Positions 1-42,282 of a stretch of DNA of 42,282 bases are shown here, piece by piece; within the stretch, counting starts at the first letter, position 1; every line of letters begins with the position of its first letter. The notes beneath the pieces are model-generated. The model worked only from the letters and a program-made list of their open reading frames with translations. It had not been told where the DNA came from and ran no database searches. A program made the translations under genes and the position numbers. This DNA comes from Clostridiaceae bacterium (GTDB lineage Bacteria > Bacillota > Clostridia > DSM-8532). The stretch lies in contig JAAYMA010000038.1 of assembly GCA_012521615.1 (NCBI GenBank), forward strand, positions 1 through 42,282, read 5' to 3'.

Positions 1-423
1 AACAATTCTTTGTGCATCCTCAGTAAATTCAGGATAGTCAAAGCCTCCAACATACAGATAGTACAGATACAAGCCCCAGGTTGCAACACCTATCAAAAGC
101 AAACCCCAGATAACAGCAAAAAACCATGGAAACTTCTTTTTGGTTTTTTCTTTTATTTCTGGCTTCTGTTGCCCATTCTCTTTCAGAGCTGCAGGCTGTG
201 CTGCCTGCGCCCGCTGGGGAATATCAGCAGCTTCAGTGGTAATCTCTTCAGAGGATTTATTGCCATCAGCATTATCTTGCTTTATATCCTGAACAGAAGA
301 TATTTCAGCATTTATATCAACTGAATTAGTTTCGACATTTTGATTTTTTCCGCAATTATGACAAAAGGTTGCAGCCCCGGTAAGAGAAGTCCCACAGTAT
401 GGACAATACTTAACATCACTCAT
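1..423 (-). CDS. Zinc-ribbon membrane protein, C-terminus outside window
   Basis: The reading frame starts with ATG at 423 behind a GGAGG site and stays open to the left edge, so only the first 141 residues are seen. Residues 7-24 hold two CxxC pairs (C7/C10 and C21/C24), the pattern of a short N-terminal zinc ribbon. A linker rich in Glu, Gln, Ala and Lys follows, then one hydrophobic segment at about residues 100-123 that should be a transmembrane helix. The rest would lie outside the cell. Clostridial genomes have many such zinc-ribbon plus single-helix proteins, and their roles are mostly unknown, so I give no function. A small overlapping frame on the plus strand is only its shadow. Confidence 0.8.
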   Translation of the reverse strand, partial: MSDVKYCPYCGTSLTGAATFCHNCGKNQNVETNSVDINAEISSVQDIKQDNADGNKSSEEITTEAADIPQRAQAAQPAALKENGQQKPEIKEKTKKKFPWFFAVIWGLLLIGVATWGLYLYYLYVGGFDYPEFTEDAQRIV

Positions 424-461
424 TTTATTTCCTCCAACTTTGAAAACTTTTCCTTTAAAGC

Positions 462-491
462 ATTCTAACATTATATTGGGCAAGTTATCAA
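462..491 (-). promoter_or_regulatory. Putative sigma-A promoter of the zinc-ribbon gene
   Basis: On the minus strand TTGATA (486-491) and TAGAAT (462-467) are 18 bp apart, upstream of the zinc-ribbon start at 423. The fit to consensus is fair. Confidence 0.4.
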
Positions 492-557
492 TATCTTTTC
501 TAAAACATAACCTTTTTTTGAATATACACCATACATAATTGCAGAAAATACAACTCT

Positions 558-1628
558 TTAATCATCTGCTATAAAAACCAAATCACATCTCTCTTTTATT
601 CTTAACTCATCAAAATATCTGTTCTCCAAAGGTATCCATAATTCAACGAATCTTTTCAAGATCTCTTGGCCGTTTCTTTTAAGTATCCTTCTGCATTGTA
701 ATTTTTCATCTATGGACAAAAACACCTTAAGATCATAATTCTCAGCTAAAACAGGATGCATGCTGTAGGAACCTTCCACAATATTAAGCCTTTTTGGTGT
801 TACATGTACCCATTCTGTCAAAGCCATTTTCCTGCAGTCAAACTTTTGATATCTGAATTCCTTTCCGCTATGAATACCACTGACTACTTCATTTTTAAAA
901 CGCATATAATCTACATTTCCGCCTGCTTCATTTAACCTCTCCTCTGTCCTTAATTCAGGAGTCAAAAAATAGTCGTCCATATGAAAAACATTGCAGTCAT
1001 AAACCTTGCTGATCAAGTGAGCCAGCGTAGTTTTGCCGGCACCGCAATTACCATCAATTGCAACGGTAACCGTATCTTTATATTTTAATAGCTTATCTAT
1101 TCTGCAGAACAATTCGAAAAAATCACAGTATTCTTTCTGCACTATCCGATAAGAAGGAAAATATGCCCTTCTGTAAATATCACTGTGACTTACCGGCTGA
1201 TAGCCATGCTCTTTGTAGTTTGTCAGATACTTTTCTGTTTCATCTGCTGGAAAAGGAAGCTCGCTGTCCCTGCACATGGACATAAAAATATCGAGCTTAT
1301 AAAGAAAACTGTCCATATTTCCTTTGAAATTGTTTGCAGTATTTATAAAAAAGCGGTTGACAGTTTCAAGGGTAATATTTGTACCAGCAAGCGGGTATAG
1401 ATTCAGCCTGTATAAGTTATTGCCAATACTTTCGAACATATTGTCCTTATAAAGAGAAGCAGCAGAAGAGCACAGATTACTGTACTCTTCCTTAAGCATT
1501 TTCAAACTATTTAATTCATCCGGAATAAGGTGTCCGCCGGCAAACTCATTTTGGTAAATAAGTTTGAACATATCCCTTATCTGCATTTTGGGATATCTTT
1601 CAAAATGTTCTTTCAGTGTTTTCTTCAT
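558..1628 (-). CDS. Uridine kinase-like P-loop kinase with N-terminal extension
   Basis: The C-terminal half is a nucleoside/phosphoribulokinase-type NTPase. A Walker A motif GNCGAGKT lies at about residues 193-200, an HMDDY motif near 216-220 and a GSYSMHP motif near 286-292, all typical of uridine kinase relatives. The first ~185 residues form a separate, mostly helical domain that is absent from short uridine kinases (about 210 residues), so the protein is roughly 150 residues longer than Udk. The substrate is probably a small sugar- or nucleoside-like alcohol, but the sequence does not say which. The start codon follows the stop of the ECF gene by a few bases with no strong binding site of its own, so translation is probably coupled. 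Pairing with a vitamin-type transporter suggests uptake followed by phosphorylation. Confidence 0.75.
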   Translation of the reverse strand: MKKTLKEHFERYPKMQIRDMFKLIYQNEFAGGHLIPDELNSLKMLKEEYSNLCSSAASLYKDNMFESIGNNLYRLNLYPLAGTNITLETVNRFFINTANNFKGNMDSFLYKLDIFMSMCRDSELPFPADETEKYLTNYKEHGYQPVSHSDIYRRAYFPSYRIVQKEYCDFFELFCRIDKLLKYKDTVTVAIDGNCGAGKTTLAHLISKVYDCNVFHMDDYFLTPELRTEERLNEAGGNVDYMRFKNEVVSGIHSGKEFRYQKFDCRKMALTEWVHVTPKRLNIVEGSYSMHPVLAENYDLKVFLSIDEKLQCRRILKRNGQEILKRFVELWIPLENRYFDELRIKERCDLVFIADD

Positions 1629-1634
1629 AGTATT

Positions 1635-2171
1635 CTAATGAGCCTCTTTCATAACCATGGTCTTTTGCAGGGACATAACCAGTACAGGTATTAAAACAAT
1701 CTGAATAATAATTCCCGGCAATGCGTTAATGAAAGCTCCTGCCAAAAACGCTTCAAATGTAAAGGCCGATCCGCTCAGATTTAATATAATGAAGCTGGCA
1801 AGTCCCCATACAATTCTTCCAAAAATCATTGAAACAATCAAGGAGACGTAGACAAATATATTCTTTTTCGGAAGCAGTTTATGTAGCAGCCCCGTTGCAA
1901 ATCCATATGCTGCAAGCTCAAAAGACATTACGATTGCAGTAGGGAACATTGGCGGCATTGTAAAAAGCACGCTTCTGAAAACAGGAACTATTAAACCTAC
2001 GATTAAACCATAAGGCCAACCCAGAACAAAACCGCATAACAATACCGGAATATGCATGGGGAGTAATTTGCTTCCGATTGAAGGTATCTGGGCTGTAAGA
2101 AATGGCATCAACAGACCCAATGCAATAAAAAGTCCGGCCAAAGTTATTTTTTTCGTCGAAATCTTTCTCAT
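1635..2171 (-). CDS. ECF transporter S component (substrate-binding membrane subunit)
   Basis: This is a 178-residue, very hydrophobic protein with about five or six membrane helices and no ATP-binding motif. A helix-capping segment reading LPMHIPVLLCGF lies near residues 37-48, typical of the ECF (energy-coupling factor) S-component superfamily that includes pantothenate, folate and pyridoxine transporters. S components bind one vitamin or precursor and share the EcfA/EcfA'/EcfT energising module, which is not in this window. The ATG at 2171 follows a clear GGAGG. The gene sits behind a leader RNA with a terminator and is followed by a kinase gene. Its substrate cannot be named from the sequence alone. 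Confidence 0.8.
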   Translation of the reverse strand: MRKISTKKITLAGLFIALGLLMPFLTAQIPSIGSKLLPMHIPVLLCGFVLGWPYGLIVGLIVPVFRSVLFTMPPMFPTAIVMSFELAAYGFATGLLHKLLPKKNIFVYVSLIVSMIFGRIVWGLASFIILNLSGSAFTFEAFLAGAFINALPGIIIQIVLIPVLVMSLQKTMVMKEAH

Positions 2172-2200
2172 TTATCTCTCCTCCAAATGATAGTTTTATC

Positions 2201-2255
2201 AAAATAAAAAACCACGACAGGCTGCTTTTTTCTAAAAAGCAAATACCTTCGTGGT
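2201..2255 (-). terminator. Intrinsic terminator in the ECF gene leader
   Basis: On the minus strand a 7-bp outer stem (2249-2255 with 2211-2217) and an inner A/T-rich hairpin are followed by a T-rich run at 2201-2210. It lies between the promoter and the start codon of the ECF gene, so it can attenuate the operon. A competing hairpin, AATACC/GGTATT at 2242-2258, uses the left arm of the terminator. Confidence 0.7.
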
Positions 2256-2357
2256 ATTATTTCTTGGCAATATTTTAATTTTTTCTGCGTTTAAATCCGG
2301 ATATCAAAAATTAAGAAACCGTTCTCGGCTTTGGAACTCAGGCTTCTGCCCCTGTTC
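2203..2357 (-). ncRNA. Structured leader RNA, candidate riboswitch, class unknown
   Basis: The predicted transcript starts near 2357 and runs about 155 nt to the terminator. Two small hairpins lie at its 5' end: GAAC pairs with GTTC around a GGGGC-containing loop, then AGCCG pairs with CGGTT. An A/T-rich linker follows, then two mutually exclusive hairpins at the terminator. I could not match it to TPP, FMN, THF, preQ1, cobalamin, SAM, lysine, glycine, ZTP or guanidine consensus features that I know. It is annotated as a candidate only. Confidence 0.45.
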
Positions 2358-2363
2358 AAACCG

Positions 2364-2392
2364 ATTATAACATATTGTATGACCACCAACAA
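2364..2392 (-). promoter_or_regulatory. Sigma-A type promoter of the ECF transporter/kinase operon
   Basis: A perfect -10 TATAAT (2364-2369) is preceded, after a 17-bp spacer, by TTGTTG (2387-2392) on the minus strand. It gives a leader of about 185 nt before the ECF start. Confidence 0.6.
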
Positions 2393-2420
2393 CCGGATTA
2401 TGACTAAAATTACTCAAACG

Positions 2421-3308
2421 TTAACGTATTTCATTTCGAAGTTCAATAAATGTAACTTCAGGTCTGTTAAACAGACGAAAATTAATTTGCGAGTAGCCCA
2501 ACCCCCTGTTTACAACCATTTTTTTATTATCCATTTCAAAAAGTCCTGCGTCGTATTTTGGGAAAAACACTCTTTCAGGTGACAGCAATCCTCCTTTGAA
2601 AGGTACCTGGATTATCCCGCCATGAACATGACCTGAAAGGGTAAGATCTGCTCCCCATTCACAATATTCTTCAAAGTATGCCGGATTATGTGCCAATAAT
2701 ATGGTAAAACCCTGCGGGCTGCCTATTTTTTCGTTTATATATGGCGTTTTCAAATAAAGGCTGTCATCATCCGGATCCAGGTCTCTTCTTGAATAGTGGT
2801 AAAGCTCAAGGGTAAGACCTTCTATTACAATATAATCATCACCTCTGGTGACAATATGTTCTTCATTATCCAGCAGAATAACCCCGCGTTTTTTAACTTC
2901 TTCAATAAAGTTCTCATATATTTCATCCATACCGTCAAGCATGCGGGCTATCTGCTCATGATTGCCAAGACACATATAAACCGGACTTTCATTATTAAAA
3001 TGATCCAGAAAATCAAGAAATGCCTTGCCATCATCTACATTGGAACTCATCATATCCCCGGTGGCAAAAACAATATCAGGCCCGAGCGCCTTGATTTTTT
3101 TCGCCAGCCTGCTGTTTTCATAACCGAAGGTTTTCCCGTGCATATCACTTATCTGTACAATCCTGTAACCGTTAAATTCTTGAGGAAGATTATCATAATC
3201 AAGAACATAGCGTGTTACCTGGATACTGTTGTTTTCCCAGTACAGGAACAGTAATATCAGCAATAAAATATATAGTACAAATCTATATTTCTTTTTTGAT
3301 TTTGACAT
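2421..3308 (-). CDS. Membrane-anchored calcineurin-like metallophosphoesterase
   Basis: A hydrophobic segment at about residues 9-24 anchors the protein, and the rest is a metallophosphoesterase domain. Its metal-ligand motifs are all present in order: DMHG (55-58), GD (84-85), GNHE (115-118), AHNP (206-209) and SGHVHG (225-230). The arrangement is that of YkuE-type phosphohydrolases, some of which act on lipid-linked or cell-envelope phosphates; the substrate here is unknown. I place the start at the ATG at 3308, which gives 295 residues, because GAGGTG lies four bases upstream. An upstream start at 3365 would add 19 residues with no binding site. It is divergent from the flavin reductase gene. 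Confidence 0.85.
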   Translation of the reverse strand: MSKSKKKYRFVLYILLLILLFLYWENNSIQVTRYVLDYDNLPQEFNGYRIVQISDMHGKTFGYENSRLAKKIKALGPDIVFATGDMMSSNVDDGKAFLDFLDHFNNESPVYMCLGNHEQIARMLDGMDEIYENFIEEVKKRGVILLDNEEHIVTRGDDYIVIEGLTLELYHYSRRDLDPDDDSLYLKTPYINEKIGSPQGFTILLAHNPAYFEEYCEWGADLTLSGHVHGGIIQVPFKGGLLSPERVFFPKYDAGLFEMDNKKMVVNRGLGYSQINFRLFNRPEVTFIELRNEIR

Positions 3309-3326
3309 AACGCACCTCATTGAAAC

Positions 3327-3335
3327 ATTATAGCA
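3327..3335 (-). promoter_or_regulatory. Extended -10 promoter of the metallophosphoesterase gene
   Basis: The minus strand reads TGCTATAAT just upstream of the GAGGTG site, an extended -10 element. No good -35 hexamer is visible. Confidence 0.4.
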
Positions 3336-3431
3336 TGGGCAATAAACAAATAACCATTGAAACAAACACTAAAGACATTGTTTTATGATATACTAAATTC
3401 TGTGGAAATAAAAGAGAGGGAGCTGATTTGA

Positions 3432-3935
3432 TTGAAGGGGTTCAAGCAAATCGATGCAAAAGATATAAAAGATAATACATTTAAACTGATTGGCGATGAC
3501 TGGATGCTCGTAACCTGCGGCAGCCATGATAACTTCAATATGATGACTGCAAGCTGGGGCGGCCTGGGTGTACTCTGGGGAAAAAACGTATGTTATATTT
3601 TCATAAGGCCAAGCCGCTATACTTATGAGTTTATCGAAAAGAATGAGACTTTTACCCTGAACTTTTTCGACGAAGAATGGAGAAATGCGCTTAACATCTG
3701 CGGTAAAAAATCAGGACGTGATATTGATAAAGTCAAAGAAACAGGTCTGACACCCGTTCCATGCAATGATACCGTAGGTTTTGAGCAGGCACGCATAATA
3801 ATTGAATGTAAAAAACTATATTATCAGGATATTGAACCTGAAAATTTCCTTGACCCTTCCATCGAAAAGCACTATCCAAAAAATGATTATCATCGTGTTT
3901 ATGTCGGGGAAATAATAAGTGTGAATGTTAAATAG
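3432..3935 (+). CDS. Flavin reductase-like FMN-binding protein
   Basis: This 167-residue protein has the layout of the flavin reductase / FMN-binding split-barrel family. The N-terminal half contains a MMTASWGG segment near residues 36-43 and an RPSRYTYEFI stretch near residues 59-68, both of which usually contact FMN. It is followed by an NFFD motif and a C-terminal strand reading VGEI. Such proteins bind FMN and transfer electrons or reduce flavins with NAD(P)H; the partner is not apparent. The start is TTG at 3432 behind a GAGGGAG site about 10 bases upstream, and no ATG is available in frame. The gene stands alone on the plus strand and is followed by a palindrome that may stop transcription. 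Confidence 0.8.
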   Translation: MKGFKQIDAKDIKDNTFKLIGDDWMLVTCGSHDNFNMMTASWGGLGVLWGKNVCYIFIRPSRYTYEFIEKNETFTLNFFDEEWRNALNICGKKSGRDIDKVKETGLTPVPCNDTVGFEQARIIIECKKLYYQDIEPENFLDPSIEKHYPKNDYHRVYVGEIISVNVK

Positions 3936-3947
3936 AGCACAAGTATA

Positions 3948-3984
3948 GGACATAGGACAGGGAACGATTCCCTGTCCTATGTCC
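3948..3984. repeat. REP-like perfect palindrome, also a possible bidirectional terminator
   Basis: A perfect 17-bp inverted repeat (3948-3964 with 3968-3984) surrounds the three bases CGA. Its GGACA...TGTCC theme resembles the repetitive extragenic palindromes mobilised by REP-associated tyrosine transposases in many clostridia. It lies between two convergent genes. No second copy was noticed in this window. Confidence 0.6.
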
Positions 3985-4040
3985 CGCCTGTCCCGCTGTA
4001 GTGCGTGTATCTCGGTACATGGTGGGTTTTTACGGGCATT

Positions 4041-5594
4041 TCAGGAAAAATAAACTTCTTTCCTTTTTAATACCTCATCTATTTTTGAAATATACAAGTC
4101 TACATCTTTAAAATTAAAAACTCTGTTAATTTCATATTCTTCGTGGTTCACGAATTTTGATACAGCTCCTGCACCCAGTGCAACCAAAGACTGTACCTCT
4201 TCCATTGTGTGAATATTGTATATGCATTCATAGCCCGGTTTGCAGTAACCTGTGTTCTCCAGATTGGCCAGTATATTTTTCTGCCTGTAAAGGTAATATG
4301 GTCTCATGCCCATCCTGGAAGCAGATTCCCTGGCCTGTTCTATCATATCTTCAAGGATATCATCAGAAGCGGGTGAAAAATGATAATTTTCCTCACGCAA
4401 CCTTGAAGCTCTCTTAAAAGCCAGTGTATGAACAGTCAGACTTTCAGGCTGCAGTGCCTCTATTTTTTCAAGGGTCCTTCTGAACATGGACAGGTTTTCG
4501 CCGGGAAGCCCCGCTATAATATCCATGTTAATGTTGTCAAAGTCATGTTCTCTTGCCATTTGAAATTTTTCTTCAATATCCCGGGAGGTGTGATTTCTGC
4601 CTATTAGTCTCAGTGTCTCATCATTCATGGTCTGAGGGTTAATACTGATTCTCGTCACACTATTCTCGAGCATTGCTATAAGCTTATCTTCAGTAATAGT
4701 ATCTGGTCTTCCGGCCTCTACAGTAAATTCACAGCCCTTTAAATCGAAATTGACAGTCAATTCGCTGAGAATTTTATACAGGCTGTCAGCATCAATGGAA
4801 GTAGGAGTTCCGCCTCCTACGTATACCGAACTTATATGATAGTTATTTCGCCTGACCCATTCTGCAGCGTGTTCTATCTCCCTGGTCAAAGCAGTTATAT
4901 AAGACGGGACCAGATTTTTATATTTACTTATGGGATAAGCAGTGAACGAACAATAAAGACACCTGCTTGCACAAAAGGGTATACCCACATATAAATGTAT
5001 GGCCTTTTTATCATCCTTTAGAAAGGGTTTTTCGACATCTGCTATGTTGTAAAGCAATTCTGCTTTTTTAATATCAATATCCGAAATTTTTACCAGATGT
5101 TTTACTGTCTCTTCCCTGGTCATTTTGTCATTGACACATTGCATGGCAAGTTTTACAGGTCTTACTCCCAGAAGGGAACCATAAGGAAGTTTCTTACCTG
5201 TAAAGTTAGTCATTACCTTTGCGATACATGAGCCAACAAGAATTTTTCTTCTTTCAAGCAGTTTTCCTCCAGGTTTTACCAGTTCGCTGTGATAAATAGT
5301 TTTATGGCTTGAAAAATCAGGCTTTGATTTTGAGGTAAAAGGGAGACTGACATCTGTATAGAGATAAACCTGGCAATTCCAGAGCTCATCATTTTCAGCC
5401 ACTTTTATAAACAAATAATCTGTGCAGATTTTTGAATCCATATTTGAGCCGGTATTGGCAAAATGAATATTCTCATTGTCATAAAAGAGGCGCAGAAGTT
5501 CCCACGCCTCCAGTTCCATTTCAATGCCTTCAATCTCTACCAGCACTCTTCTTGTTGATTTGTTATAAACAACAGGTTTATTAACATCAGACAT
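4041..5594 (-). CDS. hemZ: Oxygen-independent coproporphyrinogen III oxidase-like HemZ
   Basis: This is a radical SAM enzyme. The CxxxCxxC cluster motif lies at C208, C212 and C215 and is followed by a GGGTPT SAM-binding motif near residues 260-265. A long N-terminal domain of about 200 residues separates HemZ from HemN. HemZ proteins are linked to coproporphyrinogen dehydrogenation in Bacillus, though some clostridial members lack a haem pathway, so the activity is inferred. I use ATG at 5594, giving 517 residues, which overlaps the stop of the upstream hydrolase gene by eight bases. A TTG at 5621 would add nine residues without a better binding site. It is the last gene of the recJ-rel-dtd cluster. 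Confidence 0.85.
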   Translation of the reverse strand: MSDVNKPVVYNKSTRRVLVEIEGIEMELEAWELLRLFYDNENIHFANTGSNMDSKICTDYLFIKVAENDELWNCQVYLYTDVSLPFTSKSKPDFSSHKTIYHSELVKPGGKLLERRKILVGSCIAKVMTNFTGKKLPYGSLLGVRPVKLAMQCVNDKMTREETVKHLVKISDIDIKKAELLYNIADVEKPFLKDDKKAIHLYVGIPFCASRCLYCSFTAYPISKYKNLVPSYITALTREIEHAAEWVRRNNYHISSVYVGGGTPTSIDADSLYKILSELTVNFDLKGCEFTVEAGRPDTITEDKLIAMLENSVTRISINPQTMNDETLRLIGRNHTSRDIEEKFQMAREHDFDNINMDIIAGLPGENLSMFRRTLEKIEALQPESLTVHTLAFKRASRLREENYHFSPASDDILEDMIEQARESASRMGMRPYYLYRQKNILANLENTGYCKPGYECIYNIHTMEEVQSLVALGAGAVSKFVNHEEYEINRVFNFKDVDLYISKIDEVLKRKEVYFS

Positions 5595-6204
5595 ACGGAT
5601 TGTTCTCTCTTTCATGCACAATAGTTGTTGAAGGTCCGTGACCGGGCCATACTATAACGTTGTCATCAAGTGAATACAAACGTTGTTTTATTGATTCGGT
5701 CAGTTTTTGGGAACTTCCTCCATAGAAATCTGTTCTGCCTACCGAAAGAGCAAACAATGTATCACCTGAAAAAAGGTTGTTTTCACAAAGTATGCATATG
5801 GACCCGGGTGAATGGCCGGGAGTATGAATAATTTCAAGTGTAGTACTTCCTAATGGCAGTTTGGTACCGTGTTTCAGAAGTATATCGGGTTCAGGCAATT
5901 CTACAGGTCTTTTTACACCGAATAATTTTATTCCGTTTTTGGAAGGATCAAGGTACAATTCAACCTCATCTTCGTGAATGCATAACTCGGCGCCGGTTTT
6001 TTCCTTTATTTTTTCAAGATAAAAAATATGGTCAATATGTCCGTGAGTAAGTATGATATAGCGTGTCTTCAAAGACTTTTCATTAATAAAATTCATCACA
6101 TCAACGTAATTGACTCCCCCATCTATAATCGCACACTCACCATGGTCATAAAGAAGATAGCAGTGTGAATCAAATATGCCATTGGAGAATACTTTTAATT
6201 CCAT
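5587..6204 (-). CDS. MBL-fold metallo-hydrolase (glyoxalase II-like)
   Basis: The 205-residue protein carries the whole metallo-beta-lactamase metal set: HGHIDH at 54-59, a histidine in the HTPGH motif at 131, the aspartate in SGD at 148 and the histidine in PGHG at 189. This is the compact glyoxalase II-like hydroxyacylglutathione hydrolase type without the extra C-terminal domain. Its natural substrate in clostridia, which mostly lack glutathione, is not known. It sits between dtd and hemZ, an arrangement common in Clostridia, and its last codons overlap the hemZ start. Confidence 0.88.
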   Translation of the reverse strand: MELKVFSNGIFDSHCYLLYDHGECAIIDGGVNYVDVMNFINEKSLKTRYIILTHGHIDHIFYLEKIKEKTGAELCIHEDEVELYLDPSKNGIKLFGVKRPVELPEPDILLKHGTKLPLGSTTLEIIHTPGHSPGSICILCENNLFSGDTLFALSVGRTDFYGGSSQKLTESIKQRLYSLDDNVIVWPGHGPSTTIVHERENNPYV

Positions 6205-6302
6205 GCTTCACTCTTCCTTTCAAGCATATTGACAGACTTTGTCAGGCCATATAAATCAGATCTGTACTTTTTGAAAATCCAGGTTTTCATATAAACTGGC
6301 TG

Positions 6303-6755
6303 CTAGAAGGTTTTTTTGCTGTCAATGAGCATAGTAACAGGTCCGTCATTTACAAGGTCTACTTCCATCATGGCCTGGAATTTTCCTGTCTCTACTTTTA
6401 TATTATATTTGCTTCTTATATACTCGATAAATTCTTCATAATATTTTTCAGCCATATCGGGGCTGGCAGCATTTGAATAGCTCGGTCTTCTCCCTTTCCT
6501 GCAGTCACCATACAAAGTGAACTGGGAAACTACCAGCACACTTCCGTCTGTATCAAGAACTGAAAGATTCATTTTGCCATTATTGTCCTCGAAAATTCGT
6601 AAATTCATAATTTTGTCGGCCAGGTATTCCAAATCTTTCATGTCATCATCCTGACCAACACCTAAAAAAATTAAAAGGCCGTTATCAATTTTTCCTGTAA
6701 CCCGACCTTCAACACGAACTTCAGCTTTTTTAACCCTTTGTACTACAGCACGCAT
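6303..6755 (-). CDS. dtd: D-aminoacyl-tRNA deacylase
   Basis: The protein matches DTD over its whole length of 150 residues. It has the SQFTLYGD motif (77-84) and the Gly-Pro-Val-Thr motif (138-141) that builds the chiral-proofreading pocket at the dimer interface. DTD removes D-amino acids, and glycine mischarged on tRNA-Ala, from tRNAs. The ATG at 6755 follows AAGGGAG by eight bases; an upstream in-frame ATG at 6797 lies inside the rel gene and has no site. Only 16 bases separate it from the rel stop codon, so the two are probably cotranscribed. Confidence 0.93.
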
Positions 6756-6771
6756 TTGTAAAACTCCCTTA

Positions 6772-8955
6772 CTAATTTCGTGATATTTCAAGTACATCCT
6801 TGATTTTACTGAGTTTTGCTATAATTTTATCCAACTGTTCAGTATTACTTATCTCCAAAGTCATATGCATGGTTACAGTCATATCTTTCGTGGGTCTGGC
6901 ATTTATTGCTCTTAAAGGTATCCTTGACTCGCCTATAGCGCTTGTAATCTCCACAATAAGCCCTTGCCTGTCATTGGCCTTCATTGTTATTTCGGCCAGA
7001 TATGAAACATTGGGCGAAACATTTTTATACCAGTATACTTCTATAAGTCTTGCATCTCCGTCTATTATATTATTCTTTATATTGGGACAATCCTTGCGAT
7101 GAACCGAAACTCCCCGCCCTCTTGTGATATATCCGATAATTTCATCACCGGGAACAGGATTACAACAGCGGGAAAGTCTGGTAAGACAATTATCAATACC
7201 TTTTACTATGATACCGCTGTCATGATGCTCTTTTGTTTTTTTTCTGCTTTCTTTTTCTATCTGCTTCAGAAGCATATTGGTCTGTTCTTCCTGGGGAAGA
7301 CTTTTCCGGTATTCTTCCCTTAACCTTGAAACAACCCTGTTTGCAGTGATCGCACCTAATGCAATTGCTGCATAAACATCATCCATGTTGTTAAAGTTAT
7401 ATTTTTTGAATACAGACTCAACAAATTCAGCTTTCAAAAGTGTACTGAGCGGAATTCCAGTTCTCTTCGCCTCTTTTTCAAAGATAGCTTTGCCCTGCTC
7501 TATATTTTCTTCTCTTTTCTCTTTTTTGAACCACTGGTTTATCTTATTTCTTGCCTGGCTTGTCTTGGCGATTTTAAGCCAGTCGCGGCTTGGGCCGTTA
7601 CTTGCTTTTGAAGTAATTATCTCCACTATATCGCCGTTTTGAAGTTCATAGTCGAGATTTACAATCCGTCCGTTGACCTTGGCACCTATCATTCTGTTGC
7701 CAACTGCACTGTGAATTAAATAGGCGAAATCTATGGGCGTTGAACCGGCCCTGAGGCTTTTGACATCTCCCTTTGGAGTAAAAACGAATACTTCATCGGT
7801 GAACAGATCAATTTTTAAATTCTCCATAAATTCGTCGGGGTCACGGGCATCCTTCTGCCATTCAAGCATTTGTCTGAGCCAGGACAATTTCTCAGCATAG
7901 GATTTCTGGTTATATCCTCCGCCCTCTTTGTAATTCCAATGAGCAGCAATACCTACCTCAGCAACTTTATGCATCTCCCAGGTCCTTATCTGAACTTCAA
8001 AAGGAATCCCATCAGGACCGATTACAGTAGAGTGAAGAGATTGATACATATTGGGCTTTGGCATTGAAATATAATCTTTGAATCTTCCCGGCATGGGTTT
8101 GAAAAGTTCATGCATCAGACCCAAAACAGTATAGCAATCCTTGACACTGTCAACAATCAAGCGGATGGCAAAAAGATCATAAATCTGTTCAATAGTTTTA
8201 TTCTGAGTTACCATCTTTTTGTAAATGCTGTAGAGATGCTTGGCGCGACCCTGAATATCGCCTTCAATACCTACTTCATCTATTTTTTTCCGGACGATTT
8301 CTATTATCCTGTTTATATACTCATCGCGTTCACGGCGTTTTTTTGCAATTTTCTCAACTAAATCATAATAGCTTTTCTCATCAAGGTATCTGAAACTTAA
8401 ATCTTCAAGTTCCCATTTTATTTTGTAAATACCAAGACGATGAGCTAAAGGAGCGTAGATGTCCATTGTTTCTCTGGCCTTTTGAACCTGTTTCTCTTTT
8501 GACATGAACTTTAGAGTTCTCATATTATGGAGCCGGTCGCATAATTTTATAATAATAACCCGGATATCCTTCGCCATGGCAAGAAACATTTTTCTGAAGT
8601 TTTCTGCCTGTATCTCCTGTTTTGTGGTATAAGGAAGCTGGGTCAACTTGGTAACCCCATCTACAAGCTCGGCAATTTCTTCACCAAACTCTTTTTTTAA
8701 TTCTTCATAGGTAAAAGTTGTATCCTCTATTGTATCGTGAAGGATTCCGGCAGCAATAGAGCTCTCATCCATTTCAAGCCCAGCCAGAATACACCCAACC
8801 TCGACAGGATGGGTGATGTACGGGTCTCCAGATACACGTTCCTGCCCTGCATGAGCTTTATTTGAAAGGTTATATGCCTTTTCAATCAGCTCAAAATTTG
8901 CATCTGGCTTATATTTTGTTACCAACTCCTTAAGCCTGACAAACTGGTCTAACAT
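6772..8955 (-). CDS. rel: Bifunctional (p)ppGpp synthetase/hydrolase
   Basis: At 727 residues this is a full-length long RSH enzyme. The HD hydrolase domain is intact, with the His-Asp pair at 73-74 in an ILHDTIEDT context and a second CDRLHNMRT motif near 139-147. The synthetase domain follows, with [20 protein letters not shown] near 291-310. A TGS domain starts near residue 383 and an ACT domain fills the last ~75 residues. It makes and degrades the alarmone (p)ppGpp in response to uncharged tRNA at the ribosome. It lies directly downstream of recJ; in many Clostridia an apt gene separates the two, and it is absent here. Confidence 0.95.
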
Positions 8956-8968
8956 CTATACCACCATT

Positions 8969-11110
8969 CTAAAGTTTGAAGCCTTGAGCTGTCTGTTTAA
9001 TCCAATCCAACAATTCGGAATCTTCAAGATTAACTTTTTGAATATTGTCAGAATGAATTATTTCATATGTACCATCCTCGTATAGCCTCAGGTCCAATAG
9101 GCCCAACTCTTCAAAAACAAGCAGTCCAACAAAAAATTTAAAACAGTTTATATTCTTTTTTGTCGCATTACTTATATTTCTGGAATGGATGAAAAGTTCA
9201 ACAGGTGAAAACTTTTTAATATCCATTCTTTTAATATACTTATATATGAGTGCCAAATGATCTCTGTTAATTACAATATCGTCATAATTTATTACATTAT
9301 CAATAACCCCATTATAGAGCCAATTTGCATCAGAATCAAGACATTCAACCTGCTGGGAAGCTTTAAGGAAAAATCTGTTGCGTTTAATCTGAGCTTCATT
9401 GAGCCGTAAATCAAGAATCCTAAGTTGAACTGTTTCTGTATTCTGCCAATTATTTATTCCCAGTGTAAAAATAATGTCGACCATATCCCCTTCGAATAAA
9501 GCTTCTGCAAGGTAACCTTTTCCGAAATAAACAGCATCTGCCACATTCCCGTCAATATCGACGGTTAGTCTTAAATGCTTACCATTACCTATGGCTTTTT
9601 TCGTTTCAAGTCTTGCATTTCTGACACAAAAAACAGGAATTTGATTTCCGGGTCCAAAAGGCTCCAGCCTGGATATAAGTCTTGCATTATTTAAATTTAT
9701 ATCTTGACCTTTAAGTTCCAGATTGATATTTATTGAAGGTATGAGCATATGATCGCTGATATATTGGTTTGCATACTGGTTGATTTTTTCTCTGAAAAAC
9801 TCAAGATTTTCTGTTTTAAGGCTTAAACCTCCCGCCTGCTCATGACCTCCGAATTTTACCAAAATATCAGATGCTGCATTTAATGCCTCAAACAAATTAA
9901 ATCCATCTATACTTCTCGCAGAACCGACCGCCTGATCTCCGTCCACAGATATTACAACAGCAGGTTTATAGTAATAATCAACCAATTTGGAAGCCACTAT
10001 CCCGATAACCCCGTGATGGAAACCCTCACCCCAGACAACTATGACTTTTTCATCATTATATCGTGAATCTTCCTCTATGGTTTTCAGTACATGATTAAAA
10101 ATTTCATCCTGTATTTCTTTTCTTTTATTATTGAACTCATTCAGATGTAAAGCAATTTTCTCAGCTTCTGACAGGTCATCTGTTATAAAAAGCTCAACAG
10201 CATCCCGTGCATGCCCCATACGACCTGCCGCATTTACCCTGGGAGCCAGTACAAAAGAGAGACGATATGTGTCAATACAGTCAATCTGGGAAACCTTCAT
10301 CAATGCATTTATACCTGTACATGGACTTACCGACATTCTTTCTATTCCATATTTCGTAATTATTCTGTTTTCGCCCCTCATATCAACAATATCAGCAATA
10401 GTTGCAAGAGCGGTAATACCCAGATATTCCATATAGTGCTGATCCAAATTTAATTTTGAACAAATAGCCTGAACAAGCTTAAAGGCAATTCCGGCACCAC
10501 ATAAATATTTAAACGGGTAATTGCTGTTTGGAATATGCGGATTTATTATTGCAAGTGCACTGGGCATAAGTTTTTCATTACACTGGTGATGGTCTGTTAT
10601 AATAATATCAATATTTTTTCCTTTTTGTTCATAACCTTCATATATGGCGTTAACCTGATTTAATGCCGTAATTCCGCAGTCAACAGTTATCAGAAGATCA
10701 AAGTTGTTTTCTATTATATATTCGACTGCCAAATCTGAAATACCGTACCCTTCATCTATACGATCAGGAATATAATATTCTATATCGATATTCTGTGATC
10801 TGAAAAAACGGACCAAAATGGATGTTGCAGCAACGCCATCAACATCATAATCCCCATAAACAAGAATTTTTTCCTTATTATCAATAGCCCTGATAATTCT
10901 TTCGGCTGCTATATCCATTCCTTCCATTAAAAAAGGATCATGAAGTGAATTTAAATCGGGATTCAGAAATAAATGTGCTTCTTTTTCATCCTTGATTTCT
11001 CTTTGCAACAATAACTTGTAAATAAACTCAGGTAATTCTTTTGAATTGTTTTCTGCTGAACAATCAGTAAATATCCAGCGTTTTCCATTGCCCAAATAAT
11101 AATTTTCCAT
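8969..11110 (-). CDS. recJ: Single-stranded-DNA-specific exonuclease RecJ
   Basis: The DHH-family catalytic motifs are clear: DYDVDG at 87-92 and DHH at 173-175, with a GFHHGVIGIVASKL segment in the DHHA1 domain. An OB-fold region follows. A C-terminal region of about 150 residues extends past it, as in other Firmicutes RecJ proteins. RecJ degrades single-stranded DNA 5' to 3' in recombination and mismatch or base-excision repair. The ATG at 11110 follows GGGGAAGG. It is the first gene of the recJ-rel-dtd-MBL-hemZ run, and only 13 bases lie between it and rel. Confidence 0.93.
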   Translation of the reverse strand: MENYYLGNGKRWIFTDCSAENNSKELPEFIYKLLLQREIKDEKEAHLFLNPDLNSLHDPFLMEGMDIAAERIIRAIDNKEKILVYGDYDVDGVAATSILVRFFRSQNIDIEYYIPDRIDEGYGISDLAVEYIIENNFDLLITVDCGITALNQVNAIYEGYEQKGKNIDIIITDHHQCNEKLMPSALAIINPHIPNSNYPFKYLCGAGIAFKLVQAICSKLNLDQHYMEYLGITALATIADIVDMRGENRIITKYGIERMSVSPCTGINALMKVSQIDCIDTYRLSFVLAPRVNAAGRMGHARDAVELFITDDLSEAEKIALHLNEFNNKRKEIQDEIFNHVLKTIEEDSRYNDEKVIVVWGEGFHHGVIGIVASKLVDYYYKPAVVISVDGDQAVGSARSIDGFNLFEALNAASDILVKFGGHEQAGGLSLKTENLEFFREKINQYANQYISDHMLIPSININLELKGQDINLNNARLISRLEPFGPGNQIPVFCVRNARLETKKAIGNGKHLRLTVDIDGNVADAVYFGKGYLAEALFEGDMVDIIFTLGINNWQNTETVQLRILDLRLNEAQIKRNRFFLKASQQVECLDSDANWLYNGVIDNVINYDDIVINRDHLALIYKYIKRMDIKKFSPVELFIHSRNISNATKKNINCFKFFVGLLVFEELGLLDLRLYEDGTYEIIHSDNIQKVNLEDSELLDWIKQTAQGFKL

Positions 11111-11148
11111 GAACCTTCCCCATTAAAAAAATTCATATTAAATGATTA

Positions 11149-11171
11149 AAGCCCGGTGTTGCTCCGGGCTT
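11149..11171 (-). terminator. Probable terminator of rpsU
   Basis: On the minus strand AAGCCCGG pairs with CCGGGCTT over a 7-nt loop, about 140 bases past the rpsU stop and upstream of recJ. The following T run is short and broken, so some read-through into recJ is likely. Confidence 0.55.
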
Positions 11172-11306
11172 CATGGTTATGGTATAAAGTCCTTACTATT
11201 ATGCTTATCAGACTCTTGTCCGATTAAATCAATATTAGAACATAACCATTTCAAAGACATTGATTAACAATAAATCAATCTTTTTCAGCATTATTATTCT
11301 ATTCTA

Positions 11307-11483
11307 CTATTTAGATTTTCTTTTCCTCGCAGCCTCGGACTTCTTCTTGCGCCTTACACTGGGCTTAACATAGTGTTCTCTCTTTCTGACTTCAGCGAGA
11401 ACGCCAGCCTTAGCACATTGTCTCTTAAATCTCTTAAGCGCACTGTCAAGGGATTCGTTCTCCTTAACTCTAACTTCAGACAC
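11307..11483 (-). CDS. rpsU: 30S ribosomal protein S21
   Basis: The 58-residue reading frame is S21: it starts [12 protein letters not shown], contains the LKRFKRQ helix and ends in a very basic tail rich in Arg and Lys. It begins with GTG at 11483 behind a GGAGGGGAGGG site six bases upstream. Because of the GTG start, the ORF called on ATG in this place (11354-11557) is a different, spurious frame. S21 binds the 30S platform close to the anti-Shine-Dalgarno helix. The gene has its own near-consensus promoter. Confidence 0.95.
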
Positions 11484-11574
11484 ATCTTTCCCTCCCCTCC
11501 GTTACGTACGTAAAGCCGTGCCAGGGGATTTATCCAGTCATGTGAATGGTAAACCATGTTATAGCACGTATTAT

Positions 11575-11603
11575 ATTATATCTACCCTTTGAAATACCGT
11601 CAA
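11575..11603 (-). promoter_or_regulatory. Strong sigma-A promoter of rpsU
   Basis: The minus strand has TTGACG (11598-11603), a 17-bp spacer and TATAAT (11575-11580), nearly perfect consensus. Confidence 0.75.
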
Positions 11604-11637
11604 TATATTTTTCTGTCAATAATAACCCTTAAATAGT

Positions 11638-11982
11638 TTACAGGATCTTTTCATCCATTTTTGTGCCGCCAAGAACATGGTAATGAAGATGAAAAACTGT
11701 CTGCCCTGCATCTTTACCACAATTTACTATTACCCTGTACCCATCTTTATTAATTCCTTCTATTTCAGCAACCTTTTTAATCCCCTTATGGATATGGGTA
11801 ACACAATTGATATTTTCATCATTAAGCTGTTCAAGACTCTCTATATGGAGTTTGGGTACAACCAGAACATGCACAGGCGCCGCAGGATTTATGTCCTTAA
11901 AAGCATAAACATGTTCATCTTCATATACTTTTGCAGAAGGTATTTCCCCTTTTATTATCTTACAGAAAACACAGTTTTCCAT
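11638..11982 (-). CDS. HIT family nucleotide hydrolase (Hint-type)
   Basis: The 114-residue protein has the histidine triad HLHYH at 98-102 followed by VLGG, and an N-terminal CVFCKIIKGEIPS stretch typical of the Hint branch. Hint proteins hydrolyse adenosine phosphoramidates and similar nucleotides as dimers. The two N-terminal cysteines (C4 and C7) may form half of a zinc site, as in PKCI/HINT relatives. It begins behind a GGAGTG site, 44 bases after the alaS stop codon, and is probably cotranscribed with alaS. No terminator is obvious at its end. Confidence 0.92.
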   Translation of the reverse strand: MENCVFCKIIKGEIPSAKVYEDEHVYAFKDINPAAPVHVLVVPKLHIESLEQLNDENINCVTHIHKGIKKVAEIEGINKDGYRVIVNCGKDAGQTVFHLHYHVLGGTKMDEKIL

Positions 11983-12026
11983 TTTATCACTCCTAAACAG
12001 ATTTTTATAATGCGGCTATTTTAAAC

Positions 12027-14666
12027 TTATTTCAATACTTCAACAGCTTTCTCTTTAGCAATGCTTATTGCTTTATCTATACCTGAAGGATCTTTGCCTC
12101 CTGCCTGTGCCATATCGGGTCTGCCTCCACCGCCTCCACCGCAGGCAGCTGCTGCTTCTTTTATTATTTTACCACAATGAATTCCGGAAGCTACAGCATC
12201 TTTTGTTGCAGACACTATAAGATTAACTTTTCCATCTTTACTGGAAGCAAGAATTATCACACCGGAACCAACCCTGTTTTTAAGGTCATCTGAAGTATTT
12301 CTCAAAGCATTCATATCAAGTCCGTCAAGTCTGACGGCAACAACCTTAATTCCATTATAACTCTCAGCCTGATCTATTATATTTCCGACAGAACTGCTTA
12401 TAAGCTTGTTGTTTACACTGTCAAGCTCTTTCTTGAGATTTTTGATTTCATCGTACAGGCTTTCTATTTTTCTGACAATATCATCAGTTGAAGTCTTGGC
12501 GGTCTCAGAAGCTTTTTGCAGCAGTTTCTCCCTGCTATTATAATATTCAAGCGCATTAAAGCCGGTCAAAGCCTCAATTCGTCTTACCCCTGCTGAGATT
12601 CCGCTTTCACCTAAAATTTTAATAAGCCCTGCCTCACCAGTTGAATTCAGGTGAGTTCCGCCGCACAGCTCTTTACTGTATTCTCCGGCACTGACTACTC
12701 TTACAACATCGCCGTATTTTTCATCGAATAACGCAGTAGCACCATCTTTCTGGGCTTCTTCAAGCGACATCACTTTAACGCTAACCGGAAGATTTTCAAG
12801 AATTTTTGAATTAACTTCTGATTCTATAGCCTCAAGCTGCTCCGGAGTTAAAGCAGAAAAATGAGTAAAGTCAAAGCGCAGGCGTTCAGGAGTAACCAGA
12901 GAACCTGCCTGATTTACGTGGTCGCCGAGAACATTTTTAAGAGCCCTGTGGAGAAGGTGAGTCACTGTATGATTCCTGGCGGTAGCTTTTCGTTTATACA
13001 GATCTATTTTTGCGGTTACTTTGTCACCAGTCTTTACACTTCCGCTTAACACCCTGCCTATATGCAGATATTTCTCATCATGTGTTTTCTGACAGTCAAT
13101 AACCTCCATTTTGAAGTCATCATTATAAATTACACCTGTATCACCGATCTGTCCTCCGCTTTCTGCATAGAAAGGAGTAACATCCAGTACCAGGGAAATT
13201 TCATCGTCCTGCCGGGCTCCGTCTGTCAGTTCATTATTCTTTATAATATAAAGAACCTTACTTTCAGTGGTATGTTCAGTATAACCGGCAAATTTTGTTT
13301 TAACAGATTTGTCGACATCTGCAAAAAGGTCCTTTTCCCAGGCAGAACCTTCTTTGCTTTTATGAGCCTCACGGGCCTTTTCTTTTTGGGCTTCCATCTC
13401 TTTATGAAAACCCTCTTCATCAATGGAAAGATTGTTTTCAAGAGCTATTTCCCTTGTAAGGTCAAGCGGGAAACCATAGGTATCATGAAGTTTGAATACC
13501 ATTTCACCTGTCAGGCAGTTTGTCCGGTCTTCACGAACCTGTTTCATATACTCTTCAAGTATGCTCATTCCCTGATCAATAGTTGAATAAAAACGCTCTT
13601 CTTCCATATTGATTACTTTTTTAATATAGTCCTGTTTCTCCTCAAGGTTGGGATAAGCACCTTTAAAGCATGAGATAACAGTATCGGCTATTTCAGCAAG
13701 AAAAGGCCTGTCTATTCCAAGAAGTCTGCCATGCCTTGCAGCTCTTCTTAAAAGTCTTCTTAACACATAGCCCCTGCCTTCGTTGGATGGGAGTATTCCA
13801 TCTGATACCATCATGGTAACACTTCTTGAGTGATCGGTTATTACACGGATGGATACATCAGCTTTATCTTCCTTGCCGTATTCTTTTCCGGCAATACGGC
13901 ACACATGGTCCAAAATAGCGCGGATTGCATCGACTTCAAAGATATTGTCTACGTCCTGCATTATACAGGCAAGCCTTTCAAGTCCCATACCGGTATCTAT
14001 GTTTTTATTCTTAAGTTCCTTATATGTTCCGTCTTCCTGTCGGTCAAACTGGGTGAACACGTTATTCCATACTTCGACAAATCTGTCACATTCACACCCT
14101 GGCTGACAGTCAGGCTTTCCGCACCCTTTATCGGATCCCCGGTCAAAATAAATTTCAGAACATGGCCCACATGGACCAACCCCGTGCTCCCAGAAATTGT
14201 CCTCCTTGCCCATGCGGAATATCTTATTATCAGCAAGCCCTATGTCTTTATGCCATATATCATATGCTTCATCATCTTCTTCATAAATGGATACAAAGAG
14301 TCTCTCTTCAGGTATTTCAAGTACTTTTGTCATGAACTCCCATGCCCAGGCAATAGCTTCCTTTTTGAAATAATCTCCGAAAGAAAAATTACCGAGCATT
14401 TCAAAAAATGTTGCATGACGGCTTGTTTTTCCAACGTTCTCTATATCAGGAGTACGTATGCATTTCTGACAAGTGGTAATTCTTTTACTCGGAGGAGTTT
14501 CAAGTCCGGTAAAATATGGTTTCAGCGGTGTCATTCCTGCATTAATCAAAAGAACACTTGGATCGTTTTTTGGTACCAGTGAAAAACTGGGCAGGCGAAG
14601 ATGGTCCTTGCTTTCAAAAAAGGACAGATACATCTCTCTCAGTTCATTTAATCCATACTTACGCAT
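12027..14666 (-). CDS. alaS: Alanyl-tRNA synthetase
   Basis: The 879-residue protein has the full AlaRS layout. An N-terminal class II catalytic core begins with the characteristic LREMYLSFFESKDH stretch. The editing domain follows, with the zinc-binding HTVTH motif near residue 565 and the CGGTH motif near 668. The C-terminal C-Ala domain ends in a glycine-rich ACGGGGGGRPDMAQAGG motif. It charges tRNA-Ala and edits mischarged Ser and Gly. A cysteine-rich insertion at residues 180-190 (CGKPDCQPGCEC) is usual for bacterial AlaRS. The ribosome site GAGAGG lies rather far (14 bases) from the ATG. No T-box is seen upstream. Confidence 0.96.
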   Translation of the reverse strand: MRKYGLNELREMYLSFFESKDHLRLPSFSLVPKNDPSVLLINAGMTPLKPYFTGLETPPSKRITTCQKCIRTPDIENVGKTSRHATFFEMLGNFSFGDYFKKEAIAWAWEFMTKVLEIPEERLFVSIYEEDDEAYDIWHKDIGLADNKIFRMGKEDNFWEHGVGPCGPCSEIYFDRGSDKGCGKPDCQPGCECDRFVEVWNNVFTQFDRQEDGTYKELKNKNIDTGMGLERLACIMQDVDNIFEVDAIRAILDHVCRIAGKEYGKEDKADVSIRVITDHSRSVTMMVSDGILPSNEGRGYVLRRLLRRAARHGRLLGIDRPFLAEIADTVISCFKGAYPNLEEKQDYIKKVINMEEERFYSTIDQGMSILEEYMKQVREDRTNCLTGEMVFKLHDTYGFPLDLTREIALENNLSIDEEGFHKEMEAQKEKAREAHKSKEGSAWEKDLFADVDKSVKTKFAGYTEHTTESKVLYIIKNNELTDGARQDDEISLVLDVTPFYAESGGQIGDTGVIYNDDFKMEVIDCQKTHDEKYLHIGRVLSGSVKTGDKVTAKIDLYKRKATARNHTVTHLLHRALKNVLGDHVNQAGSLVTPERLRFDFTHFSALTPEQLEAIESEVNSKILENLPVSVKVMSLEEAQKDGATALFDEKYGDVVRVVSAGEYSKELCGGTHLNSTGEAGLIKILGESGISAGVRRIEALTGFNALEYYNSREKLLQKASETAKTSTDDIVRKIESLYDEIKNLKKELDSVNNKLISSSVGNIIDQAESYNGIKVVAVRLDGLDMNALRNTSDDLKNRVGSGVIILASSKDGKVNLIVSATKDAVASGIHCGKIIKEAAAACGGGGGGRPDMAQAGGKDPSGIDKAISIAKEKAVEVLK

Positions 14667-14732
14667 AATGGTATATTCAACCTCTCTTTTTTATAAGTAA
14701 ATCATCAATTAATATTTTTCAGTACTAAAACA

Positions 14733-14755
14733 GAAAGCCACATTACGTGACTTTC
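14733..14755 (-). promoter_or_regulatory. Hairpin in the alaS leader, possible attenuator
   Basis: GAAAGTCAC pairs with GTGGCTTTC over a 5-nt loop and is followed by TGTTTTAG. It lies between the alaS promoter and start codon. It could equally be a leaky terminator for the MFS gene upstream. The U tract is poor. Confidence 0.35.
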
Positions 14756-14776
14756 CTGAGTATAACCATATTTATA

Positions 14777-14805
14777 AGTATAACCAAATAGAAACTTCCG
14801 GGCAA
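14777..14805 (-). promoter_or_regulatory. Putative sigma-A promoter of alaS
   Basis: TTGCCC (14800-14805), 17 bp, TATACT (14777-14782) on the minus strand, about 110 bases before the alaS start. Confidence 0.5.
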
Positions 14806-14851
14806 GTCATAATTACCAGATACAGTGAAAATCAAATCATGGCGAATAACA

Positions 14852-16024
14852 TCAGCGGCTTTCAGATAAAGCTGAGAATAAAATAAGTAATGAAGCTGTA
14901 ATTGCAATTGATGCCATTCCTGCATAAATACTGAACAGATCGGATAAAACTCCTGCTGCAAATGGCATGAAGATTCCGCCGATATTTCCGACTGTCAATA
15001 TGGTACTTAATGCAAGAGGATATTGTTTCAAGGTGTTACCCGCTGCAGCAATTACTGTCTGGTAAATACCACCCATAAACAAGCCCAGTCCTGCTATTGC
15101 CAAAGTAATAATTGTCAGGTTTTTGGCTGAAATCATCAGCACAAAGAAGGCAAAGGAACCTGAACTTAGAATAATGAGCAGTGTCTTTGCTGATATCCTG
15201 TTTCCAATAACAGCGCAGGTAAACCTGCTTATTAAAATTGCACCCCAGAGTATCGATGCAGTAATCTGAACATAATCACTGTTTATTATTTTTGTATCAA
15301 CAAAGTACTTGACCAGCCAGCCGCTTACACCCGATTCAAAAGAATAGTAAAAAAAGAAAACTATTGTAAATATAATGAAGCTTTTATTTTTCAAAAAATC
15401 GTAGGATAAGTGCTGTTTTTTGCTTTTATCCACCTCAATTTTCGGCAGATTTGTTTTCGAAAAAAGAAGTATAGTTATAGCCGCAAATATAAGTATTATT
15501 ATAAGGGCCAGTCTCCACCCGTGATTGTCCAATAAATTATTGGAGAAAACTATAAACAGTGGAGAAACTATAGCACCCACAGCAAAAAAGCCATGTAGAA
15601 ATCCCAATGCTTTTGGGCTGGAGTTGGATACCTCATTTACCACTGCATTGTTAAAATTCGCAATCCCGCCCCGGGTCAGCCCCGAAAAAGCGAATCCCAA
15701 GAGTAAAAGCAGCGGATTTCCGGTCAGAATTATTAATGAAAGCCCCATAATCAAAAATCCATAGAATAAAGTTACTGTTTTCTTCCTTCCAAAATACAGC
15801 TGCAGTAAACCGGCAAACAGCCCTGCTATGAAATTTCCCGCCCTTGCAGAAGATATTAAAAGTCCGCTGACTGTGTGACTGAGATTGTATTCGATACTTA
15901 AAAACGGCATTATGGTATCAAGTCCAATCACAAACAGCCCATTGATTATGTAGGCAAAGTAGCATACGTTTATGACATACTTGCTGTCATTATTCAGTTC
16001 TGCATAAAATGAATTTTTCCCCAT
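14852..16024 (-). CDS. Major facilitator superfamily permease
   Basis: The 390 residues form about twelve hydrophobic helices split by a charged loop near the middle, after a helix ending ITILLFSKTNLP, as in the MFS 6+6 arrangement. A short FGRKK sequence after helix 2 fits the loop 2-3 MFS signature. The general look is of the FucP/sugar or small-metabolite group, but the substrate cannot be told. A TAGGATGA site precedes the ATG. It stands between alaS and hydG and has no obvious functional partner. Confidence 0.8.
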   Translation of the reverse strand: MGKNSFYAELNNDSKYVINVCYFAYIINGLFVIGLDTIMPFLSIEYNLSHTVSGLLISSARAGNFIAGLFAGLLQLYFGRKKTVTLFYGFLIMGLSLIILTGNPLLLLLGFAFSGLTRGGIANFNNAVVNEVSNSSPKALGFLHGFFAVGAIVSPLFIVFSNNLLDNHGWRLALIIILIFAAITILLFSKTNLPKIEVDKSKKQHLSYDFLKNKSFIIFTIVFFFYYSFESGVSGWLVKYFVDTKIINSDYVQITASILWGAILISRFTCAVIGNRISAKTLLIILSSGSFAFFVLMISAKNLTIITLAIAGLGLFMGGIYQTVIAAAGNTLKQYPLALSTILTVGNIGGIFMPFAAGVLSDLFSIYAGMASIAITASLLILFSALSESR

Positions 16025-16154
16025 TCAAGTCATCCTAAGCAGTTTAGTTGTTTATTAATTATCGACCGAATAATACACTATCATATTATTTAAAAATATA
16101 AAATGCATTTTTCTGTTGAGAATATGGATTAATTTGTACTTTTAAAATATTGTA

Positions 16155-17573
16155 TCAGAAGCGAAAATCCCTTTTTCCCCCTTTTATTTCTTTCAGGCGT
16201 TCTACTAAAAGATTGCGGACTTTTTCATTGGGAACATTATTTATCTCTTTTGCTATAACTTCTTCACCTATGCGTTTTGTCTCCGGTGAGGCATAGTCTT
16301 CAAGGTATTCTTTTAAAGTCAAAAGTGCGTTGGGGTGGCAGCAATTCTGTATCTGACCTGTTTTTGCAAGCCTCATAAATCTGTCACCTGTACGCCCTTC
16401 ACGGTAGCATGCAGTACAGAAACTGGGTACATGTCCAAGTTCCAACAGCCATCTGACGACCTCATCAAGGGTTCTTCTGTCACTTATGTCAAATTGGGCA
16501 GTCTCGTCATCCTCTTCAGGTTCCACATAGCCGCCCACGCTTGTACTGGAAGCACCGCTTATCTGGGAAACACCAAGTTCAAGGGCACGCTGTCGCATTC
16601 TTTTTGATTCCCTTGTTGAGATGATCATTCCTGTATATGGTACTGCAATTCTGATTATGGCAATTATTTTTTCGAAAACATCGTCGGGAACTGCATTGGA
16701 AAAATCGTCCGGACTGATTCCGTCGCTGGCAGGACGCAGACGCGGCACGCTGATAGTGTGCGGTCCCACACCATATACCGCTTCAAGGTGTTCAGCATGC
16801 ATCAGAAGCCCGACCAGATCATAACGGTACAAATTAAGACCAAAGAGTACACCAAGACCCACATCATCTATTCCGCCTTCCATTGCCCTGTCCATTGCTT
16901 CTGTATGGAAATCATAGTCATGTTTTGGTCCTGTAGGGTGCAGTTTTTCATATGTTTCTCTGTGATAGGTTTCCTGGAACAAGATATATGTACCTATCCC
17001 TGCATCCTTAAGCTTACGGTAGTTCTCAACGGTGGTGGCAGCAATATTTACATTTACTCTGCGTATTGCACCATTTTTGTGTTTTATACTGTAGATTGTT
17101 TGGATACTTTCAAGGATATACTCGATGGGATTGTTCACAGGGTCTTCCCCTGTTTCCAGTGCAATGCGCTTGTGCCCCATATCCTGAAGAGCTGTTACTT
17201 CCCTCCTGATTTGTTCCTGGGTGAGCTTTATACGCTTCATGTTCTTGTTATTATAATGGTAAGGACAGTATACGCAACCGTTTACGCAGTAGTTAGACAG
17301 ATACAGAGGGGCAAACATAACAATACGGTTGCCGTATATTTTCTGTTTTATATCTCTTGCCAATTGGTACATTTTATCTTTTACATCTTCAAGCTCGCAT
17401 TCCAATAAAACTGCTGCTTCTCTATGGGTAAGACCTTTTAATTCGGCGGCTTTTTCAAGAATACTGTCTATAAGTTCGCGGTTATTTTTATTTTTTTCGG
17501 CATATTCAAGTGTTGCCAGGATTTCGTCGTGATTAATAAATTCAGAAGCAAGTTTTGATTTTACATCGTACAT
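16155..17573 (-). CDS. hydG: [FeFe] hydrogenase H-cluster maturase HydG
   Basis: HydG is a radical SAM tyrosine lyase that makes the CO and cyanide ligands of the H-cluster. The SAM cluster motif CxxxCxxC lies at C96, C100 and C103 in a YCVNGCVYCPYHY context. The C-terminal auxiliary-cluster motif, Cys-x-x-Cys then about 22 residues and a third Cys (FCTACYREG ... NCCHPN), is present, which separates HydG from ThiH. The length of 472 matches the family. The start at 17573 has AAAGGGG eight bases upstream; the longer frame to 17609 has none. It is the last gene of the regulator-hydE-hydG run. hydF is not in the window. Confidence 0.95.
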   Translation of the reverse strand: MYDVKSKLASEFINHDEILATLEYAEKNKNNRELIDSILEKAAELKGLTHREAAVLLECELEDVKDKMYQLARDIKQKIYGNRIVMFAPLYLSNYCVNGCVYCPYHYNNKNMKRIKLTQEQIRREVTALQDMGHKRIALETGEDPVNNPIEYILESIQTIYSIKHKNGAIRRVNVNIAATTVENYRKLKDAGIGTYILFQETYHRETYEKLHPTGPKHDYDFHTEAMDRAMEGGIDDVGLGVLFGLNLYRYDLVGLLMHAEHLEAVYGVGPHTISVPRLRPASDGISPDDFSNAVPDDVFEKIIAIIRIAVPYTGMIISTRESKRMRQRALELGVSQISGASSTSVGGYVEPEEDDETAQFDISDRRTLDEVVRWLLELGHVPSFCTACYREGRTGDRFMRLAKTGQIQNCCHPNALLTLKEYLEDYASPETKRIGEEVIAKEINNVPNEKVRNLLVERLKEIKGGKRDFRF

Positions 17574-17715
17574 AGTAAGTACCCCTTTCAAATTATAGAC
17601 CAATTTCAAATGCTATAGCTGTCTTTTATAGATTTTTAATTCTTTACAGGCTTCCAGACAGTGAAGCCGCGCGTGTTTTTCAGAGAATAGATATCTTTCA
17701 AAACATAAATAAAGC

Positions 17716-18768
17716 TTAAGCCAATGCTTCAAGAGGTTTAAAATCACCTCTGTCTACAACCAGCTCATATCCAATGCTTTTCATCCTGTTTTGCAGACAC
17801 ATTCTGCATTCTGCAGCCTCTTCACCGGTACAGATCTTGCCGTTGTACAACAGATATTTATTACGTACTTCAACCGGTGAGAGATTTGGCATAACCACAT
17901 TGGCACCTGCCAGAATACCCAGTTCACGTCCTTTAGGATCAATTGTTCCCAATGCTGTCGTGGCAGGAATTAAGGCATTTGGTATCATAAGTCTTAAAAC
18001 TCCTATCAGAAACAAAGTAAGATCCAGTCTTCCCGGTGAGAAATTTTTAAACGGAGTATCTTTATGAGGAATAAAAGGACCTATTCCAATCATTTCAGGT
18101 TTTAATTCATGAATAAAAAGCAAATCTTCAGCCAGAGTTTCAAAAGTCTGAAAAGGTGAACCTACCATAAACCCGGTGCCTACCTGATAGCCAATTTTCT
18201 TGAGATTAAACAGGCATTCTTTTCTTTTATCCAATGACTGATTCTTGGTATGTAACTTATTAAAATGATCAAAATTTGCACTCTCATGTCTTAAAAGATA
18301 GCGGTCAGCCCCGGCTTCAAAATATTTAAGGTATTCATCATATGTTCTTTCACCTATGGACAATGTTATGGCACAGTCGGGAAATTCTTGTCTAATAGTG
18401 CTAATAATATCAATCATATCATCGTGCCTGTACTTTAAATCTTCCCCACCCTGCAGTACAAATGTGCGGAAACCCAGCTCATATCCTTTTTTGCAACAAT
18501 CCAGAATCTGTTCTTTGGTCAGGCGGTAGCGGTCACAATTTTTATTACTTTTTCGGATACCGCAATAAAAACAGTCATTGATACAAAAATTAGTAAACTC
18601 TATAAGTCCCCTGACATAGATTTTGTTGCCAAAAAATTTTTGAGAAATATTGCGGGCTTTATCAAAAAGATACTTGCTGACATCTTGATTAAAATTACTT
18701 AAAAGGTATATAAATTCATCTTTGGTTAGCTGATTGTTTTTTTCTAATTTATCAATAAGCTGAAACAT
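17716..18768 (-). CDS. hydE: [FeFe] hydrogenase H-cluster maturase HydE
   Basis: HydE is a radical SAM enzyme acting in synthesis of the dithiomethylamine bridge of the H-cluster, on a HydG-derived Fe-cysteine complex. CxxxCxxC is at C62, C66 and C69 within FTNFCINDCFYCGIR. Three further cysteines near 313, 321 and 324 (CTGEEAAECRMC) match the optional second cluster site of Thermotoga HydE. The 350-residue length is normal. The ATG at 18768 lies just after a GGGGAATGGG site. About 140 bases separate it from hydG, with no terminator seen. Confidence 0.94.
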   Translation of the reverse strand: MFQLIDKLEKNNQLTKDEFIYLLSNFNQDVSKYLFDKARNISQKFFGNKIYVRGLIEFTNFCINDCFYCGIRKSNKNCDRYRLTKEQILDCCKKGYELGFRTFVLQGGEDLKYRHDDMIDIISTIRQEFPDCAITLSIGERTYDEYLKYFEAGADRYLLRHESANFDHFNKLHTKNQSLDKRKECLFNLKKIGYQVGTGFMVGSPFQTFETLAEDLLFIHELKPEMIGIGPFIPHKDTPFKNFSPGRLDLTLFLIGVLRLMIPNALIPATTALGTIDPKGRELGILAGANVVMPNLSPVEVRNKYLLYNGKICTGEEAAECRMCLQNRMKSIGYELVVDRGDFKPLEALA

Positions 18769-18841
18769 ATCCCATTCCCCAAATTCATAATATTAAGTCT
18801 TAAATTTAAAGTCTTTTCTGTTTCTGTTAAAGATCTATTAT

Positions 18842-19099
18842 TTATTCTTTAGTCGAGATTTTTGAATACACAGTCTTAATATTTACATTAGGAAGCATTC
18901 CGAGCTTTCCGGAAAGAGCGCTTATTACATCCTGAGGCGCATCCACAACAACGCTGATAATGGAAATCTTTCTTTTTGCATAAGGCAGTCCCATACGGCC
19001 AATAATATAATCTCCGTATTCATGTAAAATTGCGTTTAGTTTTTCAACCGAATTTTTATCTTCCACAATAATACCTATCAGAGCCACTCTGTTTTCCAT
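18842..19099 (-). CDS. Iron-only hydrogenase system regulator (TM1266-like, ACT fold)
   Basis: This 85-residue protein has a single ACT/ferredoxin-like domain with the family landmarks: RVALIGIIVEDK at the start, a GRMGLPY motif near residues 35-41, and a conserved SGKLGMLPNV near residues 62-71. The TM1266 family is found almost only next to hydE/hydG/hydF in Thermotoga and Clostridia and is called a putative regulator; its ligand is unknown. It is the first gene of the operon, behind TAGGAGGT, directly downstream of the leader terminator. Confidence 0.88.
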   Translation of the reverse strand: MENRVALIGIIVEDKNSVEKLNAILHEYGDYIIGRMGLPYAKRKISIISVVVDAPQDVISALSGKLGMLPNVNIKTVYSKISTKE

Positions 19100-19116
19100 T
19101 ATTCCATACCTCCTAA

Positions 19117-19153
19117 ATTAAAAAATCCCTGTACCTGAAAAGGCACAAGGATT
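19117..19153 (-). terminator. Intrinsic terminator in the hydrogenase-maturation leader
   Basis: A 13-bp stem (19141-19153 with 19124-19136), a 4-nt loop and a run of Ts lie just before the ribosome site of the regulator gene, downstream of the operon promoter. This is the position of an attenuator rather than of an end-of-gene terminator. Confidence 0.8.
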
Positions 19154-19328
19154 GATATACACAAAATATTCAAAGTATTTTTCAACTTTAATTTCCTCAA
19201 TCTTTCACCTTACCAATCGGGACGGACCCTCTTGCGCTCAGGTACAATCTTCGATATTCAAATTTACAAAATATATGTGAACGGTTTGCTGCAAGATAAT
19301 AAATATCTCACAGCGCACCGGAACTTTG
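19117..19328 (-). ncRNA. Structured leader RNA of the hydrogenase maturation operon
   Basis: From the promoter the leader would run about 210 nt. A 5' hairpin built from CGG/CCG, GCTG/CAGC and AGATA/TATCT is seen at 19280-19317. The upstream segment at 19237-19247 can pair over 11 positions (two G-U) with the 3' arm of the terminator at 19129-19139. The two pairings exclude one another, the hallmark of a transcription attenuator. I do not recognise the class; T-box, lysine, SAM, TPP and c-di-GMP consensus elements are not present. Confidence 0.55.
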
Positions 19329-19333
19329 TTAAT

Positions 19334-19362
19334 ATAATAACATAGTCAATAATTAAAAACAA
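19334..19362 (-). promoter_or_regulatory. Promoter of the hydrogenase-maturation operon
   Basis: TTGTTT (19357-19362), a 17-bp spacer and TATTAT (19334-19339) on the minus strand. Confidence 0.5.
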
Positions 19363-19457
19363 GTAAATTATGCAAGAATATTTTCAATGAGAATGTTAAT
19401 TTTTTGTGCATGATAATATATTGGTAAAAAGGCATTTAACCTGCCTGAAAGATACAT

Positions 19458-20027
19458 TTAATCATCATTATCTATTAGCTGAGATACTAACCAATCCAGT
19501 TCTGATAATTTTTCACCATTCTTAACCTCTTTCCTGGATACTTCTTTTACCTCTTCATAATTTTTTGCGGGTTTCTCTGAAAAATTATCTTCTTTATTTT
19601 CCTCTTTCTTTTTTTTACTTAACCCTTCTGATGGTTTTTTGCCTGCCCCTTTTTTCTCTTTTTGACTGTGTTCTTTTGTTTGTGTTGCATCAGTTTTTTC
19701 TGTGCTGTTTTTCTCGGCTTCCTTTGATAAATTCTCGCTTATTTTTTCTTCAGGCCAGGGCTCGTGAAACTTTGCAAGGAAGGGATCTGCTTTATCTTCT
19801 GATTTTCCACTCTCAGACAGCGTCTTTGATATATCGGCCCTTTGAATTGTATATTTATCACGAATCTCATTCAGATATACAAGGTTGTTAATATCTATTC
19901 TCATATTCTCCAATATTTTATTGATAGTAAGCAGGTTGGGAGCGGTATAAAGGGCATCGATGCTTTTGCTGAGCTCATTCAATATGAAATTGATCTGTTC
20001 CTTTATATTTGTCTTATCATAAACCAT
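19458..20027 (-). CDS. Hypothetical protein with charged low-complexity tail
   Basis: This is a 189-residue protein that I do not recognise. Residues 1-65 look like a regular, partly helical domain (NIKEQINFILNELSKSIDAL) that could form a coiled coil. Residues 70-175 are a Lys/Glu/Ser-rich, Cys-free stretch likely to be unstructured. A short acidic end reads SELDWLVSQLIDNDD, which has the look of a binding peptide. There is no signal peptide. The start at 20027 follows GGAGTG and is preferred to the upstream ATG at 20102. It is downstream of the dNTPase gene and may share its transcript. Codon use resembles that of its neighbours. Confidence 0.75.
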   Translation of the reverse strand: MVYDKTNIKEQINFILNELSKSIDALYTAPNLLTINKILENMRIDINNLVYLNEIRDKYTIQRADISKTLSESGKSEDKADPFLAKFHEPWPEEKISENLSKEAEKNSTEKTDATQTKEHSQKEKKGAGKKPSEGLSKKKKEENKEDNFSEKPAKNYEEVKEVSRKEVKNGEKLSELDWLVSQLIDNDD

Positions 20028-20159
20028 AAAATCACTCCAGTCATATTGTTTTACTGGGTTAATTCTAAAGACGTAAAATTGAAATACCAAAATATAGTGC
20101 ACAAAATTTCACTTCATATAAGGTTTATGATAAGAAACCGGAACTAATGATAATAATCT

Positions 20160-21386
20160 TTAAAAAGAAGTTAATTCATTAAAAACTTCAATGGCAAAAC
20201 TGTCAGTCATGCTTGAAATGAAATCGATAATGGCTTGAATATAGTCTTTTTCGCAGGACAAATCATATATGGCAATATTTTTGTACCGATTATCCCTTGA
20301 AAAACCATCATTATTTTGCGAATATTTGTACAGCCATTTTATAAAATATCCGCTCAAAGTTGGAAATATATCTCCATACTGTTTTTTTATCTCCTTTATT
20401 GTCTCGTATTTGTCAAATACTTTTTTAAGTGTCTGATATATAGATTCAATTATTAAAGCAGCATAATTCTGATAAATTGATAACCGTTCATGCCTGTATA
20501 TGTAATTGTTACTGAATTCCCTCAATTCCTGCATAAGTTTAAAATGCTTCCTTGAAAGCTGGATACCCGTTTCCGGGCTGCTTGTATTGCAGATATCAAT
20601 TATGAAATTATGCATTATAACAGTATTGTTTATATCTGATATTTTTTGATTGGTATGATGCTTTACAATCTTTAACAATTCCTTCAACTGACCACTGTCA
20701 AGAATCTTTAGTCTCAACGCATCTTCAATATCCCGTCCCAGATATGCTATTTTATCTGCAATTTTCACAACACAACCTTCCCAGGTATAAGGCGAGTATT
20801 GACTGGGATGTTTTATATTGTCCAGATCTATGTCTGCACTTCGCGGATAAATTGCCCTTTCATCCACTTCGCCGCAATGAGATATAATTCCATCCCTTAC
20901 AGCATAGGTAAGATTTAAGTTATACTCTTCTCCCGTCGGAGCCGGTAATGTTTCAATTTTATCTATAAACCTCAGACTGTTTCTTTCATGCCAGAATGTG
21001 TCGCCCAATTCATTTTTTGCAATTTTTTTAAGTTCACTTTCCCCGAAATGACCAAAAGGAGCATGACCCACATCGTGACCGGTTGCAATTGCCACTGCCA
21101 GTTCAGTATTCAGTCCCAGATATTTTGAAATTGTATAGCTTACAGAAGAGACATGATTTACATGTTCAATCCTTGTACATATATGATCGTTTTTTGTGGC
21201 ATAAAACACCTGTGTCTTATGCTTAAGTCTCCTGTATGCATTACAATGTATTATTCTGTTGTAGTCCCTTGCAAATGGGCTTCTGATATCATCTTTTCTA
21301 TGATAAAGCCCATCCGGTCTTCGGATACACTTTTCCCATTTTGGGTTTTCTTCGCTTATTGCCTCTTTTCTGAATTGGTTACCCAT
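20160..21386 (-). CDS. dgt: dGTPase-like HD-domain deoxynucleoside triphosphohydrolase
   Basis: The 408 residues follow the Dgt-type dNTPase pattern. RSPFARDYNRIIHCNAYRRL near 35-54 is the usual N-terminal signature. The HD superfamily metal ligands are H75 in the TRIEHV motif, H104 and D105 in GHDVGHAPFGH, and a later Asp in KIADKIAY. Such enzymes hydrolyse dNTPs to deoxynucleoside and triphosphate. The protein is shorter than E. coli Dgt (505) and closer to the type-2 dGTPase-like group, so the substrate preference is open. The ATG follows GGGTGG. Confidence 0.88.
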   Translation of the reverse strand: MGNQFRKEAISEENPKWEKCIRRPDGLYHRKDDIRSPFARDYNRIIHCNAYRRLKHKTQVFYATKNDHICTRIEHVNHVSSVSYTISKYLGLNTELAVAIATGHDVGHAPFGHFGESELKKIAKNELGDTFWHERNSLRFIDKIETLPAPTGEEYNLNLTYAVRDGIISHCGEVDERAIYPRSADIDLDNIKHPSQYSPYTWEGCVVKIADKIAYLGRDIEDALRLKILDSGQLKELLKIVKHHTNQKISDINNTVIMHNFIIDICNTSSPETGIQLSRKHFKLMQELREFSNNYIYRHERLSIYQNYAALIIESIYQTLKKVFDKYETIKEIKKQYGDIFPTLSGYFIKWLYKYSQNNDGFSRDNRYKNIAIYDLSCEKDYIQAIIDFISSMTDSFAIEVFNELTSF

Positions 21387-21491
21387 TTAACATACCACCC
21401 GTAAATATCATGTTTGAATATTTATTGCTCAATGTCGAAGATAGACACTGGCAGGAGACCGGCCGGATTCAAATTTTTTAATCATATATAT

Positions 21492-21520
21492 ATTTTACTA
21501 AAATAATTAATTAGCCTCAA
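21492..21520 (-). promoter_or_regulatory. Putative promoter of the dNTPase gene
   Basis: TTGAGG (21515-21520), 17 bp, TAAAAT (21492-21497) on the minus strand, giving an untranslated leader of about 100 bases. Confidence 0.5.
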
Positions 21521-21525
21521 CAATG

Positions 21526-21555
21526 CAAAAATAAAGGAGACGATCTAACGCCTCC
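21526..21555 (-). terminator. Terminator of the 58-residue protein gene
   Basis: GGAGGCG pairs with CGTCTCC over a 6-nt loop (21536-21555), followed by TTTATTTTTG on the minus strand, about 45 bases past the stop codon. Confidence 0.65.
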
Positions 21556-21599
21556 ATGGTGCCATTTAGATTATTCCAGATATGATTACTGAAAAAGAA

Positions 21600-21776
21600 T
21601 CAGAGCATATGTTTTACAGACATATAAATTTTATTGACACGTCTGCTTATATTTCTTCCAGCTCTGTTCATAGCACGAATTGATCTGTCAACTCTGAAAT
21701 TTTCTTCTGCAAATATGGAAAGTGCCGCACCCATCATAACACCAAACAGCATTCCGCCGCCAAACCCTCTTTTCAT
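21600..21776 (-). CDS. Small glycine-rich N-terminal, basic C-terminal protein
   Basis: This 58-residue gene is too short for routine ORF calling but well supported: AAGGAGG lies ten bases before its ATG at 21776 and a terminator follows the stop. Residues 1-23 start KRGFGGGMLFGVMMGAAL, a short hydrophobic glycine-rich stretch that could insert in the membrane. The rest is rich in Arg and Asn (RAMNRAGRNISRRVNKIY). The plan, a glycine-rich helix and a basic amphipathic tail, is reminiscent of YtxH/YrzQ-type small proteins of Firmicutes, but I do not claim membership. Function unknown. Confidence 0.7.
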   Translation of the reverse strand: MKRGFGGGMLFGVMMGAALSIFAEENFRVDRSIRAMNRAGRNISRRVNKIYMSVKHML

Positions 21777-21848
21777 GGCAGTAAACCTCCTTAAAGTATT
21801 TTTCTTTTTTAGTATTCCAAATTATTTTAATTGAATTCGCAAGAGTGT

Positions 21849-21877
21849 TTGACAGTTATTGTATGATGTTTTAAAAT
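21849..21877 (+). promoter_or_regulatory. Strong sigma-A promoter of the DUF1015 gene
   Basis: A perfect TTGACA (21849-21854), 17 bp, TAAAAT (21872-21877). The start codon is 30 bases downstream. Confidence 0.75.
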
Positions 21878-21906
21878 GAACGAAGGTTTATATTTGGGAG
21901 GTTTTC

Positions 21907-23241
21907 ATGATTAGCAACACGTTTAACGAAACTTTGAAAAAAATTGGCATTAACATATCCTCTGTATTGTTACCCAGAAAAAATATCAATATGCAAAAAT
22001 GGGCTGTTGTAGCTTGTGATCAATATACTTCCGAGCCTGAATACTGGAAAGAAGTCGAAGACTTTGTCGGAGAAAGTCCTTCAACGCTCAGACTAATTTT
22101 TCCCGAAGCTTATCTTGAAACCGAAAATGATGAAGAAAAAAGAAAGCGTATTACAAATATTAACAACTACATGAATACATACCTTGAAAATGATATTTTG
22201 CAGGAACTTAGAGATACTGTAATTTTAATTGAACGGACATTTCAGAATGGTGCCAGAAGATATGGAATTGTTCTTGCTGTAGACCTTGAAAAATACGATT
22301 ATTCCAAAGGCTCTCAAAGTCTTATCCGTGCCACTGAAGGCACAATAATAGATCGCCTTCCGCCGCGGATTAAAATACGTGAAAATGCTGCTTTGGAACT
22401 TCCACATATTATGCTTTTAATAGATGACAGAGAAAAAACCGTTATTGAACCGCTGGCTAAAAAAGCAGATTCTTATAAACAGCTTTACTCATTTGAATTA
22501 ATGAAAAACAGCGGCTCTATTAAAGGCTGGGAAATCTCAGAGGAAGAAGAAATCGGGAACATTGCCACCTCTCTTTTAAAACTTTCCGATCCGGAGAATT
22601 TCAGAAACCGGTACAATGTAGATGATAATTACGATGTGCTTTTGTTTGCAGTTGGCGATGGCAATCACTCTCTGGCAACAGCAAAAGCCTGCTGGGAAAA
22701 CATTAAGAAAACTCTTGCCCCCCATGAATTAGAAACCCATCCGGCCCGTTTCGCCCTTGTTGAAATTGTTAATCTTCACGATGAGGGTCTTGTGTTTGAA
22801 CCCATCCACAGAGTGGTTTTCAATGTTGATGAAAAAAATCTTCTGGATGAATTTTTGGCTTTTTATAAAGAAAAAGGTGCAGGGATTACAGCTCACAAGA
22901 CTGAGACCAGGGGTCATACAATTAAATTCGTTTCTTCTTCAAAGACAGGCTATCTTGTGGTTGAAAATCCAGAGGTTAATCTTGACGTAGGCACTCTCCA
23001 GAATTTTCTTGATTATTACATTGCGAAAAACCCAGATACAGGTATAGATTATGTTCACGGTGAAAATGTGGTCGAAAGGCTTGGAAAACAACCCGGCAAT
23101 ATGGGCTTTTTCCTGTCTCCCATGAATAAAAACGAGCTTTTCAGAACTGTAATCCTGGATGGTGCCCTTCCCAGAAAGACTTTTTCCATGGGAGAAGCGC
23201 AAGATAAAAGATTTTACATAGAAGCGAGAAAAATAAGGTAA
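21907..23241 (+). CDS. DUF1015 family protein
   Basis: The 444-residue protein has the hallmarks of DUF1015: an N-terminal block VLLPRKNINMQKWAVVACDQ (residues 20-39), a central VGDGNHSLATAKACW motif near residues 250-264, and HPARFALVEIVNL near 280-292. The family belongs to the ParB/sulfiredoxin-like fold group, in which the GDGNHSLA motif resembles the active-site loop; archaeal SerK, a serine kinase of this fold, is a distant precedent. In Clostridia DUF1015 is often close to serine biosynthesis genes, but not here, so a small-molecule kinase role is only inference. It has its own promoter and a GGGAGG site. Confidence 0.85.
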   Translation: MISNTFNETLKKIGINISSVLLPRKNINMQKWAVVACDQYTSEPEYWKEVEDFVGESPSTLRLIFPEAYLETENDEEKRKRITNINNYMNTYLENDILQELRDTVILIERTFQNGARRYGIVLAVDLEKYDYSKGSQSLIRATEGTIIDRLPPRIKIRENAALELPHIMLLIDDREKTVIEPLAKKADSYKQLYSFELMKNSGSIKGWEISEEEEIGNIATSLLKLSDPENFRNRYNVDDNYDVLLFAVGDGNHSLATAKACWENIKKTLAPHELETHPARFALVEIVNLHDEGLVFEPIHRVVFNVDEKNLLDEFLAFYKEKGAGITAHKTETRGHTIKFVSSSKTGYLVVENPEVNLDVGTLQNFLDYYIAKNPDTGIDYVHGENVVERLGKQPGNMGFFLSPMNKNELFRTVILDGALPRKTFSMGEAQDKRFYIEARKIR

Positions 23242-23270
23242 TATACTCTGAACATGAAAATCAAGATAAA

Positions 23271-23320
23271 AAAAGGGTTGTATCTCTAAATAAGGCAAAT
23301 TGGAGAATTATAACCCTTTT
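23271..23320. terminator. Bidirectional terminator between DUF1015 and sigF
   Basis: AAAAGGGTT (23271-23279) pairs with AACCCTTTT (23312-23320) around an inner TCTC/GAGA pairing. A or T runs on both sides suit both converging genes. Confidence 0.6.
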
Positions 23321-23323
23321 AAT

Positions 23324-24058
23324 TTAACCTTCAAGCTTACTTCTTAACATACCAAGTATTTTTTTTTCAAGTCTTGAAACCTGAACCTGAGAAATCCCTA
23401 ATTTTTTAGCAACATTCTGCTGAGTCTGGCCTGAATAGTAGCGCATCCAGATAAGTTTCTTTTCCCTTGGAGAAAGCTGATTTAAAGCGCTATACAACGA
23501 TAATTTCTCAACAGTTGAGTCTTCATCATCATTCTCTTCAGAGACTATTCTGTCTATCAGACAATTCTCTGATCCCTCATCATCCTCATATTCTTTGAAT
23601 AACGATTCAGGGGCTCTGGATGCTTCCAGAGCATGCACCACATTTTCCGGCTCTTCATTTAAAGCCTCTGCAAGTTCATTGATTGTCGGAGGTCTGCCAT
23701 ACTTTTGTTCCAATTTTTCACTGACATCTCTTGCTTTGAGCGACAGTTCTTTTAGACTGCGGCTCACTTTTATGGCACCATCATCCCTGAAATAGCGCCT
23801 GATTTCTCCTAAAATCATGGGTACCGCATAAGTTGAAAAACGCACGTTAAAAGATAGATCGAATTTATCCACCGCTTTAATAAGACCGATACAACCTATC
23901 TGGAACAGATCGTCAATTTCCACATTTCTGTTTCTGAATCTTCTCACCACACTCCAGACAAGTCCTGTATTTTTGTCAATAATAGCATCACGTGCACTGG
24001 CATCTCCGTTTTGTGCCTTTATTATCAACTCAATATTGGTATCATCATAATTTTCCAT
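23324..24058 (-). CDS. sigF: Forespore RNA polymerase sigma factor F
   Basis: The 244-residue protein is a sigma-70 family sporulation sigma factor. Region 2 contains DLFQIGCIGLIKAVDKFD and FSTYAVPMILGEIRRYFRDDG, region 3 follows, and region 4 (LSPREKKLIWMRYYSGQTQQNVAKKLGISQVQVSRLEKKIL) is at the C-terminus. Identity as sigma F rather than sigma G rests on its place directly after spoIIAA and spoIIAB. It turns on early forespore genes after asymmetric division and is held by SpoIIAB before that. It lies 17 bases after spoIIAB. Confidence 0.95.
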   Translation of the reverse strand: MENYDDTNIELIIKAQNGDASARDAIIDKNTGLVWSVVRRFRNRNVEIDDLFQIGCIGLIKAVDKFDLSFNVRFSTYAVPMILGEIRRYFRDDGAIKVSRSLKELSLKARDVSEKLEQKYGRPPTINELAEALNEEPENVVHALEASRAPESLFKEYEDDEGSENCLIDRIVSEENDDEDSTVEKLSLYSALNQLSPREKKLIWMRYYSGQTQQNVAKKLGISQVQVSRLEKKILGMLRSKLEG

Positions 24059-24075
24059 ATTCCAGCCTGCCTAAA

Positions 24076-24498
24076 CTAAATTAAACGTTTGGTCATTATT
24101 ACTTTGGTACCTTTGTTGGGTTCTGATTGTACTTCCAGACTGTCCATGAATGTTTCCATTACGGTAAAGCCCATCCCTGACCTTTCAAGCTCAGGTCTGG
24201 ATGTATAAAGAGGAATTCTTGCCTTCTCGATATCATCTATTCCCTTACCAAAGTCCTGTATTACTATTTCAATATGTTCAGGATAGAGAGTGCATTCCAT
24301 CTGAACTATCCCCTGCTCATCAGGATATCCGTGCAGTATGGCATTTGTAACTGCTTCTGATACTGCTGTTCTGATGTCAGCCAATATGTTTATGGAAGGA
24401 TTGAGCTGGGCTGCAAACGATGCCGCAACAACCCTTGCAAATGATTCATTGGCTGAAATACTCCAAAATTCAATTTTCATTTTGTTAATTGGCTTCAT
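24076..24498 (-). CDS. spoIIAB: Anti-sigma F factor and serine kinase SpoIIAB
   Basis: This is a GHKL-type ATPase: the N box is TAVSEAVTNAILHGYP, followed by a DFGKGI G1 box and a GMGFTVM G2 box. SpoIIAB binds sigma F in the ATP form and phosphorylates SpoIIAA, which releases sigma F when unphosphorylated. I use ATG at 24498 (140 residues) because GAGGGA lies six bases upstream; a longer frame starting at 24546 adds 16 residues that overlap the end of spoIIAA and are not usual for the family. Confidence 0.95.
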   Translation of the reverse strand: MKPINKMKIEFWSISANESFARVVAASFAAQLNPSINILADIRTAVSEAVTNAILHGYPDEQGIVQMECTLYPEHIEIVIQDFGKGIDDIEKARIPLYTSRPELERSGMGFTVMETFMDSLEVQSEPNKGTKVIMTKRLI

Positions 24499-24555
24499 AT
24501 TCATTCCCTCACAATACTTAAGGCTCAAATACTCCTGGCTAATCAATTTTTGTGT

Positions 24556-24855
24556 TTATACTATCATCGAATCAATTTTGGATAATTTTAATATTTTTCT
24601 TATTTCAGGTCTCGGATTTCTTATTTTCAGGTCCCCACCCACACTGGCTGCTTTGCTTTTTCTGCCAAGTATAAGACCTATACCTGCACTGTCCATGAAC
24701 GTGACCTTGGAAAAATCCAATAGAATATTTTTGACAGGTTCCATCAAAAACCTGCTGTCTATCCTTTCACGTATCATCATAGATGTGTGATGGTCAATTT
24801 CACCATCGAGATATACTATAAGTGTATTCCCTTCTTTGCCGAATCTTATGTCCAT
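24556..24855 (-). CDS. spoIIAA: Anti-sigma F factor antagonist SpoIIAA
   Basis: A 99-residue STAS-domain protein. The motif FMDSAGIGLILGR holds the serine that SpoIIAB phosphorylates and SpoIIE dephosphorylates. Residues DGEIDHHTS near 17-25 match the family N-terminal signature. The ATG at 24855 has GGGGTG eight bases upstream; a TTG directly before it would only add one residue. It is first in the tricistronic spoIIA operon. Confidence 0.95.
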   Translation of the reverse strand: MDIRFGKEGNTLIVYLDGEIDHHTSMMIRERIDSRFLMEPVKNILLDFSKVTFMDSAGIGLILGRKSKAASVGGDLKIRNPRPEIRKILKLSKIDSMIV

Positions 24856-24890
24856 CAAAAATTCACCCCTGTTTCCTTATAAATTATGAA

Positions 24891-24915
24891 ATTCTTTATT
24901 TCCCTTATATATCCT
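24891..24915 (-). promoter_or_regulatory. Sigma-H type promoter of the spoIIA operon
   Basis: AGGATAT (24909-24915), 11 bp, AAAGAAT (24891-24897) on the minus strand fit the Bacillus sigma-H consensus (RNAGGAWWW, N11-12, RNNGAAT). The B. subtilis spoIIA operon is transcribed from a sigma-H promoter. Confidence 0.7.
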
Positions 24916-24988
24916 TCATTTCATAATTTTTTTGGAGAATCAGGGGTTATTAATATTTCAGATATGCTATTGGATTAAATTGATATTT

Positions 24989-25927
24989 TTATTTTTTCTT
25001 TAAATCTTCTGCGATTTTGTCCAGTTTTCTAAGGCGATGATTTACACCGGATTTTGACAGAGGAGGATTTAACATTTTTCCCAGTTCAGAAAGGCTCACA
25101 TCTGGATTTTCAAGACGCAGCAAAGCAATTTCATAAAGATTTTTAGGAAGGCTCTCAAGACCTATACGTTCCTTTATGTAATTGATATTGTTAACGTGAC
25201 GATATGAAGCATTTACAGTTTTTTCGAGGTTTGCTGTCTCACAATTGACTATTCGGTTTACCTGATTCCTCATATCCTTTATTATACGGATGTTCTCAAG
25301 GCGCATTAATGCTCCGTGAGCGCCGATTACATTCAGAAAATCAACAATTTCCTGACCTTCTTTAAGATATACAAGGATATTTCCTTTTCTTAAAATAGAC
25401 CGGGCATTGATTTCAAAAACTTTCAGCAGAGTAATAAATTCATCAGCAAGAAGGCTGTCCGGGAAACTTATTTCCAGATGATAGGATTTATCCGGATCAG
25501 ATATGGAGCCTGTTGCTAAAAAACAGCCCCGGACATAGGCTCTAATCTGTTCCCGTTCAGAAATATCGATGGGCTTATAAGAGAAAGCAAGATCCCCGGA
25601 AAGAAAAATTCCCATTTCATTTAGTGCATCAGTATTATGTTTTAATACAAGGTTGGTGAAATCTATGCCGTATATGGTATGAGCCCTGAAACGTGTTGTT
25701 TTAACGGCTACAATACCGGGACTGTTACTCGTTATTTTCTTGACATTTGAAAATATTCGACGGGAAAGAGAAGCGTTCTCGGTTATAAACACAATTCTTT
25801 TTCTGCCATTGTATTTTCTTACAGTAAGACCAGTTCTCAGTATACCCGCAAGTTCAAATTTCATTAAGGTCATATCATCATCACTTATGCGAGTAAGCTC
25901 TTTTTTAACATCCATCGAAAAAGACAA
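24989..25927 (-). CDS. whiA: DNA-binding protein WhiA
   Basis: The 312-residue protein has WhiA architecture: a degenerate LAGLIDADG-type domain with a VRGCFLATGSISDP motif near 130-145, then a C-terminal helix-turn-helix (LSELGKMLNPPLSKSGVNHRLRKL). WhiA affects sporulation in Streptomyces and chromosome segregation and division in Bacillus. The start is TTG at 25927, seven bases after GGGAGGT, giving the standard MSFSMDVKKEL beginning; the ATG at 25915 is less well placed. It is the last gene of the rapZ-yvcK-whiA group. Confidence 0.95.
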   Translation of the reverse strand: MSFSMDVKKELTRISDDDMTLMKFELAGILRTGLTVRKYNGRKRIVFITENASLSRRIFSNVKKITSNSPGIVAVKTTRFRAHTIYGIDFTNLVLKHNTDALNEMGIFLSGDLAFSYKPIDISEREQIRAYVRGCFLATGSISDPDKSYHLEISFPDSLLADEFITLLKVFEINARSILRKGNILVYLKEGQEIVDFLNVIGAHGALMRLENIRIIKDMRNQVNRIVNCETANLEKTVNASYRHVNNINYIKERIGLESLPKNLYEIALLRLENPDVSLSELGKMLNPPLSKSGVNHRLRKLDKIAEDLKKK

Positions 25928-25947
25928 ATAAAAGACCTCCCGCTCGG

Positions 25948-27207
25948 TTATTTACATCTGTTATGTATTTCAATTATGGATTGGGCAAGTTTTAATGAAT
26001 CGTGTCGTACAAGTCCATTGCTTATTTTCACAAAATTCTCTTCTATGAGCCTAATTCCCATCTTTTTAATCTCCGGAGTATCAACTTTTACCTTTTGTGC
26101 CCCATCGGCTTCATAGCGTCTCAGGATACTTTTGTCAACTTCGCCGCTGTTTACCAGGCATATATCGATAATCTGTCTTTTGGCGTGATTATGTATAGTC
26201 CTTATATGATCCGAAACAGTATAATTCTCAGTTTCACCAGGTTGAGTCATTATATTGCATACATATACCTTCATTGCCCGGGATTCAAATATGGCGTTTG
26301 CCACACCATCTACCAATAAATTGGGAATTATGCTTGTATACAGACTTCCGGGACCAAGTACTATGATATCGGCATCATATATTGCCTCCAAAACCTGTGG
26401 AAGAGGTTTAACATTTTCCTTGTCGAACATCACACGCCTGATTTTCCCCGGATGGGTCAAATAATGATTTCCGATATTGGATTCTCCTCTTATAAGAGTA
26501 CCATCCTCTAACTCTGCCAACAGGTATACATTTTCCTCGGTAACAGGATAAACCCTTCCTGTAACGGCAAGTACCTCGCCCATATGCTTGACAGCACTTT
26601 CAAACGAATTGGAAATTCCATTCATGGCTGCAAGAAATAAATTTCCGAAACTCTGCCCTTTGAGGGACCCTTCCTGAAAACGATAGTTCAATAGCTTTTC
26701 CATTAGCGGTTCGGTTTCTGCAAGAGCAATCAGACAATTTCGGATATCTCCCGGAGGAAGTATCCCGAGGTCATTTCTGAGATAGCCTGAACTTCCACCG
26801 TCATCTGCCACTGTTATAACCGCAGTTATATTACTTGTAAACTCCTTAAGTCCTCTAAGCATGGTGGAACTTCCTATACCGCCGCCTATAGTAACTACCT
26901 TGGGACCCGAAGCCAGGATTTTTCTCTTATATATAACATCCCCTATTTCTGTGACATTAGAGGGTTTTTTCAGAATTCCGCTTGAATAAACATTTACAAA
27001 CTTGATAAAAATTTTTCTCAAACACAGAATTATGAAATATATACCGAAAACACCAAGTATAATTGAGATTCCTAACTGATAGGGGCCAACCTGAATATCT
27101 TTTAACAGGACAAACAAGGAAAGTATCAGGAGTATTAAACCGAATATTCCGCTAAGAAGCCAATTTTTGAATTTAAAAAATATTTGAAACCACTTTAGTG
27201 ATCTCAT
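25948..27207 (-). CDS. yvcK: YvcK/CofD-like gluconeogenesis factor
   Basis: Two N-terminal membrane helices (about residues 15-35 and 43-65) precede a cytoplasmic CofD-like domain with the UDP-sugar/nucleotide motif TIGGGIGSSTMLRGLKE near 106-122 and VADDGGSSGYLRNDLG near 137-152. In B. subtilis, YvcK binds UDP-GlcNAc and is needed for growth on gluconeogenic carbon and for proper PBP1 location. The membrane anchor is a variation from the soluble Bacillus protein, but it occurs in other Clostridia. The ATG overlaps the stop of rapZ in an ATGA. Confidence 0.93.
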   Translation of the reverse strand: MRSLKWFQIFFKFKNWLLSGIFGLILLILSLFVLLKDIQVGPYQLGISIILGVFGIYFIILCLRKIFIKFVNVYSSGILKKPSNVTEIGDVIYKRKILASGPKVVTIGGGIGSSTMLRGLKEFTSNITAVITVADDGGSSGYLRNDLGILPPGDIRNCLIALAETEPLMEKLLNYRFQEGSLKGQSFGNLFLAAMNGISNSFESAVKHMGEVLAVTGRVYPVTEENVYLLAELEDGTLIRGESNIGNHYLTHPGKIRRVMFDKENVKPLPQVLEAIYDADIIVLGPGSLYTSIIPNLLVDGVANAIFESRAMKVYVCNIMTQPGETENYTVSDHIRTIHNHAKRQIIDICLVNSGEVDKSILRRYEADGAQKVKVDTPEIKKMGIRLIEENFVKISNGLVRHDSLKLAQSIIEIHNRCK

Positions 27208-28079
27208 ATTGCTGCTCCTTTGTCATCACGATCTATATCCCTGTGTTCAATTACTGCACTATAATCATTTTTTCTGAGTTTGGAATAGAGCTTCTGTGAG
27301 ATTGCAACTGAACGATGTTTCCCGCCTGTACATCCTATGCTTATAATGAGCTGGGTTTTGCCTTCTTTTACATAGTATGGTATCAGGAACTGAATCATAT
27401 CATTAAGCTTATTTAAGAATACCTTGGTTTCTGAAAAACTCATGACATAACTGGCAACATCTCTTTCAAGTCCTGTTTTAGGCTTCAGTTCGGCTATATA
27501 ATATGGATTTGGTATAAATCTTACATCAAAAACCAGATCCGAATCCATGGGTATACCGTATTTAAAACCGAAAGATACTATTCTTACAATAAGCCCCTTA
27601 TAGGTGCCACCTTCCAGAAACAGACGAAGAATCTCTTCTCTGAGCTGTCTTGGTGTAAGATTTGAAGTATCTATCACATAGTCAGCTTTTTCTTTTATAG
27701 ACTGGAGGATATGTCTTTCTTCGGCTATTCCTTCGGCCATTCGCCCATCCTGGGACAGAGGGTGCATTCGTCTTGTTTCCTTGAACCTTTTTATCAAAAC
27801 ATTGTCTGTAGCGTCCAGGAAAAGTATTTTATATTCAATATCCATTCTCGAAAGTGTCTCCAGGGCGGGTAATATATCCCAGAACATCTTTCCGCCCCTG
27901 ATGTCTGCTATTAAAGCTATTTTATCAAGTTTGGACTGGCTCTGTAATGTCATCTCTGCAAATTTGGGAATTAATGAAGGCGGCATATTATCTACACAAA
28001 AGTATCCTATGTCCTCAAAGTACTTTACACACAGGCTTTTGCCGGCACCCGACATACCTGTGATTATAAGAAATTCCAT
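27204..28079 (-). CDS. rapZ: RNase adapter protein RapZ / nucleotide-binding protein YvcJ
   Basis: A 291-residue P-loop protein. The Walker A motif GMSGAGKS is at 8-15, DIRGG lies near 60, and the C-terminal motif GCTGGKHRS at 249-257 is diagnostic. In E. coli RapZ targets GlmY/GlmZ small RNAs and senses GlcN6P; the Firmicutes homologue YvcJ hydrolyses GTP and affects competence. The ATG lies just past the murB stop behind a GGGGG stretch. Its neighbours murB and yvcK link the group to cell-wall precursor supply. Confidence 0.95.
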   Translation of the reverse strand: MEFLIITGMSGAGKSLCVKYFEDIGYFCVDNMPPSLIPKFAEMTLQSQSKLDKIALIADIRGGKMFWDILPALETLSRMDIEYKILFLDATDNVLIKRFKETRRMHPLSQDGRMAEGIAEERHILQSIKEKADYVIDTSNLTPRQLREEILRLFLEGGTYKGLIVRIVSFGFKYGIPMDSDLVFDVRFIPNPYYIAELKPKTGLERDVASYVMSFSETKVFLNKLNDMIQFLIPYYVKEGKTQLIISIGCTGGKHRSVAISQKLYSKLRKNDYSAVIEHRDIDRDDKGAAI

Positions 28080-28080
28080 A

Positions 28081-28992
28081 TTATTTCCCCCTGATAACTC
28101 TCACTTCCGGGTCCAAAAGCACACCGGTTTTTTCATGAACTGTTTTTTGTATGTGTTCTATTAATCTGATTATATCATCTGACGTCGCATTTCCTGTATT
28201 TACAATAAATCCGCAATGTTTTGACGATATCTGTGCCCCGCCGATTGAAAAACCGCGAAGACCGCAATCTTCAATAAGTTTACCGGCAAAATACCCTTCG
28301 GGACGTTTAAATACACTTCCCGCACTCGGCAAATCAAGAGGCTGCTTTTCACGTCTGCGGTTATTGAGCTCCATCATTTTGGCTTTTATTTCTTTCGGAT
28401 CTCCTTTTTCCAGTTTTAAAACTACTTTCAGACATATAAGCCCTTCTTTTTGAATTCGGCTGCATCTATATGAAAAATCATGTTCTTCTCCCCTGAGTTT
28501 TACTAACTTACCTGTTCCGTCTATATTAAGTGTTTCTACAATAACTTTCTTCATTTCTCCGTCATAGGCACCTGCGTTCATAAACGCAGCCCCGCCTATT
28601 GTACCGGGAATACCGGAAGCAAACTCCAGCCCTGTCAGGGAATTTTCAAGAGCTACGCTGGCCACTTTGGAAAGCAGGGCTCCCGCCTCTGCGGTTATAT
28701 ATTCGCCGTCCACTTCTATTTTAGACAGCTTTGAGCATATTTTTATTATTACACCATCGTAATCTTCATCTGAAAAAATCAGGTTTGAACCATTTCCCAT
28801 TACAAAAAAAGGAATATTGTTTTTTTGTAATAAAGTTATGCATGACCTGACCTTTTCTATGGTATCAGGCTCAACCATTATACTTACATTACCGCCAACT
28901 TTGATGGATGTATGTTCTTTTAGGGGTACATTTTTCGAAACCAGATGCGCGCCGCATATTTTCTGTAATTCTGAAATATAATTTTCCTGCAA
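28081..28992 (-). CDS. murB: UDP-N-acetylenolpyruvoylglucosamine reductase
   Basis: This flavoenzyme reduces UDP-GlcNAc-enolpyruvate to UDP-MurNAc in peptidoglycan synthesis. The FAD motif GNGSNLIFSDEDYDG near 68-82, the SGIPGTIGGAAFMNAGAYDGE motif near 125-145, and the catalytic PSAGSVFKRPEGYFAG stretch are all present. It is a type II MurB without the third-domain insertion. I use TTG at 28992, with GGGAG eight bases upstream; a GTG at 29001 would add three residues and is too close to that site. Confidence 0.95.
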   Translation of the reverse strand: MQENYISELQKICGAHLVSKNVPLKEHTSIKVGGNVSIMVEPDTIEKVRSCITLLQKNNIPFFVMGNGSNLIFSDEDYDGVIIKICSKLSKIEVDGEYITAEAGALLSKVASVALENSLTGLEFASGIPGTIGGAAFMNAGAYDGEMKKVIVETLNIDGTGKLVKLRGEEHDFSYRCSRIQKEGLICLKVVLKLEKGDPKEIKAKMMELNNRRREKQPLDLPSAGSVFKRPEGYFAGKLIEDCGLRGFSIGGAQISSKHCGFIVNTGNATSDDIIRLIEHIQKTVHEKTGVLLDPEVRVIRGK

Positions 28993-29051
28993 ATTTTCCA
29001 CTCCCTGATCTAAATTAATCCACCAAATTTTATATTCATGACAACATAGAA

Positions 29052-29990
29052 CTATGGCTGGTTCTCATTTTCTTTCCTGCCTGTAATTCTTTCGGTAAAT
29101 GCCTTTGCTGCATTATACCCCATTTTCTTCTGCCTGTTGTTCAATGCTGCAACTTCAATTATTATAGCCAGGTTTCGTCCAGGTCTTACAGGTATTGTAA
29201 GGGAAGGTACTCTAATACCGAGAATTTCAGTAGTGAGTTCTTCAGATCCTACTCTTTCATAGTGCTTATTCTTATCCCACAACTCCATATTAACAACAAG
29301 ATCAATTTTTTCGGTTACCTTAACAGAACCCACGCCATACAGGTACTTGACATCAAGAATTCCTATACCCCTGATTTCAATGAAATGGCGAATAATTTCG
29401 GGAGCCATTCCAACTAAGGTTTTGCTCGAAACTCGCCTAACTTCAACCAGGTCATCGGCAACCAGACGGTGACCACGTTTTACAAGCTCCAAAGCAGTCT
29501 CGCTTTTTCCCACTCCACTCTCTCCAAGAATGAGAATTCCTTCGCCATAAACCTCTACCAGTTCACCATGCATGATCTCCATAGGTGCAAGTTCTACGTT
29601 TAAAAATGCTATCAGATCGCTGCTAAACCGTGATGTCACATCCTCTGTTCTTAAAAGAGGAATATCGCAATCCTTTGCAGCCTGTAACATTTCAGGGAAA
29701 GGCTTCATCCCTCTTGCCAGTACCACACATGGTATACCCGTTGAAAAAAGAGCCCGAAGCCGTTCATATCGCTGGTTTGACTCCAGTTCACTCAAATAAG
29801 TCATTTCAACTTTGCCGATGATTTGTACTCTGTCCGTACCGAAATACTCGAAAAAACCTGCAAGCTGAAGCCCCGGTCTGTTAATGTCAGTTGTGGTGAT
29901 GAGTATATCATCAAAATTGTCTTTATAATACAATTTTTCAAGCGAAAATTCTTTTATCAATCTGCTTAATTTTACCATTGGAGTATTCAT
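29052..29990 (-). CDS. hprK: HPr kinase/phosphorylase
   Basis: The enzyme phosphorylates HPr at Ser46 and reverses this in response to fructose-1,6-bisphosphate and phosphate, driving carbon catabolite repression. H141 precedes a Walker A motif GESGVGKS at 156-163, and the HPrK signature [16 protein letters not shown] follows near 207-222. The 312-residue length is normal. It sits upstream of murB and downstream of thrC. A GGAGTG site precedes the ATG. Confidence 0.96.
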
Positions 29991-30030
29991 CGGTAATCAC
30001 TCCTAATATTTTATGGAAATAATAAATTGT

Positions 30031-31530
30031 TTATAACAGAATATTCTCTACTAAAGCCTTCATATTTTCTTTTTCGCAGACTTCTGTATGTAATATTTCT
30101 TTTTTATCAAGGTCCTTAAGTCCTTCCGGCACAGGCCATCCTGTTTTCCTGCTCAGCAACTCCAGTAATTCAAACTCATTTTTATTATCGGTCTCATCAT
30201 CATTAAACAAAGCCTTGCACACACTTTGATTGAACTTAAACGGGCTTGCAGTGGAAAGTGTAACAGTCGAAGTCAAATCCCCGGTTGTAATGACATATTT
30301 GTCATAAACGTCGACCCCCACTGCCGTGTGAGTATCGGATACATAATTATAATCCTTATATATGCATTCAATGGTCTTAAGTGTTTCTTCCTGATCGGAC
30401 CAATCAGCCCAGAAAGTTTCCTGTATTTTTTCAATAAGCTCAGTGTCAACTTTATAATATCCCTGTTCATTTAATTGCTTCATCCAGTCAGATACTTTCT
30501 GGCTGTCATGATCAGAAAGTTCATATAAAAGGCGTTCCAGATTGCTGGATATCAGAATATCCATGGACGGTGAGATAGTTTTGACAAATTGCCTGCGCCT
30601 GTCGTAAATACCAGTACGGATAAAATCAGTAAGTACATTATTATCATTGGAAGCACAAATCAGTTTATTAACAGGAAGCCCCATCTTTTTGGCATAAAAT
30701 CCTGCAAGAATATTACCAAAATTACCGGTAGGCACTACAAAATTAATCTTATCGCCCGGTTTAATACTATTTGCTTTTAACAGATCGGCATAGGCAGAAA
30801 AGTAGTAAACTATCTGTGGCACAAGTCTTCCCCAGTTTATTGAGTTGGCTGAAGAAAACTTCAAATTCTTCCTGTTTATCTTTTCAATAAGCTGGCTGTC
30901 TGTAAATATTCTTTTTACTCCTGTCTGGGTATCGTCAAAGTTACCTTTGACAGCTACAACCTTGACATTGCCTCCTGCCTGGGTAATCATCTGATATTTC
31001 TGAACTTCACTTACACCCTCATGCGGGAAAAATACTATAATCTTAGTACCCTCAACATCAGCAAACCCTTCAAGAGCGGCTTTTCCTGTATCACCCGAAG
31101 TAGCAACGAGAATTACGATTTCACTTTGTTCACCGGTTTTCTCCATGGCTTTAACCAAAAAATGAGGAAGAATTTGCAGCGCCATATCTTTAAAAGCACA
31201 TGTTGGACCGTGCCAGAGTTCCAGTATACTAAGGCTGTCGTTAAGACGTTTTACCGGCACAATGTCAGGACTGGTGAATTTTTTATTGTTATAAGCTTTG
31301 GATACACAATCTTTAAGCTCATCTATGGTAAAATCATCAAGAAAGCGCTTTAAAACCGTAACTGCCCTCTCCTGATAAGTCATATCTTTTAATGTAACAA
31401 TTTCATCAATGGTTAGCTTTTCAAAATCTCTGGGCACATAAAGGCCTCCATTTGGTGAAATACCTTTCTTAATAGCTTCTGCAGAGGCAATTCCTTCATT
31501 GCCGCCTCTTGTACTGTCATACAGAACCAT
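30031..31530 (-). CDS. thrC: Threonine synthase
   Basis: Threonine synthase converts O-phosphohomoserine to threonine with pyridoxal phosphate. The PLP lysine is K114 in HGPTCAFKDMALQ, and the phosphate-binding VATSGDTGKAALEG follows near 142-155. The protein is of the long form (499 residues), close to the yeast/E. coli class. Here it is next to hprK and without thrB or hom. A TAGGAGTT site is upstream of the ATG. Confidence 0.94.
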   Translation of the reverse strand: MVLYDSTRGGNEGIASAEAIKKGISPNGGLYVPRDFEKLTIDEIVTLKDMTYQERAVTVLKRFLDDFTIDELKDCVSKAYNNKKFTSPDIVPVKRLNDSLSILELWHGPTCAFKDMALQILPHFLVKAMEKTGEQSEIVILVATSGDTGKAALEGFADVEGTKIIVFFPHEGVSEVQKYQMITQAGGNVKVVAVKGNFDDTQTGVKRIFTDSQLIEKINRKNLKFSSANSINWGRLVPQIVYYFSAYADLLKANSIKPGDKINFVVPTGNFGNILAGFYAKKMGLPVNKLICASNDNNVLTDFIRTGIYDRRRQFVKTISPSMDILISSNLERLLYELSDHDSQKVSDWMKQLNEQGYYKVDTELIEKIQETFWADWSDQEETLKTIECIYKDYNYVSDTHTAVGVDVYDKYVITTGDLTSTVTLSTASPFKFNQSVCKALFNDDETDNKNEFELLELLSRKTGWPVPEGLKDLDKKEILHTEVCEKENMKALVENILL

Positions 31531-31625
31531 GTTACCAACTCCTAAAATAACTACTTCTTGTTACTTATCAAAAAAATAATTATATAACAGGAAATTTCAA
31601 AATTTATTTAAAGATTAACAATACA

Positions 31626-31654
31626 ATAATAAACTATACAGGTTTAAAAAGCAA
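31626..31654 (-). promoter_or_regulatory. Putative promoter of thrC
   Basis: TTGCTT (31649-31654), 17 bp, TATTAT (31626-31631) on the minus strand. The untranslated region of about 90 bases carries no attenuator that I can see. Confidence 0.5.
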
Positions 31655-31752
31655 TGTAATTGGTATATCTTAAACGCTGAGCCTGACCTGTTTTTGTTTA
31701 CTGTTTGTTAATAATTTTATAATCTAAAAGTAATATTAAATCATTGCAATTT

Positions 31753-31761
31753 TGATATAAT
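31753..31761 (+). promoter_or_regulatory. Extended -10 promoter before the glycosylation operon leader
   Basis: TGATATAAT is a perfect extended -10 element. No good -35 is seen. Transcription would start near 31768 and run into the structured leader. Confidence 0.45.
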
Positions 31762-31825
31762 ATAAATGAAGTTATTTATTCCTCCTTTTATATATATATA
31801 CGCATCAGTTGATCTTATCTAAATT

Positions 31826-31886
31826 GGCACCACAAATAGGAACGCAATCATATTATAAGTAAATCCCTAACAGGTGCTTTTTTTTT
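31826..31886 (+). terminator. Leader terminator before the glycosylation operon
   Basis: GGCACC (31826-31831) pairs with GGTGCT (31873-31878), and an inner TAGG/CCTA pairing (31837-31840 with 31866-31869) leaves a loop of about 25 nt. Nine Ts follow. It lies 80 bases before the start codon of the first operon gene, so it would control read-through or end a small RNA. The rest of the 31531-31965 gap shows no gene. Confidence 0.5.
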
Positions 31887-31965
31887 ATCCTTTTCTTGTA
31901 TACAATGGTTATACCATTCTATTTTTTTAATTAAGATGTATTTCTGTTATATATGGAGGATAAAA

Positions 31966-33243
31966 ATGCGATATTGTTCAAGGGGTAACAGAATAAATCC
32001 GGCAAAAGACCTGTATGATCTCTATTTTCCTTTTTTCATTTCAGCTGTTATTATCCGGCTTTTAATCACTCTTGTAAAACCATACGAGATAGATATGGCA
32101 GGCTATGTTGCCTGGAGCAATTACCTTGCTTCATATGGACCCGCAAATTTTTACAACGGATCTGGCTTTCATGTTGTATATGCACCGTTTTTTCTCTATT
32201 TTCTCTGGTTTACAGGAAAACTTGCTCAGGCATTTTCTTTTTCAACAGCCGCAACTGCTTACATAATAAAATGCTGGTCGGTATTATTTGAGTTATTAGG
32301 TTCATATCTTATCATAAAACTTTCAGAAAAGTATGATCGGCTTAAGGCAGGGTATCTGGCAGCACTTTTGTACTTTATAAATCCAGCTGTGTTTATGAAT
32401 TCATCAATTTGGGGACAATTTGATTCTGTTCCCAGTACAATGCTCCTTGGTGTATTATTGTTGTTTGAATATAAAAAACCCAATTTGGGTGCCTTACTTT
32501 TTCTGATTGCTGTTCTTACAAAACCTCAAAGCGGGCTTTTGCTTCCAGTAGTTCTTTATCTGTATTTCAGAGATTTCAGATTTGACAGGCACTCCTTGAA
32601 AAGAATAGTTAGCGGAATATTTTCAGGAATATTATTATATTTAGCAATCATTCTCCCGTTTTACAATCCGACTGCCAAATTTGATACAATCCCGCGATTT
32701 TTGGATTGGTTTTACTGGCTGTTTGATCTTTATTTCAGAAGTGTACAGGACTATCCGTATGCTACGGCTAATGCCTTCAATTTCTGGACCTTGATGGGAG
32801 GTCAAATCCAGCCCGACACACTGCCCTTTTTCGGATTGAACTATTTATGGTGGGGAAATATTTTACTTATCCCTGGACTAATTTACGCTTTTGTATGCCT
32901 TGTAAAAAACAGAGCAAACTTTCATTCCATGGCCTATTTTTCCTATATGGCCTTGTTCTCTGCATTTATGTTCATGACCAAAATGCATGAAAGATATCTT
33001 CTTCCTGCAATAATTTTTATAACGCTATGTACGATATTTGAAAAACGCCATCTTTTTGCTGCTATCCTTCTAAGCTTATGCGTTTTTTTAAATCAGCTCT
33101 ATATATACATATATTCTTTTGATAATATATACTGGATTGATAGATGGGACGTATTTGCTCTGACTGTTGCAGGATTAACACTGACAGTTTATGTAATGTC
33201 TGTTTACAATGGATATAGACTGTTTATAAAAAAGCAAACTTAA
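31966..33243 (+). CDS. GT-C type integral membrane glycosyltransferase
   Basis: The 425-residue protein has about ten hydrophobic helices. A first extracytoplasmic loop reads KPYEIDMAGYVAWSNYLASYGPANFYNG, in the place where GT-C enzymes carry their catalytic acidic residue. A later loop has NSSIWGQFDS, typical of GT87/GT39-like bacterial mannosyltransferases. Such enzymes use polyprenyl-phosphate sugars outside the membrane; the sugar and acceptor are unknown. The start at 31966 follows GGAGG; an upstream ATG at 31936 has no site. It heads an operon of five genes with short gaps. Confidence 0.8.
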   Translation: MRYCSRGNRINPAKDLYDLYFPFFISAVIIRLLITLVKPYEIDMAGYVAWSNYLASYGPANFYNGSGFHVVYAPFFLYFLWFTGKLAQAFSFSTAATAYIIKCWSVLFELLGSYLIIKLSEKYDRLKAGYLAALLYFINPAVFMNSSIWGQFDSVPSTMLLGVLLLFEYKKPNLGALLFLIAVLTKPQSGLLLPVVLYLYFRDFRFDRHSLKRIVSGIFSGILLYLAIILPFYNPTAKFDTIPRFLDWFYWLFDLYFRSVQDYPYATANAFNFWTLMGGQIQPDTLPFFGLNYLWWGNILLIPGLIYAFVCLVKNRANFHSMAYFSYMALFSAFMFMTKMHERYLLPAIIFITLCTIFEKRHLFAAILLSLCVFLNQLYIYIYSFDNIYWIDRWDVFALTVAGLTLTVYVMSVYNGYRLFIKKQT

Positions 33244-33305
33244 TTTTACCCCAAAGGGGTAAACTATAAATATTCTTACCGGAAGATAAAATCGAGGGGT
33301 TAATG

Positions 33306-35132
33306 ATGGACAGGAAAATTAACAAAAAAGATTTAATTATCATGACTGTTATGACAATTATATATCTTGCTGTTTCCCTTTTTTATCTGGGATCCTTTGA
33401 TACACCGCAAACCGGCTGGCATCCTGAACATTTGAATGAAAGTTTCATAGTGGATTTCGGAAAAGAAGTAACTATAGATAAAATAATGCTTTTTGGAGGT
33501 CTCGGAAAAGCCTGGGGTTGCTTTGGAAGCCTTGAGATTGAAGCATGGAAAGATGATGCTTTTATACCCTACAGCTTCCTTGATATGAAATCTGTATTTA
33601 AATGGCATTTCACAACAGATACTGTAACAACACAAAAATTAAAATTCACTACCAGATACTTAAGAACTGATAACGAAGAAGATGAAAACAGATATTACAA
33701 GGCCGAATACCGTGAAATAGGATTTTTCAGCGGCAAAGATCAAATTACTGATTTTACAGTAGAGAGTCTTGCCAGAACACCCGGTGTCGAATTAATGTTT
33801 GACGAGCAGGAACTGGTGCCTGAAAGACCCAGTGTACTCAACGGCACTTATTTTGATGAGATATATTTTCCCCGGACAGCTTACGAACAGCTTGAAAAGC
33901 GGGATATTTTATATGAAAACACTCATCCGCCTTTGGGTAAGACAATTATAGCCATTGGTATCAGCATCTTTGGAATGAATCCATTCGGCTGGCGTATTAT
34001 GGGGACACTGTTCGGTGCAGCTATGATACCCCTGATGTATATAATGGCTAAAAGACTTTTTAAGGATTCTTTCTGGGCATTTTTCTGCTCATATCTTATG
34101 ATGTTTGACTTCATGCATTTTACCCAGACCCGCCTTGCGACAATAGACAGCTACACAGTGTTTTTCATAATGCTCATGTATTACTTTATGCTTGACTATT
34201 ATGACTCATATTCCTATGAAAGAGGTTTTGCAAGATCTTTGCTTCCGCTGTTATTATGCGGAATTACCCTGGGGCTTGGCGGCGCAACAAAATGGATAGC
34301 CCTGTACGGTGCCTTTGGTCTTGCCATACTGTTTTTTATGTCAAGGGGCTACGAATATTCAAGCTATAACAACCTGATTAATAAACAGATAAAACGTGGA
34401 GATGTGCGCAGGGATCACAAAGCCAGAAACCTCACAAAATGGCTTGGCAAGTATTTTTATCTTACCTGTCTTGCGTGCGTTATTTTTTTCATAGTAATAC
34501 CAGTTGCCATTTACATTCTTTCTTTTATTCCCATTGATTACCGGGAGGACAACAAAGGGCTTGTAACCAGTGTAATTGATTCTATAAAACACATGTACCA
34601 GTATCATAAGGGAGTGACTTCCCCCCACCCCTATTCGTCACCCTGGTATGAATGGCCATTGAATATCCGCCCCATATTCTACTATCAGGGTCAGCTTCTG
34701 CCTGAAGGAAGAAGCGAAGCCATTGCAGGCTTTGGGCATCCGTTTCTGTTCTGGACAGGGTTTATAGCATTCTTTGTTACTATTGCCCTTATTATAAGAA
34801 ACAAGTTTAAAAAGCAAACTGCAGACAATGAAAATAAATTACTCCTATTCCCTGTTATCGGATATCTGTCTCAATATGTTCCATGGATTGTTGCTCCAAG
34901 AAAACTCACCTTTATATACCACTATTTTTCCTGCGTGCCTTTTCTGATTCTGATGGTGGGAATACTCTTTCGCTGGCTGGAAGTCAATGAATATATATCA
35001 AGAAAGACAACAAAAATTTTTCTTGCGGCATACCTGGTATTATTTATGATTTACTACCCTGTTCTTACAGGTGTGGAAGTACCAAGACTATATCTTGATA
35101 TGTTGAGAATACTTCCGCGCTGGGATTGGTAA
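33306..35132 (+). CDS. PMT-family protein O-mannosyltransferase-like enzyme
   Basis: The enzyme resembles dolichyl-phosphate-mannose--protein mannosyltransferases. After a helix at about residues 10-28 comes an extracytoplasmic stretch of ~150 residues, rich in beta-strand patterns, with FIVDFGKEVTIDKIMLFGG near its start. A catalytic-type DE pair follows in YFDEIYFPRTAY near residues 186-198, then THPPLGK near 211-217. Eight or more further helices follow, with a C-terminal four-helix module. The beta-rich region looks like a galactose-binding/F5-8C-type domain inserted in front of the catalytic loop. The ATG at 33306 has GAGGGG six bases before it; ATG at 33303 is three bases away. Confidence 0.85.
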   Translation: MDRKINKKDLIIMTVMTIIYLAVSLFYLGSFDTPQTGWHPEHLNESFIVDFGKEVTIDKIMLFGGLGKAWGCFGSLEIEAWKDDAFIPYSFLDMKSVFKWHFTTDTVTTQKLKFTTRYLRTDNEEDENRYYKAEYREIGFFSGKDQITDFTVESLARTPGVELMFDEQELVPERPSVLNGTYFDEIYFPRTAYEQLEKRDILYENTHPPLGKTIIAIGISIFGMNPFGWRIMGTLFGAAMIPLMYIMAKRLFKDSFWAFFCSYLMMFDFMHFTQTRLATIDSYTVFFIMLMYYFMLDYYDSYSYERGFARSLLPLLLCGITLGLGGATKWIALYGAFGLAILFFMSRGYEYSSYNNLINKQIKRGDVRRDHKARNLTKWLGKYFYLTCLACVIFFIVIPVAIYILSFIPIDYREDNKGLVTSVIDSIKHMYQYHKGVTSPHPYSSPWYEWPLNIRPIFYYQGQLLPEGRSEAIAGFGHPFLFWTGFIAFFVTIALIIRNKFKKQTADNENKLLLFPVIGYLSQYVPWIVAPRKLTFIYHYFSCVPFLILMVGILFRWLEVNEYISRKTTKIFLAAYLVLFMIYYPVLTGVEVPRLYLDMLRILPRWDW

Positions 35133-35150
35133 TCGGAGGCTAAATAAACT

Positions 35151-35609
35151 ATGGACAAAATACTTAATCACCTGAATAAAATACCTGTACTGAACAAATT
35201 TTTAACCCCTGAAACCTTAGGCCAGTTTATCCGGTATATTATTACCGGTATTGTGTGTTTTTCAGTTGAATACTCGTTGTTTATATTTCTTCGGAGTAAA
35301 TTAACAATTAGCGAAATACTGGTCAATGTCATAGTGTACAGTGTAATTTTCTGGCTTAATTTCCTTTTAAACAAGTTCTTTTCATTCAAATCAAAAAGCA
35401 ACTTCAAAAGGCAGCTTTTTCTATACGGACTGCTTTTTGTATTTAATTTAATCGTAGGAAACATTCTGTTGTTTTCAGCCATACGGCATGTTTTGGTTCT
35501 GATAAGCGGTGAAGGTTCCTGGCCGGTTTTATACCTTCCCAAGATACTGATTATGTTTTTCATAATATCCTGGAATTTTATACTTTATAAGAAGGTTATA
35601 TATAAATAA
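35151..35609 (+). CDS. GtrA family membrane protein
   Basis: A 152-residue protein with four membrane helices and the GtrA opening pattern FIRYIITGIVCFSVEYSLF near residues 25-43, then a WLNFLLNKFFSFKS motif near 81-94. GtrA proteins are thought to flip polyprenyl-phosphate-linked sugars across the membrane, in company with a GtrB-type GT2. The GT2 gene is two genes downstream. A GGAGG site precedes the ATG, 18 bases past the PMT gene. Confidence 0.9.
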   Translation: MDKILNHLNKIPVLNKFLTPETLGQFIRYIITGIVCFSVEYSLFIFLRSKLTISEILVNVIVYSVIFWLNFLLNKFFSFKSKSNFKRQLFLYGLLFVFNLIVGNILLFSAIRHVLVLISGEGSWPVLYLPKILIMFFIISWNFILYKKVIYK

Positions 35610-35627
35610 TTCATGAAGGTGATTACA

Positions 35628-36929
35628 TTGAAAATTGCTGTAATCGGCGCAGGTCTGACAGGTCTGACTGCCGGATATTGTCTTGCAAAAGCGGGGCATA
35701 CTGTGGACGTTTTTGAAGAAAGCGAATATATCGGCGGACTTGCCTCTGCCGTTGAAGCAGGTAATGGAAACCTGGACAGATTTTATCACCATGTTTTTGT
35801 CAGCGACACATACCTGCTGGACCTGACCCGGGAACTTGGTATAGAAAATAAAATCAAATGGTATGAACCTAAAAATGCAATTTTTATTGATAACCGCATC
35901 TACCCTTTTACCTCACCCATTGACCTTCTGCGTTTCAAGCCCGTTGATTTTTTGTCAAGAATACGCATGGGTTTGTTGGTTTTAAGCGCAAAATTTATCA
36001 GAGACTATAAATCTTTTGAAAGTGTTACTGCAAAAGACTGGATTGTTACACGGGCCGGCAATGAATGCTACGAAAAAATATGGGGTCCGCTTCTCTCATC
36101 CAAATTTGATGTTGATGCAGACAGCATCTCAGGAACATGGATCTGGAATAAACTCAAGTTAAGAGGCTCATCAAGAGGGAAAAACATTTCCAAAGAACGA
36201 CTGGGTTATATGGACGAAGGCTTCATTGTCCTTGCCGACAAATTGGCGGATAAAATAAGGGAATATTCAGGCAGCATTAAACTGAGCGAACCTGTAAATA
36301 ATCTTAAAAGAAATGCTTCAGAAAATTGGGAAGTTTCGACCCCAAAAGGATCATACGAATATGACAAGGTACTGTTTACTGCAGCACCCCAACTGCTGGT
36401 AGATATCTGTCCTGAATTTTCTGATGAATATAAAAGGAAGCTCAGAGGTCTGAAGTATAAATCCAATATCTGTTTAATACTTGAATTGAATAAACCTTTA
36501 TCGCCCTATTACTGGATTACTGTTTCAGAAAAAAATATTCCTTTCGTGCTTATTATTGAACATACAAACTTAACAGGTATAAAAAACTACGGATCAAACA
36601 TTGTTTATCTTTCAAGGTATATTGATCCCGGAAGTTCTTTGTATAATATATCTGATGAAAGAATTATCAAACACTTTATAGAAGGACTTAAGAAAGTCTT
36701 TCCGGACTTCAGGGAAGAATACATAAAAAATACAAGATTGAACAAAGCAAGATTTGCACAACCTGTGATAACATTAAATTATCAGGACAAAATTCCCGAT
36801 ATTGCAACACCTGAACAGGGGCTGTACCTTGCCTCTATGGCCCAGATTCATCCTGAGGACAGGGGGCTTAATTATTCAGTCAGACTTGCAAAAACCGCAT
36901 CATCTCTGATGCTTAAAGGAGGTTTATAA
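35628..36929 (+). CDS. FAD-dependent amine-oxidase-fold oxidoreductase
   Basis: The N-terminus MKIAVIGAGLTGLTAGYCLAK is a Rossmann dinucleotide-binding motif and is followed by EESEYIGGLAS, as in amine oxidase, protoporphyrinogen oxidase and phytoene desaturase-like flavoproteins. The C-terminal half has GLYLASMAQIHPEDRGLNYSV near residues 403-423, the usual second FAD contact. The reaction is not known. It lies in the glycosylation operon between GtrA and GT2, so its substrate could be a sugar nucleotide or the lipid carrier. The start is TTG at 35628 with GAAGGTGA six bases before; the ATG at 35613 has no site. Confidence 0.82.
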   Translation: MKIAVIGAGLTGLTAGYCLAKAGHTVDVFEESEYIGGLASAVEAGNGNLDRFYHHVFVSDTYLLDLTRELGIENKIKWYEPKNAIFIDNRIYPFTSPIDLLRFKPVDFLSRIRMGLLVLSAKFIRDYKSFESVTAKDWIVTRAGNECYEKIWGPLLSSKFDVDADSISGTWIWNKLKLRGSSRGKNISKERLGYMDEGFIVLADKLADKIREYSGSIKLSEPVNNLKRNASENWEVSTPKGSYEYDKVLFTAAPQLLVDICPEFSDEYKRKLRGLKYKSNICLILELNKPLSPYYWITVSEKNIPFVLIIEHTNLTGIKNYGSNIVYLSRYIDPGSSLYNISDERIIKHFIEGLKKVFPDFREEYIKNTRLNKARFAQPVITLNYQDKIPDIATPEQGLYLASMAQIHPEDRGLNYSVRLAKTASSLMLKGGL

Positions 36930-37903
36930 TGGAAAGGGTACTTTTATCGGTTATTGTTCCAATGTACAACGAGGAAGAAGTTATTCCCGAAACCTATAAA
37001 CGTCTTAAAAAGGTATTGGATGGTCTTAAAGAAACATACGAGATTATTTTTATCAATGACGGAAGCCGTGATAAAACAAGAGAAATGCTGCTTGAAATAT
37101 GTGAAAAGGATCAAACTGTCAAGCTCATAGATTTTGCCCGTAATTTCGGCCACCAGATTGCCATAACTGCCGGCATGGATTATGCAGCAGGTCAATGCAT
37201 GGTCATAATTGACGGCGACTTACAGGATCCGCCCGAGCTCATACCTGAGATGATTGAACTTTGGCGGCAGGGCTATGATGTCGTATATGGCAAAAGAAAA
37301 GCCCGTCAGGGCGAAACTTTCTTTAAAAAATTCACAGCTAAAGTCTTTTACAGAATCTTAAGAGCTTTGACTGATATAAATATTCCGGTGGATACCGGGG
37401 ATTTCAGACTTATAGACAGAAAAGTCAGTGAGGCTCTGAAGCAGCTTCCTGAAAGAAACAGATACGTTCGCGGTCTTATGAGCTGGGTAGGCTTCAAACA
37501 AACTGCCATTGAGTTTGAAAGAGACGAACGCTTTGCCGGAGAGACAAAATACCCGCTGAAGAAAATGCTTAAACTGGCCATGGACGGCATAATGTCTTTT
37601 TCCTACAAGCCTTTGAAGCTGGCATCATGGATTGGCTCTGTTCTTTCCATGTTCAGTTTTCTGTATCTCATTATAGTTTTAATTCAAAAGCTGATATTCC
37701 CCCATTCAACCCAATCCGGATGGGCTTCCCTGATTGCCGTCAGCCTCTTTTTCAATGGTATAACCCTGCTCATGTTAGGCATAATCGGTGAGTATATCGG
37801 ACGTATATATGACGAGGCAAAGGGTCGCCCCCTATATATAATCAGCCAACTGAAAAATATGGAGGACAGAACCGGGCCTCGTTTCAAAACTAATAAGGAT
37901 TAA
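36929..37903 (+). CDS. GT2 polyprenyl-phosphate glycosyltransferase (GtrB/DPM1-like)
   Basis: The 324-residue protein starts with a GT-A domain: VIVPMYNEEEVI, INDGSRDKT near 43-51 and DGDLQDPPE near 94-102 contain the nucleotide-sugar and metal-binding aspartates. Two C-terminal hydrophobic helices (about 230-255 and 265-290) match GtrB and polyprenyl-phosphate mannose synthases. It would load a sugar from UDP or GDP onto a polyprenyl phosphate on the inner face. The ATG overlaps the stop of the FAD gene in TAATG with GGAGG upstream. Its stop overlaps the end of the convergent reductase gene by four bases. Confidence 0.9.
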   Translation: MERVLLSVIVPMYNEEEVIPETYKRLKKVLDGLKETYEIIFINDGSRDKTREMLLEICEKDQTVKLIDFARNFGHQIAITAGMDYAAGQCMVIIDGDLQDPPELIPEMIELWRQGYDVVYGKRKARQGETFFKKFTAKVFYRILRALTDINIPVDTGDFRLIDRKVSEALKQLPERNRYVRGLMSWVGFKQTAIEFERDERFAGETKYPLKKMLKLAMDGIMSFSYKPLKLASWIGSVLSMFSFLYLIIVLIQKLIFPHSTQSGWASLIAVSLFFNGITLLMLGIIGEYIGRIYDEAKGRPLYIISQLKNMEDRTGPRFKTNKD

Positions 37904-38970
37904 AACAAAACATCACTAGACAGTATTCCGCTTTTCATAACGAGCTTTCGTAAAGTTTTATTGTACATGACAATACTTTTGGCCTGTTTCAGCCAGATAT
38001 TACGGGCAATTGATCTTGCCCGTTTTTTATACCTTTGTTGAAATCCTTCAATTCCTTCATTCAAACTTTGAGCAAGGGCATATGAACTTTTAAATGCATA
38101 GCTTAACCCTTCTGCCGAGCTGGGGCTTATAAAACAGCCCGCCTCACCTATAAGGGCGGCATGATCATTGCCTGTTACCAGATCATTTTTCTTAGGTCTT
38201 ATTATGTAAGCCCCTTCTCTTTTCTGGCAGTTCTCAAATTTTAATCCATATTCCTTCAGCTTATGTTTCAATAATTCAAATTTTTCCTTTGCATCCCTTT
38301 CAGGATCCAAAGCAGATCCTATAATCAGTTTTCCGTTCTTGGAGATTGTCCACGAGTAAAAATCTGTAATCTGACTATCAAATATGGCATAATAATGAGG
38401 TGTTGTTTCTTCAGTTTCATACCATTCCTGTATTGCAATATATTTTCTTACCGGTCTGCGTTTTTCTCCATATATCTGTTGCCGCACTTTGGACCATGCG
38501 CCATCTGCTCCGACAATTACTTTTGCTTTTTCGGTATATATCCGGTTTTTGAAAATAAAAGCAATTTCATAGCCATCCCTGAATTCGCTAAGAGCAGTAA
38601 ATCTGCACCCCATTGCCATATCAACATTGCCGGGCACCAGTGATATCAGCCATTCATCAAAACGTTTCCTGTCCATATTGAAGTAAAAGCGCTGGTAATA
38701 ACGCTCCAAAGAATTATCAAAATCTATTGTCCTGACCAAAAATAACTGCGGATCTACAAGCACATCAATTGGAACTGCAAGCCCCATTCTGCCTAACATC
38801 TGCTGAGCATCAGGTGCAAGAAGTCCACCACAGCATTTAGTTCTTTTCTCGTCTTCCCCGTCCACCAAATCTCTCCTGTCCAGAAGCAATACTTTATAGT
38901 TTCTGTCAAGTAAGCGGGCAAGATTGGCTCCTGCCGGACCGCCGCCTATAATTGCTATATCATAGGACAT
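37900..38970 (-). CDS. Geranylgeranyl reductase-family flavoprotein
   Basis: The N-terminal FAD motif DIAIIGGGPAGANLARLL (residues 4-21) and a KCCGGLLAPDAQQML segment near residues 45-59 are typical of the geranylgeranyl reductase family. An ADGAWSKVRQ motif near residue 154 and a GEAGCFISPSSAEGLSYA motif near 272-289 complete the fold. Members reduce isoprenoid double bonds, in archaeal lipids, chlorophyll, menaquinone or dolichol. The substrate here is unknown. It is convergent with the glycosylation operon and has its own GGAGAA site, so it is not in that operon. Confidence 0.85.
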   Translation of the reverse strand: MSYDIAIIGGGPAGANLARLLDRNYKVLLLDRRDLVDGEDEKRTKCCGGLLAPDAQQMLGRMGLAVPIDVLVDPQLFLVRTIDFDNSLERYYQRFYFNMDRKRFDEWLISLVPGNVDMAMGCRFTALSEFRDGYEIAFIFKNRIYTEKAKVIVGADGAWSKVRQQIYGEKRRPVRKYIAIQEWYETEETTPHYYAIFDSQITDFYSWTISKNGKLIIGSALDPERDAKEKFELLKHKLKEYGLKFENCQKREGAYIIRPKKNDLVTGNDHAALIGEAGCFISPSSAEGLSYAFKSSYALAQSLNEGIEGFQQRYKKRARSIARNIWLKQAKSIVMYNKTLRKLVMKSGILSSDVLF

Positions 38971-39059
38971 AGTTTATTTCTCCTGTTTAAAAACTTTAAT
39001 TTATTGGTATGAATATTTTATCACAACTTTTTCTAATTTTACATCACTTTAGTTAATAA

Positions 39060-39088
39060 TTGATTTAAAAATGGTATTATGCTAAAAT
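39060..39088 (+). promoter_or_regulatory. Promoter of the rubrerythrin gene
   Basis: TTGATT (39060-39065), 17 bp, TAAAAT (39083-39088), about 40 bases upstream of the start codon. No PerR-like inverted repeat was noticed. Confidence 0.55.
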
Positions 39089-39127
39089 TGTAACCGTACA
39101 AAATTATCCAAGAGGGGGTTGTTAAAT

Positions 39128-39721
39128 ATGAAAAGTTTAAAAGGAACCAGAACCGCTAAAAATCTTCTGCAATCATTTGCAGGCGAATCTCAGGCACGTA
39201 ATCGCTATACATATTATGCCTCTGTAGCTGATAAGGAAGGCTATAAACAAATCAGAAACATATTCATTGAAACAGCCGACAACGAAAAAGAGCATGCCAA
39301 GAGATTCTGGAAGTTTTTATTGGAAGGTTTGGACGACGAACTTCCTGCTTCTTTGGAAATTCAGGCTGAATTCCCCATCATGCAGGGAACTACCCTTGAT
39401 AACCTGAAAGCTGCTGCAAGCGGAGAAAACGAAGAGTGGGCAAAAATGTATCCTGAATTTGCAGATATTGCTGACGAGGAAGGTTTCCCTGAAATTGCAG
39501 AAGTTTTCAGAAGAATTGCAGATGCCGAAAAAAGACATGAAATTCGTTTCCTGAAACTTGCTGAGAATGTTGCAAATGGAACAGTCTTTAAAAAGCCTGA
39601 AAAGACTTTATGGAAATGTAACAACTGCGGATACGTTCATGAAGGTGACGCTGCACCTGAAAAATGTCCTGCATGCGCGCATTCACAAGCCTACTTTGAA
39701 GTCTTCAAAGAAACCTATTAA
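39128..39721 (+). CDS. rbr: Rubrerythrin
   Basis: A 197-residue non-haem iron protein. Residues 1-150 are the four-helix diiron domain, with Glu ligands in AGESQARNRY and in NEKEHAKRFW, and the second pair in ADEEGFPEIAEVFRRIADAEKRHE. The last ~40 residues are a rubredoxin-like domain, with CNNCGYVHEGD and PEKCPACAH binding one iron. It reduces hydrogen peroxide with electrons from rubredoxin or NADH rubredoxin oxidoreductase, part of oxygen defence in anaerobes. I use ATG at 39128 behind GAGGGGG; the in-frame TTG at 39119 adds three residues. Confidence 0.96.
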   Translation: MKSLKGTRTAKNLLQSFAGESQARNRYTYYASVADKEGYKQIRNIFIETADNEKEHAKRFWKFLLEGLDDELPASLEIQAEFPIMQGTTLDNLKAAASGENEEWAKMYPEFADIADEEGFPEIAEVFRRIADAEKRHEIRFLKLAENVANGTVFKKPEKTLWKCNNCGYVHEGDAAPEKCPACAHSQAYFEVFKETY

Positions 39722-39757
39722 TACATTTAAAAAATCCTTTCACCTTTTAAAATTGAA

Positions 39758-39790
39758 GAAAGCTGGATCAGATCGATCCAGCTTTTCTTA
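39758..39790 (+). terminator. Terminator of the rubrerythrin gene
   Basis: AAGCTGGATC pairs perfectly with GATCCAGCTT over a 5-nt loop, followed by TTCTTATATC, about 40 bases past the stop codon. Confidence 0.75.
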
Positions 39791-39857
39791 TATCATATAT
39801 AAATTTCTGTCCCTGATAGAAGTTTATATAAATGGTGTTTATAAAGTTTATCTAAAT

Positions 39858-40847
39858 CTATACAGATTTTTCTTCCTGATATGAATAGATTTCTGAAGCT
39901 TCTGCGATATTTTTCCCTTTAATATTCATAATCAGAATGATAGAGATAATTAAAACAACAGTAACCGCAAGTCCGCCTTCAAGACCAAAGCTTCCCCCAT
40001 TTATCAGCTCAGCGCCTGAATTTAACTTAAATGAAAAAAGTGAGACTTGTGATTTTGCTCCACTTACACTGATGCCAAATATATTACCCTGAGCAAAATT
40101 CCACATTGAATGAATGGCGCATATGCCCCAGATGCTGTTCATTTTTAGCATATAAACAGATGTGAAAAATCCAAACAAAAATAGATTTAAAACTGCCAAA
40201 GGTGAAATCCCAAAATTAAAAATATGTAATATTGAAAAAATAATCGAGTTGGATATTACTGCAAGCAAAACAGAATGACGATTTGCAACCGAAACCATAA
40301 AATAACCTTTTGTAAGGACTTCTTCTGCCATTCCCTGTATTATAAAACCTATGAAAAAAGCAATTAAAAGTCCTAATCCATTTCCGAGAACAAACCCATT
40401 ATATTTAACCGTACCGCTTATAAAAGCCAAAAGTACCGCTGAAGCAAACATGACAAATCCGATCAAAAGACCTTTAAGATAATCGGTAAAAGCATTTTTT
40501 CTGACAAAGCCCATGGAATATAAACTTCTTTTTTCTATATACCTGCAGTAGATAATTACCACAATAGTTATAATCCCGAAGGCAAACAAAGATGGAAGCA
40601 TTAAATTTGACATCAATTCATCATAAACCACTGTAAATTCAATACCATCGCCAAAATGCCCATCGCTTCCGATTACTTTAAATACACTCCAAAATATGGC
40701 GTATATTGTCAGTGGTATTGCCTGCAGTATGTTGGAAACAATAAAGATTGCCAAAAAGATAAAAATCTGAACTACTAATCCCGGCTTGAATTTGGCATTT
40801 TGAGCCTCCGCCAGTATTTTAGGTCTCTTTTTAAAAACTTCAAACAT
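39858..40847 (-). CDS. CPBP family intramembrane protease homologue
   Basis: The 329-residue protein has about eight helices and the CPBP (Abi/Rce1-type) motifs: a Glu-Glu pair at 175-176 in AEEVLTKGYF, a histidine in SILHIFNFG and another in IHSMWNFAQGNIFG. The usual first motif is EExxxR; here the basic residue is lysine (EEVLTK), a conservative change. Some CPBP proteins are proteases and others are only scaffold- or bacteriocin-linked proteins, so activity is inferred. The start is ATG at 40847 (TTG at 40856 is too close to the GAGGA site). Confidence 0.85.
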   Translation of the reverse strand: MFEVFKKRPKILAEAQNAKFKPGLVVQIFIFLAIFIVSNILQAIPLTIYAIFWSVFKVIGSDGHFGDGIEFTVVYDELMSNLMLPSLFAFGIITIVVIIYCRYIEKRSLYSMGFVRKNAFTDYLKGLLIGFVMFASAVLLAFISGTVKYNGFVLGNGLGLLIAFFIGFIIQGMAEEVLTKGYFMVSVANRHSVLLAVISNSIIFSILHIFNFGISPLAVLNLFLFGFFTSVYMLKMNSIWGICAIHSMWNFAQGNIFGISVSGAKSQVSLFSFKLNSGAELINGGSFGLEGGLAVTVVLIISIILIMNIKGKNIAEASEIYSYQEEKSV

Positions 40848-40956
40848 AATCTTCAATCCTCTTTTCCGATTATTTTAAAAATTTTGGTTATTATAAATAT
40901 ATATATCACATTTAAATATAAAATTAGAACAGTTATAATTGAAAAATCTGCAGGCA

Positions 40957-40988
40957 TAAAAAAACGATACACCTCTCGGTGCATCGTT
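40957..40988 (-). terminator. Terminator of tRNA-Tyr
   Basis: AACGATGCACC pairs with GGTGTATCGTT over four bases (GAGA), followed by seven Ts on the minus strand, directly after the tRNA. Confidence 0.8.
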
Positions 40989-40989
40989 C

Positions 40990-41075
40990 TGGTGGGAGAA
41001 GGTGGATTCGAACCACCGAAGTCGATAGACAACAGATTTACAGTCTGCCCCCTTTGGCCACTTGGGTATTCTCCC
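40990..41075 (-). tRNA. tRNA-Tyr (anticodon GTA)
   Basis: The 86-nt gene has a 7-bp acceptor stem GGGAGAA/TTCTCCC, discriminator A and an encoded CCA. The anticodon loop reads CTGTAAATC with GTA. A long variable arm and a GGTTCGAATCC T-loop follow, as in bacterial class II tRNA-Tyr. Confidence 0.96.
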
Positions 41076-41117
41076 ATATTCATTTATTGATGAGGGTTCT
41101 CGCGAACCGCAAATACT

Positions 41118-41147
41118 ATATTACATGAGGACCATATCATTTGTCAA
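41118..41147 (-). promoter_or_regulatory. Promoter of tRNA-Tyr
   Basis: A perfect TTGACA (41142-41147), 18 bp, TAATAT (41118-41123) on the minus strand, about 40 bases before the tRNA. Confidence 0.7.
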
Positions 41148-41374
41148 CCCTTATTTTAAAATTTATTTTTCTTCAGGACAAAAGTTCATTTGCTACCCTG
41201 TAATGATACTGAAAAATGTACCTTTTTCGCATGATACGGTTCCATTAGTAATTATCTTATAAAACTTTTCTGCCTTTGCTGTTATTCTTAATATTGTTCT
41301 TTGCCTGACCACATCAGTATTTTTATTTAAAATTTCATTCTTGTCATCCTTAGTGACAGCCTCTGATTTATAAA
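41148..41374. other. Intergenic stretch with no supported gene
   Basis: No binding site followed by a start codon and no repeat was seen. One minus-strand frame without stops (41193-41374) lacks a start codon and runs into the terminator of the neighbouring gene. Confidence 0.5.
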
Positions 41375-41420
41375 TAAAAAAGCCCGAAATAATGTAAATA
41401 CATTACTTAAAGGCTTTTTT
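41375..41420 (-). terminator. Terminator of the truncated exported protein gene
   Basis: A long stem of AAAAAAGCC and AAGTAATGT pairs with ACATTATTT and GGGCTTTTTT over a 4-nt loop, with T runs on both flanks. It lies about 35 bases past the stop codon at 41457. Confidence 0.75.
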
Positions 41421-41456
41421 ACAGAAATCTCCGATCAGTATTGAACTTATGTTTCC

Positions 41457-42156
41457 CTACACTTTTTCTCCGTTAACAAAAACATCACCCTTTTGGTCTG
41501 CGCTGATTTCCAAATGATCTCCAGCAAGATCAAGGGCCACTACAACGGTATTCCTCTTATTGACTGCATCTTCCTTTGCTGGAATATCAGAGACTTTTAA
41601 TTCGTCAATCTTTACTTCTCCTTTATCATTGGCTACAACTTCATATATGCTGTCATTGTGACTAAATGCCACCTTTACTGCAAAGCTTTGCTCGTTAAGT
41701 CTTAGTTTATGTAATTCGTCTTTACCACTTCCGGTGATGGCTGGATTTACCTGACTTTTCACCTGATTATCCCCTGACATGTCAGCCGGGTTACCGGTGT
41801 CAACTGTATTCGTAGCTGTTACACTTCTTTTCTGGGTACATACATTCTCCTGTCCATTAATGTCATCTGCAATAGCAGTGCTTCTGCTGTTGTCGGCTAC
41901 GGCTAAGGTTAGCAGCTGCATATTTTCATTTACTTGTTCTACAATCTTTTCATAAGTCAGATTTCCGGTTGCCTCAAACTGCACATCTGCTGTGATTATA
42001 CTATTTTTGCTTAACATGTTATTCTCACTATCAAAGTCAACATTATTCTTAGCTATTCCTTCCACGATTTGAGAGTTGTCATTTAATTGACAGGACTTTT
42101 GGCTTGCTTTGGCAAGGTCGCCCCCAAGGGCAACTGCAATAGCAGCCAGTTGAACA
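41457..42156 (-). pseudogene. Exported protein of unknown function, 5' end lost
   Basis: The frame is open from 41457 to the window edge. Near the candidate junction it reads VQLAAIAVALGGDLAKAS, the hydrophobic core and cleavage region of a signal peptide, but no ATG, GTG or TTG lies in frame upstream of it. The mature part (about 220 residues) is rich in Asn, Thr, Asp and Val and ends in a VFVNGEKV strand; I do not recognise the family. A GTG at 42065 would give 202 residues but has no ribosome site and would delete the signal. The best reading is that the start was removed by an insertion at about 42157. Confidence 0.5.
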
Positions 42157-42282
42157 GAGACAGTAAAAAATTTTGTGTATGATAAATGCGGAAATACTCT
42201 TTTCTGGGAATGATTATCAATAACAAGCAGAAAGGAGTATTTTTTTATGGGAACATTACCTAAGAATGTAGTTCGGGAAATA
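42157..42282 (+). mobile_element. Left end of a probable IS256-family insertion sequence
   Basis: The bases GAGACAGTAAAAAATTTTG at 42157-42175, followed by TGTATGATAAATG, have the look of an IS256-family terminal inverted repeat, in which a GAG...GTCAAA...TTGTGTA theme is common. A start codon with a strong AAGGAG site follows 90 bases inside it, the normal spacing for the transposase. Only the left end is in the window, so the other end and the target duplication cannot be seen. Confidence 0.45.
42247..42282 (+). CDS. Probable transposase, first 12 residues only
   Basis: ATG at 42247 follows AAGGAG by about ten bases, and the frame MGTLPKNVVREI runs to the right edge. The beginning resembles IS256-family transposases, many of which open with a short LPK..VREI-type sequence, but twelve residues prove little. 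Confidence 0.45.
   Translation, partial: MGTLPKNVVREI

What the first reader, a model, noticed from the sequence alone, without database searches (positions are those of the whole stretch)
19117..19362. Attenuator-type leader RNA before the [FeFe]-hydrogenase maturation operon
Between a sigma-A-like promoter and the TM1266-like regulator gene lies a ~210-nt leader that ends in a 13-bp terminator. A separate upstream segment (19237-19247) is complementary over 11 positions to the terminator 3' arm (19129-19139), so terminator and antiterminator exclude one another. A compound 5' hairpin precedes it. I know of no established riboswitch class tied to hydE/hydG, and the consensus elements of T-box, lysine, SAM, TPP and c-di-GMP RNAs are missing. 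The ligand could reflect iron, redox, SAM or one-carbon state.
Basis: partly seen in the sequence, partly recalled or inferred. Interest (0 to 1): 0.62.

Follow-up and report, generated by a model that had tools for sequence, protein, structure and literature searches.

The report
New attenuator RNA before hydrogenase-maturation genes
The window carries one copy of a conserved, apparently undescribed RNA switch that sits directly in front of the small regulator gene TM1266 and the [FeFe]-hydrogenase maturation genes in many anaerobic bacteria, and that probably decides during transcription whether these genes are made.

Summary
The leader is real and belongs to a widespread conserved RNA family with no Rfam match. 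Covariance models built from relatives find, in 391 genomes of the class, 67 strong hits; 65 lie directly before TM1266, hydE or hydG. The other two are a T-box tail and a tRNA followed by a terminator. The core is a short hairpin, P2 (C-UGA-[stem]-RA-[stem-loop]-GA-[stem]-RAA-GG), followed by a linker and an intrinsic terminator. The window's 5' hairpin, P1, has a similar layout and is optional. The AAGG(C/U)... strand leaving P2 pairs with the terminator 5' arm, and this complementarity is leader-specific in 72 leaders (z=7.2, 0/2000 shuffles) and in 25 non-redundant ones (z=4.7). P2 and the antiterminator share the GG, so P2 should favour termination. The element follows TM1266 even where hydE is absent (TM1266 + ABC transporter operons). 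I propose PyrR-like feedback attenuation by TM1266 or its ligand; a small-molecule riboswitch is nearly as likely. The effector is unproven.

The parts
19334..19362 (-). promoter: -35 TTGTTT (19362-19357), extended -10 TGT-TATTAT (19342-19334); start of transcription about 19327 (inferred)
   Evidence: sequence; the same block TGTTATAATATTAACAAA in three same-genus leaders
19282..19320 (-). P1: 5' hairpin CGGU..GCUG..AGAUA/UAUCU..CAGC..ACCG, laid out like P2; optional in the family
   Evidence: MFE; a hairpin of the same layout in many relatives, absent where the promoter abuts P2 (by eye)
19207..19243 (-). P2: core hairpin ACC-UGA-GCG-CAA-GA-GGG-UCCGU-CCC-GA-UUG-G-UAA-GGU; proposed effector-binding, anti-antiterminator hairpin
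   Evidence: model R1 hit 40.2 bits at 19246-19163; pair changes on both sides in relatives
19197..19211 (-). antiterminator strand AAGGUGAAAGAUUGA (its GG closes P2)
   Evidence: leader-specific complementarity to the terminator 5' arm in 72 leaders, z 7.2; 25 non-redundant, z 4.7
19140..19155 (-). antiterminator partner UCAAUCCUUGUGCCUU, overlapping the terminator 5' arm
   Evidence: present; 48/2000 shuffles as good; not supported across the family
19120..19153 (-). intrinsic terminator: arms 19153-19141 and 19136-19124, loop UUUC, U tract
   Evidence: a terminator in the same place in relatives
18842..19099 (-). TM1266 family gene (TIGR03959 / PF21699), first gene of the operon; Shine-Dalgarno AGGAGG at 19114-19109
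17716..18768 (-). hydE
   Evidence: TIGR03956, 580 bits
16155..17609 (-). hydG
   Evidence: TIGR03955, 912 bits

Best explanation
The leader is one member of a conserved family of transcription attenuators in front of TM1266-hydE-hydG and related operons. Shown by comparison: (1) hairpin P2 is conserved, with invariant UGA and RAAGG at its base and stems that change on both sides; (2) the strand leaving P2 (AAGG(C/U)...) is matched, leader by leader, to the 5' arm of the downstream terminator. Because the GG of that strand also closes P2, and the 5' arm also belongs to the terminator, a transcript can have either P2 + terminator (off) or the antiterminator helix (on). Inferred: an effector binds P2, and P1 where present, stabilises it, keeps the antiterminator strand busy and causes termination, as feedback. 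Inferred with less confidence: the effector is the TM1266 protein itself, perhaps loaded with a small ligand, much as PyrR controls the operon it leads. About 0.85 that it is a real attenuator working through P2/antiterminator/terminator, 0.65 that effector binding means off, and 0.4 that TM1266 is the direct effector.
For: Genome-wide specificity: model R1, 45 hits of 31.3 bits or more in 391 genomes, 43 before TM1266 (41) or hydE (2); model R2, 22 of 22 hits of 30.4 bits or more before TM1266 (17), hydE (3) or hydG (2). The two R1 exceptions are a T-box tail and a tRNA-Gly with a terminator. In a sample spread over the phylum the hits of 38 bits or more lie before TM1266, except one cut off by a contig end. 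P2 pairing at anchored positions: 0.93 vs 0.74 in shuffles (A-type), 0.65 vs 0.45 (B-type), 0/5000. Covariation score of P2 + antiterminator 0.256 vs 0.136 (A4) and 0.361 vs 0.214 (A6), 0/500, and far above all slid versions. Antiterminator: z 7.2, composition control 0/300, mismatched-arm controls near 0. The two folds are close in energy (window -37.6 vs -35.5 kcal/mol; in L080, L018, L099 and L087 the antiterminator fold is already the MFE). For TM1266 as effector: every verified site lies in a genome with TM1266, which is usually the first gene; the element also lies between TM1266 and hydE/hydG (G166, G157, G323), and precedes TM1266 operons in genomes without hydE.
Against: No experiment. 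A TM1266-like domain fused to an ABC ATPase suggests a small-molecule sensor. G010 has one TM1266 but two leader subtypes. In the window alone the antiterminator helix is interrupted and not better than shuffles; its support is comparative. The direction (off on binding) rests on which nucleotides are conserved. The tests shuffle among leaders and do not model a tree; E-values are rough; part of the hits come from loci used to build the models.
Confidence: 0.6

Rival explanations
1. A metabolite- or metal-sensing riboswitch: P2 (with P1 as a second copy) is the aptamer itself, and TM1266 is only a regulated gene that may sense the same ligand.
For: Invariant unpaired purines in two internal loops of P2; a P1 of similar layout, as in tandem aptamers; different operons (H-cluster maturation, SsuA-like ABC transporter, FecCD + NifH-like) would share a ligand; G010 carries two subtypes with one TM1266.
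Against: Several leaders keep only the roughly 35-nt P2 hairpin, little for a selective aptamer; the mid-stem RA/GA loop is replaced by U-G pairs in the transporter subtype (UU/GG), so it is not an obligatory pocket; sites occur only with TM1266. No Rfam class matches.
Confidence: 0.35
2. Another protein (an iron-sulfur or H-cluster assembly protein, or a general RNA-binding antiterminator) binds P1/P2.
For: The hairpin size and layout suit a protein site; hyd genes are the commonest targets.
Against: The common denominator of the sites is TM1266, also in genomes without hydE.
Confidence: 0.15
3. A constitutive attenuator or mRNA-stability leader without a specific effector, or chance similarity of terminator leaders.
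For: In the window alone the antiterminator complementarity is not better than chance.
Against: Invariant UGA/RAAGG, leader-specific antiterminator complementarity and 65 of 67 genome-wide hits at the same genes.
Confidence: 0.08
4. One reading: the antiterminator is 19247-19237 with the terminator 3' arm.
For: 11 positions in the window; similar pairing in L087, L124, L079, L080, L197, L099, L280; it can nest with the other helix as a three-way junction.
Against: Not leader-specific over the family: z 0.3 in 25 non-redundant leaders, -0.3 in B-type.
Confidence: 0.15

Closest known systems
PyrR-controlled pyr operon leaders (Rfam RF00515; mechanism from general knowledge)
   Same: The regulator gene leads the operon; copies of the element also lie between operon genes; a 5' hairpin competes with an antiterminator; intrinsic terminator.
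   Different: No match above threshold (24.0 bits, cut-off 54); different hairpin sequence; TM1266 is unrelated to PyrR; the effector is not shown.
L10 leader (RF00557)
   Same: Best Rfam score for the window: hairpin, A-rich stretch, terminator (30.6 bits).
   Different: Below its cut-off (44) and not a ribosomal-protein gene; the match is mainly the terminator and A/U-rich sequence.
mini-ykkC (guanidine-II) tandem-hairpin riboswitch (general knowledge)
   Same: Two short similar hairpins in tandem.
   Different: The conserved letters here are in internal loops at the stem base, not in terminal loops; no Rfam match.
ANTAR-target leaders (general knowledge)
   Same: Two hairpins P1 and P2 upstream of a terminator that P2 competes with.
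   Different: No pair of conserved hexaloops: loops are UYCGU in subtype A and variable elsewhere.

Membership tests
Any Rfam 15 family (riboswitch, T-box, leader) | covariance-model score above the family's gathering cut-off | tested here: not met
   Window: only a tRNA at 40993-41075; 20 related loci: only a tRNA; the best sub-threshold hits of the leader are L10_leader 30.6 < 44 and PyrR 24.0 < 54
Intrinsic-terminator transcription attenuator (kind) | terminator hairpin + U tract between promoter and first gene | tested here: met
   relatives
Intrinsic-terminator transcription attenuator (kind) | conserved alternative pairing that excludes the terminator | tested here: met
   AAGG strand x terminator 5' arm, z 7.2 / 4.7; pair changes
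Intrinsic-terminator transcription attenuator (kind) | condition-dependent readthrough | not testable with these tools
   needs in vitro transcription or Term-seq
PyrR-type autogenous attenuation | leader scores as a PyrR binding site | tested here: not met
   24.0 bits against cut-off 54
PyrR-type autogenous attenuation (works like) | regulator gene first in the operon with the element directly before it | tested here: met
   41 of 43 R1 sites and 17 of 22 R2 sites precede TM1266
PyrR-type autogenous attenuation (works like) | regulator protein binds the leader hairpin | not testable with these tools
Riboswitch | direct small-molecule binding by the RNA | not testable with these tools
   no ligand known
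ANTAR-target leader | two hairpins with conserved hexaloops | tested here: not met
   loops are pentaloops UYCGU or variable
Leader-peptide attenuator | conserved short ORF with a Shine-Dalgarno sequence | tested here: not met
   no ATG ORF; GTG/TTG ORFs of 11-26 codons without a Shine-Dalgarno sequence, in the window only; the GTG frame at 19311 is stopped after two codons in L059

The most novel reading that the evidence does not exclude
A new class of attenuator RNA controlled by TM1266: the long-standing 'putative iron-only hydrogenase system regulator' would be an RNA-binding, ligand-sensing feedback regulator of H-cluster maturation and of related metal or transport operons, or else the RNA is a new riboswitch for the same unknown ligand.
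Probability: 0.4. Interest if true: 0.85.

Novelty: new variant of a known kind. Interest (0 to 1): 0.68.

Why it matters
How cells regulate assembly of the [FeFe]-hydrogenase H-cluster, and what TM1266 does, appear to be open questions (no functional paper was found in the library). A conserved RNA element that marks the TM1266/hydE/hydG operons across Clostridia, Negativicutes and some Desulfovibrio-like genomes gives a concrete handle: a minimal hairpin, a defined antiterminator and a candidate regulator, all testable in vitro. It also gives a genome-wide marker for TM1266 regulons, including transporter and NifH-like operons whose substrates are unknown.

Tried and rejected
Known Rfam classes: rejected. 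P2 5' strand with the terminator 5' arm as the main antiterminator: significant in A-type (z 3.5) but not in B-type (0.0) nor in non-redundant leaders (1.5), so not adopted. Leader peptide: rejected. DNA-level search for the leader: too diverged, one full-length match at 73%. A single mixed alignment of A and B types (A3) shifted the stem by one column, so two models were built. Two strong model hits elsewhere were checked and are false positives. partly used wrong sequences (alignment rows shared locus names); they were redone correctly and are not relied on. Literature: no description found; the library lacks most subscription papers, so absence is not proof.

Full report
WHAT IS THERE. The finding lies on the minus strand. 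After an extended -10 promoter (TGT-TATTAT, 19342-19334) comes a leader of about 210 nt, then a 13-bp intrinsic terminator (19153-19124), a Shine-Dalgarno sequence and TM1266 (19099-18842), hydE and hydG. The leader folds far better than shuffles (z -4.5). Rfam has no match.

RELATIVES. A DNA search in 60 relatives found one full-length match, before hydE in another genome of the genus (G010, 73%). Reading the upstream regions of TM1266 and hydE genes showed a shared core: C-UGA-[3-4 bp]-RA-[stem-loop]-GA-[3-4 bp]-RAA-GG(C/U), a linker, then a terminator whose 5' arm contains the complement of AAGG(C/U). Subtype A, that of the window, has GA-GGG-UYCGU-CCC-GA; a variant of A before transporter-linked TM1266 genes has UU/GG in place of GA/GA; subtype B has a freely varying inner stem. 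Named carriers include Sporomusa, Acetobacterium bakii, Propionispira, Clostridium yunnanense, Lutispora, Desulfosporosinus and a Desulfovibrio.

SPECIFICITY. Two covariance models were built (R1 for A; R2 for B) and run over 391 whole genomes of the class. Of 45 R1 hits with 31.3 bits or more, 41 lie upstream of TM1266 and 2 directly upstream of hydE (G010, G284); of 22 R2 hits with 30.4 bits or more, 17 lie before TM1266, 3 before hydE and 2 before hydG (positions; downstream genes). The two exceptions are a T-box tail (G285) and a tRNA-Gly followed by a terminator (G037). Eight of the 43 true R1 sites were in the model's training set under the same handle; named training loci may add a few species more. 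In 299 genomes spread over the phylum the R1 hits of 38 bits or more are the window, three new TM1266 sites and one cut off by a contig end, and the one R2 hit over 40 bits is at TM1266-hydE. Weaker hits are increasingly chance.

STRUCTURE AND SWITCH. P2: with positions fixed by sequence anchors only, its two strands pair in 0.93 of positions in subtype A (shuffled 0.74) and 0.65 in a deliberately unfiltered B set (0.45), 0 of 5000 shuffles in both. Counted on MAFFT alignments, P2 plus the antiterminator give covariation scores of 0.256 (shuffled 0.136) and 0.361 (0.214), and every slid version is far lower. Antiterminator: for 72 leaders, the strand from AAGG onward fits its own terminator 5' arm better than those of other leaders (z 7.2, 0 of 2000), also in 25 non-redundant leaders (z 4.7), and against letters shuffled within the strand (0 of 300), while the controls strand x 3' arm and upstream segment x 5' arm lie between z -0.7 and 1.8. 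Examples of matched change are AAGGC/GCCUU, AAGGU/ACCUU, AAGAU/AUCUU and AAGGG/CCCUU. The two folds are within about 0-6 kcal/mol of each other, as expected of a switch.

P1. Many leaders carry a second hairpin upstream with a similar layout of stems and internal loops; several leaders start right at P2 and lack it. This was judged by eye and folding, not by a covariation test. The RNA may therefore be built from one or two copies of one hairpin type.

GENES. Where hydE is absent (G001, G002, G003, G008), the element precedes a TM1266 gene followed by an SsuA/NMT1-like binding protein, a permease and an ATPase. G010 has both: one copy before TM1266-ABC and another before hydE. In other genomes it precedes TM1266-FecCD-ABC ATPase-hydE-NifH-like operons (L126, L128, L149; G169 similar), where the ABC ATPase of L128 bears a C-terminal TM1266-like domain. 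So TM1266, not hyd, is the common denominator.

MECHANISM. Shown (by comparison): conserved P2, conserved antiterminator, conserved terminator, and overlap of the GG of the antiterminator strand with the base of P2. Inferred: P2 stabilised by an effector means termination, because the sequence conservation (UGA, RAAGG) exceeds what plain pairing in the antiterminator would need. Inferred with less confidence: the effector is TM1266, giving autogenous feedback like PyrR. A small-molecule riboswitch is the main rival.

NOVELTY. No Rfam 15 family and no paper in the searched library describes it. The kind, a terminator-antiterminator attenuator, is well known; the RNA family and its tie to TM1266 and H-cluster maturation appear new.

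Noticed in passing
L128:1693-3069 (+); similar ORFs in L126 and L149: An ABC ATPase with a TM1266-like domain at its C-terminus (PF21699, residues 370-441, 64 bits; tested in L128), in an operon TM1266-FecCD-ABC-HydE-NifH-like; suggests that TM1266 is a small-molecule-sensing domain, as in other ATPases with C-terminal sensor domains.
   Followed up: partly
L240-L244, L252, L255, L276, L283, L293: TM1266 genes of a second subfamily head an ABC transporter operon (SsuA/NMT1-like binding protein) in genomes of which several lack hydE; the substrate is unknown.
   Followed up: partly
L245 (G169:C7:40000-47500) and L091: The TM1266 gene is followed by FecCD, ABC ATPase and NifH/NifD-like genes (G169), or directly by a NifH-like gene (L091, Megasphaera).
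   Followed up: partly
G010:C15:27853-27928 and G010:C17:6261-6324: One genome carries two leader copies of different subtypes (GA/GA before hydE, UU/GG before TM1266-ABC) but only one TM1266 gene.
   Followed up: partly
window 19458-20102 (-): A 214-aa ORF upstream of the leader without any Pfam or NCBIfam match, rich in Lys/Glu towards its end; a related ORF lies upstream of the leader in G010 (L040).
   Followed up: no
window 14852-16024 (-): An MFS transporter (MFS_1) follows hydG, and no hydF follows; same-genus relatives (L079, L080) go from hydG to alaS.
   Followed up: no
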